A stretch of DNA of 64,000 nucleotides, from contig OX485808.1 of NCBI GenBank assembly GCA_950295325.1, positions 19,984,527 through 20,048,526 of the forward strand, given 5' to 3'. The translations under genes were made by a program, and so were the position numbers. The DNA is from Polytrichum commune. Taxonomy: Eukaryota; Streptophyta; Polytrichopsida; Polytrichales; Polytrichaceae. This document shows positions 1-64,000 of the stretch, piece by piece (positions within the stretch are counted from its first letter, which is position 1; every line of letters starts with the position of its first letter). The notes below the pieces were generated by a model. It was not told where the DNA came from. It saw nothing but the letters and a program-made list of their open reading frames with translations, and made no database searches.

Positions 1-879
1 GTAAAAATCCACCATGGCCGGCAGCCTGCAGCGAGAGTCCCAATGGTAGACTGTAGCACCAACTCAGTGTAAATTTGCAGCAGAGTAAAAAATCACCCAA
101 TTTTTATCGTTTGTTTTACTATCACTTTCAAGTGCAAGAGCCTCAAAGAGAGTACCTAATGCCGAGTAAAAGGGTAAATTCCACCTTGACCAAATAACCG
201 ATTTTTGTTCCATGAGTTCCGTAAAAAATCGCCCCACCGTAACTTTCATTACCTAGTAATGCAGAAGCATCAAGCCAAGTTACCAAAAGCCAACCTCCCT
301 CCAGTACCAAAAAATTAATTAATTACCTATTGTTCCATGTCAAGTGCAAAGAGTATCGGAGAGAGCACCTCCGACCAAGTTACTGCCGGATGTCTCCCAA
401 AACCGCTCTTCCGTAATTAATATGTGTTTCATGGTACTATATACTTTTGCACTCCTTACTATTTGGAGTTATGCAGTCCCATAACTACATATTCTAGATC
501 TTATTTTTATAGCTAATAAGGGTAAACTTGGTTGTTTGGACATTATAGAATCTTAATATTATCTTTACATGGGGAAAAACTTACATGATGACATTAAACA
601 ATTATAGCACTGCATACCCATGCATGAATAGTAAGCGATATTAAATACCATAACCAATATAGTACTTAAACATTGGTCAATGCCACCGACACTAACAAGT
701 ACACCAATCTCATCAACAATGGCAAAATCCCAGTGACAATGTTGTATTATTGATCTTCGCTAGCTAACACCTGAACCCAAAACTCCGTTGGGGTTTACGG
801 CCCTACCTATGTAAAATCATCCATTGTGGATGTTCAAGGTTCTCTAGTAGAAATAGGTCCTCAACATGTTTCCCGCAAC
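1..879. other. AT-rich intergenic DNA with a MITE-like remnant
   Basis: I see no supportable gene here. The part from about 430 to 690 resembles the MITE at 15596-15814: both contain 'CTATTTGGA(A/G)TTA(C/T)GCAGT' followed by a stretch with 'TTGGTTGTTTG(G/A)ACA'. A partly complementary end ('AGTAAGCGATATTAAATACC') lies near 629-650. This is most likely a decayed copy of the same element. Confidence 0.4.
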
Positions 880-931
880 CTATATATATATATATATATA
901 TACCCACATATGTGTGTGTGTGTGTGTGTGG
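880..931. repeat. Compound (TA)n/(TG)n microsatellite
   Basis: An uninterrupted TA run of about 11 units is followed, after a short 'CCCACA' spacer, by about 11 TG units. Short reading frames across it (YIYIYI, VCVCVCV) are products of the repeat and not genes. Confidence 0.95.
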
Positions 932-1470
932 ATTGTAGAACCTACATATATGCCACGGCCCTGGCAAGGGGTGTTGTTGCATATAAGCATACCTCGCATT
1001 CATCCACTAGATTTGCCAGTGTATATGATGCAGGTCGGATTTTACTTTAGGCATTTAGACACCCAAAGTAGCTTCAAAGACCCCGCGAATTAGTCGACAT
1101 GACACATTCTAAACGAACTAACCACAAACTTAACAGACGATACTTTCTTAACAGACGAAGGGATGAGAGATTCACTCGTATATATGCGACTATCGCCTCT
1201 CATCACAAAACCCCAATTTACCATCATAACAAGTCACTCGTTCAAGTGCAGAACACTTCCGACAACTCGTTGTTGCTTTTTCTATCCACGCATAGATGAT
1301 TTCATGCATAAACACGCGGTTTACGTCGATGAACGGATTGTTTATGTCCCATGCATAAACGGCTTGAGTAGACGAATGGCAAACCGTTTACGAGACGTGA
1401 GGGGTGTGCTCGTGGACGTAAATTAAAAGGTGTGGATAGGGGAAAAACACACACACAAGCGTGGTGTTGT

Positions 1471-1490
1471 GGGGGGGGGGGGGGGGGGGG
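1471..1490 (+). repeat. Homopolymer run of 20 G
   Basis: Twenty consecutive G residues are preceded by 'GTGGTGTTGT' and followed by 'AAGGGCTC'. Runs this long are length-unstable and error-prone in sequencing, so the exact length is uncertain. The run marks the sharp transition from AT-rich DNA to the GC/purine-rich region before the SBP gene. Confidence 0.9.
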
Positions 1491-3260
1491 AAGGGCTCTC
1501 CTCCACTTGGATGGGGCATGGAATTTCCATGGAGAATTTATCCAAATGGGTTAGTAGTACTAACAAGAGCCTGCCAGATGCACCTAATAGGCTTGAAGGA
1601 GAGCATCATATTGAGGCTGCCAGGGTGAGATGGTAAAAGGCGAGGTCGACCCAGCAGGCGCCGGGGAGAGGGGGGGGAGAGGGGGGGAGAGAGAGAGAGA
1701 GAAAGCAAGCAAGCAGGCAGGGAGACTCGCATGGGGACGAAGGCAGCCATTGATGAGAGTAGTCCGCGGGTCGTGGTAAAAGCAAGGCGAGCTCGGACCA
1801 CTCCATTCACTAATGATGGCGGCATGAACACGGATTGCATTCGTCGCCGGACCAGGATTTTGAACATCCCTCACATTTTCGCTGCAGGCCTGCTGCAGTT
1901 GCTGCTGCTGCAGCAGCGGCGTGCTTACCTTATTACTTTACTTTACTTACGTCCTGCTCCGCTCTGCTCTTCTGCCACTAATACTGCGCGACCTGCTATT
2001 TCGCCTCGTTTTTGCGTCTCGTGACGTGATCAGCAGCTGCTGCTGCTGCTCCGGCCAGTTGTTTTTTTTACTCCCTCCCTCACCCCGGTCAAAGAGTTTT
2101 TACAATGTGATGAGATGATCGGGGGAAGATGGATGCAGGCGGGCAGGTAGGCAGCGGACAGGGGGGCTGTTGGCAGGCTGCTGCATGCTGCGAGGAACGC
2201 TGATTCTGACAGTGGTTTGACGAGCTGATGAGTGGTGGCGAGAGGTGATGAGTAGTGCTGTGAGAGCTCAAGGTTTGATGCTCATGCTCATGCTGCTACT
2301 ACTGCTACTGCAGGCGCGGGAGGCTGGTGTGGTCGGAAGCTGAGGGAGAGAGCCGGAGAGGGAGGGAGGGAGGGAGGGAGGGGGGGAAGGAGAGGGAGGG
2401 AGGGAGGGAGAGGGAGGGAGAGGGAGGGAGAGGGAGGGAGGTATCGATATCGCTGCCTTCTGCAGTGGTCTTGGTTTATGTTTTGGTTCGCTGGTCGGTC
2501 GTTCGTTGGTTCGTTCTGTAAGCGCTTGCTTTATGGCAGAGGGTGGGGGAGGGAGCAGGAGAGTGGGGTGGTTGTGGAGTGAGTTAGCGGAGGGAGGGAG
2601 TGGCTCATGCTCGGCTGATGTATGGAGAGAGAGTTAGTTAGAGAGTGAGTACAGTGGGAGAGGGAGAGAGAGGAAGGGAGAGGAAGGGAGAGGAAGGGAG
2701 GGTTGTACGTGCGGAGAGGGAAGGGAAAGGCAAGGGGGAAGGGGTTTGACGGGAGGGCGAAAAGGGGGGGGGGGGAGGTCGGATCGGTGTGGCGTGGAGC
2801 CTCGGGATGGAGGGGGTTGGATTCGTGGGCACAACTGCTGCTGCGAGGTTTGATTGCTGATGCTCAGTGGTGCTGCTACGTGGTTAGGTTGCGCCGGTGG
2901 TGGTTAGAGTGGGAGAGAGGCGAGTCGGTGTTTGCAGCGTACTACAGCCAGCAGGCCGCGGCCTGCTGGAGAGGTATGGTTAGAAGAGCTGGAGGAGGGG
3001 CTGCTGCCGCGCCTTGCATGCGCTTCTGCAGGTGGTGTACTTGTGACATCTTCGATACCGGTGTGTGTGTGTATGTCGACTGTCGAGTGTAGGAGAAGGA
3101 GAAGGGAGGCTTGCGGAGGAGAGTGTGTACTTACCTGGAGTGAGAGAAGGTAGCCAACTAACGAAGCGTGAGCTGTTCTTACCACAAGGAGGAGAGAGAT
3201 TTGTAGAGAGAGAGAGAGACATTGAGACTGCGATGATGCCATGGCACTCGAGAGAGGTTT
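1491..3260 (+). promoter_or_regulatory. Purine-rich putative promoter / distal 5' leader of the SBP-box gene
   Basis: This stretch is markedly richer in G and C than its surroundings and holds repeated purine arrays: GGGGAGA/GA runs (1664-1703), GGGA runs (2355-2441), GGAAGGGAGA runs (2655-2701), a G13 run (2765-2777) and a GA array (3198-3221). GA/CT arrays are a common feature of plant core promoters and 5' leaders, and in plants are bound by BPC/GAGA-binding proteins. The region lies on the same strand as, and upstream of, the SBP gene at 8374, but the transcription start cannot be located from sequence alone. A promoter role is inference. No supportable coding frame is present; the reading frames seen are low-complexity. 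Confidence 0.4.
2355..2441 (+). repeat. (GGGA)n/(GAGGGA)n array with G-quadruplex potential
   Basis: The array contains many G3 tracts separated by single A or AGA loops. Four consecutive G3 tracts with one-base loops meet the usual G-quadruplex sequence rule several times over on the plus strand. It lies within the presumed promoter/leader of the SBP gene. Confidence 0.85.
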
Positions 3261-6200
3261 GCTAGCGAGTCGTTTGGACTTCCTCCTTGTTGTAGGTAGG
3301 TTTGCTTGACGTCCTAAGGATTTGCTTGCTATTCCTTCCGTCCATGGAGGCCTGATTTTGTAGTTAAGGTTAGTGATTGTGCTGTGGAGTGCTTTTGTTT
3401 GAGGCCACCAGTTGAAGCGATGTAGTTTAGGCTAAGAGAGAGGAAGCGGAGCACTTCACAGGCTTGCTAGGACGTCGATAGATAGATACCTCGGGTGAAA
3501 AAAAACCTCATGACGCCCGTCGGCTGATGAAAACGAGAGCCTGGAAGTGCAGCCTTTCGTAAGCCGCAGCTGCTGGTCGTCAGCTAGGACGTCGGTTAGT
3601 GACGACGACCGGACTTTTATTTTTGAAGGCCTGCAGTTTCATACTGGAGGCGGCACGTAACCTCTACATTGCTGTCCGATACTGTTGCAGCAGTGAAGTC
3701 CACATAGTCAAGGTTAATGCAGAAAAGGGAAGGTCCGAAGGCGTGAGGCTAACCGACCTGTGCGAATTATACAGGAACTGAAGTACAAGTGCTCTTCAGT
3801 TGGCAGACAAAGAGTTCCTTTGCGTTCAATGTCAGTGGCTTAACATGAACCAGTGAGGACTGACGGTCAGGTCTTTTATACAAGGTTACGTCTGCCGTGA
3901 CCGGAAAAGTCGAACACAAAGAGTAGGACAGTGCGCGGGGCTTGTAATGGATCGGATATGTGTGCTTTTTGTATGGAGATTAGATTTCGAAGTGCGAAGT
4001 GTAGGGGCCTTGCATAAGAGTTTAAGGGGAAAATGAGCATAACATTCATAGCTCCTGTCGGGAGGACTAGGAGGGTTGAGAAGGATTTTTAGAGGTCTCT
4101 CGCATGTCTGGAACTTGCTGAAACATAAAACTCCATGATGATTCCTCTAATTGCTATATCTCAGGTGAGAAGATTGGAAATATACTGTATGCACAATTTT
4201 GAAGAGCTTAGGACAGAAGCCACTCCCGCGGGTTGGAAGGGCGAAAAGCTTGAAAACAGAAAGGTCTGTGAAGGACATCATTAAAGTACTCATACTTGAG
4301 AAAGAGTAGACCACTCAAAGAGGTTTGAACGGTGCGATGTGCAGTAGTACCACGTTCTGCCGTATTCTGGTTAGGAGTTACGTTTGCAGTCAACTATATA
4401 CTGGAGCCGCAGCAAAGAAAGATATACAGGTTGAGACTAAGAATAACACTCAGACTAAAGCGTTGGATCATGTGTGTTGCAATAGGTTGTGTGAGGGGGG
4501 CGAATTGAAGGACTTCCTACTAGGTGCCAATAAGAAGAAGAAGACGTGGCAGGTTTACATGAACAAACAAAGCAGTCGGGAACCTTTTTGGTCTGCCGAT
4601 TCGTTGTGGCGACTGTTATGCGGAAATAGCGGGAAAGTCTCGAAAGGACACTGTTGGTCCTCGCAGAGGTCCGAAGGCGCTGCCTAAACGCACTCAATAC
4701 GTCTAGAAGTCTGTGCGTCTGGTTGAAGCTGAGAAGTGACTCAACCTTTTTGCTGGTGCCGCGAGCTAGTAGTGAGCAGTCTGAGGAGAACTGCTTGAAG
4801 AGCTGGTCCAGGAGCGAAGATCAAGGGTGGAGTCGGTGGTGTGTGGAAAAAGCAAGAACAACAAATATAGCCATGCATCACTGAATCGGAGGAAGCTGGA
4901 CGGGAAACGACAGCATATTTAAGCACGACAAAAGTTGCGATCGAAGATGATGACGTCTGGCAGGTATGGAAATATCGTTGCCATGGATGTGCTTGTTGTA
5001 TACGCCTGGGATGAGAAAGCCTTCAAGGATGACAATGACACACATCCGGTTGTAATTGGGGGAGTTAATCAAAAGCCGCCTGCTGCAACGCTTGTGAGCT
5101 GCCTGCTTTGATGTGATGAGTTCCTTCATGAGGAAACTGCTAACGGCAACCAGTCTCTGGGACAAATTTATTGTTCTGGAGTTCGATTTTCAGGTTCGTG
5201 AAGGAGATGGACTCACATAATACTTTCCATCACTAGGCAAACAGTTCGGAAAAGACGGCTAGCGTCTTAGAAGGAACTGATATCACTTCTTCCAGTGGAG
5301 CACAAATGAAGGAAGGTAAATCTGGGACAGGTTTGGCAGACGACGACGTTTGGTGGTGCGACAAGGGGAAGGGCGGAGCAAGCTGCTAGGGATATGAGTT
5401 TACCGACATTTCTGATAGAGGACCAGGAGTCCATAAAGGCAGATAACAAACTCTTATCATCCCATTCTCCCATCACTTGACCTCAATGCGCCACACGACC
5501 TGCTGCATGAGTACTGTATTTTGATTCGTAGTGCCGATGTCTCTGCGTAGACTTGCTGCACGTTGAGGACACCTCCGCCACGTCCTCTAGCTCCAGCCAC
5601 GTCAAGCTAAAGGCCTCATCAGTATCATGCAGCTGGAAGGGTTTTCCGCGGTGAGGGGCCGGAGCAGCCATCGTTCTTTTTAGGTATGAAATTCGGAATC
5701 ATTTTGCTGCCCTTGTAAAAGAATGAACAAGATTTCATTCCTTGCGTTTACAGATGCCGAAAGTGTCACACGTCTAATCAATTGTCTTGGCACTGATCAC
5801 GGCTTTCGAAGGAATCGCTTCACTGTGCGGGTCTGCAGTGCAGTTCCTTTGCCTCGACATACAAGGCTCAGAATATGTCAAAGAACTCTTCTTAACATTA
5901 AAAAAACAAAAGCAAAACATGTGCATACTAATTGACCCAGAGAAGCGTCTCGATTAAGACCATGAGGAATATCAAGGAGGCCATGTCCCCAAAACTTTCA
6001 GCCGTTGTTCACTAGTCTGTAGCATAGAATTCTAGGACACGTTTGTTCAGAAATTATTTCTGCAAACTAATTATCTAGCGACAGTATCAGGAGAACGGGC
6101 TCACATTCACGTTGGTGCAAGAACACCAATGCTTCTTTTCTTCTCTTTCTTCCTTCTCTAACAACCGACCAATCCTCGAGACCTTCCATGTTTGTTATGG

Positions 6201-8268
6201 CTTACTACTTCAGTTAGCCATTCAAGTGAAAGTGTCATTATCAATGGTCATGTGGACAGGATGATATGGCTTGCCATGAAATCGCTGATTTGAACATACA
6301 CATAGATCCCCCTTGTCCTAAATCACGCAGACGTTCATTTGCATACACATGGAAGAATCTGGAGTTCACCGAAAATTGCTGCAGAGATTTCCCAGACACA
6401 GTCGGAAATTGCATCTTCTTGCAAAGTTTTTGTTCCATATTGTGTCATTAACAACGAGCTTTGCTCCAAGTTGTCGATCCAGAGCCAGGTACATGACCAG
6501 CACATCCTTAATGTATTGTCCCCGTAATATGTTTTGTAGTTTAGGTTTTACGTGACCTGCAGGTCTAATAACCCAGTCTGAAGAGCTTACATCTATAGGA
6601 AATGTCCACGCCGGCTTTAGGTAGCATCCTAAGTTGTATTCAGTAGCAACTGCTTAAGTGAAAATTTACCAATAACATATAAAGAAGATTTCACCGAGCG
6701 CTACACAGGCTTTGACGTCTGGAAATGTAATGCGAGGACGTTCTGGACGTTTTGGTGGAAGTTAGGTCTTTGTGGTTGTCCAGTTAGTTCCACAACTAAG
6801 TAGCCTCAATATCCATAATCATTTTCATTTCCATATGCAGAGAACATTTTTCAAACGTGGGCCAATAATGTATGTGGCGTCATTGATTCTTAAGATCATT
6901 CAGTGGAACCTTCATGTAGTCTATATCGTCTTCGATCGGCTACCTATATTAGTGCTTGTTGTCACCATACACCTGAAGTAGGATGTGATTGAAGTCAAAA
7001 TTATATCCTGAAATCGAGTGTCTTACTCCTAGCTCACCGTCATATGGGCTTCTTTGGAGAGGTGACGCCTTCCATTCACAGCTATTTTGGCCTTCACTTC
7101 GATCTCTATTGTGGTTGATTTTGATGTCTTGAATGCAGTCAATGATTTTGGTTGCGCTCTTTCATATGTACTCACGCAGTTCCTTCGTCACAGAATGGTC
7201 TAGGATAACCTCAAGCTAATATGAGCAATTGTGGTCTGTAGGATCATTCCTCTTGGTTCGGAAGTGGTTGTTCTTATCGAACATGTTGACGGAAGCCATA
7301 CAACAGCCAGCTAGATCTTTTGGCTCATGACTGTGACGGGACTTACAAATGCAACTCAACGTAAATTTCTTTCTTAGTGAAATAAGCAAGCCCTTTCTGG
7401 TGGCTGGCCATCTCTTCCTCCTTCATCTCCTTATTATCCTTTCGCTTCCACCCGCCCAGCCTAACTCACTCCAAACTCCTTTTTGCAGCACTCTTAGAAG
7501 TAGGTAGTCCACAATGCATAAATACCTCGACACGTCTGCGAAGCCTAATGTAAGCAACATGTGTCCTAAATAGAAAAGGCCCGTCTATGGACAGAGTGAG
7601 AGCCCATTGCTGGAGGTTCATCATTCCGGAGGACTCCCGCAGTACTCTGTGGGCTACCGCTTTCGTGACTCGACATTGTTCACAGTAAAATCCTGTCCCT
7701 GCGAAAACTGTTGTTGTTTAAATCCAGAAACCTGAGGCTAGATGAGCGCTAGCTTGCTGGAGGCACCTACAAGTTCATATACCTTTTCTGCTCAATAACT
7801 GCGGGACTTGCTTGTATCATTCTTAGCTTTCTGCGTTTTCACGTCTAGTGTAGGCAAGGTGTATGCTCAGGGCCTCGTAAATCGGTACAGAAGCTACAGC
7901 CTGTGGCCTGCAGGTGTATACACATGAACCTCGAGATCTCATGAACGCCAGCGAACGGTTTATTGACTCTTCTTCCTGGCAACAAGAAGTTTAGGGTCTA
8001 ATCTATTCGAGGAAGAGAGGATGTTCGAACATTGATCATACAACACTCAGCTGCCAGTGGCTCTGTACTTGAAGTTTAGCTTGTGGTGATCTGCCTCAGC
8101 TTGAGCTGAGTCGAAGTGTACTACCTGCCTGTAGCATAAATCACCACATAAACGCCAGTTTAGTACACCTTTGCAGCCTCCTCGTCACCTGGTGCAAGGA
8201 ATCACTATCCGCAGCAGTGTCGCTTCATGAGCAAGCGACTTAAATACTATTTCATATTTTTATTATAG
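3261..8268 (+). other. Unassigned region upstream of the first supported SBP exon
   Basis: No open frame here has domain-like content or chains to the SBP exons. Because the first supported exon starts at a splice acceptor ('TTTTTATTATAG', AG at 8267-8268), at least one earlier exon must lie upstream, and this region probably contains it together with an intron. Plausible donors include CAG|GTATGG (exon end 4963) and CAG|GTACAT (exon end 6488), but nothing in the sequence chooses between them. Base composition from about 3300 to 5700 is still less AT-rich than the flanking intergenic DNA, as expected of transcribed leader. Assignment is inference. Confidence 0.35.
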
Positions 8269-8373
8269 ATTGTCTGTACCTGGCGTGTTCTCTCTCTCTG
8301 TCAGTCAAGATTGTCATCCAGCTGTGTCGATAATCAAGACCTGACCCCATACACCATTTCCCTGGTGTATGGG
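8269..8373 (+). promoter_or_regulatory. Leader part of SBP exon 1: hairpin and two-codon uORF at the start codon
   Basis: The exon begins after the acceptor AG at 8267-8268. Its only ATGs before the coding region are at 8369 and then 8374, the chosen start. The 8369 ATG opens a two-codon reading frame, ATG GGA TGA, whose stop overlaps the main ATG as ATGA. Bases 8346-8356 and 8363-8373 are perfectly complementary (11 bp, 6-base loop TTTCCC), so a hairpin ends exactly one base before the start codon and contains the uORF ATG. The exon is also open in the main frame from 8269, so an upstream coding exon remains possible. Confidence 0.6.
8285..8303 (+). promoter_or_regulatory. Decayed miR156-like pyrimidine site (doubtful)
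   Basis: The sequence GTGTTCTCTCTCTCTGTCA is nearly the canonical miR156 target of SPL genes, GTGCTCTCTCTCTTCTGTCA. It differs by one C-to-T change (a G:U wobble in the duplex) and by lack of one T, which would bulge the miRNA near position 8. It lies in the leader, whereas known SPL sites lie in the last coding exon or the 3' UTR. A bulge there should weaken or abolish slicing. It may be a decayed or relocated site, or a chance CT array. Confidence 0.25.
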
Positions 8374-11300
8374 ATGAACCCTTCTGCAAATAACAACGAG
8401 CAGCAAGGTGAACCCAGCTGGGCAACAGAGAATTGGGACAGCCCAGGTGCGGTTGGCAGCCTCGATCACCCTTCACGCCAGTACTCAGGTCCTAGCCGCC
8501 TGGAGTGGGAGTGGGATCCGATGATTCTTGCACAGCACCCTGGCAGTGGAGCCTCAAATGACGGCGGTGACGGGGACCGAATGAACAACCAGATATCTGC
8601 AGGTAAATAGAGGTGGCAATTATTTCTATCAATTTTTATCCGGATAGCAATATTTCTTAAGTAGTTCCAGGGTCGGTCAACAGTCGGTCAACAGTTTGTG
8701 TTGGAACCAGCATTTGGGGATTTTCCATATTTTCACAAAGATACTTTTTCTGTGACTATTGGAACTTGAACGCTTTTCAGGACATATGTGTGCATGTGAC
8801 AATTTGGCACTGTCTGCAGTTGAAGGTAGAATCTGTTGTAGAGTATTATATGTACATTTGTCAAGTTATAATCGTTTTACAATGTAGAACATGATTACAG
8901 TGCATTTGGTAGACATGTAGAGAACTTGTCTGTACAAGTTGAAATATCACATGGACTAGATTGCTGATTGGTAACGCTGACTATTTCTACGCGGATGATA
9001 TCATGGGTTACAGGAACAATGTCAACCATACGACAATCTTATAATATGCTGTCAGCAGGCCTACCATCCAACTTTACACACAACAACCCTATGGGAAACA
9101 TTTTCAGCTCCGCAGGAATCCGAAACTTCGGACCTATGGACGGATCTGGCCAGCTTCCATCATCATCGAACCTTCATGGTGTACTTGGATCTGGAATTCC
9201 CGGCCTTGCAGCTACAAGTGGTACTGCAGGTCTTGATACCGACATTCGCAACTTTGATCACCAGCGGCGACGCGAATTGTTTGCAGCAGGCATGCATGAT
9301 CATCATGTCAAGAGAGAGGAGGTAGAGCACCATAACCTATTCTGATTTGACCTAGTACCTTTTTTCTAATGAATTTGATGATTTCACTCCTCATTCGGTT
9401 TTTATTTTTTATTTTTTATTTTTTTATCATCATAGATGACGTTGGTTGTATTGTTTTAAGAGACTAGGTAAAACTGGTTCTGTGATAACTGTCAGGAGCA
9501 TTCACAGAGGGCAATTCATGGAAGCAATCCAGGTTTCTTAAAGTAGACGTCATTTAATGGATCTATCGTAGGAACAATCTATATTCTTGGCAGAAAGGAA
9601 GCTTCTCTGAAACTTTAAAGGAAAGCTGCAGCAACATGTCTTGAAAAAACCATTGTCATAGATTCCTTGATATTTTTATCACATAGCTACCATTGAATCA
9701 TGGCCAGCAAGTCCTATTGGATAACTTGTACGCAGTCCAATTTGGAAAAGTGAAACTCAATGGCACTACGGTTTTGTGCTTGTACACTAATTACAGATGA
9801 TATCGGATGTGAAAGTTTCTGCAAATTTCAGATTGTTTCTAGGAGCTTTTTGTGAAGGAACTCATGAAGGCTTCATTGGTTTATTTATCTTGGACAGATC
9901 AGTGATGGGCATACTCGAATAGGGCTCAATCTTGGTGTGCGAACCTACTTCTCCACAGAAGATACAGCCGCAGGTCGACTTGTAAAGAGACACCGTGCAG
10001 GTTCACCTGGGTCCCAAGTTCCCATGTGTCAGGCAGAGGGCTGCAAAGCTGATCTGAGCACAGCTAAGACATATCACCGCCGGCACAAGGTCTGTGAGCT
10101 TCACTCAAAAGCACCAAACTTGACTGTTGCTGGGCACACTCAGCGCTTTTGTCAGCAATGCAGCAGGTAATTACGTTGTCAAAAGCAAGAGGTCGTACTT
10201 CTGCCAGGCCCATTTTAATGTTTTAGGTTAAGTCGTATCTTAGTTTTTGAGTACATCTGTCACACTTTAAGTAAGAAATGTATATTATTTCTGTCACAAA
10301 AGCCTTTAAATGCCCCATGTGTGTCATGAATTATAAAATTGTTGTGGTCTTGAATGCACAGGTTCCATTTATTAGGTGAATTCGATGATGGAAAGCGAAG
10401 CTGTCGCAAGCGCCTGGCAGACCACAACAGGCGCCGTCGAAAACCGCAGGCCAATGCTTCTCAACCTGGTGGACCATCAGCCGAGTCCATTGGCATGAAA
10501 AGCGGTGATGATGACCGTGCCAATGGTATGTGGCCGACACTTCCTAGCTCATCAGGTTACCATCTGTTCTTGTACCATACCCCTTGATCGCCATTTTTTT
10601 TTTTTCCCCCCTTAGACAGATCCCTTGATGTTTATTGCAAGTATTTATTGTGCATTACTTACTGCCATTGTTTGCCATGCACTTCTCCATAGTAACGCAG
10701 TATCAGTCTGCCTCTACCTTTTTAGTGTGTAAATGAATGCTCAAATCATTCAAATACTTTTCTTCTGCTTTCTGTATAGAGCTCAAGCTTGTTGCACTTG
10801 AACCAGTTTCCTTTTGTAGTTACACAATTAGCATCAGTCTCTTTCCCAGCTTTTGAATCTCCTACTTATCATCTGTACATACGAACTTCCTCCTTTCATG
10901 TCTGTTGTTTCTCTTCCTCTTAGCAAGTATCTAAGTTACTTTACATTCATTATAGTGAAGCAGCATATTGTATATCAGTTGAATAATAATGTCAGCTGCC
11001 CATTTTCTTTAGTAACATCATGGACTGGACTGATTTTTAGTTTGTAATTGGGGTATGTCTTTACATTCTACAAGAACGATCACTGCACTAAATATGTTAT
11101 CTAGTGTCACCAAGTCTAATTGCCTTGCTTAATACTAATTGCAAACCGCTGTGTCGTGTCACGAACACTAAATGTTAACCCAACATTATTTGTCGTTGTA
11201 AATATTTTGAATAATTATAAATTTACAGTGTTGCAATTATTGTCGCTTTCCAAGTAATTTTTCATCCAAATTTCAATCATCCATGACAATATTTCATCAC

Positions 11301-13008
11301 AAGTTGCTGACAAGAGAAGGTGGGGTTTTGGCCAATGGATGAACTCATCCATCATCCATGACAATATTTGTTCACTTATTCATAAGAAGTGTCATCTGAA
11401 AAGTTACCAAAATACCATATCACACTAAGTATCATATTTAGTGTAGTATTCTTTGATATTGGTACAGTCTCTCAGAATCTTTAGCATAATAGCGGATATT
11501 TATTTGCCCTTCTACTGGTGACCTTGTCTGAGCTTACTCTTGTTGCCACTGATGAATGCAGATCAAAAACCAATGCTCCTGAACTTGAAGAAGTCTGGGT
11601 CACCAAGCTCAGTTTCCCTAGAAGACTCTGATGAAAAGCCTGGCTCTGCAGGCAACAACCTGCAATTGCGAACTTCTGGTCCTGGATTCAGGAGAGGTCC
11701 TGGAGATGAGCAGCGTTCATTGCACTCTGGGATGCAAATGAGCTCTCAGCCTATGACAGGCTCAGATGCACAAGCTTTGCTCTCTGCCATGTCCCTCTCC
11801 CCAAGTCTCATGCTTCAAAATCCACAGCGCCAGCTCACAATGATGGCAGGAACGGGAAATCATGGTCAAGACCATGCAGCAGTATATCAGCACTATTTGC
11901 AGGTACTCAAGTTTTCAGTTGTTTGTTTCAAACTTATGATTACGTCCAGTACATGTCTACCAAAAATGTGATCCTTCTGCTGGCAATGCTAGGGACTATA
12001 AGATAGTACCGGATTAGCTCTTATGATTTGATACAAGCTGTCTTAGCCAGCCAGCCACAACCTTGTCAAGAATGGTATCTTCTCATTGACGATGACGCAT
12101 CATACAATTTGAGATTGAGGAGCAGGTGAACATTTGTCTATGAAAGTCTTAAGGATGAATCATGGATGCAGGGAGTGCATCCAGGCCAGACTGGGCCGAA
12201 CCTTTCTCTCTCGTCCTTAGGGGGCCAATTGGGACTAAGTCATCAAGCTGGAGGTCGAGGCCAGCCAGTCTCTAATCAGATTCTCAATGGGATGGACTCA
12301 GCCGTTTCATGGTTGCGATCAGACCTTACCCAAGTAGTTGGCAGGTCAGGGGCCATGAATCTTCAGCATCTCATGCATTCCACCGACTCAAAATCTGGCA
12401 TCACTTCAGCGTCAGCAAACTCGCCCAACTCTCAGGTGATTGATCTTACAGAGAAGTCTTAAACAGAAACAAATTAGTTGTGCCTTCTCACTATTTTCTG
12501 CTGTGAAGATATGCAGCTCCTTCTGACTAACTGCACATACCCATTGCAGGAACACGATGTTCAGGTGTTCTCTCCGTCGAACCAGAATTTGATTCCTCTT
12601 CAGTCATCACGTGATATAGCCAGCCCAGAGTGGATGCTTGGCAGCATGACAGGAGGACAGACTCCACGTGCTGGGTCAAATCACTTTGGGCCGTCCTCCT
12701 CTCTGAATAACATAACTCCAAGTAGCGAGTTGGAATCTGGCCATCAAATGCTAGCTCTGATTGAGACCTCCAACCAGGCGGGGGGGAATCCTGGCAATGG
12801 CGGAAGTAACCAAAACGGACAGGGCGGACACGCACAGATAGAGCTCATGCAGCAGCATAACACAGGGACTGATTCAGGGGGAGATAACAACAGTCGTGGC
12901 GGTGGTAGTACAGTGGATAGCCCTGATCTGAAGTACCCTGAGCTCCAGGCTCCGAGACATAATTATGGGCCATCATCCATCTATGAGTCGCACCACAATC
13001 TTTTGTAA
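8374..13008 (+). CDS. SPL: SBP-box (SQUAMOSA promoter-binding protein-like) transcription factor, 7 coding exons
   Basis: Sequence-specific nuclear DNA-binding protein; the family binds GTAC-core sites and controls phase change and organ development. Coding exons are 8374-8602, 9014-9321, 9898-10166, 10362-10525, 11562-11902, 12172-12435 and 12550-13008. All introns are GT-AG, phases chain without a break, and the product is 677 residues. The SBP domain spans about residues 222-297. Zinc site 1 is C223, C228, C245, H248; zinc site 2 is C264, C267, H271, C283; the overlapping bipartite nuclear signal runs from KRSCRKR to RRRRK (280-296). The intron inside the codon after QQCS is the conserved SBP-box intron. 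The segment [13 protein letters not shown] (186-198) and HSKA in the box resemble the SPL8 group. The flanks are Ser/Gln/Gly-rich and disordered-looking, and the end is [11 protein letters not shown]. The start is the first in-frame ATG of its exon; an upstream coding exon cannot be excluded. SBP assignment is very secure, the SPL8-group placement moderate. Confidence 0.93.
9322..9897 (+). other. SBP intron 2 with T-rich tract
   Basis: The donor GAG|GTAGAG and acceptor TTGGACAG both fall between complete codons. The 576-base intron has a T-rich stretch at about 9398-9428 ('TTTTTATTTTTTATTTTTTA'). If it were retained, translation would stop after seven further codons (VEHHNLF). Confidence 0.75.
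11086..11444. mobile_element. MITE-like element inside SBP intron 4
   Basis: The left end is CACTAAATATGTTATCTAGT. The right end, read on the minus strand, is CACTAAATATGATACTTAGT. Both match the ends of the separate element at 15596-15814. The 359-base interval lies within the 1,036-base intron 4 (10526-11561), the longest intron of the gene. The interior shows no coding sequence. Direct target duplications are not convincing, so the boundaries are approximate. Confidence 0.5.
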
Positions 13009-15595
13009 GCAGCAGTACACACATATCTATGAATGTTTTGTATCTGGTATGCTCTCCTCTCCACTTCTGTTCCTTCACATTCCATTTCGCTGTTGCATTG
13101 TTGTTTGGTTTATATATACCCTTATCATAGCTTTACAAGGTTGGACAACTTCATGAAGCACTCTTTCGACTTGTACTGATATCAAGTAAAAAAGGTATTC
13201 TCACTTCACATTCCAATTCCTCACGAAGGGCGTGTCGAAGCAGGCTTCGTCTGGATCACCGCAGTAATATTCATTCCTGTGATAAGCCTCGCAATATATC
13301 ATACTTTTGACTTAGAATTTCTAGAATTTGTCACGTAAGAAACAAAGTAAAGACACCATTGAAGTTCACTGGATATTCATACCCTAAACACTGACTCATG
13401 GACTTTAACCGCGTGCTTTTTAGACTTGTGCAGAAACCTCCAAGGAGCTCATGAGTAGGTAGGATAGTGACCTGCAGCTCATTGTTTGCTAACTGGTTTT
13501 CATTTCTCATCTTTATCACTGATATCTCTCAAACTTGCAAGTTTGGGGAAAATCGTCTGCAATGTAATTCGCATTTCTGTGGCTGCAGGTCTGACCATTT
13601 CTCCTATGAGTTCATGGTGTGAGAAGCTTTCTGGACCTTTCCAACGCATGTGGCCATCTTCCCCACATCTGCACACAAGGGGACCTTGCGGCAGTTATGC
13701 AAATGCCGTGCAGTTGCTCTTATGGATGAGAAATGTGACCTTCAGACATACTGCTTCTCGCTGTCTTCAAGCTAGAATCATAAGCATGTGCACATACTTT
13801 TAGGGGAAGAAATTTTGGTAACATCCTATCTCCTACGTAGCTTCCTGTCCTGAGATTACAGAAGTTATATAGTTCAATACAGATCGCTCCTGTGTTTCAC
13901 TTTTGACTTCTGCTGAAGTATAATCACCTTGGAAGGGTTCTTGATATGGGCTGCCGACAGGGTTAGACAATCACTCTTCAATTTTCCAGACAAGCTGTTT
14001 GCGGCAGCCTTATTTTAAAACTCCAATATACTATCAAAACCTTCATTTATTGAACTGCCAGCCTCATTGAAGCTAATGCACACCTGCTGCTCTACATGAC
14101 TGTTATTGCCACTGCTCCTCTATTGTCCCTGCTCCTCTATTGGCGAAGGGCAGCGGTTTTTTAGCATAATTGTTCTCTATTCAAGCTGGAAGTTTCTAAA
14201 TTATAGACGTCATAAATGTCAGACAGTACGGTCAATGTAATCATGATAAATCTCCAGAAAGGGTTGGGCATATCAGCGTAGCTAGCTAGGTCAGTCTTTC
14301 AAGTTCATAAGGCGACACGCAACTCCCATCCAGGAGTGGTGAGAATATTTCCATCCCTGAATTCTGTTGATTAAATGCGAAGCATCCCCATAGAAAGGCA
14401 GCTCATGCAGGTGTTCATTGGGATTGGTCCCTCGATGTTCTCCACCCTCCTCTTTATCGCCAAAAACCATCTCGAAACTGAGTCCAGCTTAGCTGCAGAT
14501 ACCAAAAATGAATGTTTTGTACTTGAATCACTGCTGCTTCATGGGATTCAGTCTTTGGGCATTAGTGGGTGTAGACTGACTGTAGTAAAGCATAGATGCA
14601 CTTTTCCCTAACATGGAGTATCGATTACTTAGTCGCCGAGACTTGATGCAATGAACTTGATAGGCTCTACAAAGCTTTTGATTTGCGGTTGACAATGTCT
14701 TAACCTGAATATCTTGCGTTTGAGAGGGGCCTTGTGTATTAAAGGATACAACAAGATTGCTTACGGAGGGAATCGAACCAGCCGTTATCACACCAGCCGT
14801 TATGACACGTTCAACACTCGTGATATCAAGAATGCCATTTGCAATCTGCCACCTGCCACCTGCGACAAAAGGTAGCAAACAGCCTTGAGTGATTTGTGGA
14901 TCTCATATTCTCAAGCAACTAGTTCAATTTTGATATATTAGGTAGAGCTGGACCCTATTGTAGTGCACAAGCACTTTGGACATACTAGATTCCCAGCGAA
15001 TTCTTAATATCCTTTCAAAAAGAAGAGTTCAGTTATGAGATTAATGGATTCTTGATAAATTTACGCTCGTAACATGTACATGCCTATTCATCCTAACACT
15101 ATTTCAATGCTTTACCACTTGTGCTGCGCACTTGAGAATACAGGTGTCACTCCAGAGGTTACTCCTTATCCTGCCAGCCTCCTCTGCTTTGGTGGTTGCT
15201 CTTCTTATTCAGTGAATTACCTCGATCTGAAATAAATTGTAAGTTGGATATTTCATGTAACCGAGATTACATTTGTGGTAGCCGATTGGTTGTTCTCAAT
15301 AATCATCAAGTCTTTTTAACTGCACAGAAGTTCTCTAACACTTGAATTATAAACATAAAATTTGAGTTCCCTTTATCCCCCGCTGCCTAAATGCCAGCTT
15401 TTAATATAGCATCTCAAATTATCCACCTTGTAAAAGTAGCAAAAACAGACATCCAATTCTATGAAACCAATTGTCAGTCACCAAGTCTTCCACTTCATAC
15501 AACAGATGCTTATTGCCTGTGCGCAGGAATACCCACAACATGGATTCCATTGACTGAGATAATATGAAGGAAAAGTCAAACAAAGGTAAAAACTA
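13009..15595 (+). other. Downstream region of the SBP gene, probable 3' UTR and spacer
   Basis: After the TAA at 13006-13008 no further exon is supported. Less AT-rich patches at about 13590-13760 and 14375-14620 contain short open frames without recognisable motifs. An AATAAA lies at 15231-15236, but plant polyadenylation signals are too loose to fix the transcript end. Much of the first kilobase could be 3' UTR; this is inference. Confidence 0.35.
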
Positions 15596-15814
15596 CACTA
15601 AATATGCTATTTAGTGTCACTTCCTATTTGGAATTACGCAGTGCTATATCTATTTACTGGGCATCTTACATTTTAGCAACAAATGTTAAATTGGTTGTTT
15701 GAACACTATAGAAAACATCAACAACTTCACTTGGTTAAAGATTACACCAATGGTAAAAATATGTAGGACCGTGTAAATCCAAATAGTAAGTGACAATACA
15801 TATCATATAGAGTG
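15596..15814. mobile_element. 219-bp MITE with about 45-bp terminal inverted repeats
   Basis: The left end CACTAAATATGCTATTTAGT, continuing GTCACTTCCTATTTGGAATT, matches the reverse complement of the right end (CACTCTATATGATATGTATT, GTCACTTACTATTTGGATTT) over about 45 bases with a few differences. TA dinucleotides lie immediately outside both ends, compatible with a TA-type target duplication. The first 22 bases are themselves a small palindrome. There is no coding capacity. Related ends occur at about 430-690 and 11086-11444. Confidence 0.7.
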
Positions 15815-16380
15815 TAGGTCGCGAATGTATTCAGTGATTCCTGCAAGTACCTCTACGTGGCAGACACAGAAGTGGAGAGACAGGGAAACATGCAATGGGA
15901 ATGCAGACTTTACTTGTAAAACCTGTAATATTCTTGCACATGCGCCCTTGCAGTGAACTGAGCAAGTGAGACAATTAATGAGACTGGAGTACAGAACAAA
16001 TTTCAGTAACAGCCATTCATCGTAATCGTGACTACAAATGAAAAAAGAAAAGAAAAAAATTGTGTTGTCTACATAAGGTACAAAAGTACAAGGGTTTCGG
16101 CAACCGGTTTTTCACCCCCCCTATTCTAGTTGTGGAAAACCACACCTTACCAACCTTCCAACAAGAGTAAAGTTTTCCTCTGAAGACCTCCAGGAGAAGA
16201 TCCATTTCCTACAATGGAGCAACACAATGCTGCAGCAGAACCTCATGTCTCAACAAATGAGAGCAAACAGAACTCAACCCCGAAATGATCCAGGATTTCG
16301 GTTCGGTCCCTGGAGCACACTTGACTCGAGTTTCCTCATGACATGGCAATATCATCCCAAGGTAAGACAATATATCTTCC
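15815..16380. other. Spacer between the SBP gene and the minus-strand remnant
   Basis: No gene is seen. An A-rich patch lies at about 16037-16061. The remainder is unremarkable AT-rich DNA running into the presumed 3' flank of the minus-strand SBP-like remnant. Confidence 0.4.
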
Positions 16381-17441
16381 TCATAGCATCTGCTTTGTGC
16401 TGAAAATGGAAGATCCAAAGGGCCGCAGGCACGTGAACTCGGATGTACTGGCCACTGGATACTTGCGCATGTGAATGTGGTCCATTGTGAGGGGGAACCT
16501 GGTGAGCTAAGGGCATCTACATGAGATCGATCGTTGGACGGGCATGGTGGTGATTTGAAGTAGGACCTGAGCTATTCTTGATACTCTTGACCCGCTTGCA
16601 ACAGAACAATCATGGAGTTGGCCCCTCCGTACCCTCCCAGCCCAGCCAGGTAGTTGTTGTTGGTACTGCGAATATGGTCGTTCTCACAATTCAGGCCCAA
16701 GGATTTGTTGAGACCGCCTCCAGACTGGAAGAGCTTGTCGTAGCTTTGGTGCTGCTGTTAATGATGAGTAGATGTCGATGATGCCCCACCAGGAGGAAGT
16801 TGCAAATGGTGGTGGGAGAAGGGAGAAGGGAAGACGGCCCCCCATTGCTATGTTCACTGCTACCCGCCATGAGCTGCTCTAAGCTCGACATGGCGTGGGG
16901 GTGGGCAAGTGGCCCACGACTGCGATGACAAGACCAAAAAAAAAAAAAAGCACGGCCAGAGTCGCTCGACAGCCCTCGTACACTGGGAGTAGGAACTGAC
17001 GACGCTGGGGGTTGTGGTTGTGATTGTGGTTGTTCCAAGCTATCAAAACCTCCTCTTGTGGATGCGGACAACAAAAGATCCTTACTCAGTGGACCAAAGG
17101 GTTTTCCACGAAGTGATGATGATCACCGTCCATTGCCAAACCGTTGGTGGAAGGGTTGGGAGCCGACATATGGGTCTTGGGGGCCTGGAGCAACATCAGT
17201 AGTCGGTCAACTGTCACCGGTTGTGGTTGTGGTTGCGGTTGTGGTTGTTCCAAGCTAACAAAACCTCCTCCTATGGATGAGGACAAAGAAAGACCCTGAT
17301 TTAGTGGGCCCAAAGGGCTTTCAAGGAAGTGATGATGACCACCGCCCATTGCCAAACTGCTGGTGGAAGGGTTGGGAGCCGACATCTGGGTCTTGGGGGC
17401 CTGGAGCAACATCAGTAGTCGGTCAACTGTCACCGGACGGC
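16381..17441 (-). pseudogene. Frameshifted SBP-like C-terminal gene remnant
   Basis: Several coding-looking pieces lie on the minus strand in different frames. From 17441 a frame reads PVTVDRLLMLLQAPK, then GPLNQGLSLSSSIGGG and QPQPQPQ, and repeats once before breaking. At about 16775-16590 another frame gives DKLFQSGGGLNKSLGLN and NYLAGLGGYGGANSM before a stop. A last exon (16498-16381), after an acceptor CTCACCAG, reads RKYPVAS through RPFGSSIFSTKQML and stops. The intact SBP protein has [15 protein letters not shown] in exon 6 and ends [10 protein letters not shown]...[11 protein letters not shown], so order and motifs correspond loosely. No SBP DNA-binding domain is found upstream on this strand. 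A 1-base deletion breaks the second repeat unit, and a T13 run interrupts the middle. I infer a truncated SBP paralogue, tail-to-tail with the intact gene. A different Gln/Pro-rich gene or one with unrecognised introns is possible. Confidence 0.42.
17004..17435. repeat. Tandem duplication, two units of about 216 bp
   Basis: Unit 1 (about 17004-17219) and unit 2 (17220-17435) align over their whole length. Both contain GGTTGTTCCAAGCTA, GGTGGAAGGGTTGGGAGCCG and GGTCTTGGGGGCCTGGAGCA, and both end GGTCAACTGTCACCGG. Differences include single-base substitutions and a 1-base indel in the AAAGGG(C/T)TTT segment (lower unit GGACC, upper unit GGGCCC), which shifts the minus-strand frame. The duplication lies inside the SBP-like remnant. 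Confidence 0.9.
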
Positions 17442-18552
17442 TACATGAGAAGATAGATTGTTGTTACCTTTCCGCACTTTGAATATGCAAGTTCCATAAA
17501 TAACCCACCATGAGCATTGGTGCATGTCAAGGATACAAAAAACACTTGTGAACTTCACACTTTCACAACACTTGCATTGAGGTTGACAGAACAATAGTAG
17601 TTACACTAAAGATATGAATAACTTTTTGTACTGAGTTGAATCGATTATAGGATAGATTGCTTGCAAACCACAAAGAAACCTAAATAAGACGGATAAAGTC
17701 AATTGAATTTCCCACATGAGTCCCAATATAGCCACAGGTAGAACAAAATGGAGCCAATTTTGTAATTGATTGACTTTGTAACCTACCTATCTAGAAACCA
17801 AGGGTTTGTGTGCTTTGGGTTATTTGTGTATTGATCATCATCTTCAAGACTTTGGTTATGTGACAATAGTGTCAACCACTTGCTATCTTCAAGACACAAA
17901 ATAGAATGCCAAATATTAGATATACATATGGCATCCAAATGACATGTCTCACTTGCATTCAAATTAAGGTGGCAACCTAAATTTCATAAGGCTAAAATAA
18001 GGGAGAATTGGGGCAAAGAATGGGGACGCAACCTATCCAAAGAAGCAAAGAAAGAGCAAGCTTTCAAGGGTACATGCCTCAACCTCTTCTACGGGGTCAT
18101 GTATTAAACAACATTGCATGGTAAGCGAATTAAAAGATGTAATAAAAGCTTATAACACACTCCACCATCTTTGCATTGTGTAGATGAGTGACCTACTCTC
18201 ATCAACTATTCAAGGAAGCATATACTCAAAAAGTGCGCAATGAGGGTAAGTACAGTTGATAAATGACATGTGAGATATTTAGACATGCCATCTAATCCCA
18301 TGCTAGATGTGTCACTGTGGAGTGGAGATGGGCTCCAGAGCCCTATGCCATGCTGATGCGTGTCTACATGAGGTTCTTGGCACCGTTCGTCTTGGCCTGC
18401 TAGTATTCTGCGATAGCACTGTTTCTTTACATCAAACTTTGTCAACACATCGAATCTGCGTGACCCAAGAACACCTAGTTTGAAAAAAGCCACAAAGCTT
18501 TCACCACAACAAAGTCTCAATTGAAGGAGATAGGCCGACAGACAAACCAAAA
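17442..18552. other. AT-rich intergenic DNA
   Basis: No gene is supported. A 118-codon minus-strand open frame at 18206-18562 has no recognisable motif and sits in repeat-like sequence, so I do not annotate it as a gene. Confidence 0.4.
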
Positions 18553-19147
18553 TTGTTGCCACCCAACTTGCAAAGCAAATGCAAACTCAAACTTGAGGAG
18601 CCTTGGACGAAGAACCAATGATTGGCAAGCTAACCACCACTAACTAGCTGATGCATGTGGAATGGCCAATACCGAGAGGAAGGGACAAACAATATGGTGA
18701 CAACGTGCATATAAAACAAAACTCTTCCTTGAAGCAAAAAAAAACGTAGAATTAAGTAACGATGACAATATGATGATGATTGTGCTAGCAACAAATGTAA
18801 TTTGCATGACCCACGGCCCAGTTTAGACAACAAATGCTTCATCAAAACTAATGGTTCACTAAACAAAGAGCAAAGTCAAAAAGAAAACTCAAGATTGTTG
18901 CCAACCTACAAAGTGGATTCAACCACCAACACTACTACTTACAACAGCCTCGAAAGAACAAATGAATGGCAATCTAACCAACCACTAATTAGTCAATGTA
19001 TGCCAATTGGCTCGACAATATGGTAACAATGTGTCTGCAGAACAAACCTCTTTCTCAAGGCAAACAAAACCAAAAGCAAATTAAACCTAGAATTTGGTGA
19101 TCAAGATGATGATGATGATGATGATGATAACAACAGTTCTAACAACA
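18553..19147. repeat. Diverged direct repeat, two units of about 245 bp
   Basis: Units at about 18553-18797 and 18893-19147 share ordered blocks: GTTGCCA(A/C)CC, GGCAA(G/T)CTAACCA, CCACTAA(C/T)TAG, ACAATATGGT(G/A)ACAA, then TAGAATT and a GAT-rich end. Overall identity is perhaps 65-70 percent by eye. No coding content is seen. Confidence 0.6.
19105..19129. repeat. (GAT)n microsatellite
   Basis: Eight consecutive GAT units occur at the end of the second direct-repeat unit. The first unit carries only ATGATGATGAT at the matching place, so the array expanded in one copy. Confidence 0.9.
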
Positions 19148-22100
19148 CACCTCTACCTCAAAATGTATCATGCAGATCAATTTTCAATTTGAAGTATGGG
19201 TGGCGAGTCATGAGAGTGTCTTAGGGCAAACAAACAAATTTTGACGCCACTAGAGAAAAGAAATATTATTAGCTCGAGGAAAATATCTAGGTTTCTAACA
19301 AACCATGGCAAGTTTATGATTCTCATTTTCTTATAAAAGAATTTTATGCTTATAAGATCTAAAAAATGACGTGAAATGAATATTTTTAGATCTTTGGTTC
19401 ATGAGAAGCTGGAATCACACACTTAAATGGAAACATGTTAATTTTTTTGTTCTTGCAAATATTACCATGGTATAATTTATAAATACCACTTAAAACGATT
19501 GAGCCATTTCCATTCAATATTGTATGAAAATAAAATTTTGTAATAATTTACAAACAAAAAACTTAGAATTTTTAACGTGTTGCAATTGAAGGTATGCATG
19601 TTGATCGTAGCTTTATTTTGGTTGAAGCCATTGTTTTATGAAAGAATTTTAAAAGGTTCAAATTTTTATTTTTTAACCCTAAAAAATATGATATGAAAAC
19701 CTCGAATATGAAGGTGTTGATTTTTATTCAGACCTTGATATTTAATTTAATTTAATTTGTATTTTTTCTTATATATTTATTAAGATAGAGGTTACTTTTT
19801 TTCTATGTTGCATCATAAAATGATAACCATTATCATTTCTCACATTACTTTTTCCAAGAGGATATGTGAGAGGTTGTAAGGATCCATGGCCATCAACCAG
19901 TGATAGGTTTATCCATGTTCAACTCATGCCATTGATATTGATTGGTTCAATTGCAAATAAAAACGTTTTTTGGTCGGTTTAAATTTTTTTTGGAGGTTTT
20001 CAATTAACCAAGAAAAAAACTAAACGTTTTAGACTTTTTAAAATATGAAGTATCCAACCCCTAGTTGGGGAGGATGGAGTGAAGATCGGTGAAGCTTGTG
20101 AAATAAATATTAAGGGTTGGTCAAGTCCAAAATCTTCTCAGAGACTACTCCAGAGGTCCAAACTCCTTCACTTCTAGCTTTTGTTTCTTTCAACTCCAAC
20201 CGCCATCAACCTCGATCAATCTACCCTAGTTGAAGGACCTACTACTTAGTTTATTTAGTAATTTTGAATGATAGTATTTATTAAGGAGGAGTGGAGTTGT
20301 TGTACTTATTTTAAAATTATTTATTAATTTATTATATTAATTTTTCATTCTAATTCCTCTTCTTTTCTTAATAGGTAAAAATTAGTCTCTTGAAAATGTC
20401 TCATTAGGTAATGATCTTCAGCCAAAAAAGATAGTTGACTTCAAAAGCTCATATAGCTAGCGTCTAGGTCCAATATTAACATGTCTTATATGTATAGATA
20501 GATTTATAGTTTTATTTCCAACAAAAGTAGTCTTTAAAAAAAACACTATGCCTAGAAGTTATAGGTATTTTCATAAAACAACCTTTGTTTTAACACTGTT
20601 AATTTTGTAGCTTCATTCTAAGCTAGATAGAGTGTTTATTTTTTATGACTTTTAAATTCATGGATAGATTTTGAATGCTCTTTTTTAAATCTAGTCACTC
20701 TTGTTTCATTACAAAAAAATTACATGTAATTATAAGTAATTCCATGAGGCAGCTCATAAAAATCTTCTATCCTTATCTTTTGTTTAGAATAGTTAAAATA
20801 TTTATAAGATCATATTAGTTTTTAGGCCATCTTATATTGAATTGGAGTAGAAAGACTATATTAAAGGGGTTTAAGTTACCTACTTCATGGCAACTAAGTT
20901 TGTGTTGGATTAAATTAAACGTTTAGTAGGATTAACTATGGCATTTCCACTCAGAAAGACTTTTTAATATTTTAATATTTTAAGTATAAACTAAAGACAA
21001 GTATAAACCAACCATTAACTTGGAAACCCAATGAGTGTTGTTTTATTTCATATGATAAAACTCATATCGAACATTATATGAAACGATAGTCATATGTGAC
21101 ATCAATAGATCGAGCACATGCTTTTGAATCTAATGGCACATATGACACATGTTTGAATTTAAAGTTAAAATTCAACTAATATAAGTAGGTATAATTGATC
21201 AGTAAATTCATTCTTATATGATTGTTTTTGCATAACTATCCAAACATGACATGTAATTCAAATACATGTTTTATGCATCTCAAGTTTCATATACGATCGT
21301 TTAGATGCGCTTGCCAACAAATGTAATGGGAATAAAACAATATATATCACACATTAGAGACTTCCATGTTTTATATAGTGGGATACAATTCCAATACATG
21401 TAAGAATCCACAAAGTCTAAACTTTGATTTGGGATGGATGCTATTTATCCTAAACAAGTGATCAACAAAAGTATTGCAAAGCCCTTGCCAAACATCTATT
21501 TACAAGGTGTTTGTGAATCGCTATGGTTTATGAGTAAAAATTGTCTTAGTTAACTTTTATGTCAATTATTTTTTGAAGTGTACTCATAAACATAATTGCA
21601 CTTTCCAAGTCAAAATTGGAGGTTAAAATATATTTGTGGGAGTATTGTCTTCACCACCTCCGTATTGTATTCCAAATGAGCATGTACATTTTTTCTCTCA
21701 ACATACCCCATGCCAAATGTACTCACATGAAGTATCTGCCAACCACCATGACACGACTATGGTTGACCAAATCCATCATTGGAAACCACAAAAATTATGG
21801 ACCCATACCTATTAGGCTTTGACACTCACATGGCATTTCCGTGGTGGACTTGGACCCACTTCATATAAGAAAAAAAATGTCCAACATGTAAACATTCTCA
21901 TCAAAGTTGATTTGAGGTGGACTTATGCAAAAGGCCACCAAATAAGGACACATTAGTCTACAATAAAGCAAAAACTCGAGACTCTAGAGGCCCACTTCGT
22001 AAAGGCATCTTCATGATGTCTCATGTTGAGAGAGCAAAGGATCTCCTCGCCTAATTCCATGACACGTTTCTAGGCTCCCAAGAGGAGAATGGGTTATGGG

Positions 22101-22429
22101 AGGATTTGAACGAAATGCTTGATTGAGCATCTTTGTGCGAGGGGCAACCCACCACTTTGTGCGTTCCAAATCCATGAAAGAAAATGGTGTGATATTAGCT
22201 ATGACATTATTGGACTTAATTAAGTCACCTACTTTAGCATAAGACTCCACAAGACAAAGTGGGAGATGGAAACCAATTGGATTGGATTTCCACCCTCACA
22301 AGTATTTCGAGTGACTTCAAATTCCTTCTCCATCATGACACTCTTTGAATTATTGTCTCAATACGCAACCAACATTTGCCCACACATCCTTGGCTATACA
22401 CTAGTAGGTAATTTGATAACCTATTTATA
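19148..22429. other. AT-rich intergenic DNA without supported genes
   Basis: Base composition is very AT-rich, with stop codons frequent in all frames. Short patches resemble dispersed repeats (for example 21090-21340), but I could not delimit any element. No RNA gene or conserved protein motif is visible. Confidence 0.45.
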
Positions 22430-22565
22430 AGTAGACACATGTATTTGAATGGTGTGTGGTTAGGTGTGAATCTAAGAGTAGACACCAAAGATCCATGTTT
22501 AAAAATGATTGGATTGTGTGCACAAAATTTGACCTCAATTTGGATTCGCTAATCATCTTGTATTA
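22430..22565 (+). repeat. Dispersed repeat F, copy 1
   Basis: It contains ATTTGAATGGTGTGTGGTTA, GGTGTGAATCTAAGAGTAGA and TGATTGGATTG, ending near GATTCGCTAATCATCTTG. The best match in the window is copy 6 at 41970, which has the same first two blocks with one or two changes. The element type is unknown and there is no coding content. Confidence 0.65.
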
Positions 22566-24049
22566 ACTAGGTGTTTAAAATCCGAAGAGAATTGGACTAA
22601 CCAGATGGAAAAAAAATAGTCAAGTAAGACCCATCTATCACTCTCATTAGCTTCACATGAATGTTTCATTCTAAAATGCCTCTAAAATGCCATAACATAA
22701 ATGCACAACTTTACAACTAAGATTCTATGCTTCTATCATTGTTCTCAATGTGTCATTGTTCATTTTATGCTTTAATTTCCATATTCAAATAAATAGATTT
22801 TGGAATACCTAAATTGCACCACATAAGTGCAATTAAGTGTGTTCTCTATTGGTGTCAACCCACACCCATATTCCTTGCATCATAATTTCAAACATAATTT
22901 TGAAAAAATAAAATAGAATTTTGTTTCATTTTGTAGGTACCTTTGTAGGGTCTTGGTATCAAGAAATGCTATCCACGCACAATCTTTGCCAACAATATCT
23001 TTTGGTGTGGGTTGCTAAGAGCTCAACAATTTGCATCTTCAATATTCTCCAAAATAATTATCATGCATTTTGGGCATTGGTAGAGTTGTCTGTGGTTTAT
23101 TGATTGCTCTCTTAATTTTATGCCTGTGGAAAAAGAGGAGGAAAGGGAGTCTATTGGGGAGTCCATTTGCACTCTACAGAAGAAGAAAAATGAGCGCAGT
23201 TGCTTACTTTCATCCCCTTGCTTAGAGCAACTCATAGAATTCATGTGGGGCCAATCAAGTAACCTTTGAGCCAAAAGAACTAAACTTCATATACACTTCA
23301 ACTTTCATGGTATTTAATGTCGAATACTATTTAAAATTACACAACGTTATCATTTTTTAACTTGGTGTAATAATTAACTAAGTTGAGTTGTTTATGTTCT
23401 ATGATGCTCAAACAACATATTTGACCTTCATTGGTAAGATAAACTATGATATATGGCAAGACGTCATAGCATACTAGAGTGATTTCATTAATTTAAGTGA
23501 CACTAAATACCATGAACGGTGTTGTGACATTCAAGAAAAATGTGAAAGTGCTTTGTTGTATGGTTGAGGACAGCTTGTAAAACTCATGTGTCACGTCTCT
23601 TTGTCACCAACCACCACTACAAGGATATGAGTCCCAGGCAATTGTCACGTGTCGGTGAAAATCATCATGAGTCACTAAAACCTTTAAATTATGGCATTGT
23701 AAATTTGCAGGAAATTTCACCAATGCATACAAGTTGCCTAGGTCGCATATTCCCATAATAAACAAACATTCAACATGGGAAGGGAAGGGAAGGGAAAGGC
23801 CAGGCCGAGCTGGGGGAAGGTGAGATCAAGGGCATGAGAATTGGATGAGAATTGGATGAGAATCTGGGGCATAGGTTGATTCATAGGTAAGTTGGGGTTA
23901 GTGGGATAGGGAGGAGGGAGGTTTTATTCGATTTACATTTTAATTTCACTTTTTTATTTACGCATAATATTTTAATACATTGTATATTTTCATGATTAAG
24001 TTAAGTTCTCAACAAATGATCGTATTGCTAATGTATGTGATCACTCTTC
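22566..24049. other. Intergenic DNA with short repeats
   Basis: No gene is supported. A GGGAA array lies at 23777-23799. The interval 23300-23520 has blocks related to the CACTAAAT-type MITEs (GACACTAAATACCATGAACG). Confidence 0.4.
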
Positions 24050-24316
24050 TTAAGCCAAAGCAATTCAAGGTTTTGGGCCTTGACATGTGCCTAGCTTCAA
24101 GGAGCTTGATTTCAAGGTTGGTCCCTTTTTATAGGGTATAAACATTCTTTTTCGACTCCGTTCCAAGACAACAGTTTTGCAAGGATTAAAATCTCGTTTC
24201 TATGACCAAAGTTGGAAATGGACGATTCGAACCAAAAAAGAGGGACCAACCTTGAAACCAAACTCCTCAGAATTAGGCACATAAAAAGGCTAAAACTCTT
24301 TAAGCTTTGGCTTATA
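24050..24316. repeat. Foldback element with about 80-bp arms
   Basis: The left arm (24050-24130) and right arm (24235-24316) are inverted copies. Shared blocks are AAGCCAAAGC, ATGTGCCTA and TTTCAAGGTTGGTCCCT, the last identical in both arms. The loop is about 104 bases. The right arm has small indels. The structure fits a foldback MITE or a hairpin-forming transcript, and has no coding content. Confidence 0.7.
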
Positions 24317-25504
24317 CCATGCCCACACTAGTAGTGGTCATTTTTCACAAGGTCCCTAACATGTCCAAGGACATGTTCATAAAAAAAAACATTTCTAGTG
24401 GACGGATTCTAAAAATAACAATTTTTTGATAATTTTTTCCAAAAAAATGGTACAAATGTCAGTTACATTATGTCATATATGACATGTGAATATAAGCATA
24501 ATGCAATCAAGCCACTAATGCCCAATCAAAATATCAATCTTGAAGTGCTTGATTCACCTGCATTCATTAATTCATCAAGTGCTATAGAATGGGGTGGACT
24601 GGAAATATAAGAATTGACAGCAACAGACAGATAATTGACAAACATTGAAGGCATAATTTGTCAAGATCCTATTGTTTCCAAGTGCAACCAGTCACATGTC
24701 GACATCTTTCGGTTTTTTTGTTTTTTTTCTAATTTTTTACCAATATTGTAAGAGACTTATTTATACCTCTTGTGGGACGGGTATTTTCATTTTCAAACCG
24801 GTTTTGGGACGGGTTGTTTTTTCCTTAACCTTTCCATGGGCAGGTTGGTTTAGAAATTACCGGTTTTGGGACGGGTTGCGATTTTTTTTGCCTTTCAATT
24901 CAAGGTTTTTGGACGTGGACGGGCAAAAACTTTGTGAAAAATTAGCCCTACACACTAGGGCCAATTGTTGGTCCTAGAGAGTAGGAGGATTCCCTTTTGA
25001 TGGGAAAGGTTCACCTCTTTCCAAAATTTATTGCTACCAGTAAGGACTTTTCGTCCTACTTACAATAACCTCATTGGATGCAACGTACTGCGGTTTCGCC
25101 ATTGTATACAAGACAAAAACTCCCATCAAGAAGGACATTGTCCCATTAGTGTGGGCCAACTGTTGGTCCTAGTGTGGACATGGTATTACCAAACTCCATT
25201 TTGAAAGTAATTAATGTTTCGGAATGTGTGTGGCCTCCCCTTCACAATTCATATGCACATGTGCAAGTGCCGGGACGGCATGGGTCCAAGCTATGTAGCA
25301 TTGTAGATGATTTAATCATTTAGACCAAATCCTTAGCCATCAAGTCCACTCACATCACATTTGCACTTAACTAGTAGGTAATGTAGTTATTGGGTGATGG
25401 AGTTATTGTACATAATTATTGCACATACTTATTATACATAGTTACCATACATGATTGTTGCGCAAATGTTGCATTGAATTTTTGTATACTTTGCAAACTT
25501 GTGT
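24317..25504. other. Intergenic DNA with a short direct repeat
   Basis: The block GGGCCAA(T/C)TGTTGGTCCTAG occurs at about 24958 and again at about 25155. An open frame at 24672-24977 contains a repeated FxxVLGRVVF / GWFRNYRF-like pattern from a GGTTTTGGGACGGGTTG(T/C) repeat (24797 and 24862) and is not convincing as a gene. Otherwise nothing is seen. Confidence 0.35.
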
Positions 25505-25916
25505 AGGTTGCATATGGATTTTTTAAAATAATTATGTACACTCTTTATATGTTTTTAGATCTATGGAGAATTTCAAGCTATTTAACCTGCCTAAAAGGCT
25601 TGTTTCTTTAAATAACTTTGTAAAACTCTTTAGGTTGCATATGAATTTATTTATTTTTAAAATACTTATGTAAGCCCTTTATAGGTTTTCAAATCTATGG
25701 TATTTTTTGGAATTTATTCAAGCTGTTGAACTTGCCTAAAGGGCTCGTTTCTTAAATACTTCACGAAGTTATGTTGGTTGCATATGAATTTATTATTTTT
25801 GGAAAACTAATTGTAGACTCTTTGACCTTTACCGGGTCTATATATTGTTTTTGGAAACCTTCCAAGCTATTTGACATGCTTGAAATTTTGTCTTTCTCAT
25901 AATTATCTTAGGCATT
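25505..25916. repeat. Three-unit diverged tandem repeat, period about 127-143 bp
   Basis: The units begin at GGTTGCATATG: 25506, 25633 and 25776. Each continues with a T/A-rich stretch, then a block like AGATCTATGG, then TTCAAGCTATTTAACCTGCC (variants TTCAAGCTGTTGAACTTGCC and TCCAAGCTATTTGACATGCT). Divergence is substantial, so the amplification is old. Confidence 0.75.
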
Positions 25917-26803
25917 ACATATTTGCCATGGTCGCGGAGTCAAACAACAAGAAGCTTACAAAGTGTTTATATATGCACAAAAGTGGGCAAATATTTTTAT
26001 AATTAGGATTGTGGGTACTACACACACTTGCATTTGACATAATGCCCAAGGTGTCAAAATGAGATCACCGCATAAAAAGTGTGAAAATGACCATGGTCAT
26101 TGCGACATGACCCCAATAACATGCATTTGACTAGAGGTGTCCGATCTAGTCAATATATTGCCTATAGTCATATTAGCCATTTTCAATCAAAAATAAATAA
26201 ATGGAATCATAAAAAAATTCACCTTGGCCTTGCAATCCTAGTAGTGATATATATACAGCACTCAAACTAGGGTGGAATTAGGTCTTAATTTAATGCCAAG
26301 GTTCCAACCTAGGAGGGTGGGAAGCTGCTACTAGCTTATAATACACATTTATTTGGATTTTTGGATACTAAGTGATCATCTCACGAGTTTATGGAAATTT
26401 ATTGGGGCTCAAGCCTCATATAAGTTATATGTGACTTGGTGCAGTCACATAATATACCCCAAGGTGCAGGCAATGTTGGCATATACTTTATTAAGTAGGC
26501 ACCTTATTATATCATATTTGTAGCCTATTTGTATATACAGTATACTATGAGAACATCAAAGCACCTGAGCTGTAGTAACTACCAAGTCCTCTCTCGAATG
26601 TTGTAATAACGGAGCTGTTTTTGATTGCGTCACGCACGTGTTGTATGTCATATTTTCTGTATTTATTGGCTATGCATCAACTTCTTCGTTTCAAGAGAAA
26701 ATTTCCTAACCACTTTGCGTTCACACTTGGACGTTACTTGTTCTTGTTATTTTTGGTCCACTTTATTTAATGTGGATGTTAACTATAATTATACATGTAT
26801 ATG

Positions 26804-26856
<53 letters not shown>

Positions 26857-28255
26857 GTATGTATGTATATGTGTATATAGAATTATAATTGATCCCTAAA
26901 ATACATTGAAAGAAATCTAGTTAACTATAGTTATTTCGGCAGTTCTTGATTATTTATTCTAAAAATTTCGGGTGATATCAAAATCCTTGACCTGCATTTG
27001 AGAAGAAGGTGCACAAAATCCAAGAAAGGTTTGGTATAGTAAATAGTCATGGATTGGCATGAGCAAAGTGGACAACTATAATTGTAGTCTTTCATAATAA
27101 AGGACAGAGCCTCACGGTTCTACCGTTTTCTTGTTATACACACAAAGCCTTTGTTACTGTCAATCGACATGTTCACGTAATAAACATTTGAAGGTCACAT
27201 TTATCTTGAAGTTTGAAGATTTCATGTGACAATAGAATGAAAAGGAAGTAAAGATGATTGCAATGTTGTCACTGGAGTCAATTATGGTGTTGCTTCATCT
27301 TCAAGTTGGTTGAAGGGCCTTTCTGACACATGAGACCAAGGGCCGTGAGAAAAAATAATCTATGATTTCTTGTGGAAATGGTTGGCGGTCCAAAGTCATG
27401 ACCAAGAGAAATTCACATTGTTGTTTAAAAGCCTTTGTCCCGGGGACGTAGTGTATAATGGACTTAGACTAGGGACGTAATCTTTTGCGCTAGACGCTAA
27501 AGCACCCCTATCGAGCTCTATCCACCTAAGAACATGCCGCCCCTGGCCCACACATCAGTGCCCAAACCATACTTTATTTGTCCTACCCACGTTGGTGCCC
27601 ATAGCTTGCTTGACTAGACAGAACCATGGACGGGGTGAACTCCGACAACATTAGTCATCCTTCGAGCCATGGACCTTCCTCAGACATTGAGAACGTTAGT
27701 CAACCCTTTGCCTACTTGGGTGTTGGACAATGGAAACAAAATGGTCTACCACATTCAGACAAGTTTGCCTTGTTTTTTAATATGTTGGATACGTGAAAGT
27801 GATCTCAAAGTGGTTATCAAATAGGCTTATCTCATGTTTTATGTGTTCTTCATGTGATGATTGGATATTATTGGCTATCTTTAATTTCTTCATTCCTATT
27901 TAATTCACATGACTCAACTTCATAAATTCAATGTTTCTACCTTCTTGCATATATGTTCCAAAATTCAGAATTTATATCTACAATCTTTTGTTTGATTTAA
28001 GCAGGTGATTTCTTGGAAGTGTCCAAAGTAGGCCCATGGATGGACACTTTCAAAATGTTCTCAAGTCTAACCCCAACATGCTTAGAGAGTGCTCAATCCT
28101 AAGTCATTGTTGGAAGTATCATAATTTTCCTAATATTGGGGCAATATGTGATCCATACCCACCCCTCTACTCTACATAGTTATTGCATCCATCACTAGAA
28201 TTCCACCATTTTGGTAAATTGCACACTATATTTTTGATCAATCATACACACCACA
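25917..28255. other. Intergenic DNA with a TG/TATG microsatellite
   Basis: A microsatellite, (TA)n then (TG)n then TATG variants, occupies about 26795-26880. No coding region or structured RNA is supported. A GC-richer patch at 27420-27660 has no recognisable frame. Confidence 0.45.
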
Positions 28256-28839
28256 ATGGCGTGGTCTCTACCACAACTCTCACCTCATCATCCCACCTCT
28301 AAAGCGCCCACCTCTTATTCTCATTGTGAGCCCTCATGGCCCTCATGGCTAGAGCAAGATTGTCCTCGTTATTCTCTAGGTTTGAACATCATTTCTCAGT
28401 GGATGTGTGATGAAGGTCAACCATCCATGCCAATCGGAATAACTGAAGTGGTTGGTTATTTTATTGGCACTTCACTATTAGTGAATTTATATGCACAACA
28501 TCCACCAAAGTTGACGAAACTCCATGCCACAAAACGAATCAGCCTCCAATAGTATGTTTTGCATGCAATGAAGAATCATTGAATTCTTTGGAGCATGTTG
28601 TGGTCCATACCGCATCCGTGTTGGAGATTGGTTGCCATGCTTCCCAGTGTCACATTGCTAGATTGCCACTTACCTCTACCAAAAGATTTTGGGCAATACA
28701 AGCCAATACATGGACTTTGTGCAATGCCAAAGTCAGAACTAAGAAACATGACAGAGTCTATATAGGAAGCATGGAGGGACCCTATGTAAATGAAGACATA
28801 TTGTCATGTTATCAAGGACACCCACACATGCGATCCTAG
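28256..28839 (+). pseudogene. Unrecognised coding-like sequence, two adjacent open frames
   Basis: An ATG in a good context (CACAATGGCG) opens a 98-codon frame (28256-28552) starting MAWSLPQLSPHHPTSKAPTS. It is followed after 26 bases by an 86-codon frame (28579-28839) beginning at ATT or near it and containing EIGCHASQCHIARLP. Composition is less AT-rich than the flanks. I recognise no domain. It could be an old gene or transposon fragment, or chance; no function is proposed. Confidence 0.2.
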
Positions 28840-29324
28840 CATACCGAACTTTACTTGCCATTTGGTCTAGCTTATCCACTTTTACTTGCCTACCTAACCT
28901 AGCCCAACCTATCTTGCTTTGTTTGCACAAGTCATGATCGACTCAATTATCTAATAACATAGCATCAGTTAAATCCACCCACTTGGTCCCCTTCCCCTCT
29001 CCTCCACCAACAAATTCCAAAGGCTAATTTCATAGTGATAATGGAGATATCATCACAAATGGGGGTGCACCTTCAAACCAACATGTTTGTGAGACCTTTG
29101 GTTCCATAGGTGATAGAATCTAAGATGAAAGCCATGTCAATAATATTCACATAACAAGGCCATGCTTTACACAAGCTTTTTATGTGTTTTAGTTATAAAC
29201 TCTAGCGTTCCCACATGAAACAACTATTGGTTTGAATTCATCTCAATGTTGATATTGGCTCAAGTGGATCTTGTAACGTAAAGTGAGCATGCCTAATTTC
29301 GTTACTTATCTTGATCATACACCA

Positions 29325-29608
29325 ATATTGGAGGAGTTTGTGGTTAGGCATGGATCCAAGAACGGACATCCAAAAAATACGAGCTCGAAAAAAAGGGACT
29401 ACATTCTAAAAAAATGTTAACTATTATAGGTTCAATAATCAACATACTTAAGAAGACATGTATAACCATTTAAAAAAGAAAGTGAATCCTCACATTATTG
29501 ATTAAGAATAGATTATTCTTATGAACTCCAAAATATGAGCAAATGATTAGAGGAGCGATAAATGGCTATTGGATGTGCTAATCATCTCATAGTATTCAAG
29601 TATTTAAT
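29325..29608 (+). repeat. Dispersed repeat F, copy 2
   Basis: It contains GTGGTTAGGCATGGATCCAA, GAACGGACATCC and ATGTTAACTATTATAGG, with TCAATAATCAA. It ends near GTGCTAATCATCTCAT, the same end block as copy 1. The closest relative is copy 4 (39690-39965), which shares the TCAATAATCAA segment. Confidence 0.6.
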
Positions 29609-29610
29609 CC

Positions 29611-30445
29611 TCAACTTCCCAAGCAACCCATTTTTGGCTGATGGATGATTTCTTCCCTACATTAACCCCACCCAACTCATTCATCTGCAATCAAAATAAC
29701 TACAAACACCAAGTCAACATGGATATCTACCCATAGACACATGAGTTGTGCAATTTGGAGATGATTAGAATGTGGGAAAAAATAAAACTCAAAGTGGGAA
29801 GTGTTCATGTTTTTGTTGTGTTGGGAGCTCATGTGAGGGTGTTGACTTTAACCAATGGTTACCACTCCAATGCAAACTTTGCATGAACATCCATAATGTC
29901 GATTTTGGTAAAGCTATTTATTTTTTAATGTTCATGTAAAAGTGGTCTTTGTGCTCACATCAATTGTTCAATTTAAGGTTCGGACACTCTCTATTTTTAT
30001 GGAATTCTTAGGATATATGTGGTTAGAAATATGGAACAATTTACAAACTCCAACTGCAAGGTGGCTAGCCCATTGTGGTTTGCACATTTTGGCACGAAAA
30101 TTTGTGAAAGCACTTAACGATTGAATTGTTCCCCTCTACTAGATCGCACGAGCATTCATCGCATATCTTAGGTGAATTTGATTGGTCAAAGGACTTTGGG
30201 AAGGATAAAACATGTTGTTTTCTTATGCATCCCTTCCTTCAATTGTTATAATCTAAAAATCCACATGGTTATTCATGCCCATTTTTTCCCCAACAAATAG
30301 CTCATCTCCCATGTTTCAAAATCCTTCAGATAAATTCATTTTAACCTCAAGACTTGTCTTATGAACTTATGAAAGTTCCATAACCAGCAATGAGTGAAAT
30401 GCAATCAAAACAACCTTTCCTTAGGCTTGGGAAGTTAAGGGTTAG
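29611..30445 (+). repeat. Long dispersed repeat G, copy 1 (about 835 bp)
   Basis: It aligns in the same orientation with 61979-62762. Shared blocks, in order, are ACTTCCCAAGCAACC, GAGATGATTAGAATGT, TTGTTGTGTTGGGAGCTCAT, GATTGGTCAAAGG, CCCTTCCTTCA and TGAGTGAAATGCA. An open frame at 29942-30124 within it is not conserved in the other copy, so it is not coding. Superfamily unknown. Confidence 0.8.
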
Positions 30446-31074
30446 TATCGTATGAGACGTGAGTTTGTTGGGGGAAGGGGGAGGAGACCCGCCTATGTTA
30501 TTAAGGTGCTTGAGTGGAGTTGTGGCAATGTGAAGGTGCTTGGGAAGGAGTCGGGTGAACCCTTTAGGCTCATAAATGTTGGTTATGAACTAAATTAACT
30601 GAAAAGAATGTTAGGTTGGTACTTCGGCAGGTGTGTACTCTTACCACAAATGGCTGGGCATGTGAAGGACACTGCAATTTCATGTGAAACGGTTAGTTGC
30701 AATTCGTGGGTCTTCTTCACATGTGCATTTCATTAAATTACTGGATGCAATTCACTCCATGTTCTCTCTCATAACATCTCCCACTTAATTAGAACCCAGA
30801 GACAGAGGCTGGATTGAAGATCTACACATGATAGAATCTTCGATTTCACAATGTCAATATTGGTATGAAGAATCTACATACAAAACGATCTTGAATTGCT
30901 ACATCACTTATATATTTCTTGGTCAGTTCAATAAGAATACAGTGAATTTGATTATCCAAATCTCCACTTGGATCAAGCCGATCTCAAATGAGTTATGTAC
31001 GTAAGTACAAAGCTTCTCGTATAGTAGTAACCGCAACTAATACAAAAATCTAGTCATAAATGTCCATACCATTG
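30446..31074. other. Intergenic DNA
   Basis: Nothing with gene character is seen. A G-rich patch (GGGGGAAGGGGGAGGAG) lies at about 30470. Confidence 0.4.
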
Positions 31075-31201
31075 TTCAGATTTATAATAGTGTTTTGTGG
31101 GACTGACAATATTCTACACAATATTCCCCACATTCCAATTGAATGTGGAGATTATTCTGTGGAATATTGTCAATCCCACAAAACATTGTTATGGATCTGA
31201 A
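31075..31201. repeat. Hairpin element: 61-bp arms, 5-base loop
   Basis: Bases 31075-31135 and 31141-31201 are inverted copies with nine differences in 61, around the loop CAATT. Most differences are transitions that still pair as G:U in one RNA strand. Identical blocks include TTTTGTGGGA, TGACAATATT and CCACATTC. It could be a minimal foldback MITE or a transcribed hairpin of microRNA-precursor shape; there is no evidence of expression. Confidence 0.85.
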
Positions 31202-32097
31202 TAATGTGGAGTCTATAACATAATCTTATGATTTACATCATAAGATGTAGCATAGCACATTGGGATACTTGAGATATAGTTTTGTGTTTTAGTATGCAAA
31301 GGAAAGATATTTTTGAGCGTACTAATGGCAAGGGTCGTGCTTTAAGTTCTAGTATGCAAGAGGAAGATATGTTTGAACATACCAATATCAAGTGTCATTT
31401 GTGTACACTTTAGTCAACTTGTACACTATGGTGTAACATAGGCATACACCTCCTAACATTATTAAACATACTCATGCCGAGAATCATGAGGTGACACTAA
31501 TTGTGAAGTGTTGAGCGTTGGTGTAACCTGGCATACGTCCCAAACAAAATATGGTGAGTGACACTATTATACATGTGACACTAAACACCATAAACACTGT
31601 TACTTTTGTCTTATAACTAATATCCAATATATTGGTCACAGGTTTTCATGAAGACTCAAGGACAACCCAAGATCTTGGACCCACGTTAATTCCACCTTGA
31701 CTAGAAGCCCACACTAATAGGACCATTTAGCGCAACTACAGTCGTTTTGTCACTTAAGAATTTAGATCGTCCCTCACATCATCGGACGAGCACAAGAGGT
31801 TATTTTGAAGCGGATGGATGTCCTTGGTTGTGATTCTTTTGTCAGGACTCGATTCCTCATCAATTTGTTCCAAAACTTAAGGTGAAGCGATGGATGTCCA
31901 CCGGTGACAGGTTTATAAGTTAGTTATAGTTAATTAGGACCTTTAATAAACATCGTGTCACTTCCACAATAAATAATTCCCTTCAACGATGTAGAATGGC
32001 CCGTTGGATCATTGGACTCTCGGGATCTCACGAGGCATTCATTTGTGACGTGTTAATTAATTGTCATGGGCATCAATGGATTCATGTACCCCATCAC
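31202..32097. other. Intergenic DNA with internal repeats
   Basis: No gene is seen. Two related blocks at about 31275-31325 and 31340-31390 (AGTATGCAA(A/G), GAAGATAT, TTGA(G/A)C(G/A)(T/A)AC(T/C)AAT) form a short direct repeat. CACTAAACACCATAAACACT at 31572 resembles the CACTAAAT MITE ends. Confidence 0.45.
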
Positions 32098-32100
32098 TTA

Positions 32101-32690
32101 GGGCCACTTCACACACAAGGCTGAAGGCCCTTGACCATGGCAATGTAAGAGCTCTCATTGGTCGAAAAGGCGGAGACCGTCCAAGTTCACTTCACACTAG
32201 GAGGTGAAGGCCTAAAGGCCCAAAGGAAAGTCCGTGGATGAAAAGTCTACATGGAGTCCTACATGGCTAGTTGTGGATAAGGGTGCATGGTCTACCGGAA
32301 TTTGCGTCAGGCCCACCTCCAAGAGGTGGGCTTGACGCAAATTCCGGGAGACCATGATTTTTTTAATATTTTTTCCAGCAGGACAGACTGCATGGCAGAT
32401 TCCAGGACAGATTCCAAGACAAATTCCAGGACAGACAAACACCACCAAGTAGTTATCTTAAATTGATATACTTGGAGACATATTATATTAAACCAAATCC
32501 TCCCCTCTTTTTCCGCCAACAAAATATGCAATGGTCCCGCAACATGGTTCATTCTCACTTCACACTATGCTTGAGGGCCAAAGACTACATAAAATGGCTT
32601 TCCCAACACCCATGGTACGGCCTTTGGATGAGAGTCAAGGGTCCTCACCATTACAAGGTCACGGCTTGTGGCTCATGTGTGAAGTGGCCC
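32101..32690. mobile_element. PIF/Harbinger-like MITE, copy 1 (590 bp) with central palindrome
   Basis: The ends are a perfect 15-base inverted repeat, GGGCCACTTCACACA, extending imperfectly inward (GTGACC/TTGACC blocks). TTA lies immediately outside both ends (32098-32100 and 32691-32693), the 3-base TWA target duplication of PIF/Harbinger elements. Inside is a near-perfect palindrome (32286-32356). No transposase is encoded. A second copy in opposite orientation lies at 63252-63752. The superfamily call rests on the TWA duplication and GGGCC termini. Confidence 0.75.
32286..32356. repeat. Near-perfect palindrome: 34-bp arms, 3-base loop
   Basis: The arms 32286-32319 and 32323-32356 pair at 32 of 34 positions around the loop CAA. 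The arm ends are CATGGTCT and AGACCATG and the centre is GCCCACCTC/GAGGTGGGC. Within the MITE at 32101-32690 it would form a stable hairpin. The second MITE copy keeps recognisable remnants (CCTATCTCCAAGAGGTGG). Confidence 0.95.
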
Positions 32691-32737
32691 TTAAGGTCCT
32701 TGGGTTTCATATGGTCACCTTCTTTAATCCAAGGCTT

Positions 32738-32950
32738 ATTTTGGAGTGGTGCATGACAAGGCTTGTGGTTAAGAAATTGCATTGTAAAGACACGTGTCCC
32801 GATGAGATTGGACTACGTGTCTAAATGTGTTTATCGTAGTTGGTTTCAATGGTCGACCCAATTGGGAGGGACTTTGTGAGGGTTGAAGAAAAAGGGAGAA
32901 TTCTCTTTTAATATATCATAACTTTTGCATCTCAACTAATGAAATTTGGA
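32738..32950 (+). repeat. Dispersed repeat F, copy 3
   Basis: It contains GGCTTGTGGTTAAGAA, GACACGTGTC, GAGATTGGACTA and ATTGGGAGGG. It shares the last block and a following CATAACTTTTGCATCT / AGTTTTGCATCTTGATTC block with copy 5 at 40975. It begins about 45 bases after the MITE. Confidence 0.55.
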
Positions 32951-33027
32951 ATGACAATCATCATCATTTGTGATTGTTCATTAGATAAGACGATTCCGAG
33001 TCTGATCTTAAAGCTCACCATGTTGGA

Positions 33028-33045
33028 TTTTTTTTTTTTTTTTAA
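33028..33045 (+). repeat. Homopolymer T run
   Basis: About 18 consecutive T residues after GTTGGA, possibly the A-tail of a minus-strand retrotransposed sequence. No matching body was recognised. Confidence 0.8.
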
Positions 33046-33465
33046 TTTTGTTGTTGTTGTCTATGTGATATTTTGTTTGAGCTTCAAACAAGTATGTCAA
33101 GTAAGTTTCATTGGTTTTTGAAACTAAAACTACACTTAACACAACCTACTATAGAGAGGAAGTGAAAACCTACACGATCTTGTGTGACAACGATAATGAG
33201 ATTTAGGTGATATGTATTTGCGCCAAACACAATTGCACAATCATGAATCTTTCACTATTTTTTTTCCTTATTTGTATATTTAGATTGGAGGAATACAATT
33301 GATATGCAAGTTATATTTGGATGGTCTTATGTTTAATAAATTTAGTTGTAAAAGTAGGAACAAGTCGCCTTAAACATCCCCGTACAAAGCCTTGAAGCCT
33401 AGATTATGCCTCTTATGCCCTTAAGCTTTAAGGTATGTCAGCTGTATATGTGGTCAAATTTTTAT

Positions 33466-33810
33466 AATGGACACCTACATTTGAGTGGCATATGGGAAGG
33501 CTTGTATTCAAGAATAGACATGAGAAGGACAATTGTTATAATGGGATTGGACTATTTGTTATGAATAAAGACACATGTTAAAGTGGTTCAAAAGTGAGCA
33601 AAATTGGGAGGGCTTGGTGTATGACCACTTACAAATTAAGACAATCTTCGTTTTGGGCTCTTATAATTCAACACATCATCTTTGACTTTGAAACTTGAAA
33701 TGATGACCTTTATAATTTTAGAGGGTGAGATCATTCATCAATCTAACAACTATAAATGTATGTGGAGTTGAAAGTGTTCACAATAGGGTCACATTCCTTA
33801 ACACTTGAAA
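33466..33810 (+). repeat. Dispersed repeat F, copy 4 (long version)
   Basis: It starts ACACCTACATTTGAGTGG and includes GGGATTGGACTA and AATTGGGAGGGCTTG. It extends through TGTATGTGGAGTTGAAAG and TCACAATAG. Copy 6 (40975-41320) has the same order of blocks, including the final TGTATGTGGAGTTGGAAG, which shows that the full repeat exceeds 300 bp. Confidence 0.65.
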
Positions 33811-36395
33811 GTTTTAAAGGAGCCCTTGGATGATTGGGATCAAAGGGAGGGAAGCTAGCATGTGAGCAGTGAGCAGTAACATGAAATATAAGTTTGATAT
33901 TTTAAGAATATATACCATAATACTTAAATAGTTTGTCTATAAATGGATTGTAAGAGGACATTTGACATATAAAAAATAAACCTTGTTAGTGTGGAATTTA
34001 TGGCCTACATCTTGTCAAGGTGTCTATTAGCATATAATCAACTTGGTATTTATAGATCTAGAAGTAAGCCTTAATATATTATTGTAGCTTGAATGTTAGT
34101 AAAGAGAACTCAATAGTAGCCACAATTACCTACATATATTGGAGTTCATAAAATTTATGTATCAACAATGTACTAACATCACATCATGATTATTATTATT
34201 GACTATTAGTGCTTGACAATAATTGCAACCCTACATGATTCAGGTATGATGCACATGACCTTGTTGTAGTTCAAAGTTACAATTGCATATATGAAGGTGT
34301 TCGCCATCATGTCATCAACCATGCACATTAATACATGAATACATGACACACATGTGTTTGTAGTTTAACCCATTGGCATTTCTTCCCCACCCGTGGCATA
34401 CAATATAAGTGTTATACTCTCCTATTTGTTCCTATGCTATGCATCATGTGCATTTGGATTGTACCAAGATTTTGGAGTTGGAAACCAATATTTTCTAGAT
34501 TAAACATATAATCCCAAGGTTTGTTTACAAATTAAATACCTCATCCCCAATTCATTTTCACTTTCAAAGTTGAGAAAGGTCTTGAAGATTTTTTCCTTGA
34601 TATGATGTAGCTCATGAGAATTCAACCATGCAACATGCATTATTGAAGCTAGGGAAATGATAGAATCTAGATTTGCCAACAAATAATCATTTATATCATA
34701 AGGTAATCATAAATACTATCAATTTAAAATTTAATTAGGATTGTGATTTGTACATCTACCTCTACTTTAAAATTCTCAATAATTATTTTCTTTGTAGAAA
34801 ACATCAAATTATAATAAACAATGACTCCCCCTTACATTGTTAAAAACATTATTCTTTTTTTACACTCATGTTATTTAATTTGTTGTGTCTAAAGAACATA
34901 CTTACCTCTCCAACACAGATTAGTTGTCCTCCCTAAGAATCTATCAAGAGCATGTGACCAATTCATTGTCTGTAATTATAGAAAGGTTGCTATCTCAACT
35001 ATTTTGAAAGATTATGGAAACCTTCCTTTGTGACTACACTAGAATACAACCACCAACACAATATTATGTTTCTATCCCCCACTATATTGTGTGTACATAT
35101 AATTCTTGCAAGGTTTCTGTCCCAAAGGGTGGACTCTTCATACCATATACATATTAATGTGATTGTAGGAAGTAGTATTATTTAAGGATTTACCATATAT
35201 AATACATATAAGGGAGAGGTATTATTTTTCTCTAGTATGTACATTTAGAAAGGCTATTAAGTATTTCAAACTAAAAGGTAGATGTACAAATGGGGCCACT
35301 AAGGTTTACATGAAAATTGACAATAGATGTCCGAGCCTCATTCAATTTAGTTTAGTTCATTCAAATAATGTGTGTTTTAGGGTTATATTATTATGAGTTA
35401 TGTCCTATGAATGAAAAAATGTTCAATGCCTTTCTCGTTGGAAAATGAAAGTGGATTATATGTGTAATTAAAGGCCCATTCATTTCATAATCTATATTTT
35501 GTGTATGTAGTGAATGCAATTATCACATTAAAATGAAAAGCTTAGTATAAATACACGAGTCCATTTTCTTACCTATTTTTAGTATGTATACATTTTTTTC
35601 TCTACAAACATTCCTTATATAGGGGTTTTATCTCATAGTCATCCACCCATGTCATTTAGGTTTCCAATGAAGAATCCACCCTTACGGTTTTTGTATTGAA
35701 AATGAAACAACAATTACATGTGTTGTTGGGGAAATTTCAGCATAGAGAGTTATCCAAATCATAATTGGGTTGCAACATCTTTGGAATGTGTATTAGAACA
35801 ATCAACCATCTGTATTATACATTATTTGCTATTCACACATGGCAAGAAATTGTAGTTTCATCTTTTAAATGTTGGCCACATCACATCTTTCAAATGCTCA
35901 AACTTCAAACAAGATATAATACATAAGAAATTGCTTTGAAGGAAAAAATATGGAAATCGATTTAGGTCACAATATTGTTTATTTTTCTCGAATGGTTTAC
36001 AAATGACCTGCGTATTGCTTCCCAAGGCTTTCACACCAGTTTTGAAAAATCTCCAAAATTGTGAAATTAGTCATCTCGGTGCCAAGATTATTAATGTTGA
36101 CATTTGGGTACTTGTAAGTTTCTCTCACAATTTTATTTTTTTAAATCCTTAATTAAATGGTTTACATATGGTTTCAAAGTGACATTGGAAAATCTTGAAA
36201 AAATGAAATTTGTGTGCTTGGTGCCAAGGATACAAATATTAACATTTGGGTAATCTTGAAGATAGCTCAAAATTTATTTTAATTTTCTCAAATGCTTTGT
36301 AATTGGCAAGGAGTTGTGCATTACTAAGTATTGGCCAAAGGTAGAATTAAATTGTTGTGAGGAGGTAACCACAACTATTGGCAAAGGAGAAGGAG
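33811..36395. other. AT-rich intergenic DNA without supported genes
   Basis: No reading frame longer than about 60 codons and no recognisable element is seen. The blocks GTGCCAAG(A/G)(T/A)TA followed by TTAA(T/C)(G/A)TTGACATTTGGGTA at about 36080 and 36220 form a short direct repeat. Confidence 0.45.
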
Positions 36396-36822
36396 AAGAT
36401 TTCACGGGGAGGTCACTTCATTGTCAAGTTGACACCACGTGCGGACAAAGTTTGCTACCCCTATATTACATGCCATATATAATTTTAAAACTTATGATAT
36501 TTTTTCTACATATACATAATCATTGATAGTATCTTTTCTATACTTTTTTGAAATTTTTAGTCATCTTTATTTTTTTCAGTAATTGTTTTAGTTCAATTCT
36601 GTGTCATTCTAGTTAGAAATGGTATGTTTTATGAAAAAAACAAATCATCAGATTTAGTTACCACTTTTGACTATGTCATAGGTACTGTGTATATCTACTC
36701 ATGAAAAAAATTTGATAAAATTTTGACCCATTTTGGTGGTGCAACTTACCAAAAGAAGATTGTTTTTTGGTCGCACGTGGTGTTCAACTTGACAATGGAG
36801 TGATCTACCCGTGGAAGATTTA
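36396..36822. repeat. Foldback element with about 55-60-bp arms
   Basis: The left arm (about 36396-36450) and the right arm (about 36763-36822, inverted) share CATTGTCAAGTTGA, ACACCACGTGCG and GAAGAT(T/T)T-flanked GGTCACT / GATCACT. The loop is about 310 bases of AT-rich DNA. The two open frames that read TGRSLHCQV on opposite strands are mirror products of the arms, not genes. Confidence 0.7.
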
Positions 36823-37860
36823 TGAAGGAAAAATATAAGAGCAGTGTTTGTAACCCTTTGGATGACCGCATAAGAAGTGGTGGTTAGAATAGCGAAACAA
36901 GGGTTTCTTGGCCACAAATCCTAGTACCTACTTAGAAAGTGTAAAAGTGGATGAGCAGTGCAAGGGAGTGGTGAAGGTTTGTGGTGTACGACCTTGCTAA
37001 TGAATGTAATAGTGGTGGTCCTTGGAATATTAGTATTGGGGTTGGAAAGGTTTCCTAAGTTGTTTGTGGTTGTAGTACGGCTTGTCATTGTCTAAGCAGT
37101 TAGTTCTAAGAATTCTTGGAGAGATGAGATTTATGTATGTTTTACCTTCATTTTTCCTAATAGCAAGAGGAATCCACCGCATTAGTGTTAGAGTTAAGAG
37201 GACTAAGTTGGTCAACCCCTCAATATCACTACTGGCTAGGGACTCACTATCTATAGTATAGTGTGGTAATCTTGGTCATTGTAGACTAAGTTAGGAAGCT
37301 ATAAATAAATATGGTAGATCAACAAGGGTAGAAGTGCATAATCACAGGTTGGAGGTTTATAACCAATGTTGGACCAATATATAGGTGAATGCACGGTATC
37401 AATAATTAACATTAATAATGGTATCAAAGAACCCACCACGGGTATCAAATTTGTAGTACTAGTCAAATATTTTGTGGGTATGTCAAGGTCAAAGAACCTT
37501 TGTATACCCGAGTTATTATTTGGATCAATACAATTCTAAACCATATTGATACTACAACTTTACCTTGGTATGAATGTCCTTGCATGTATATATACCCAAA
37601 TGGTATCAAAAACAAAAATATTGTCAAAAACATGTACCCTATTGTTATAAAAATGTGACATCCTCATTTATAGATAAGGTAAGTGCGCCAATGACCACAC
37701 GATCAATCCTCAAATCCTTGTAAGTACAAATTTACAAGCTTAAATTGTTTCAAATTTTGAAGGATTGTTAATTGTGAAGTGAGGATTCTCTTACAAAAAA
37801 ATAAAAATGAAAGATATTTTGATTTGTGAAAGCTATCACAAATTGAATCCAAACATACAC
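36823..37860. other. Intergenic DNA
   Basis: Nothing gene-like is supported. Several GGTATCAA-type short repeats occur between 37390 and 37620 without a fixed period. Confidence 0.4.
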
Positions 37861-37884
37861 AGGTGGATCTCAAGAGATTAGTGA

Positions 37885-38045
37885 GCCCTTCACCGCACAG
37901 TGTGCGGTACCTGTACATTCACGTTCTCTCCGATTCCCTGAACGTTCCCGAAGTTCCCGCGAGAGTTCTCAGGATTGAAAACTGTGCGGTGGCTGTGCGG
38001 TGGTTGTGCGGTCCATGGGCCGCGTTCGGTCAATGGCGCACTTAC
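37885..38045. repeat. GC-rich patch with TGTGCGGT minisatellite
   Basis: Three tandem 11-mers, CTGTGCGGTGG twice and then TTGTGCGGTCC, occupy 37982-38014. The palindrome ACCGCACAGTGTGCGGT occurs about 90 bases upstream at 37891-37907, so the same octamer is present in both orientations. The patch is far richer in G and C than its flanks and looks like an insertion. A plus-strand open frame (37863-38111) crosses it but has no recognised motif. Confidence 0.7.
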
Positions 38046-39689
38046 CCTACCCGAATGGTATTTAATAAGAATGATACCAACCCAACACCGGTCATAACAC
38101 TGCTAGTATAAGAGAGAGTAAATACAAAGATGTATCATATATTTAGCACAAAGATATGGTTGGAAGTAGCTCAAATTATAAGGTCGTACATCTATGAGTT
38201 TCAACCAATATCAAGGGGTGGACGATACTAGTACAACCTTCAAGAATAGTGTCATTGGTAACATGGTAGTAATAAGGTCTAGGTAGTAGGGTATTATAGA
38301 CTAGAAGTGGTAACTAAGACGGATAGTACATAGAATTTCATTAGGCATACCAACCTTTTTCAATAGTACTACTGCATAAACGCAAAATATGAAAGTAAAT
38401 GTTGGCAACATCGTACAATACTCTACCCTTCCCTCATAGTGTTGGCTCAATGATGAAGATGATCTCCCTTGATGATGAGGAGGAACCTATTGGTCAAGTT
38501 TTCACGAGATCTCGATGGAGTACATAAGTTTGCCAATTATTCCATGTTTGTTCAATTTTGAAATTATTCAAAATTTTATTATCCAATAATGAATGCTGAC
38601 CATTTGAAAAATATACATATTTATATAAAATATGTGATGTTCCCTCCTACTTGCACAATTGTCCCCTTACATGCAAAGGTGGTCACAAAGGTTGTGGATC
38701 CAACCTCAACACCATCACATTGTAGTAGGGCGTCAAATTATGATTGTCGCATCCTACCATTTGTAGATGTCAAGGTGAAGGAGTGTATTGAACATGTTAG
38801 TGATAAAGAGGAGGGAATGGAAGATGGTAGGGGTAGTTATGGAGCTTCTATGCACGGTTCCACATTGATTACATTGAATGTGTTCATTACTGTGTGTGAG
38901 TAATTTCCTCTTGTACTTCCATCTATGTCCAAAAACGTTAGTTTCCAATTTTTGCAATGCCTCCATCAATTCATTTCTCCAACCTACATAAATTCTAGAA
39001 AAAACAGTCTAGAGCATGCTCAATACTTGGAATGTGGTTGAGTTTTTTTTAAGGAATTTAATGTTGAATCTAATGACAATGTTAAAAATCATCCCCAAAC
39101 TCCCATGCCAAGCTTGCAGTTGTTGATTTTAAGAGTAAAGTAAAGAATTCATTAGGTTAATTGCACTTTGTGTGAACTTTCCATTCATATTATCATAAAC
39201 AAAGATGTTATTATTTATCCTAAAATACCACGGTTACAAGATACTAGTGGGTGTATCTCCAAATATTTTGCCAATCTCACTGCTCACAAGTTACCGATCA
39301 CATGTTAGCTCTCCCCGGATTAAAGGCTCTTATGAGCATTTTTTTGGTTTGTCATTGACTTTTCCTTTGTGACCTATCATTTTCCCATTCATATTTCATT
39401 GTGGATGGGTATTTCAAATGTGCTTTCAAATCAGTTGAATTTCTTAATATTATGAAAGATTTAAGTTCATATTCATAGGTTGGGTGCCCTTGGATGCAGA
39501 TACATTCTTATAATTTTGAACATGAATGTCAAATGCAAATGTATTTCTATCTTCTCCTTGACATAATATTATGTCCAAAATCAAACTCCAAACCCATAGA
39601 TATTACAAAATATGATTTCAAGACTTGGTCAGGACAATGTAAATTGTTGGCAAGGTAGAAATTTGTAAATTCAACATAAAAACAATCAT
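38046..39689. other. Intergenic DNA
   Basis: No gene is supported. A 104-codon open frame at 38589-38903 ends in an acidic VKECIEHVSDKEEGMEDGRG stretch but has no recognised domain, no clear ATG context and AT-rich flanks. I leave it unannotated. Confidence 0.35.
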
Positions 39690-39965
39690 GACACCATATT
39701 TGAGTGTTAAGTGGTCAGGTGTGGATTTGAGAATGACCACCCAAAAAAATATGTATTAAAAAAAAGTTTGGACCAAGTGCTCAAAAAATGCTAACCATTT
39801 TAAGCTCAATAATCAATGTAATTGGGGTGACTTCCATGACCATTTCACGAGCACAAGAACCTTCACTTTGGTGATCAAAAAAATGTCCACACGAGCTTCG
39901 AAATTATGAGTCACTCGGCCATGTAAGTGATTTGGATTTGCTGATCATCTCTCACTAATTGCATG
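39690..39965 (+). repeat. Dispersed repeat F, copy 5
   Basis: It contains GTGGTCAGGTGTGGATTTGA, GAATGACCACCC and GCTCAATAATCAATGT, and ends GATTTGCTGATCATCTCTCA, matching the end blocks of copies 1 and 2. A copy of repeat R begins about 20 bases later. Confidence 0.6.
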
Positions 39966-39983
39966 CTCCATATCAGAGCTCGT

Positions 39984-40182
39984 GGAGAACCGGCGGTTAG
40001 TTACAGATGAACCAATTGAGTTTGAGAAATAACCGGTTGAAGTCGGAGACTTCAAGAGAATTACCGAATCGTTTTTGAGGAATCTATAGAAGAATATACC
40101 TCAAATGAATGAAAGCAAAACCGGAAGATCATGTCAACATGTAACCGGTTGGATCTTGACCGACTCTATATGCCCAAAAACA
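39984..40182 (+). repeat. Dispersed repeat R, copy 1
   Basis: A block order common to four copies is seen: ACCGGCGGTTAGTTACAGAT, GTTTGAGAAATAACCGGTTG, GAGACTTCAAGAGAATTACC, GAAGAATATACC, GTCAACATGTAACCGGTTGG, then GACCGACT and TGCCCAAAA. The other copies are at 44931, 55708 and 60130, all in the same orientation. It has no coding capacity; class unknown. Confidence 0.8.
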
Positions 40183-40312
40183 CACTTCCCACCCAGCCAC
40201 TGCTCCACATCCTTTAAGAAGTGGGAGGCAAGAGACAAGTGTTTGACTAACACATGCCTACATCATAGTTTGACTAACACATGTCTACATTATAGGTTGT
40301 ACACGAAGCCCC

Positions 40313-40627
40313 CTTAGTCCTTTGAGAATTAATCCTCGCATGAAAGATGCAAGTACTTGGGCATCGATGCCCAGACTTTTCAATAACCTTAGTGCCCAAG
40401 ACTACTGCATCCTGGCACGTCGTCAGTGGGTTTTAATAAATCAATCACATTCGCAAAGGGAGATGAAAGCTGATCTCCTGACACGCCGATTCCATTCTAA
40501 TTGATCCGACGAGGAAGGATGTGAAGGGGGCTGCAAGGCTTTACAGGAAGTTAAGAAGTTAGGTCTGCCATCTGCTCACATCAAGCATCTCACAATTGGA
40601 CAAGGACTTGGAACTTCAGTAACTTGA
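40313..40627 (+). pseudogene. Unrecognised gene-like fragment with one in-frame TGA
   Basis: A single reading frame runs about 104 codons, from an open upstream side through LRINPRMKDASTWASMPRLF and REMKADLLTRRFHSN to TGA at 40502. It then continues uninterrupted in the same frame as SDEEGCEGGCKALQEVKKLG, LPSAHIKHLTIGQGLGTSVT and a stop at 40625-40627. It is GC-richer than its surroundings, unlike the repeats on both sides. I recognise no family. It may be a captured exon next to repeat R, decayed by one nonsense change, or a 3' gene fragment. Confidence 0.3.
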
Positions 40628-40974
40628 ATCTTTATGTAAGGTTGCAGACTAGAGGATGCCTTTCCTCAGGTCCCTCAGAATCTTGAGATCTGGTGAAGTG
40701 AGGCCCGACAGACATAGAATTTGTGCCTGACAAACACACACTCTAGATTCGACAGATCTCGTGTCACTGGGTGCTGCTGCGACGGAGCGAGCTAGCTACA
40801 TGATTTGAGAGTCTTCACACTTTGAATTATAAATTGGAACACTCTTCATATACGATCGAGGACATTTGACACCCACATGTGTCATTTCGACAGGAGATTT
40901 GACAGGGGGTGTGCCTTTTGGAACGTGACGAATATGTTGAGGGATGTGGGTCTTGTGTGGTGACTCTTCTTACC

Positions 40975-41320
40975 ACCGACACCTACATTTCAGTGGTCTA
41001 ATGCCAACTACTAGCTTGTGGTTAATGATGGACACTACAAAGGCATGACGAGAATGGACTATGGACTCGAATTGTAGAGATTGCCCTAGTTTCAATTGTT
41101 AAGCACGATTGGGAGGGTATATGTCATCGTTTTCATATTATGGCAATTTTATTTTCATCTCTCCCAAGTTTTGCATCTTGATTCTTAGTTTAGAACTTGT
41201 GTCCTACGATCGCTAATTGTTCAATGAGATGATTATCAGTTTGGTCCAACAACTGAAATTGTATGTGGAGTTGGAAGCAATCACAATAGAGCGGCATCCT
41301 TTGATTGCCAATATTGTCAT
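40975..41320 (+). repeat. Dispersed repeat F, copy 6 (long version)
   Basis: It starts GACACCTACATTTCAGTGG and runs through ACGATTGGGAGGG, AGTTTTGCATCTTGATTC and TGTATGTGGAGTTGGAAG. It is collinear with 33466-33810. Confidence 0.65.
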
Positions 41321-41969
41321 GTCCACATATGAATCGTGGATCTTAACCTTCGGATTGGACGCTTGAGATATTGTGAGAAGAAGTGAAGGCATCGTAAAAA
41401 AGAAAACGCAAACCACACCTATAACAAACAAGATTTAAAACAGAACCTCGTACATGTGTTCATTTTAGGATGAAAATCTAGGACAAATATATGTATGCTA
41501 CCATCCATTATATGTCACAATTGTTCATGATTGGGTGCACTCGCAATGTCCCCTCACATCTAGAGATGATAGGAAACCTGGCTTGTTCTTTTTGTGGCCA
41601 CAATTTGGAAGCTATTTCGTGGCCCGTTCACATCTCCAAGATTTGAAAGGGGGCCAACTTCAAAAAGTTTCAAGGACATTTGATTTTAGAAACTGACATT
41701 TCAGTTTATTTGGGCATAAGTGATGTGCACTTGTGAGGAAAAAAACAACAAACAACATAGCAAAAGCAACAACACAACAACCACAATTTCGAAAGGTTGT
41801 GTTACATGTTTGTCAACCACCATATTTTTGTAGTTTTGCGATCTAGTGTACGTCATCTCAGTGGTTGGAATTGTCCAAAAGTCATGCATAAATCCAAATA
41901 TACTTAAATCCTAGTTTAGAGTAAACCTTGCACCCACCTCAAGGCAAGTGTGCCTATTATGATCTTAAA
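41321..41969. other. Intergenic DNA
   Basis: No gene or defined repeat is supported. Confidence 0.4.
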
Positions 41970-42130
41970 CAAACACTTATATTTGAATGGTGTATGGTTA
42001 GGTGTGAATCTAAGAATGGACATCAAAAAGACACATGTCGATAAGAGATTGGACAATGGCTCCAAATTTGTGACTTATTCTAGATGCAGTAGTTGATTGA
42101 ATTGAGGGACCTATATGATCATTTAACAAT
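41970..42130 (+). repeat. Dispersed repeat F, copy 7
   Basis: It contains ATTTGAATGGTGTATGGTTA, GGTGTGAATCTAAGAATGGA, CACATGTCGATAAGAGATTG and a following GGACCTATATGATCATTT block. It is the clearest match to copy 1 at 22430. Confidence 0.7.
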
Positions 42131-43909
42131 TTAGAAAATCCACACTTTGACAATGGATAGAACGTATATACAACAAAATTCATGGTAATGGTCGTGCAAG
42201 AAAAGTCAACACTTGACAAAACCCTTAAGAAAAACACACGACGGAAAAGAAAAGAAAAATGGAAAATATTGATGCTTTACACAAAAAGAGGTCGGGGTAA
42301 TGTATATGGCCGTGGAGCAAGGACTATGGCCCTACTTGCCTTAGTGGTGGAGACCATGCAAAGGACCAGGTGGAGGCCGGGGTAGGGCCCATGCCATGCT
42401 GACTGGAGCAATTGGCCCTAGGGAAATTGTCACCTGGGCCAAGATGTGTTCATGGGCCCCACATGAGATTCGAAAATAAAGCCTCTGGATGTTAGAATCC
42501 CAAAAATTTCAGTCTAAATCTAAAATCAGGACAACTTCACACAACTCATCAATTGAGTAATGTTATGTGCATACATCCACAACAATTTGATGACCTGATG
42601 CGTTGGTAGATTGATTTAATAACTTTGAAGTAGTTCTTAGGTAGTTTTCAAGATTATAAAAATAAGAGTGTGGAGTAGCTGGACCTTTTCCTTCTTCTTC
42701 TTTAAATCCAGAATTCAAATCATAACATTATTCAACCTCATGCCCTAATTTAGTGGGCCCGGGAATAAAGTCAAAGATTATGCTACAACAACTTTGGAAT
42801 AATTTGCAAAGTGCTCGTATCCATGCTAAAATTACTTTCACTAAGCCAAGTTATTGAATCAACATTCAGTGTTCTAGATTGAAGTCTTCAATGCCCTTCA
42901 AATGCGATTTGGCCTTTCAAAATATATCTCTCTCAAAACAACCCTTCAAAACGCAACTCCAAATTGAAAATGAAGATGTCACTGGAAGTCCTTAATATAA
43001 TTTGTCCGTCAACCAGTGTTCATACGAAAATTAATCAATTGAATTCCATTTGTTCATGGAGAGCAGAGGCTCAAAAGTCAAGAGTCCCTCCCTTTGCTTC
43101 CTCGCTACCACCTCTGTTCACGAGCTTGTAATCTCTTAGACTCCCCTCGGATGCCCCTGTCCTCCGGATCCACCATTTTGCTTCATCTCCATCACCACAC
43201 ACCTCAACACTGAGAAGTACTTTAGATCAATTTGTTTTGGTTGCCATTCGGACACACCAAATCGGTGGCTTCGGATCTGATCTACTTCACACTGGTAGGG
43301 GACGGATGGGAAGGTAGGCTGGCAGGGTTGGATAACCACAAGCCTAAGTGCTCAGCTACTAATGCAAGGATTGAAATCGGGAACTAGATCCATGAGTTTC
43401 CAAATTCAAGGCTCTCTTGTTTGGGGTGGAATCTAGAACTAGGTTGAGATGGGTGGTTGTATGACTAGTTATTGAGTTTTCTCTATTAGTTTTGGGATGG
43501 AGGTTTGGAGATCAGCCTAGAATAATCTAAGGTGAAGAGGAATGTGGTGGAGCAACAACAACAACAACAACAACAACAGGGGAGGACCAACAGTTGCAAG
43601 GTTGTTTGTAAGGATGATTTTTTCATAGTGTAATTTGATCAAGCGCTATTGCTATGCTATGGGCCATTCTTCATGGGCACTTGTGATGATGATGATGATC
43701 TTCATTGTAGAAAATCACTTTGCTTTCATTGAGTTCTGATGTTAGGCCCCCTAGTGGCGAGAAGTGATGCACAAGAGTGTTCCAAGGTTATTGTAACATG
43801 CATCGATGATGGTTATAGGGGTCAGCGAGTCTTGGTTCATTTGAGTAACCATGTTAAAAGGATTTTGTAGTATCTGAGCTCAAGAGAATGTTGAACATGC
43901 GAAGATTGA
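42131..43909. other. Region upstream of the hAT fragment
   Basis: No gene is supported. A (CAA)n array lies at 43554-43579. A GC-richer stretch at 42300-42440 and 43080-43330 has short open frames without motifs. If the hAT element was once complete, its 5' part may have lain here, but I cannot recognise it. Confidence 0.4.
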
Positions 43910-44413
43910 ACTAACTACAAAAAGTTATTCAATGCAGCCGGGTTTTTTAGCCTGAAGCACTCTACTGTAGATGAATTGGACAAAGGGGCATTAATCGAGC
44001 AATGGATGAACCGGTTGGTGACACATTTCTGTTGGAGCGATCACCTTGTTAATCAATGCAATGCGGAATTGCTAGAATTCATGAAGATGTTATCTTATGT
44101 TTGTGGACACGGAGGTATGCACAAAGCTTGGGTTTTTTGTGGCGATGACGAGGAGTTCATGATTAATTGGACATCTCTAATGTCGCTATGGCAAGCCATA
44201 CTTGTGATCCCAACTAGCATTGTTGTTTGTGAGCGTGGTTTTTCGAAGCAAAATTGGGGTACGAGAGAAAGAAGAACTAGACTCAACCTTGACATGCTAG
44301 ATGTTTTGATGAGGGTTGGTCTAAATGGGTTTGGAGTTGAATTCATGAATTGGAATGGCATTTTTGAATCTTGGAAAACTGCCACAAGAACCAACAAGCG
44401 TAGCGTATTGTGA
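43910..44413 (+). pseudogene. hAT-superfamily transposase, C-terminal dimerization fragment
   Basis: An open frame of 167 codons with no credible start (upstream stop at 43907-43909) ends with TAA-free sequence to TGA at 44411-44413. The segment SLWQAILVIPTSIVVCERGF, followed by SKQNWGTRERRTRLNLDMLD and VLMRVGLNG, has the pattern of the hAT C-terminal dimerization region (x-P-x-S-x-x-x-E-R-x-F-S ... R-x-x-L ... L-x-x-L-M). Complete transposases are several hundred residues and carry a BED zinc finger and RNase H-like core; none is seen here. Family assignment comes from the motif. Terminal inverted repeats and target duplications were not found. Confidence 0.7.
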
Positions 44414-44632
44414 CTACAAGAAAGTGAAATTAGGTGATTAATTCTTATTTCTTCACAAGTTTAATATAAGTTTTTGGTATTTCATTTCCATATTCTCGGA
44501 TTGACGTCTTCGATTTGAACCAAACGCTTCAGCTGAACAGCTGAAATTCGAGAGCCCTCCAAAATGAAATTCAGATGAGGGCTTCAATCTTGAACACTGC
44601 CGACACAATGTCGTGTTTTTTACCACTGTCAC

Positions 44633-44656
44633 CCACCCACCCACCCACCCACCCAA
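44633..44656. repeat. (CCCA)n microsatellite
   Basis: About six CCCA units precede ATCAGTCTGAG. The minus-strand open frame reading GGWVGGWV is a product of this repeat. Confidence 0.9.
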
Positions 44657-44930
44657 TCAGTCTGAGACAGTGTCAGAGTCTAGCGACGCTCACAATATTC
44701 TATTCCCAGCCCCAATTAGCTTGTGCGACCAGTAAAGTAAGCTTGCTCATGATGGCAACTAGTGGGGGGGAGTGACGGGAGCTTCAAAGATTACAGAGCT
44801 CCGTCGGCTCATCGGACTAATACAAATCTGGAGAAGGAACGCCCTGCAATCTGTGGTCAGTGAATGCTGCTGCAGGATTCGACCTAAACGCTGATTGATG
44901 ACTCAAACAAACCCACTCAGGCCTTGGGCC

Positions 44931-45156
44931 ACAACCGGCGGTTAAGTTACTTACAGATGATCTTTACCCGTTGAGTTTGAGAAATAACCACCGGTTGAAG
45001 TTCGAGACTTCAGGAGAATCACGGACCATTTTCGAGGAATCTATGGAAGAATATACCTCCTCACATGAATGAATGCAACATCGGAGGAGGATGTCAACAT
45101 GTAAGCGGCTGGATTTCGAAACCCTAGGATCTTGGCCGACTGTTCCCCAAAAACTT
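44931..45156 (+). repeat. Dispersed repeat R, copy 2
   Basis: It is the least decayed GC-rich version: ACAACCGGCGGTTAAGTTAC, GTTTGAGAAATAACCACCGG, GAGACTTCAGGAGAATCACG, GAAGAATATACC, GTCAACATGTAAGCGGCTGG and TTGGCCGACT. Small insertions (for example ACTT after TTA) make it about 225 bp, longer than the other copies. Confidence 0.8.
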
Positions 45157-45307
45157 TGCAGCCGCTGAAACCACTCAAGTTTAACCCGAGGAGAACGGTA
45201 GGTCGCAGAAGAAGAAACAAGGGCAAGTGATCGTCGAATCCGAGTCGCTAAGTTAGAGGCTAGCCCTGTTGCAGATCGGAGGGCGGAGATTGCAGGAGCA
45301 GTAGTAA

Positions 45308-45592
45308 GCTTGGTGGTGGGCAACAGTTGAATCAGAAGGTGGTGGAAAGGCATGTGGTGGGATCAGAGAGCAGATCAAACAAGATGGAGTCGCTTGCGGA
45401 TCGGCTAAGGGATTGGCGCGATTTGACCTGATTATGGGGAAGATCTGGAGGGTTAATACACGAAGCAGCGCCGGGACAGATGTGGGTCTGGAGGATGCGC
45501 GTCCCGAGGTTGCGCCAGTCATCCAAGAGTTGCCATCAATGGGCGAGATCAGCGCCTTCAACACCATGCATATTGAGATCTCTCACCTTTAG
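45308..45592 (+). pseudogene. Unrecognised GC-rich open frame next to repeat R
   Basis: A 95-codon plus-strand frame follows a TAA at 45305-45307 and ends at TAG 45590-45592. It has an internal ATG at 45434 (MGKIWRVNTRSSAGTDVGLE). The text is not low-complexity (ARPEVAPVIQELPSMGEISA) and looks exon-like. A minus-strand frame of 104 codons overlaps it (45253-45567), so the strand is uncertain and openness may reflect GC content. No domain is recognised. It may be a captured gene fragment. Confidence 0.25.
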
Positions 45593-45862
45593 GTGGAGAG
45601 TGGAGTTTTGGTGGGTTCCTTGTGAAGATTGAAGCTAGGTGTGTGTTACCACTGACAGTGGTAAGCTTGGAGAAATGATTGAGGTTTTGAAGGATGAGCT
45701 CCCTCACTGTTGAATTTGTGGGGCCAAGACCGTCGTCCCCTCCAACACTCCAAGATTGGTTGCGTGTCTTTTAACCAAGATGCATGGGTAGGAGACTTGT
45801 CATTTGTTAGATATGTAAGGAAAGAGGTTTTTTGTTTGTTTTGTTTTGTTCTTTTCCTTTAG

Positions 45863-46094
45863 ATATGAAGACAAGCATATGCTAATTAAGTGTGGCATTG
45901 ATGCGGTCTCCGCACAAAACAGATTGGGGTATTTGCATGTTCCAAAAATGGATACCGAGTTTCAACCTAGAAAATCCAGTAAGGTTGTCTTTCCCGACCT
46001 GGATCACATTTTTAGAAAATTGCCTCTTGAGCATCGTGAGGATGCCATCACCATATTTGAGGCCATGGGAAAAGTGGTAGGCAAAGCATGTTAG
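45863..46094 (+). pseudogene. Unrecognised exon-like sequence after a strong acceptor
   Basis: The sequence TTTTGTTCTTTTCCTTTAG is a textbook polypyrimidine tract and acceptor (AG at 45861-45862). The frame that follows reads YEDKHMLIKCGIDAVSAQNR, then LGYLHVPKMD and PDLDHIFRKLPLEHREDAIT, and stops at 46092-46094. A possible donor, AAAGTG|GTAGGC, precedes the stop. It could be an internal exon of a degraded gene or transposon about 1.5 kb downstream of the hAT fragment on the same strand. The family is not recognised. Confidence 0.3.
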
Positions 46095-46814
46095 GTTAAC
46101 GAAGATCCCAAATTATTTGTTAACCTCGCGATTTTGGTAGGATGGGTGACTTTGGTAGAACTTCATACCCCAAGTAGTATTCAAACACCATTGCGTGTAG
46201 TCAGTGATTACAACCACTTGCCACCCACATATCGGAATCGTATGATCTAGAGGCAACAAGCAAAAGAGTGTGTATTGCTTTGGAACAAGACCAAGAAGAC
46301 TATCAATCAACCAACCACAAAACACAAATCACTCAAAGAGAACATCGCAAAAGGAAGAAGGGAAGACAAAACGTAAAACAAAAAAGGTTAGGTTGGGGAT
46401 TAATGAGGGATTAATGGGGATACCAGCAGGTAGTGAACAAGTAGCACCACATAAGACGAAGAGCGACAAAAACACCAAAATCATATGCACACCATGCAAA
46501 TGATGCCCAAAAATCTCAAACGGCCTTGTGAAGTAAACTAAGTGTCCCTTGGTTTCGAAGCGAAAGGAAGATTTGCACTTACTCTTGCATCACAAATAAC
46601 TACATTAAGATTTGGGAATCTTTTACAAATGAAACAAATCTCATGAGTTGTACTAAACATCTATAGTCCAATTGAAGTTTAGTTGCCGTGAAATAGCAAT
46701 TTGGAACCCTTTTTAAGTATTTTAATCACTAAATTGCATCCCAAATTAGGCTTAAAATTAATTTCACCATTTATAAATATCAAATTTGGTTTTTAATAAA
46801 AAAAAAATTGAGTT
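46095..46814. other. Intergenic DNA
   Basis: No gene is supported. Short basic open frames (46270-46503) are A-rich and without motifs. Confidence 0.4.
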
Positions 46815-47325
46815 ACCCCATGGGAACATCTATAACTTCATGTCAAAAATTTAGAATGAAATAAAATTACCTAGATTACCAACCAAAAAAAAAAAAAAAA
46901 AAAAAAAAAAAAACAACAACAACAACTTAAAGATCTACCTAGAGATTTAAGATATATTGAAAGTGCTAAATCAACAAGTCATGATAAAGCTACAAACTCA
47001 AGTATACTGAAATCAAGTCTAGTCCATGAAAACACTCATATCTTTTAAACAAAAAACCAGATTGCTACAAATATGTTTTAACATGGAAATAAGAATTCAA
47101 GATCTATCGACATATATAAATAACATAAGAAATGAACCTAAATGTAACTATTGGAAAAATCCTAAAGTCAATTATCTTTATCAAGGTGGTTTTTCAAATA
47201 ATCTCATTGTAGCATTTATAACTTTTAGACAAAAAGTTACATTGCTACAAGGATAATTTTGTTAGAAAAAAGACTTTAAGATCTATCTATACATATAAGA
47301 TAAATAAACAATGAATTAATAATAA
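46815..47325. repeat. Diverged tandem repeat, two clear units and one possible third
   Basis: Clear units begin at about 47033 and 47209: AT(A/T)(T/A)CTTTTA(A/G)ACAAAAA, TTGCTACAA, then AAGATCTATC(G/T)A(C/T), then ATATA(T/A)(A/G)A with AATGAA. A third, weaker unit at about 46828-46960 has ATCTATAACTTCATG and AAAGATCTACCTAGAGAT. Period is about 175-190 bp. An A29 run (46885-46913) followed by (CAA)n splits the first unit. Confidence 0.55.
46885..46926 (+). repeat. A29 run followed by (CAA)n
   Basis: Twenty-nine consecutive A residues then about four CAA units. This could be the tail of a plus-strand retroposed sequence or simple slippage; no body with target duplications was found. Confidence 0.85.
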
Positions 47326-49149
47326 CTAGTCTTTGTCACACTTACGATCATTTACTAGTGAACATCTTTCAACAAAAGAAAATAAATTTATATTACATGT
47401 AATAAAATATACAAAAGAAAATAAATTTGAAGGAGTAAAAATCACATTACTTTATCTTAGACAATCATAATCCATTGTTCAAATCCACTAAAAATTACTA
47501 GATTGTGCGTTCTTGTTTAATGGTGGAGTTGGTCCAAAACAATGTGAGAGATGATGGAGTAGAGGAGCTAGCCTATGGAGATCCAAGTCCGAAAATGAGA
47601 TCAAAATCGAAGAAGTGAGAGATGAAGAGGTTAAAGTCAATATTCATTGTAAAGCATTACTTTGAGCGGAGGGGATGATCAATTTCCTTGACTCTCGCTT
47701 CATCATGTTCCACTTGGATAGTGTAGTTTCGCTCACCATCTACTTATATTATATACCTATTCAAAGACTAGTCCGTCATTAATTTTCATCCAACCATATA
47801 TCTGTCATTGATTTTTCAGTGTCAAAATACACTCATCAAGTGAAATTTTACTTCGTCAATGTGTATCTTACTAGGCCAAAGGATAGATACAACAATTCAC
47901 TAGTCAACTTAACATAGTAGCTCCAACCGTTTGATCGTTTTGGCATGTAATCACTTTGGATCCTTGAAATCATCTAATAATTCCTAATCACCACAATGGT
48001 TTTCAGTTTTAGCATAGTCATCTACTACCAATAAAATTTTAATATCCATAGTTTAGGCCTTCATCTAGCTAAGCTATTTCACATCTTCAAAATGATCCAA
48101 CCATTCTTATCATTCACCTTTTAGTTAGTGATTATCACAATGAAAAGGTTAATAAATCAAATAATTAGTTGAATTTTGCATAGGGCTGCAGCTTCCGCCG
48201 CATTCATTAAGGGAAATTTTCAAAACTAGAGGATGGTATTAAGGCAATAAAGGCCTGTGTTAGGAACAATTCAAGAGCTACTCACCTTCATGGGGAGGGG
48301 ACCCTTTATAAGGAGACCAACCACTTATAATTAGAGGCTAGCAAGACACCAACTCTTGAAGAAGGGGAAATCTCACTATATTAGACTTCTAAGACTAAAG
48401 GCAAGAGCATATAGTGGTCCCTTACAAACATTGTAGCCAAAAAAGAGCTTGGACGCAATTTAAGATACAAACCTCAAAGTAAAAGCTCCCAATGGTGGAG
48501 TTGTTGAACCCTACAAGGACGAGGGTGAGGAAGAAGACGACGAAAAAGAAGGATATAGTAGAGACAATGATGTTGGTAAGGAGGACAAAGAAGGAGGGAG
48601 AAAACCTGGTTTAGCAACAAGCACCAAGGTCGGAGAAGGCACACAAAATAACAAGGTTGTGTTGCTTTGACAAAGTGTGGCCACACAAAAAGGACATCTA
48701 CCCCTTGGGCAACAAGGAGTTGTTGAAAACTCAGTGAAAATTTGGCAAGACGTGGATATGATCAATGAAGAGCCACTCCAAGAAAAAGCTAAGGGGGGGG
48801 TGAATTAACACCAATTTAAAAACAATACTCTCTTGATAACCAAATAATTAAATAATTAAATAATTAAACCATGTTGAGGTGAGGCTTGTACATAGAAGCC
48901 CCATTCCAAAAGCCAGTAGAAAAAAGCTAGTAGAGATTGGGTTTAATAGCCTTATCCCCTTAACGACCCATCCAAGCCAAACATAAAATGATAAAGGTTA
49001 CGGAAGCCCAATGGGAGGTTGGGTAGAAAACAACAACATTGGATGGAACTAATGACCCGCGGTCAGTGGAAGACGACTCGTGGTTGGAAGATTACTAGAA
49101 GTGGTGTGGATCAAGCTAGAATGTATGAGAGGGGGTAACATAGGGATAG
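47326..49149. other. AT-rich intergenic DNA
   Basis: No gene is supported. Minus-strand Ser/Leu-rich frames at 48474-48765 are low-complexity products of a GA-rich stretch (48510-48610). Confidence 0.4.
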
Positions 49150-49525
49150 AATGTTTGTATGCCCCAAATATTCCACGGAGGGGCAACATTTATTGGACAC
49201 AATGACTACTGCTCTTCCTAGAGACTACAAATGGATTATTGTAGGTGATTTTGGTATGACGGAAAGACACAATGATAAATCCAACGATTGTGGGACAATT
49301 ATCAATAACTTAAATATATTTTGTTAAAATGGTTTTTAAAATGTAGTTCAACTTCAATAATCATTTACATACCAAAGGGGTCCTAGGTTTTCTTGGTGCA
49401 ATGGGCAAATGGTAAAGCCAAACGATTAGTAAAATTAGATAGATTTTACACCCCACAAAACAACATGATAAGACAAAAATTGAATGATCGCCATATTTAA
49501 TCCAAAGTTTTCAAAGCCTTATATA
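49150..49525 (+). pseudogene. LINE endonuclease-domain fragment
   Basis: Pieces in shifting frames match the APE-type endonuclease of plant LINEs: LYAPNIPRRGNIYW, then TMTTALPRDYKWIIVGDFGM directly followed by TERHNDKSNDCGTIINNL, then WANGKAKRLVKLDRFYTP. The hallmark GDF(N)M motif is present with N changed to G, and LDRF(Y) with its preceding basic residues follows. At least two frameshifts and stops interrupt the sequence, and the downstream SDH catalytic motif and reverse transcriptase are not seen here. It is a dead fragment. Confidence 0.65.
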
Positions 49526-52500
49526 AAATGATACCTTTGTTGCCATGACAACCTGGCTCTTGAGGTTGAGGGTTATAGATAAGAATATGTCAATGTACTT
49601 TGAGCATATTTCATAATACATTTAAGCCCCCAAGGTATGTTCTTGATGGACATCAAGAAGATTATGCAACAACCTCAAACATTGCCTAGTTTTCAATGAC
49701 AAATTCTCCATGCATAGCCTAGTTTTGCATGTCACTTCTTCATGTCTCTAATTTCATCCTAAGTTTATCCTATGCAAATTTGTTGTATACAAACCCAATG
49801 TATTGATAGCAACATACCCCACCCCCAACCCCTACCCCAAAATGAAAAATACAAGTATGAGAATCAAGAGGGTTTTTTTAGTTTATTATCTCTATGGATG
49901 TAGTCTTGATCGTGCAGACCATGTGCATCATCATTAGAGTCAATGATTGCTGACAAGAACCATCCATCCCATTTCACTTGAAGTCTAGTGCCATCACGTG
50001 ACTTGTAATATCCAAAAATCAAGTGTCTTATGCGACTACCACCATCAACTAGCATGACCCACAATTGGTCCAATAATGTCATGGTAATGTTCTTGCCAAA
50101 GGTCATCGACTTAATTTCACAAACTTCTCACCCAACTTACATCCAAACAATTGCAATTGCATCAAATTGCCAACACAAGGCATTGCAAGTTTTTGTGCAT
50201 AGAGTTGACGAGTGTCACCTTCCCATGTTGTTAGTGCAAAAATGGTCAAGATGTTAAAGTGTCCTTGTTTTCCAAAACCTACAATGGGTTCATAGGACTA
50301 TACACAAACATGATCTACCTTTGAGATGCATAACCAATTAAAGTACCCCATTTGGGCTCCCAAGTCCCTCCACCTTTGAACTTGGTATCATCCTCTGTGA
50401 GGGTAATTGGGACATATTTCCAGCAATACCATGTACCTAATAATTTAACATCTATGTGGATTGCAACAACGCAATAATATAATTTCGCATGTTTGTTGGG
50501 AATAAATTAGACCCCTTTTTATTTTTCCTTTCAATTGTGCTAAATGTAGGTCCAACAAAATTTAGCCTAAAAAAGTTCCATATTTGCCTACCTTTGTAAA
50601 TATCCATTACTTGCATGAAGCTCTTGTTAAACCTATACACCCTTTTAGTGCAATTTAGATTATTTGCAACATTTTCTAAAAAGTTCCATAATGTGGGTTT
50701 ACCCCCAAAAGCAATTGTCCTAAGAGCATTTAGAACATTAGGGAAATTTTCTACAAGTAGGTTACAAGCTATGTTAATTTGTGCACTCGTGGGCTTGCTA
50801 TCTTAACGTAGGTCTTTTCATCTTCAGTTGAGTAATCATAGCCTTTCACAAACCAATGGCACATCTTTTTAATGAGGAACTTCTTCATGATCGTTCTATT
50901 ATGGTCTAAATGCTCATACCTGGACTAGACGCCTTCCAAGCCTAGTATCCCTCAAAACTTTCTTTTTTCTAAATTATAACCATACCTAATTAACCTCGTT
51001 CTCAAATCACCCTTTGTAGTATACAAGCACAAAAGAGGATGTGAGATTACTAAGACTTAACCCAAAACTCAAAAGCCTAGAGGATTGGCGATGCCAAAAT
51101 GTTCAATAGATAGTAACAATGTCATAATTACTCGGCACAATGGCCACAATATGTGGCTCATGGTACCAATTCAAACTAGCATGAGGATCATTGCGCAAAC
51201 CATGGATTGAGTACATTTTCCTACCATACACACAGTGTGCAAACCAAAACCCCTAACACATCAATTGAAAGGCAAAATATTGGTCAAGTACACCAACCTC
51301 ACCTTGGTTTGCCATCTAACGTAAACCAAGAATGAAGTACAAACTTGTTTTGCCCTATAGAACTTGATGATCGTGCAAGTTGACCCTTCATCCTAGTGTT
51401 AAGGGCAAATGACATTGCTTCCAATATCTTGGCATCCTCAATAGCCTTAGGATGTTTTGTACCTTTTATATGATTCCTTAAATTAACCTCTAAGTTCTTC
51501 TTAGGTAGGCATAGCTAAAAGAAGTCACCGCAATATGAACAACGCACTATAAAGTACTATGGGTCATCAACAAGAACAAAGTTTGTAGTTTTCCGTTAAT
51601 GTTTGCATTGAATGTATTCAAAATCTCAATCCTAATACTGAAGGTATTCTTATGATTAATCACAATGAGGACTATAGTTTTTCCCTTACTTACAACTTAA
51701 TACGGTTGGTGACAAAGGGAATTGCCTTTCCCAAGACACCAACTACAAAATGCAAGATGCTCATAGTGTGGGATTTTTTGAAGTTGGCAAACAAGAAGTG
51801 TATGTTTGGGTTAGAATGGTCACCAATGTTGTCTCCAAAGTCATTTGTGCACTTGTGATAAGTAAACTTTCACGATTGGAACACCATCTTGATCCCATGA
51901 TTTATGGTTCCAAGCATGATCTTCTAGGCATACACCTTTTAGTCCTCTTTTTAGTTTCTCTTGTGATTACTAATATCTTTCAAGCACCTCTCGCTATATT
52001 AATAAACTCTCCATGTTAGAGGTTGTTAAGTCTATGACTTTTGTGGACCCACTATCTTTGGGGCCAACATGTGGTGGACAGAGGACAAAGTTGTTGACAT
52101 CGTCAGGTGTCTCTTCTTCTAGAGCTTGGAAAGTCCTAATGTCAACTTTATCAAACACGGTGGATTGTTCCAAGTGCGGACGCTTGGAAGCAAGATCTTC
52201 GGGACTCTTCAATTAGTATCACATAACATATGATTGAGCGGTATCGAGTTCTTCCATCGTCACCTTAATGCGAAATTGATCAAAGTGGTCCCAAAATTGA
52301 ACTGGGAACTCTATTGTGCCAACTTCTTCCAACCACGGCCTAAATGACATCGATGACTCATTAGGAATACGTACTCTCAAAAGGAAGATGGTGTTACGTT
52401 TGACACCCCACTCAAAACCAACACCCTAAAATCTTACACAATAACTACATGTTATTTATGAGAATGTGCACCACCTTAACATGGAACCCAATCGTTGGGT

Positions 52501-53383
52501 TTGGATCTATCATCAATAAAAACTTTGCATGTGGATTTCAAATAAGACATGCTTTGGTGCATTATAATCCCTCGTCAATCTCTTATGATAATGGCACACT
52601 CAAACTCATTTCATCTAACTTAGTCATGCCATAACTTACACGATCGGTGCTCGAAGTGACGGTGTTTTGGCACTATCTACCTTAATGGGACTTGAAACGA
52701 GATTCAAGCGCGTGAAAGTGACGGTGGATCGAGGAGGTATCAATGTAGGTGAAGAGGCGAACAACCCTAATTAAATCTTCTGGCCATCGGGGCCGGGTGA
52801 CTTTCACCTTGATTTGTGTTACTATTGTCTGCGGGCCGGGGGTTGAGCCATCATTCGAATGGTGCAACTTAAGTTAGTGTGGTAATTTGAGTCTCTCTCA
52901 CAAAGGACATGCTCGTGTGAAAGATCGGTGTCACCGTTTTCTTTAATCACTATCTCTTATCATGCAGCTGATGAGTCTGAGTCACAGACCGACCGACAGG
53001 CCTTTCGCCTGACCCCCCTTTTCCCCCGCCCCTTCCCTTTCCTTGTCGTGTGTGTTTTCCAAGAAATATCCGGGCCTGCACCTACTCATAATAATAATAA
53101 TAATAATAGAGTGACCAATTGGACTACCGTGATAAAAATATATACATATATTAAAAACCATTAAAACAATGTTAGAATGATCAGAGGCCCAGAGCTGGAA
53201 CCATATATGAGTCGTCGGTGTGTGATCTGCTCAAACCGCCTGACTTTCACGTCACATTCGATTGCTTCTTGTCACGGCTATGAAATCGAAACCCCTGACT
53301 CTTCTTGGCATGGGTACAAAAGATCTTCTACAATATCATTGAAAGAAAGAAAGAACGGCACACATGCATCAAGAATACTTGGT
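49526..53383. other. Repeat-derived region with minus-strand coding remnants
   Basis: Several minus-strand frames look coding in texture but carry no motif I recognise: 51994-52212 (KSPEDLASKRPHLEQSTVFD, ending KVIDLTTSNMESLLI), 50452-50640 and 49864-50106 (GYYKSRDGTRLQVKWDGWFL). They may belong to one degraded transposon on the minus strand. A (TAA)n array lies at 53088-53109. No intact gene is supported. Confidence 0.25.
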
Positions 53384-53760
53384 CTTTCACGCCCTGGGCT
53401 AGATCACATCTTCATTTGGGTGGGCCCTGCCTCTCCCACGCCTCCTTCACTGTCCGGTCTTCCTGCCCACACTTGTGTGGGAACTCTTCCCTGTTGGGAA
53501 CCGATGTGACAACACCCAGTCACTGAAGCCATTAAGTTTCTTTGGCATGTGAAGGAACTTCATCAATCAACTTGGGAATGATGAAAGTGATGTCAACTTG
53601 AATATTTGTAGTTTTGACCGGGTATTGTCACATTGGTTCCCAACAGGGAAGAGTTCCCACACGCAAGTGCGGGCAGGAAGACTGGGGGAGTGAAGGAGGC
53701 GTGGGAGGGGGCAAGGTCCAACCGAATGCAGATGTGATTTAGCTTGGGGCGTCTTTCTAA
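53384..53760. repeat. Large foldback element, arms about 137-144 bp
   Basis: The left arm (53384-53520) and right arm (53617-53760) are inverted copies around a 96-base loop. One stretch of 28 bases is identical in both arms (around GGGAACTCTTCCCTGTTGGG). Other shared blocks are CTCCCACGCCTCCTTCACT and TCTTCCTGCCC. Open frames reading CGNSSLLGT on both strands are reflections of the arms. It fits a foldback MITE, or a long hairpin RNA source if transcribed. Confidence 0.85.
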
Positions 53761-55707
53761 AGAGGTCCAAACAACATTAACCAATGTAAAACCCCGGGGT
53801 TTTGACAAAATGCTAGAAGAAATGCCCCAATGGCATACTATCGGATTTTCGCACATGAAACATTAATGGCGACTTTCAACCCATCTAAGTATTAGGGCAT
53901 CCATGATAGCATAAACTAACCTGTAAAAGATGTAGGGTAGCCCTCACATCAAAGATGTGTTGTAATTTGGACACCTAATTTGGAGTTAACGTACTAAAGA
54001 GAGTTGTGAAAGGTGATTCTTGGATTACACTTATGCTGTAGGTATTCAAATAACTATCAATCATTATTGTATAATATTTTAGTTTTTTTAATTCCATAAA
54101 TGACAACACATTCTTTTTTTTAATAAACACATGTTTAGACTGGTCAAAACCGTAAAATTTATAATAGTATGGAGAATGAATTTTTCATTGGGTCCATAAC
54201 CTCCCTAATTTCCTTCAATAGTAAATTTTGTAAGGAAAGAATATATTGGATGTTTGAGCTCGTCAAAATCTTTATAAAACTATTGATATTAAATTCTTAC
54301 AGTTTAGTAGGGTTTTTTTTTTATATTATATATAAGGGTAGTGTGGAACTTCAAGAGCTAAATACGAAAAATTACTTGACTAATTTTCTTAAAGAAATCT
54401 TCAAATTTATTTGTCCTGAAGGTTGACCACAATATTTTGGATCTTTAGAAATGACCTTTGTAAAATAGTTTACGGATGGTCAAAGTGCTTTGACTTGAGG
54501 GGATGGAGTGATTGAAGTGCTATTTCTTTTCTCAAACTAGACATGTACAACTTTCACACTTATTAGTGTGATCCACTATAATTTTGAAATACCACGACAA
54601 TATCGGTTAATATAAATTTTCTTGACCCATGTCAATTTTTAGTCCACAATATCATATGTTCAAAACTAGAACCTTGTGTTAAGGTGATGGATAGTCTCAA
54701 AACCAATATGCACTTAAAGTAAGCGGGTCTTAAATGGTCACTTTTCTCTTTGCACCCGCTCCTTGTAGAATATGAGGATGCAAGCACGGTGTAGTGGACA
54801 TTGTTTGATCTCTGCCAAGGTTTAAGTGAAAGTGATTCAAACTTACTTGCTAATTTGGGATTTTGTGGAAAAATCATAAACATTGAAAAACCATTGGTTT
54901 ACAAAGCCAAGCAATCTATGATGCCAAAAATGATGTTTTAAAAAAAAATCTACATATTTTAGAAGACGGTGCAAGTGGTGTGCAAGTAGGGGGGGAGAAG
55001 TAGGTGATATTGAACAAGTATTGTCTAAATTTTGTTTAGAATAAAATGTAATTAAATAAAATTGATGAATTTCTACCTCTTTTTTGATGGTGCCCTCAAG
55101 TTTATACTCAATTCAAGGAATACGAAAAGTTCCAAGTTCAAAATACTTAAGGTCATGAAATGTACATCCAAAACCAAATTGAGCCATTTTCTTTTGAGCA
55201 TTACTTTAAATTATAAGTTTTGAAGATCCCATGTTTGGCATTTTGTGTTTGAGTACTTAACACAACAATAAAAGGCATCATGAAAAAAGTCCAATTTAAA
55301 ACAACATTTTCTATTACTTTTAGGCGTTTGATTGGAGCACTTTGGTCTTCAAAACATTTAACAAAATTTAGCAACATTAGGTTTTAGTGCACATAAGCAC
55401 TTGTTTGGTCCACTTTACCATGCTTGCACCCATGAAACACACAATTAATGTGAGATGATTAGAAAATTGAAGTTGTGTGTGTAGCCAATTTCCTCGTAGT
55501 TTGTGAAGCTTACATATATATCTCATTAAATGTCAAAGTGAAGGTTTTCTTAGTTATTAAATACTCATATAGGTTCTCCCCAAGTATATGGACTATTGCG
55601 TCTAAATGCTCAACAAATTTTGGGTGTTGGTTTTAGCAAGCTGTACCTTATTATTTGAAAATGCGGTCGTCTACACATGTATACAATGCAATGAACTTTA
55701 GGGTGAT
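53761..55707. other. AT-rich intergenic DNA
   Basis: No gene, structured RNA or delimited repeat is supported. Confidence 0.45.
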
Positions 55708-55904
55708 TTGATTGCTAGTTACAGATGAATTGGTAAAGTTTGAGAAATAACTAGTTGAAATTAAAGACTTTAGGAAAAATACCGATCAATTTAGAAAAAT
55801 GTAGAGAATATGCAACATGTTAAATAAAGAAAAACCGAAAGTTGTCAACATGTAACCAGTTGGACTTGGAAACACTAGGACATTGACCAATTATGCCCAA
55901 AATC
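55708..55904 (+). repeat. Dispersed repeat R, copy 3
   Basis: Most decayed copy: TAGTTACAGATGAATTGG, GTTTGAGAAATAACTAGTTG, AAATACCGATCAATTTAG, GTCAACATGTAACCAGTTGG, then AAACACTAGGACATTGACCA and TGCCCAAAA. Confidence 0.75.
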
Positions 55905-56910
55905 CTCCCTAGACACTAATACAATGGAGCCACTTAGTTACTAAAGTAGAGGCCCCAGAAAATGATCCCTTAAAAGATTTTGTGCTATGTCTAGAGAAGT
56001 ATACGACGGTGTAAAATTTTCGGTGATTTTATTCCTTAAATCGAAATCACTGTGAATTCTTGAAGTGAAAAGTTGGGCTAAACATATTACCAATGTCTAG
56101 AGTCTACCATAACCGCTCATTCCTCCTCACTTTAGCACTCAAAAGCAGGACATGTGTCATGGCACTGTTGGCTCCAACATGATTGAATTTGAGTCCCAAG
56201 CTGATTGAAACTACGGTACCCTATAGATTGCCAATGGGTTGTGATCGGGAGTAGGCACCTCTACTATATATACAATAAATGAACAATCATTTTCCCTCAA
56301 GAGCTGACTTCATTTGCGCTTGCAATTGAAGCAGCATCTCCAAGTCCACGATGACTGCAGCCAAGCAGATCACATGGAGATCCGATTTTTGGGGGATCAC
56401 ATGAAGCATGTGAAGCTTCAGATCAGGCTCCCTGACTTACACATCCATCGACTTCAACTTCAGTGGCCCTCTAAGTTAATAATTCTCCAGTGGTGTGACC
56501 GCATGTCAAATTATGGTATTCGGATTCTCATTACCACAAAATCAAGCTAGAAAACGCATTCGACAATGACAAAAGTTTCATGCAAGATTTGCCATCAGGG
56601 AGGTGGATCTTAAACGGACACGTTTAGCCGTAGGTGCACCCACTTCTTGTAGAATAAGAAGGAACACACATTTAGTGCAAGATGATCGGCAAATCCAGAT
56701 CGTGCCCATAGCCATGGCGATTGTATGAATATCTCACTCATTGCCAAAGTCGAGATTATCTTTCTCATTAAATGAACATGTACTGGTCCTAAAGTTGATG
56801 GTTTGATCTCAAAAGGTCTCATGGATATCAGCAGATGTTATTTTAGATGTGGTTGGGTTGTCGTGGGTGACCCAGTGAGATAGAACCCACAATGTCTTTC
56901 ACATGGTTGT
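55905..56910. other. Intergenic DNA
   Basis: No gene is supported. The plus-strand open frame at 56314-56550 (MRLQLKQHLQVHDDCSQADH) has no recognised motif. Confidence 0.35.
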
Positions 56911-57990
56911 TCATTTGTGTTGTGTGTTGGATCCATGTTCGGTCAAGTGTCGGGAAAGTGAGGTTGCTTTACTGACTAACCAAAAGGGGGATATATACAT
57001 GGGGAGCCATCGTTGAAAGCCTATAGTGAGCTTGAGAGAGTGTAATTCTCTGGGAAGGTCTCCAAATTCAAAATCCAACAAAATATGATAGGTTGTCGAA
57101 AAATGTGCTTTGACGTAAGACATTATATGCATCTAGATGCCCTTCTCGAAAATTTCGGATGAGAGGTTTCCAAGTCGCCCCCCAAAATTTTAGTGCCATA
57201 TGTGAAAGTTGGAAGCACCAAAGCCTTGAATGGATGGGATTTGAGTTCCCAACATGTGACTCCGACTACTACTTCTTTTCTTAAAGTGTGCATCAAGGCT
57301 TTCATACTTGCAATTCTTTGCCTTTTACTAGATGGCTCAAAGTAACTATGTGAATAAACTTCAATCCCAAGGTATTTGTGTACATGAATTATCTTAGATT
57401 CTCAACATGTCCTTGTCTAGGTAAAATGCCTCTTGGTTTAATTTCCTTTTGTTGAGGCCAAATATTATGATTTAGTCTTAGATAAAATGACTTCAAAGCT
57501 AGAAGAAGTGCAAAACTCATATAGCTTGATCAAAAGTCTTTGCACGCCTGCTTAATATTTAAATAGTATAGCAACATTGTCAACATAAAGAATAATAGCA
57601 ACCATTGTGTTAAATAAACATGGAGAATCCCCATTGATCTCATCCAAATATGTTTCAAGTTCATCAATGTACAAGCCAAATAGTGTGGGAAAGAGGGGAC
57701 CTCCTTGTTTAACACCAATGTTAGATATTATTTCATCATGTGTGTCTTCATTTATTTGAACTTTTGCGTAGACTACGGTGTACATGGTTTTTACAACATG
57801 TTGTGGAGAGGTGGTACACCTAATCCTTGAAGGCATGCCCAAAGCTTGTCATGTGGGACCGTGTCAAGCTATGGGAAACAAAGTCGTGGGTGTTTTGACA
57901 AACTTTTGAAAAATGGACTCTGACACCAAACCCTTGCATGAGCTCTTAATAGCAAAGCCCATTAGTTTTGACCAAACGCATGGCACTAGA
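56911..57990 (-). pseudogene. LINE reverse transcriptase fragment
   Basis: On the minus strand, reading downward from about 57990, pieces appear in RT order. They are a degenerate HGPT(W)-like DTVPHDKLWACL equivalent near 57860, then YAKVQINEDTHDEIISNIGV directly followed by KQGGPLFPTLFGLYIDELE (the G-V-x-Q-G-C-P-L-S-P-x-L-F motif, with C and S replaced), then ILYVDN where YADD is expected. Further down are FGLNKRKLNQEAF, YLGIEVYSHSYFEP-like and LKALVLPTFTYGTKI thumb/connection blocks. The two catalytic aspartates of YADD read V-D-N, and several frameshifts and stops are present, so it cannot be active. The endonuclease remnant at 49150 is on the other strand and need not be the same element. 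Confidence 0.8.
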
Positions 57991-59937
57991 GGTGCTATTT
58001 GTGAAAAAGGATAACATGAAAATCACTTGGAATTGGAATTAACAACACATGTAGCTTGGCATTCTTGTTAGTCACTTGGTGGTCAAGGGGTAACTTCAGA
58101 ATCTACTACCATAACAAGTCTCCGATCTCCTTTCCCAGGAAAAATCACACAAGACTCGCTCCTACCTTTCGCAGGGATGACAAAGGATTCCAGTGCATGC
58201 TTCCCACACTACACAAGAACACTAATGAGTATAACTCGCTTCTTTCTCGACAAGAATCAATTATCTGGACTTCTTATCTATCAATTTAACCTTACTGGCG
58301 AGTAGCGTAGACTTTTAAGTTTCAGAACCTGGTTGAGATTTCGATTCGATTCTTCCCTCAATAACTAGCTCTCAGAGTTGTGAACAGGTCATAACATTAA
58401 GCAAAATCAATTAGCCCCTTTCACAGGGTTCAACTTCGAAGATTACATTCGTACTTAGATTCAGTCACACTATGACTTTCTGCACATCAAGTTCCTTCAG
58501 AAGAATTACGTAAGATCACTTTAGTGTTTAAATGATTCAGACTCTCACTCCAAGAGGATTGTTACACCTTCTTTTACTGAGTTGTCAAGATTAATTTATG
58601 CACTTATTCATGATGGCATTTCACATTCGACTCATGAATCATGGCCCCGAATAAGAATATTAGATCCAAAGCATTCAAACTGCTTCACGCAATTTCACTT
58701 CTGTCACATACTAACATCGGTCATAACACATTTAAAGAAATCAAATAACCTTGATTCCCTCAAGGATGTAATTTATCAAAGACTCTTCCTTCGACCCAAG
58801 AGTTTCACACTCTTGTCTCTGTAAATTATGTCTTCACAAGATTTAAAAACACACATCAAAGACTCACTCCCTTCACAAGAATAAGGTATCACAACTTCAA
58901 TCTGGATTCTTCCCGAACCAGGGAAGCACAAATTGACGTAATCGATTCACAACAAACACCAACACAACACATTTACTCCTCACACTTACAAATGATGAAA
59001 TAGCTTCACGCTATTATATTATGTAGAGTAAAATGTACATTCAAAAAGGGCTTCACACCCAAGCTAGAGTTGCTCAAAAACTACACGACAAGGGAGGCTC
59101 TCTTCTCGAGAGGAACTGAACTCTCCCCTCATCTTTCCTCCTCTACACTCCCTGAATTGCTTCCTTGTCTCTTGGGATCCGATATCAGGAGGTTCTTCCA
59201 CTTAGTCACATGCCTATTGTCATGCCCCAAATGACTCTTCAACTCTTGAGATTTTACTCAACTAAGTAAATGAGTCTCATTTTGCTCATTTCCATTAACT
59301 AGTCACTAATCACCTATGTCAATGTTCATTTGGCATTCTAAGTTACATTTTGAGTTCATATTTTGCCAAAATTCCAAAATGTTTACTCCTAAACCAAAAA
59401 TCTGTACCACAGGTTGGATTAGCTAGGGATCAAGGGAAATGGTAGTTGAATGGCTCCACTTCAACTAACTTAGTTGGTCAGCCTCTAACTTCGGGGAGAC
59501 AACAGACTGTGAACATGGTACAAACTTGTGGGCCATCTGACAGCGTCTAGAGCTCTTGGTTCTCTCAGTATCTCACATTGAAATGAAACCCTAGATAGTG
59601 TAGTCAGGCTTTGATTACCCTATTTTCAAGTTCGTTCTGTCAGACCTTTAGACACGGACCAAGAGCTGTGTCCATGAAATTCGAAGGGCCCTTGATTCAT
59701 TCAACTTTGCAATCGATGGACCGTGAAGCTTAAACCTGAAGTGAAATGGACCATGTTGAGGGGATAGAGAGAATAATCATATACAAGAGTACCTCTCATT
59801 CATCCAACATAAAAGCCCTGAAATATTATGTAGCTTGTAGGTTACCTTTGTTTGTTGATTTGACACCATAATTAGTTTGAAGATCTCAAATTAATGTAGT
59901 CCAAATCACTTGAGATGAATCGGTCACAAAACTTACA
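57991..59937. other. Intergenic DNA with a G-poor, C/T/A-rich stretch
   Basis: From about 58060 to 59220 the plus strand is poor in G and dense in CTTCAC/TCACA-type words, a strand asymmetry unlike the flanks. No frame is supported as a gene. At 59218 the sequence TTGTCATGCCCCAAATGACT resembles the TGTCA(T/C)GCCCC start common in plant gypsy-type LTRs, but I could not find a matching second LTR, primer-binding site or polypurine tract. Confidence 0.3.
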
Positions 59938-60949
59938 GGCCGCACACACCTGCTGGTGGGAGGGCCAGTCGCAGGCTCCCACCAGCAGGGTGCCCTTTCT
60001 CGAGCGAATTTCGGCAGCGGCAGCGACTGGTCGCAACCGTCGCGTTGCTCGCCCGTTTGCTGTTAGTTTCTACCTAGCACACAATTTGATTTGATTTTGG
60101 ACTATTAGCTACTCGTGAACTACGATTGGGGAGAACCGACAATTAGTTACAAATGAACTGGATGATTTTGAGAAATAACTGGTGGAAGTTCAAGACTGTA
60201 GGAAAATTACCGATCATGTTAGAGGAATTTATAGAATATACCCCAACTTAATAAAGGAAAACCGGAGGATGTCAACATGTAACCGGTTGGACTTGCAAAC
60301 ACTAGGATTCTTCAGCCTTCGGGGTTTTTGCAAGCCCAAGTACATTTAATACTTTTATTATGTCCATGGCACAACTTGCAAGGACGTCTATTATATACCA
60401 CCAAAGAAATGGTGGTAAATAAATACAAGTAACAAGCCTTTTACAACGGAACCACTACAATTTTCTACAGTCGAAAAAGGAATTTACAGAATTTACATTT
60501 CAAGCGAAGGTGTAAAATCTCCAATAGATTTGGAAGTCTTATATCAACGTAAGACGATCACGATTTCTTGTGTTCGCAAATAAAGCAAACATAAAACACC
60601 ATGCTTTAGCACTGCATAGAAGTACATGGGTAGAAATGGTTAAACCGCTGACCTACAAGGAAAAAAAAGCTCACAAGGAGATCTCGAAGTTGTCACTACA
60701 TAAAATCTTTCTAAATCCTCCAAGTTTTATGTAGCAACAGGAATCCGTAATATTTTGAGAAACGAAGACTAGCTTCCATCTCGTAGACGCAGTTACAACA
60801 TCTCTACTGAGGCTCGAAATACTAAGGTTTTATGAAAAGTACGGCGTCTTTGTCCAACACGTTTCTGGAGACACGCCCACACATACTGGTGGCAGCGAAC
60901 GGTGTTCGCCCGTTTACTGCTGCCCACCACCAGTATGTGTGGGGGGCCT
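59938..60949. mobile_element. Candidate element bounded by GC-rich palindromes
   Basis: The left end GGCCGCACACACCTGCTGGT and the reverse complement of the right end GGCCCCCCACACATACTGGT are alike, suggesting terminal inverted repeats about 1.0 kb apart. A perfect palindrome with 14-bp arms lies at 59949-59989 (13-base loop). One with 17-bp arms lies at 60876-60943. TCGCCCGTTT(G/A)CTG is shared by both end regions. Repeat R copy 4 lies inside. No coding capacity and no clear target duplication. Confidence 0.4.
60130..60312 (+). repeat. Dispersed repeat R, copy 4
   Basis: It contains GAACCGACAATTAGTTAC, TTTTGAGAAATAACTGGTGG, GAAAATTACCGATCATGTTA, ATAGAATATACCCC, GTCAACATGTAACCGGTTGG and AAACACTAGGATTCTT. 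It lacks the TGCCCAAAA tail in recognisable form. Confidence 0.75.
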
Positions 60950-61978
60950 ATTAGAGGTCCAAGTTTTTATGTTGGATGGATGAGAGACACGGCCGTATGC
61001 GATAATTCCCTACCTCCAAAGTTGATTGAAAACTAAAATCAAACTCTCTCTCTGTCTTTGTCTCTAAAACTGTTATTGTATGTGTTCCTGTTTGATGCAC
61101 AGAAATATTGTGTTGAGAATAAGAGCATATATGATCACAATCTACTGGATTTTTTTTTGGTATAACTAAGACATGGTTTTCAATAAGGATTTTCCTCTTT
61201 TTTTCAATAAGGCTTTTCCTTTTTAAAAAGAGGCCATACATACATACATACATACATACATACATGCATACATACATACATATTGAGAACATGGGTTGAT
61301 GCATACTTGGTGTTGCATCCACTACTGTAAAAGCCAGATTTGATCTTGACCCTTGAATGGATCCACTTTACAGCCTGCTTTAAGGGTAAAGTGCAGTGAC
61401 TTAGAGCTTCATCGCACTTGGGGTTGCAGGCCAGAAGTCAATTCATTCTTATTATTGTTCGGCTATTTTACATAATAAGATAGAAGTAAATTAGGAAAAA
61501 ATACAATACCATATGATATAGATAGATAGATAGATAGATAACTTATGAACCTTTAATAGAGCTTAATGGATATTCAAATAATTTATAAAATTTGTGCTTT
61601 TTGTTTTTATATTCCACTCTGCTCTCTTTTTTGCACATTGTTTCTACATAAATCACCAATGAATGCCCCTAGGGTCCAACATGGTAAAATGGAGTGAAAT
61701 TCTTCGTTTTTTCTTTTGATTTTTCATTTGAGATAGGATGTCTAAATATGGTCAACATCCATATGTGTGAAGGAAAAAGAAAAAAAGACGCACCCACAAA
61801 GAGGGGAGGTGGGACCCCTGAAGCGTGCCACACCACCATGTAAAGAAATGAGACAAGCCCGACCGACCATGGACAACCCACCAAGCCACCACTAAGGACA
61901 ACCCCTAAACCACAACCAAGGACAATCCCCAAGCAAAAGCCCCAAAAGAGAATTCCAATGCCACATGCCACTTAACCC
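60950..61978. other. Intergenic DNA with microsatellites
   Basis: A (CATA)n array lies at 61230-61281 and a (GATA)n array at 61516-61540. An open minus-strand frame of 123 codons crosses the first array (MYVCMYVCMY) and is a repeat product. No gene is supported. Confidence 0.6.
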
Positions 61979-62762
61979 CAAACTTCCCAAGCAACCATTT
62001 TGTGGTTGATGAATGATTCCCACCCTACATTAAACCCACCTACCTCATTCATCCGCAATCAAGACAATTCCATGAACACCCATAGACACCCAACCCACGC
62101 AATTTAGAGATGATTAGAATGTACGAAAAATGTTTAAATGGGAAGTGGTCATTTTTTTGTTGTGTTGGGAGCTCATGTGAGGGTGCTCACTCACATCAAT
62201 GGTTGCCACTCCGATGCAAACTTTGCCTAAACATCAACTAGGTTAATTTCGGTAGGAGATTTTTTAAATTTTTTTTCAATAATTTTATTGATGTTCTTGT
62301 AAAGATGTCCATTCTTGCATCATATGTTCAATCTAACATTTGGACACTCTTTTAATTTAAAGAATATTTTTGCAATTATCTAGTCAGAAATATGAGACAA
62401 TTTACATACCCCAATTGCAAGGTGGCTTGCGAATTTGTGAAGGTGCTCAACTATTGGGTTGATCCCATTTAGTGGATCAGACAAGCATTACACTCATTTT
62501 CTAGTTGCACTTGATTGGTCAAAGGTTCTTTATTGGAGGTAAAACATGATATTTTCATGTACACCCCTTCCTTCACATGTTATTAATTTGAAAAACCAAA
62601 TGATGTTTCATACCCCATTTCCCTATTGCAAAAGCTCATCTTCCATGTTTCAAGATCCTACGAATACATCTCAATTTAAGCGTGAAAAATCTGCAAACAT
62701 CATTGAGTGAAATGCATTCAAAACAACCCTTTCATAACCTTGGGAAGTGAAGGGTTAACCGT
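61979..62762 (+). repeat. Long dispersed repeat G, copy 2 (about 784 bp)
   Basis: It is collinear with 29611-30445 over the full length, in the same orientation, with substitutions and indels throughout. Blocks are ACTTCCCAAGCAACC, GAGATGATTAGAATGT, TTGTTGTGTTGGGAGCTCAT, GATTGGTCAAAGG, CCCTTCCTTCA and TGAGTGAAATGCATTCAAAA. Confidence 0.8.
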
Positions 62763-63251
62763 GAGATTCTCTTTGTTACAAAGAATCCCTCTAAGCTCCC
62801 CCACGATCGGTCAAAAGTCAAAAGCAAGGGTTCCTTCAAGAATCACTAATTTTGATCAACTTGGATACGCGCGCTCAAGCCATCTTGCCATACAAAGAGG
62901 ATAATCTCATCCCCAAATGTGGTACTTTATCTTGATCATCTGCCATGAAGTTTGGTTCGAGAAAAACCATTGTTGTTCCTTTCAATCCAAATCGTTCACA
63001 AGGTGATGCTGCAAAGAAGACACTAGATGTCCATGCCATTTAATTTATTATCAAGTTTCTTAATGCTTTATTTCACCCAAAAAAACGCATGTTTCAAAAT
63101 TCTCGTTCTTTTTGTTAAAGCCAAAAAATGTTTTTCTCCCATGCCCAACCGCCAGATCCAACTGTAGTAATGTTTGTAAAGGCTCCCATGTATATGCTCC
63201 TATTTTTTCGCCACACTCAAACTTCACCCTATTCTTTCTATGGGGTTATGA
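62763..63251. other. Intergenic DNA
   Basis: Nothing gene-like is supported between repeat G copy 2 and the MITE. Confidence 0.4.
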
Positions 63252-63752
63252 GGGCCGCTTCACACACGAGCCAAGAGCTGTGACCGTGAAATTGTGAGAG
63301 CCCAAAAGAAAGTGTGCAAAGGCCGCCCCAAGGCACCTCCAAAATCATGTAGTGTGGTCGTGGACCCTCAAGTATAGTGTGAAGTCATATGTGACCAGCC
63401 CTCAACTGACTGCTATTTCAATGAAATTATATTCATGCAGGTCCTCAGCCGTAATAAAATAGAATAAATCAATGGTTGTGAGCATTCGGAGTGCTATGGT
63501 CTCCTGGTTTTGTGTTAGGCCTATCTCCAAGAGGTGGTTTTTGGAAATTAGTCCAAGTTACCATGAAACACATGATCGATTTGATGCCATGTAGGACTCC
63601 ATGTAGACTTTACATCCATCTTGCATTCACTTACTGTGTTGGTCCCTCAAGCATAGTGTGAAGTGAACTTGGACTAGCTCTGCCTTTTCCACCAATGAGA
63701 ATGCTTGACGTGTAATGGTCACAGGCCCTCAGTCTCGTGTGCGAAGTGGCCC
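63252..63752. mobile_element. PIF/Harbinger-like MITE, copy 2 (501 bp), inverted relative to copy 1
   Basis: The left end is GGGCCGCTTCACACACGAG. The right end read in reverse is GGGCCACTTCGCACACGAG. The flanking trinucleotides are TGA (63249-63251) and TAA (63753-63755), a decayed TWA duplication. Reverse-complemented, it aligns with 32101-32360 through CTCATTGGT, AAGTTCACTTCACACTA, AAGTCTACATGGAGTCCTAC and the palindrome region. No transposase is encoded. Confidence 0.7.
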
Positions 63753-63755
63753 TAA

Positions 63756-64000
63756 AAGACCAAAATCTGCAAAATGAGCTCCACCTAATTTGGGCAGAAT
63801 ACCAACCCAATGCAATATTTTATTTGTTTGCAAATTCATGTCTTTGAAGTAGTTGATAGTGTTCGTTATTGGCATGTGATCTATTCATTTTTGGCTCAAT
63901 CGAAGGCGGTCAGGTGATCACTGGAGGCCTTGCAAATCCCAGCCTGTAACAAACTTTTCTCAATATTAGAGTTATCCATTAATTCAACCGGAGCTTTGAT
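63756..64000. other. Intergenic DNA at the window edge
   Basis: No feature is supported. Confidence 0.4.

Follow-up and report, generated by a model that had tools for sequence, protein, structure and literature searches.

An SBP gene with two sister copies

The window analysed here, a 64,000-nucleotide stretch of a Polytrichum commune contig (OX485808.1), carries on its forward strand a gene of seven coding exons, with GT-AG borders at all six introns between them (Table 1). A Pfam scan of the first 437 residues of the encoded protein found the SBP domain PF03110 at E 2.9e-32, and seven SPL sequences in the PDB matched the protein, the best at E 1.3e-33; the identification of the gene as an SBP factor by the first-pass annotation is thus borne out. 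In the 408 Mb assembly that holds the window (G000), a Pfam search returned 16 exon matches, from which we count eight SBP loci. A search of the same genome with the DNA of positions 8140-8602 returned the window gene and two further places, a tandem copy (85%) and the C5 copy (78%). The tandem copy lies about 18 kb upstream of the window gene (L020; G000:C6:19970000-19979500), and its reading frame is intact. Because dS is 0.505 between the window and tandem copies (all exons) and 0.715 between the window and C5 copies (exons 1-3), the trio are duplicates old enough for testing conservation. All comparisons of the leader given below are among these three paralogues within one genome.

SPL8/LG1-like (clade III) SPL proteins typically carry [LI]GLNLG on the N-terminal side of the SBP domain and no ALSLLS. 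Of the eight SBP loci as fetched, the three that have the motif are those of the trio, and the miR156-site peptide ALSLLS occurs at one other locus (L022). We tentatively place the window gene among the SPL8/LG1-like SBP genes, as one of three copies in the genome.

Exon 1 (8374-8602) changes slowly at silent positions: its window-tandem pS is 0.121 versus 0.281-0.519 in the other six exons, and its window-C5 pS is 0.324 versus 0.469 and 0.556 in the other exons compared. The dS of exon 1 alone is 0.132 for the first pair and 0.424 for the second. This low divergence could reflect constraint on the RNA, conversion between the gene copies or a low rate of mutation. Since the slow exon stands beside the leader, claims of conservation for single leader bases are weakened, those for the miRNA site included.

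Elsewhere in the window, at 2779-5411, three long pieces are 82-86% similar to L022:1457-4122, which lies ahead of another SBP gene some 230 kb away, as would be seen after an old duplication or with a dispersed repeat.

Table 1. Features of the SBP gene and its leader (window positions)
Feature	Position	Strand	Details
Upstream ATG	7514..7516	+	A at -3; end of predicted leader exon 1
Predicted leader intron	7550..8268	+	GTAAGC ... TATAG; splicing predicted
Leader exon 2	8269..8373	+	probably 5' untranslated, judged from identity and non-triplet indels
16-nt block TGGCGTGTTCTCTCTC	8281..8296	+	identical in 3/3 copies
miR535-like target site (predicted)	8283..8303	+	miRNA complementarity
Perfect 11-bp hairpin	8346..8373	+	loop 8357-8362, TTTCCC
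Two-codon uORF	8369..8377	+	ATG GGA TGA (ATGGGATGA); stop overlaps main start 8374
SBP gene	8374..13008	+	7 coding exons, 677 aa plus stop
SBP coding exons	8374-8602, 9014-9321, 9898-10166, 10362-10525, 11562-11902, 12172-12435, 12550-13008	+	frame open throughout

The leader of the SBP gene

Immediately upstream of the start codon the window and tandem copies are 92.4% identical (97 of 105 aligned positions over 8269-8373), and over 7550-8268 they are 72.8% identical (497/683). We predict that the latter segment is an intron of a transcribed leader. Its donor aligns in both copies (GTAAGC in the window, GTGAGC in the tandem copy), and both have TAG at the acceptor, position 8268 of the window. 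The homology of the C5 leader with that of the window begins at 8271, with 79 of 104 positions identical over 8269-8373. Two observations count against the intron, namely that the presumed end of leader exon 1 (7450-7549) is 67% identical between window and tandem copies (65/97), and that an AG is missing from C5 at the place matching 8268. Further upstream, 7319-7500 is well conserved with the tandem copy and weakly with C5 (7381-7472, 70%); this segment possibly holds the core promoter plus the beginning of leader exon 1.

The first-pass annotation had assumed that 8269-8373 is an untranslated leader, and so it appears. Compared with the window, the tandem leader has three single-base insertions, and the frame upstream of its SBP start contains a stop. 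In C5 no stop interrupts this frame within the 113 bases compared, and indels in the leader break any codon alignment with the window. On the evidence of the tandem stop and of indels that are not triplets, and with the open frame of C5 taken into account, it is unlikely that 8269-8373 was ancestrally N-terminal coding sequence. Translation from an upstream exon, which the annotation had named as evidence against its own reading, is possible in the window copy: the predicted splice 7549/8269 puts the ATG at 7514 in frame with the SBP gene and would add 47 residues (M-H-K-Y...). Because the tandem copy is without this ATG, has the stop and carries the single-base insertions, the extension is probably not ancestral. 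As a window-specific form, it might let ribosomes skip the uORF.

The hairpin is intact in the window copy only

The annotation had drawn attention to a perfect hairpin of 11-base arms that ends one base before the ATG at 8374, and the sequence confirms it: CCCATACACCA (8346-8356) and TGGTGTATGGG (8363-8373) are exact complements. The stem is calculated at -19.4 kcal/mol (z -4.82), a stability reached by none of 200 shuffles, and it forms alone in its context. The window contains one perfect hairpin with an arm of at least 11 and a loop of 3-12, versus 0.175 expected from 200 dinucleotide shuffles; 34 of the shuffles contained at least one, and three did so when at least 6 of the 11 bases had to be G/C. 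These chance figures are optimistic, since the shuffles under-predict shorter hairpins here: those with an arm of at least 9 number 12 against 3.09 expected, and are thus about four times commoner. No perfect hairpin with an arm of at least 11 was found in 63,528 bases from other loci of the same genome. As a sequence, the 11-bp hairpin is moderately unusual and was picked after the fact. A repeated or mobile origin of the arm was rejected, as its one further near match in the window (1 mismatch) is within chance.

The stem is perfect in one of the three copies. In the tandem copy it has eight Watson-Crick pairs, two G:U pairs and one mismatch (10 of 11 pairs kept), with a fold of -10.2 kcal/mol that 22 of 200 shuffles equal; in C5 it has six Watson-Crick pairs, three G:U pairs and two mismatches (9 of 11 kept), and the best fold, which includes the nine stem pairs, is at -9.3 kcal/mol, with 88 of 200 shuffles as stable. 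When longer stretches are folded, the start region of the tandem copy folds differently and the weak stem of C5 forms at about half probability. When the arms were altered at random, with the number and kind of changes matched, as many pairs were kept with P 0.57 for the tandem copy and 0.25 for C5. Compensatory evolution of the stem was rejected for these two paralogues, where changes affect single sides and kept pairs are not in excess. At position 8352 both sisters have T, and the window base appears to be derived towards perfect pairing. As far as the three copies can tell, the stem shows no sign of selection. With respect to the original finding, the main value of the analysis is negative, in that neither sister gene has preserved the striking hairpin intact.

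The two-codon uORF is shared by the three copies

The letters of the uORF at 8369-8377, and the overlap of its stop with the main ATG, are as the annotation gave them. The string ATGGGATGA stands at the start codon in all three copies of the trio and is absent, on the gene strand, from the five other SBP loci as fetched. Conservation of the uORF is suggestive, resting as it does on five uORF-specific bases compared among three paralogues of one genome. The last 12 bases of the leader are identical between the window and C5 copies. Position -3 is U for the uORF start and G for the main AUG, so leaky scanning should deliver most ribosomes to the SBP reading frame; the likely effect of the uORF would be a small constant tax.

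The proposal that translational control is locked onto the start codon has accordingly fared unevenly. Its uORF is kept in three of three copies, and its stem is perfect in one, with pairs retained as under random change. Among relatives, here paralogues, the loss of the stem that would speak against the proposal is partly seen, and loss of the uORF is not.

A conserved miR535-like site in the leader

The 17-mer TTGGCGTGTTCTCTCTC has exact genome-wide matches in the two sister leaders only; allowing 1 mismatch adds the window copy and 6 further places, against 4 for the reversed control. The leader reads GCGTGTTCTCTCTC, then three or four variable bases, then GTCA, which is most of a miR535 site. 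Of the 21 positions of the site, the three copies share 18, made up of 14 nt and the GTCA. In the window, miRNA nt 8-21 would pair with 8283-8296 (one G:U) and nt 1-5 with 8299-8303, leaving nt 6-7 unpaired.

Sites were scored with the usual plant weights against miR535 TGACAACGAGAGAGAGCACGC (PMC4368373, Table 1), and a fern miR535 variant was used as a second query (PMC5426797). The scores with TGACAACGAGAGAGAGCACGC were 4.5 for the window, 4.5 for C5 and 6.5 for the tandem copy, and shuffled miRNAs did as well in 0 of 300, 0 of 300 and 3 of 300 cases, respectively. The fern variant scored 5.5 on the window, 2.5 on C5 and 6.5 on the tandem copy; among 606 other 105-nt pieces taken from the + strand of the window, the best score was 7.0. 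The complementarity thus exceeds that of the controls. Near-perfect pairing that includes miRNA nt 2-13 was not found in any copy of the trio; the defects are mismatches at nt 6-7 in the window, mismatches at nt 5 and 7 in C5 and a bulge in the tandem copy. Plants usually need miRNA nt 5-7 to be paired, and it is exactly opposite these nucleotides that the three copies differ. Since pairing fails there, the site is a putative one.

For miR156, the tandem leader scored 3.5, which none of 300 shuffles equalled; on the window and C5 leaders 63 and 92 of 300 shuffles were as good when target bulges only were allowed. With a bulge in the miRNA allowed, miR156 scored 5.5 on the window and 7.5 on C5, the best background piece being 8.5. 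The canonical miR156 site GTGCTCTCTCTCTTCTGTCA was rejected as a candidate, having no match within 3 mismatches in the window. In the tandem leader (L020) miR156, at 3.5, fits better than miR535, at 6.5, as if the site were switching miRNA.

Two stretches of the leader can pair with the coding sequence and might hide the miR535-like site, 8278-8301 with 8425-8448 (71% over 24 nt) and 8280-8287 with 8474-8481 (8/8). Such long-range pairing as a feature beyond the window copy was rejected, as the best folds of both sister leaders differ.

miRNA genes and other miR535-like sites in the genome

The mature miR535 sequence, searched genome-wide with up to 2 mismatches, occurs at one place, where it is exact (reversed control, 0). 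The precursor at this locus matches the Rfam MIR535 family RF00714 with 84.5 bits against a cut-off of 64, and a family search, in which 52 of 27,504 first-look candidates were scored, put no further locus above this cut-off. At two loci that contain miR156 without mismatch, the sequence folds as a long, MIR156-like hairpin. Rfam calls neither of them, and one match was also obtained with the reversed miR156 pattern when 1 mismatch was permitted.

The perfect miR535 site, with up to 3 mismatches, matches MIR535 and 11 other places in the genome (reversed control, 0 on either strand). The window and C5 SBP leaders account for two of the 11; the tandem leader, which needs a bulge, is not among them. 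The other nine, when scored against the SBP leaders, are better in six cases (2.0 to 4.0), equal in one and worse in two. No place in the genome differs from the perfect site by 1 or 2 mismatches, and hence no near-perfect partner of miR535 was found. The best weighted scores belong to L044:1501-1521 (2.0) and L040:1501-1521 (2.5), neither of which is covered by a frame of at least 80 aa. Another non-SBP place, L047, has no Pfam match when its + strand is translated with stops as X, and its long frame is on the other strand. Among the remaining SBP genes, the fourth, L022, has a canonical coding miR156 site and served as a positive control; L023-L026 have no ungapped site at a score of 5 or below on the gene strand.

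Discussion

We consider that the best-conserved element of the leader is the putative miR156/miR535-family site at 8283-8303, and that it may be the control point, an explanation to which we give slightly less than even weight. A miR535-like site in this role is more likely than the hairpin. In this scheme miR535, or perhaps miR156 in the case of the tandem copy, would pair with the leader through nt 8-21 plus nt 1-4 or 1-5 and would lower SBP output through slicing or blocked scanning. The uORF, in its weak context, would capture a small share of the scanning ribosomes, and most would leak to the main AUG 5 nt downstream. The perfect hairpin would be peculiar to the window copy, with a modest braking effect at the very most.

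It is also possible, if somewhat unlikely, that the hairpin and uORF are incidental, and that the leader and exon 1 change slowly for another reason, such as gene conversion between the tandem copies, splicing signals or a low mutation rate at the 5' end. The low synonymous divergence of exon 1 in both comparisons and the small number of uORF-specific bases would agree with this. The match of the leader block to miR535, however, would be left without an explanation.

We think it unlikely that 8281-8303 is a decayed miR156/535 site, which worked in an ancestor and is now functionless. The defects around miRNA nt 5-8 differ from copy to copy, which would agree with decay, but 18 of 21 positions have stayed unchanged in all copies despite the dS values of 0.505 and 0.715, an objection that is itself weakened by the lower dS of exon 1 alone.

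The reading offered by the first-pass annotation was that the hairpin and the two-codon uORF form a built-in translational switch, in which ribosomes have to melt the stem and leak past the uORF. It draws on a stable stem that abuts the AUG, on a uORF present in every copy, on the 12 final leader bases common to the window and C5, and on the weaker stem that can form in both sisters. We nevertheless find it decidedly improbable: the stem is perfect in one copy, the folds of the sisters are unremarkable against shuffles, pairs are retained as by random change, and the tandem start region adopts another fold when longer stretches are considered. Moreover, the main AUG has G at -3, which would be enough to favour retention of part of ATGGG, and initiation at ATG 7514 offers a possible bypass.

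CT repeats are common near plant transcription start sites and C5 has no splice acceptor at the matching place, yet it is very improbable that the CT-rich block is a core-promoter pyrimidine patch with transcription starting downstream, as the match to miR535 extends to the flanks GCGTG and GTCA outside the CT stretch, matches are rare among shuffled miRNAs of similar composition, and a splice-site-like boundary at 8268/8269 is present in two copies.

Several known systems resemble parts of this leader. Close-spaced AUG pairs and AUGA start-stop overlaps are known from viral RNAs; here, likewise, the AUGs are 5 nt apart and a stop lies over the next start, although coupling between them is not in evidence. 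The combination of an upstream AUG with an RNA hairpin recalls the uAUG-ds start-codon selection of Arabidopsis TBF1 and other genes, in which use of the uAUG is promoted by a hairpin located downstream of it (PMC10499604). The geometry is different here, since the uAUG is inside the 3' arm of the hairpin.

For the miR535-like site, the closest precedent in pairing is Arabidopsis miR398-BCBP, in which a site in the 5' UTR is sliced despite disturbed pairing opposite the 5' region of the miRNA, a case called rather unique by the paper that describes it (PMC4005643). The BCBP site has a six-base bulge and is experimentally proven, whereas the leader site has an internal loop of two to three bases and is predicted; on this analogy, it is plausible that miR535 acts through such a loop. 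If so, it would add to the 5'-leader sites that function in spite of poor pairing with the 5' end of the miRNA.

The analysed gene and its genome resemble the miR156/529/535-SPL module of land plants in having an SBP gene with a superfamily-like site, together with a MIR535 gene and MIR156-like hairpins. They differ from it in that the site is in the 5' leader of a presumably SPL8/LG1-like gene, rather than being the coding ALSLLS site, and is imperfect at miRNA nt 5-7. Of the 13 SPL genes of Physcomitrium, three are given as proven miR156 targets (PMC10721683). A small-RNA study of Physcomitrella lists miR535 as one of its five most abundant miRNAs (PMC4957126). The literature searched, which covers the field in part, yielded no named moss target of miR535, and no naming of a moss SPL8-like gene as such. 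A functional leader site would give this abundant miRNA a target. By extension, the true target of miR535 in mosses may be the 5' leader of an SPL8/LG1-like gene, recognized via a conserved non-canonical site (nt 8-21 and 1-4); this leader would join a conserved start-stop uORF, placed at the main AUG, to miRNA control, and the tandem copy, since its duplication, would be drifting from miR535 to miR156. We regard this wider proposal as rather unlikely.

A second bryophyte parallel is the Marchantia pair of Mpo-MR-13 (miR11671) and MpSPL1, again a miRNA with a clade III SPL gene, as is predicted here. The nearest Arabidopsis relative of MpSPL1 is reported to be AtSPL8, and Mpo-MR-13 to be possibly liverwort-specific (PMC10721683). 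The candidate miRNA of the present leader differs in being the widely conserved miR535. If the leader site is functional, a moss SPL8-like gene would be under a conserved miRNA, in parallel to the action of MR-13 on MpSPL1 in a liverwort.
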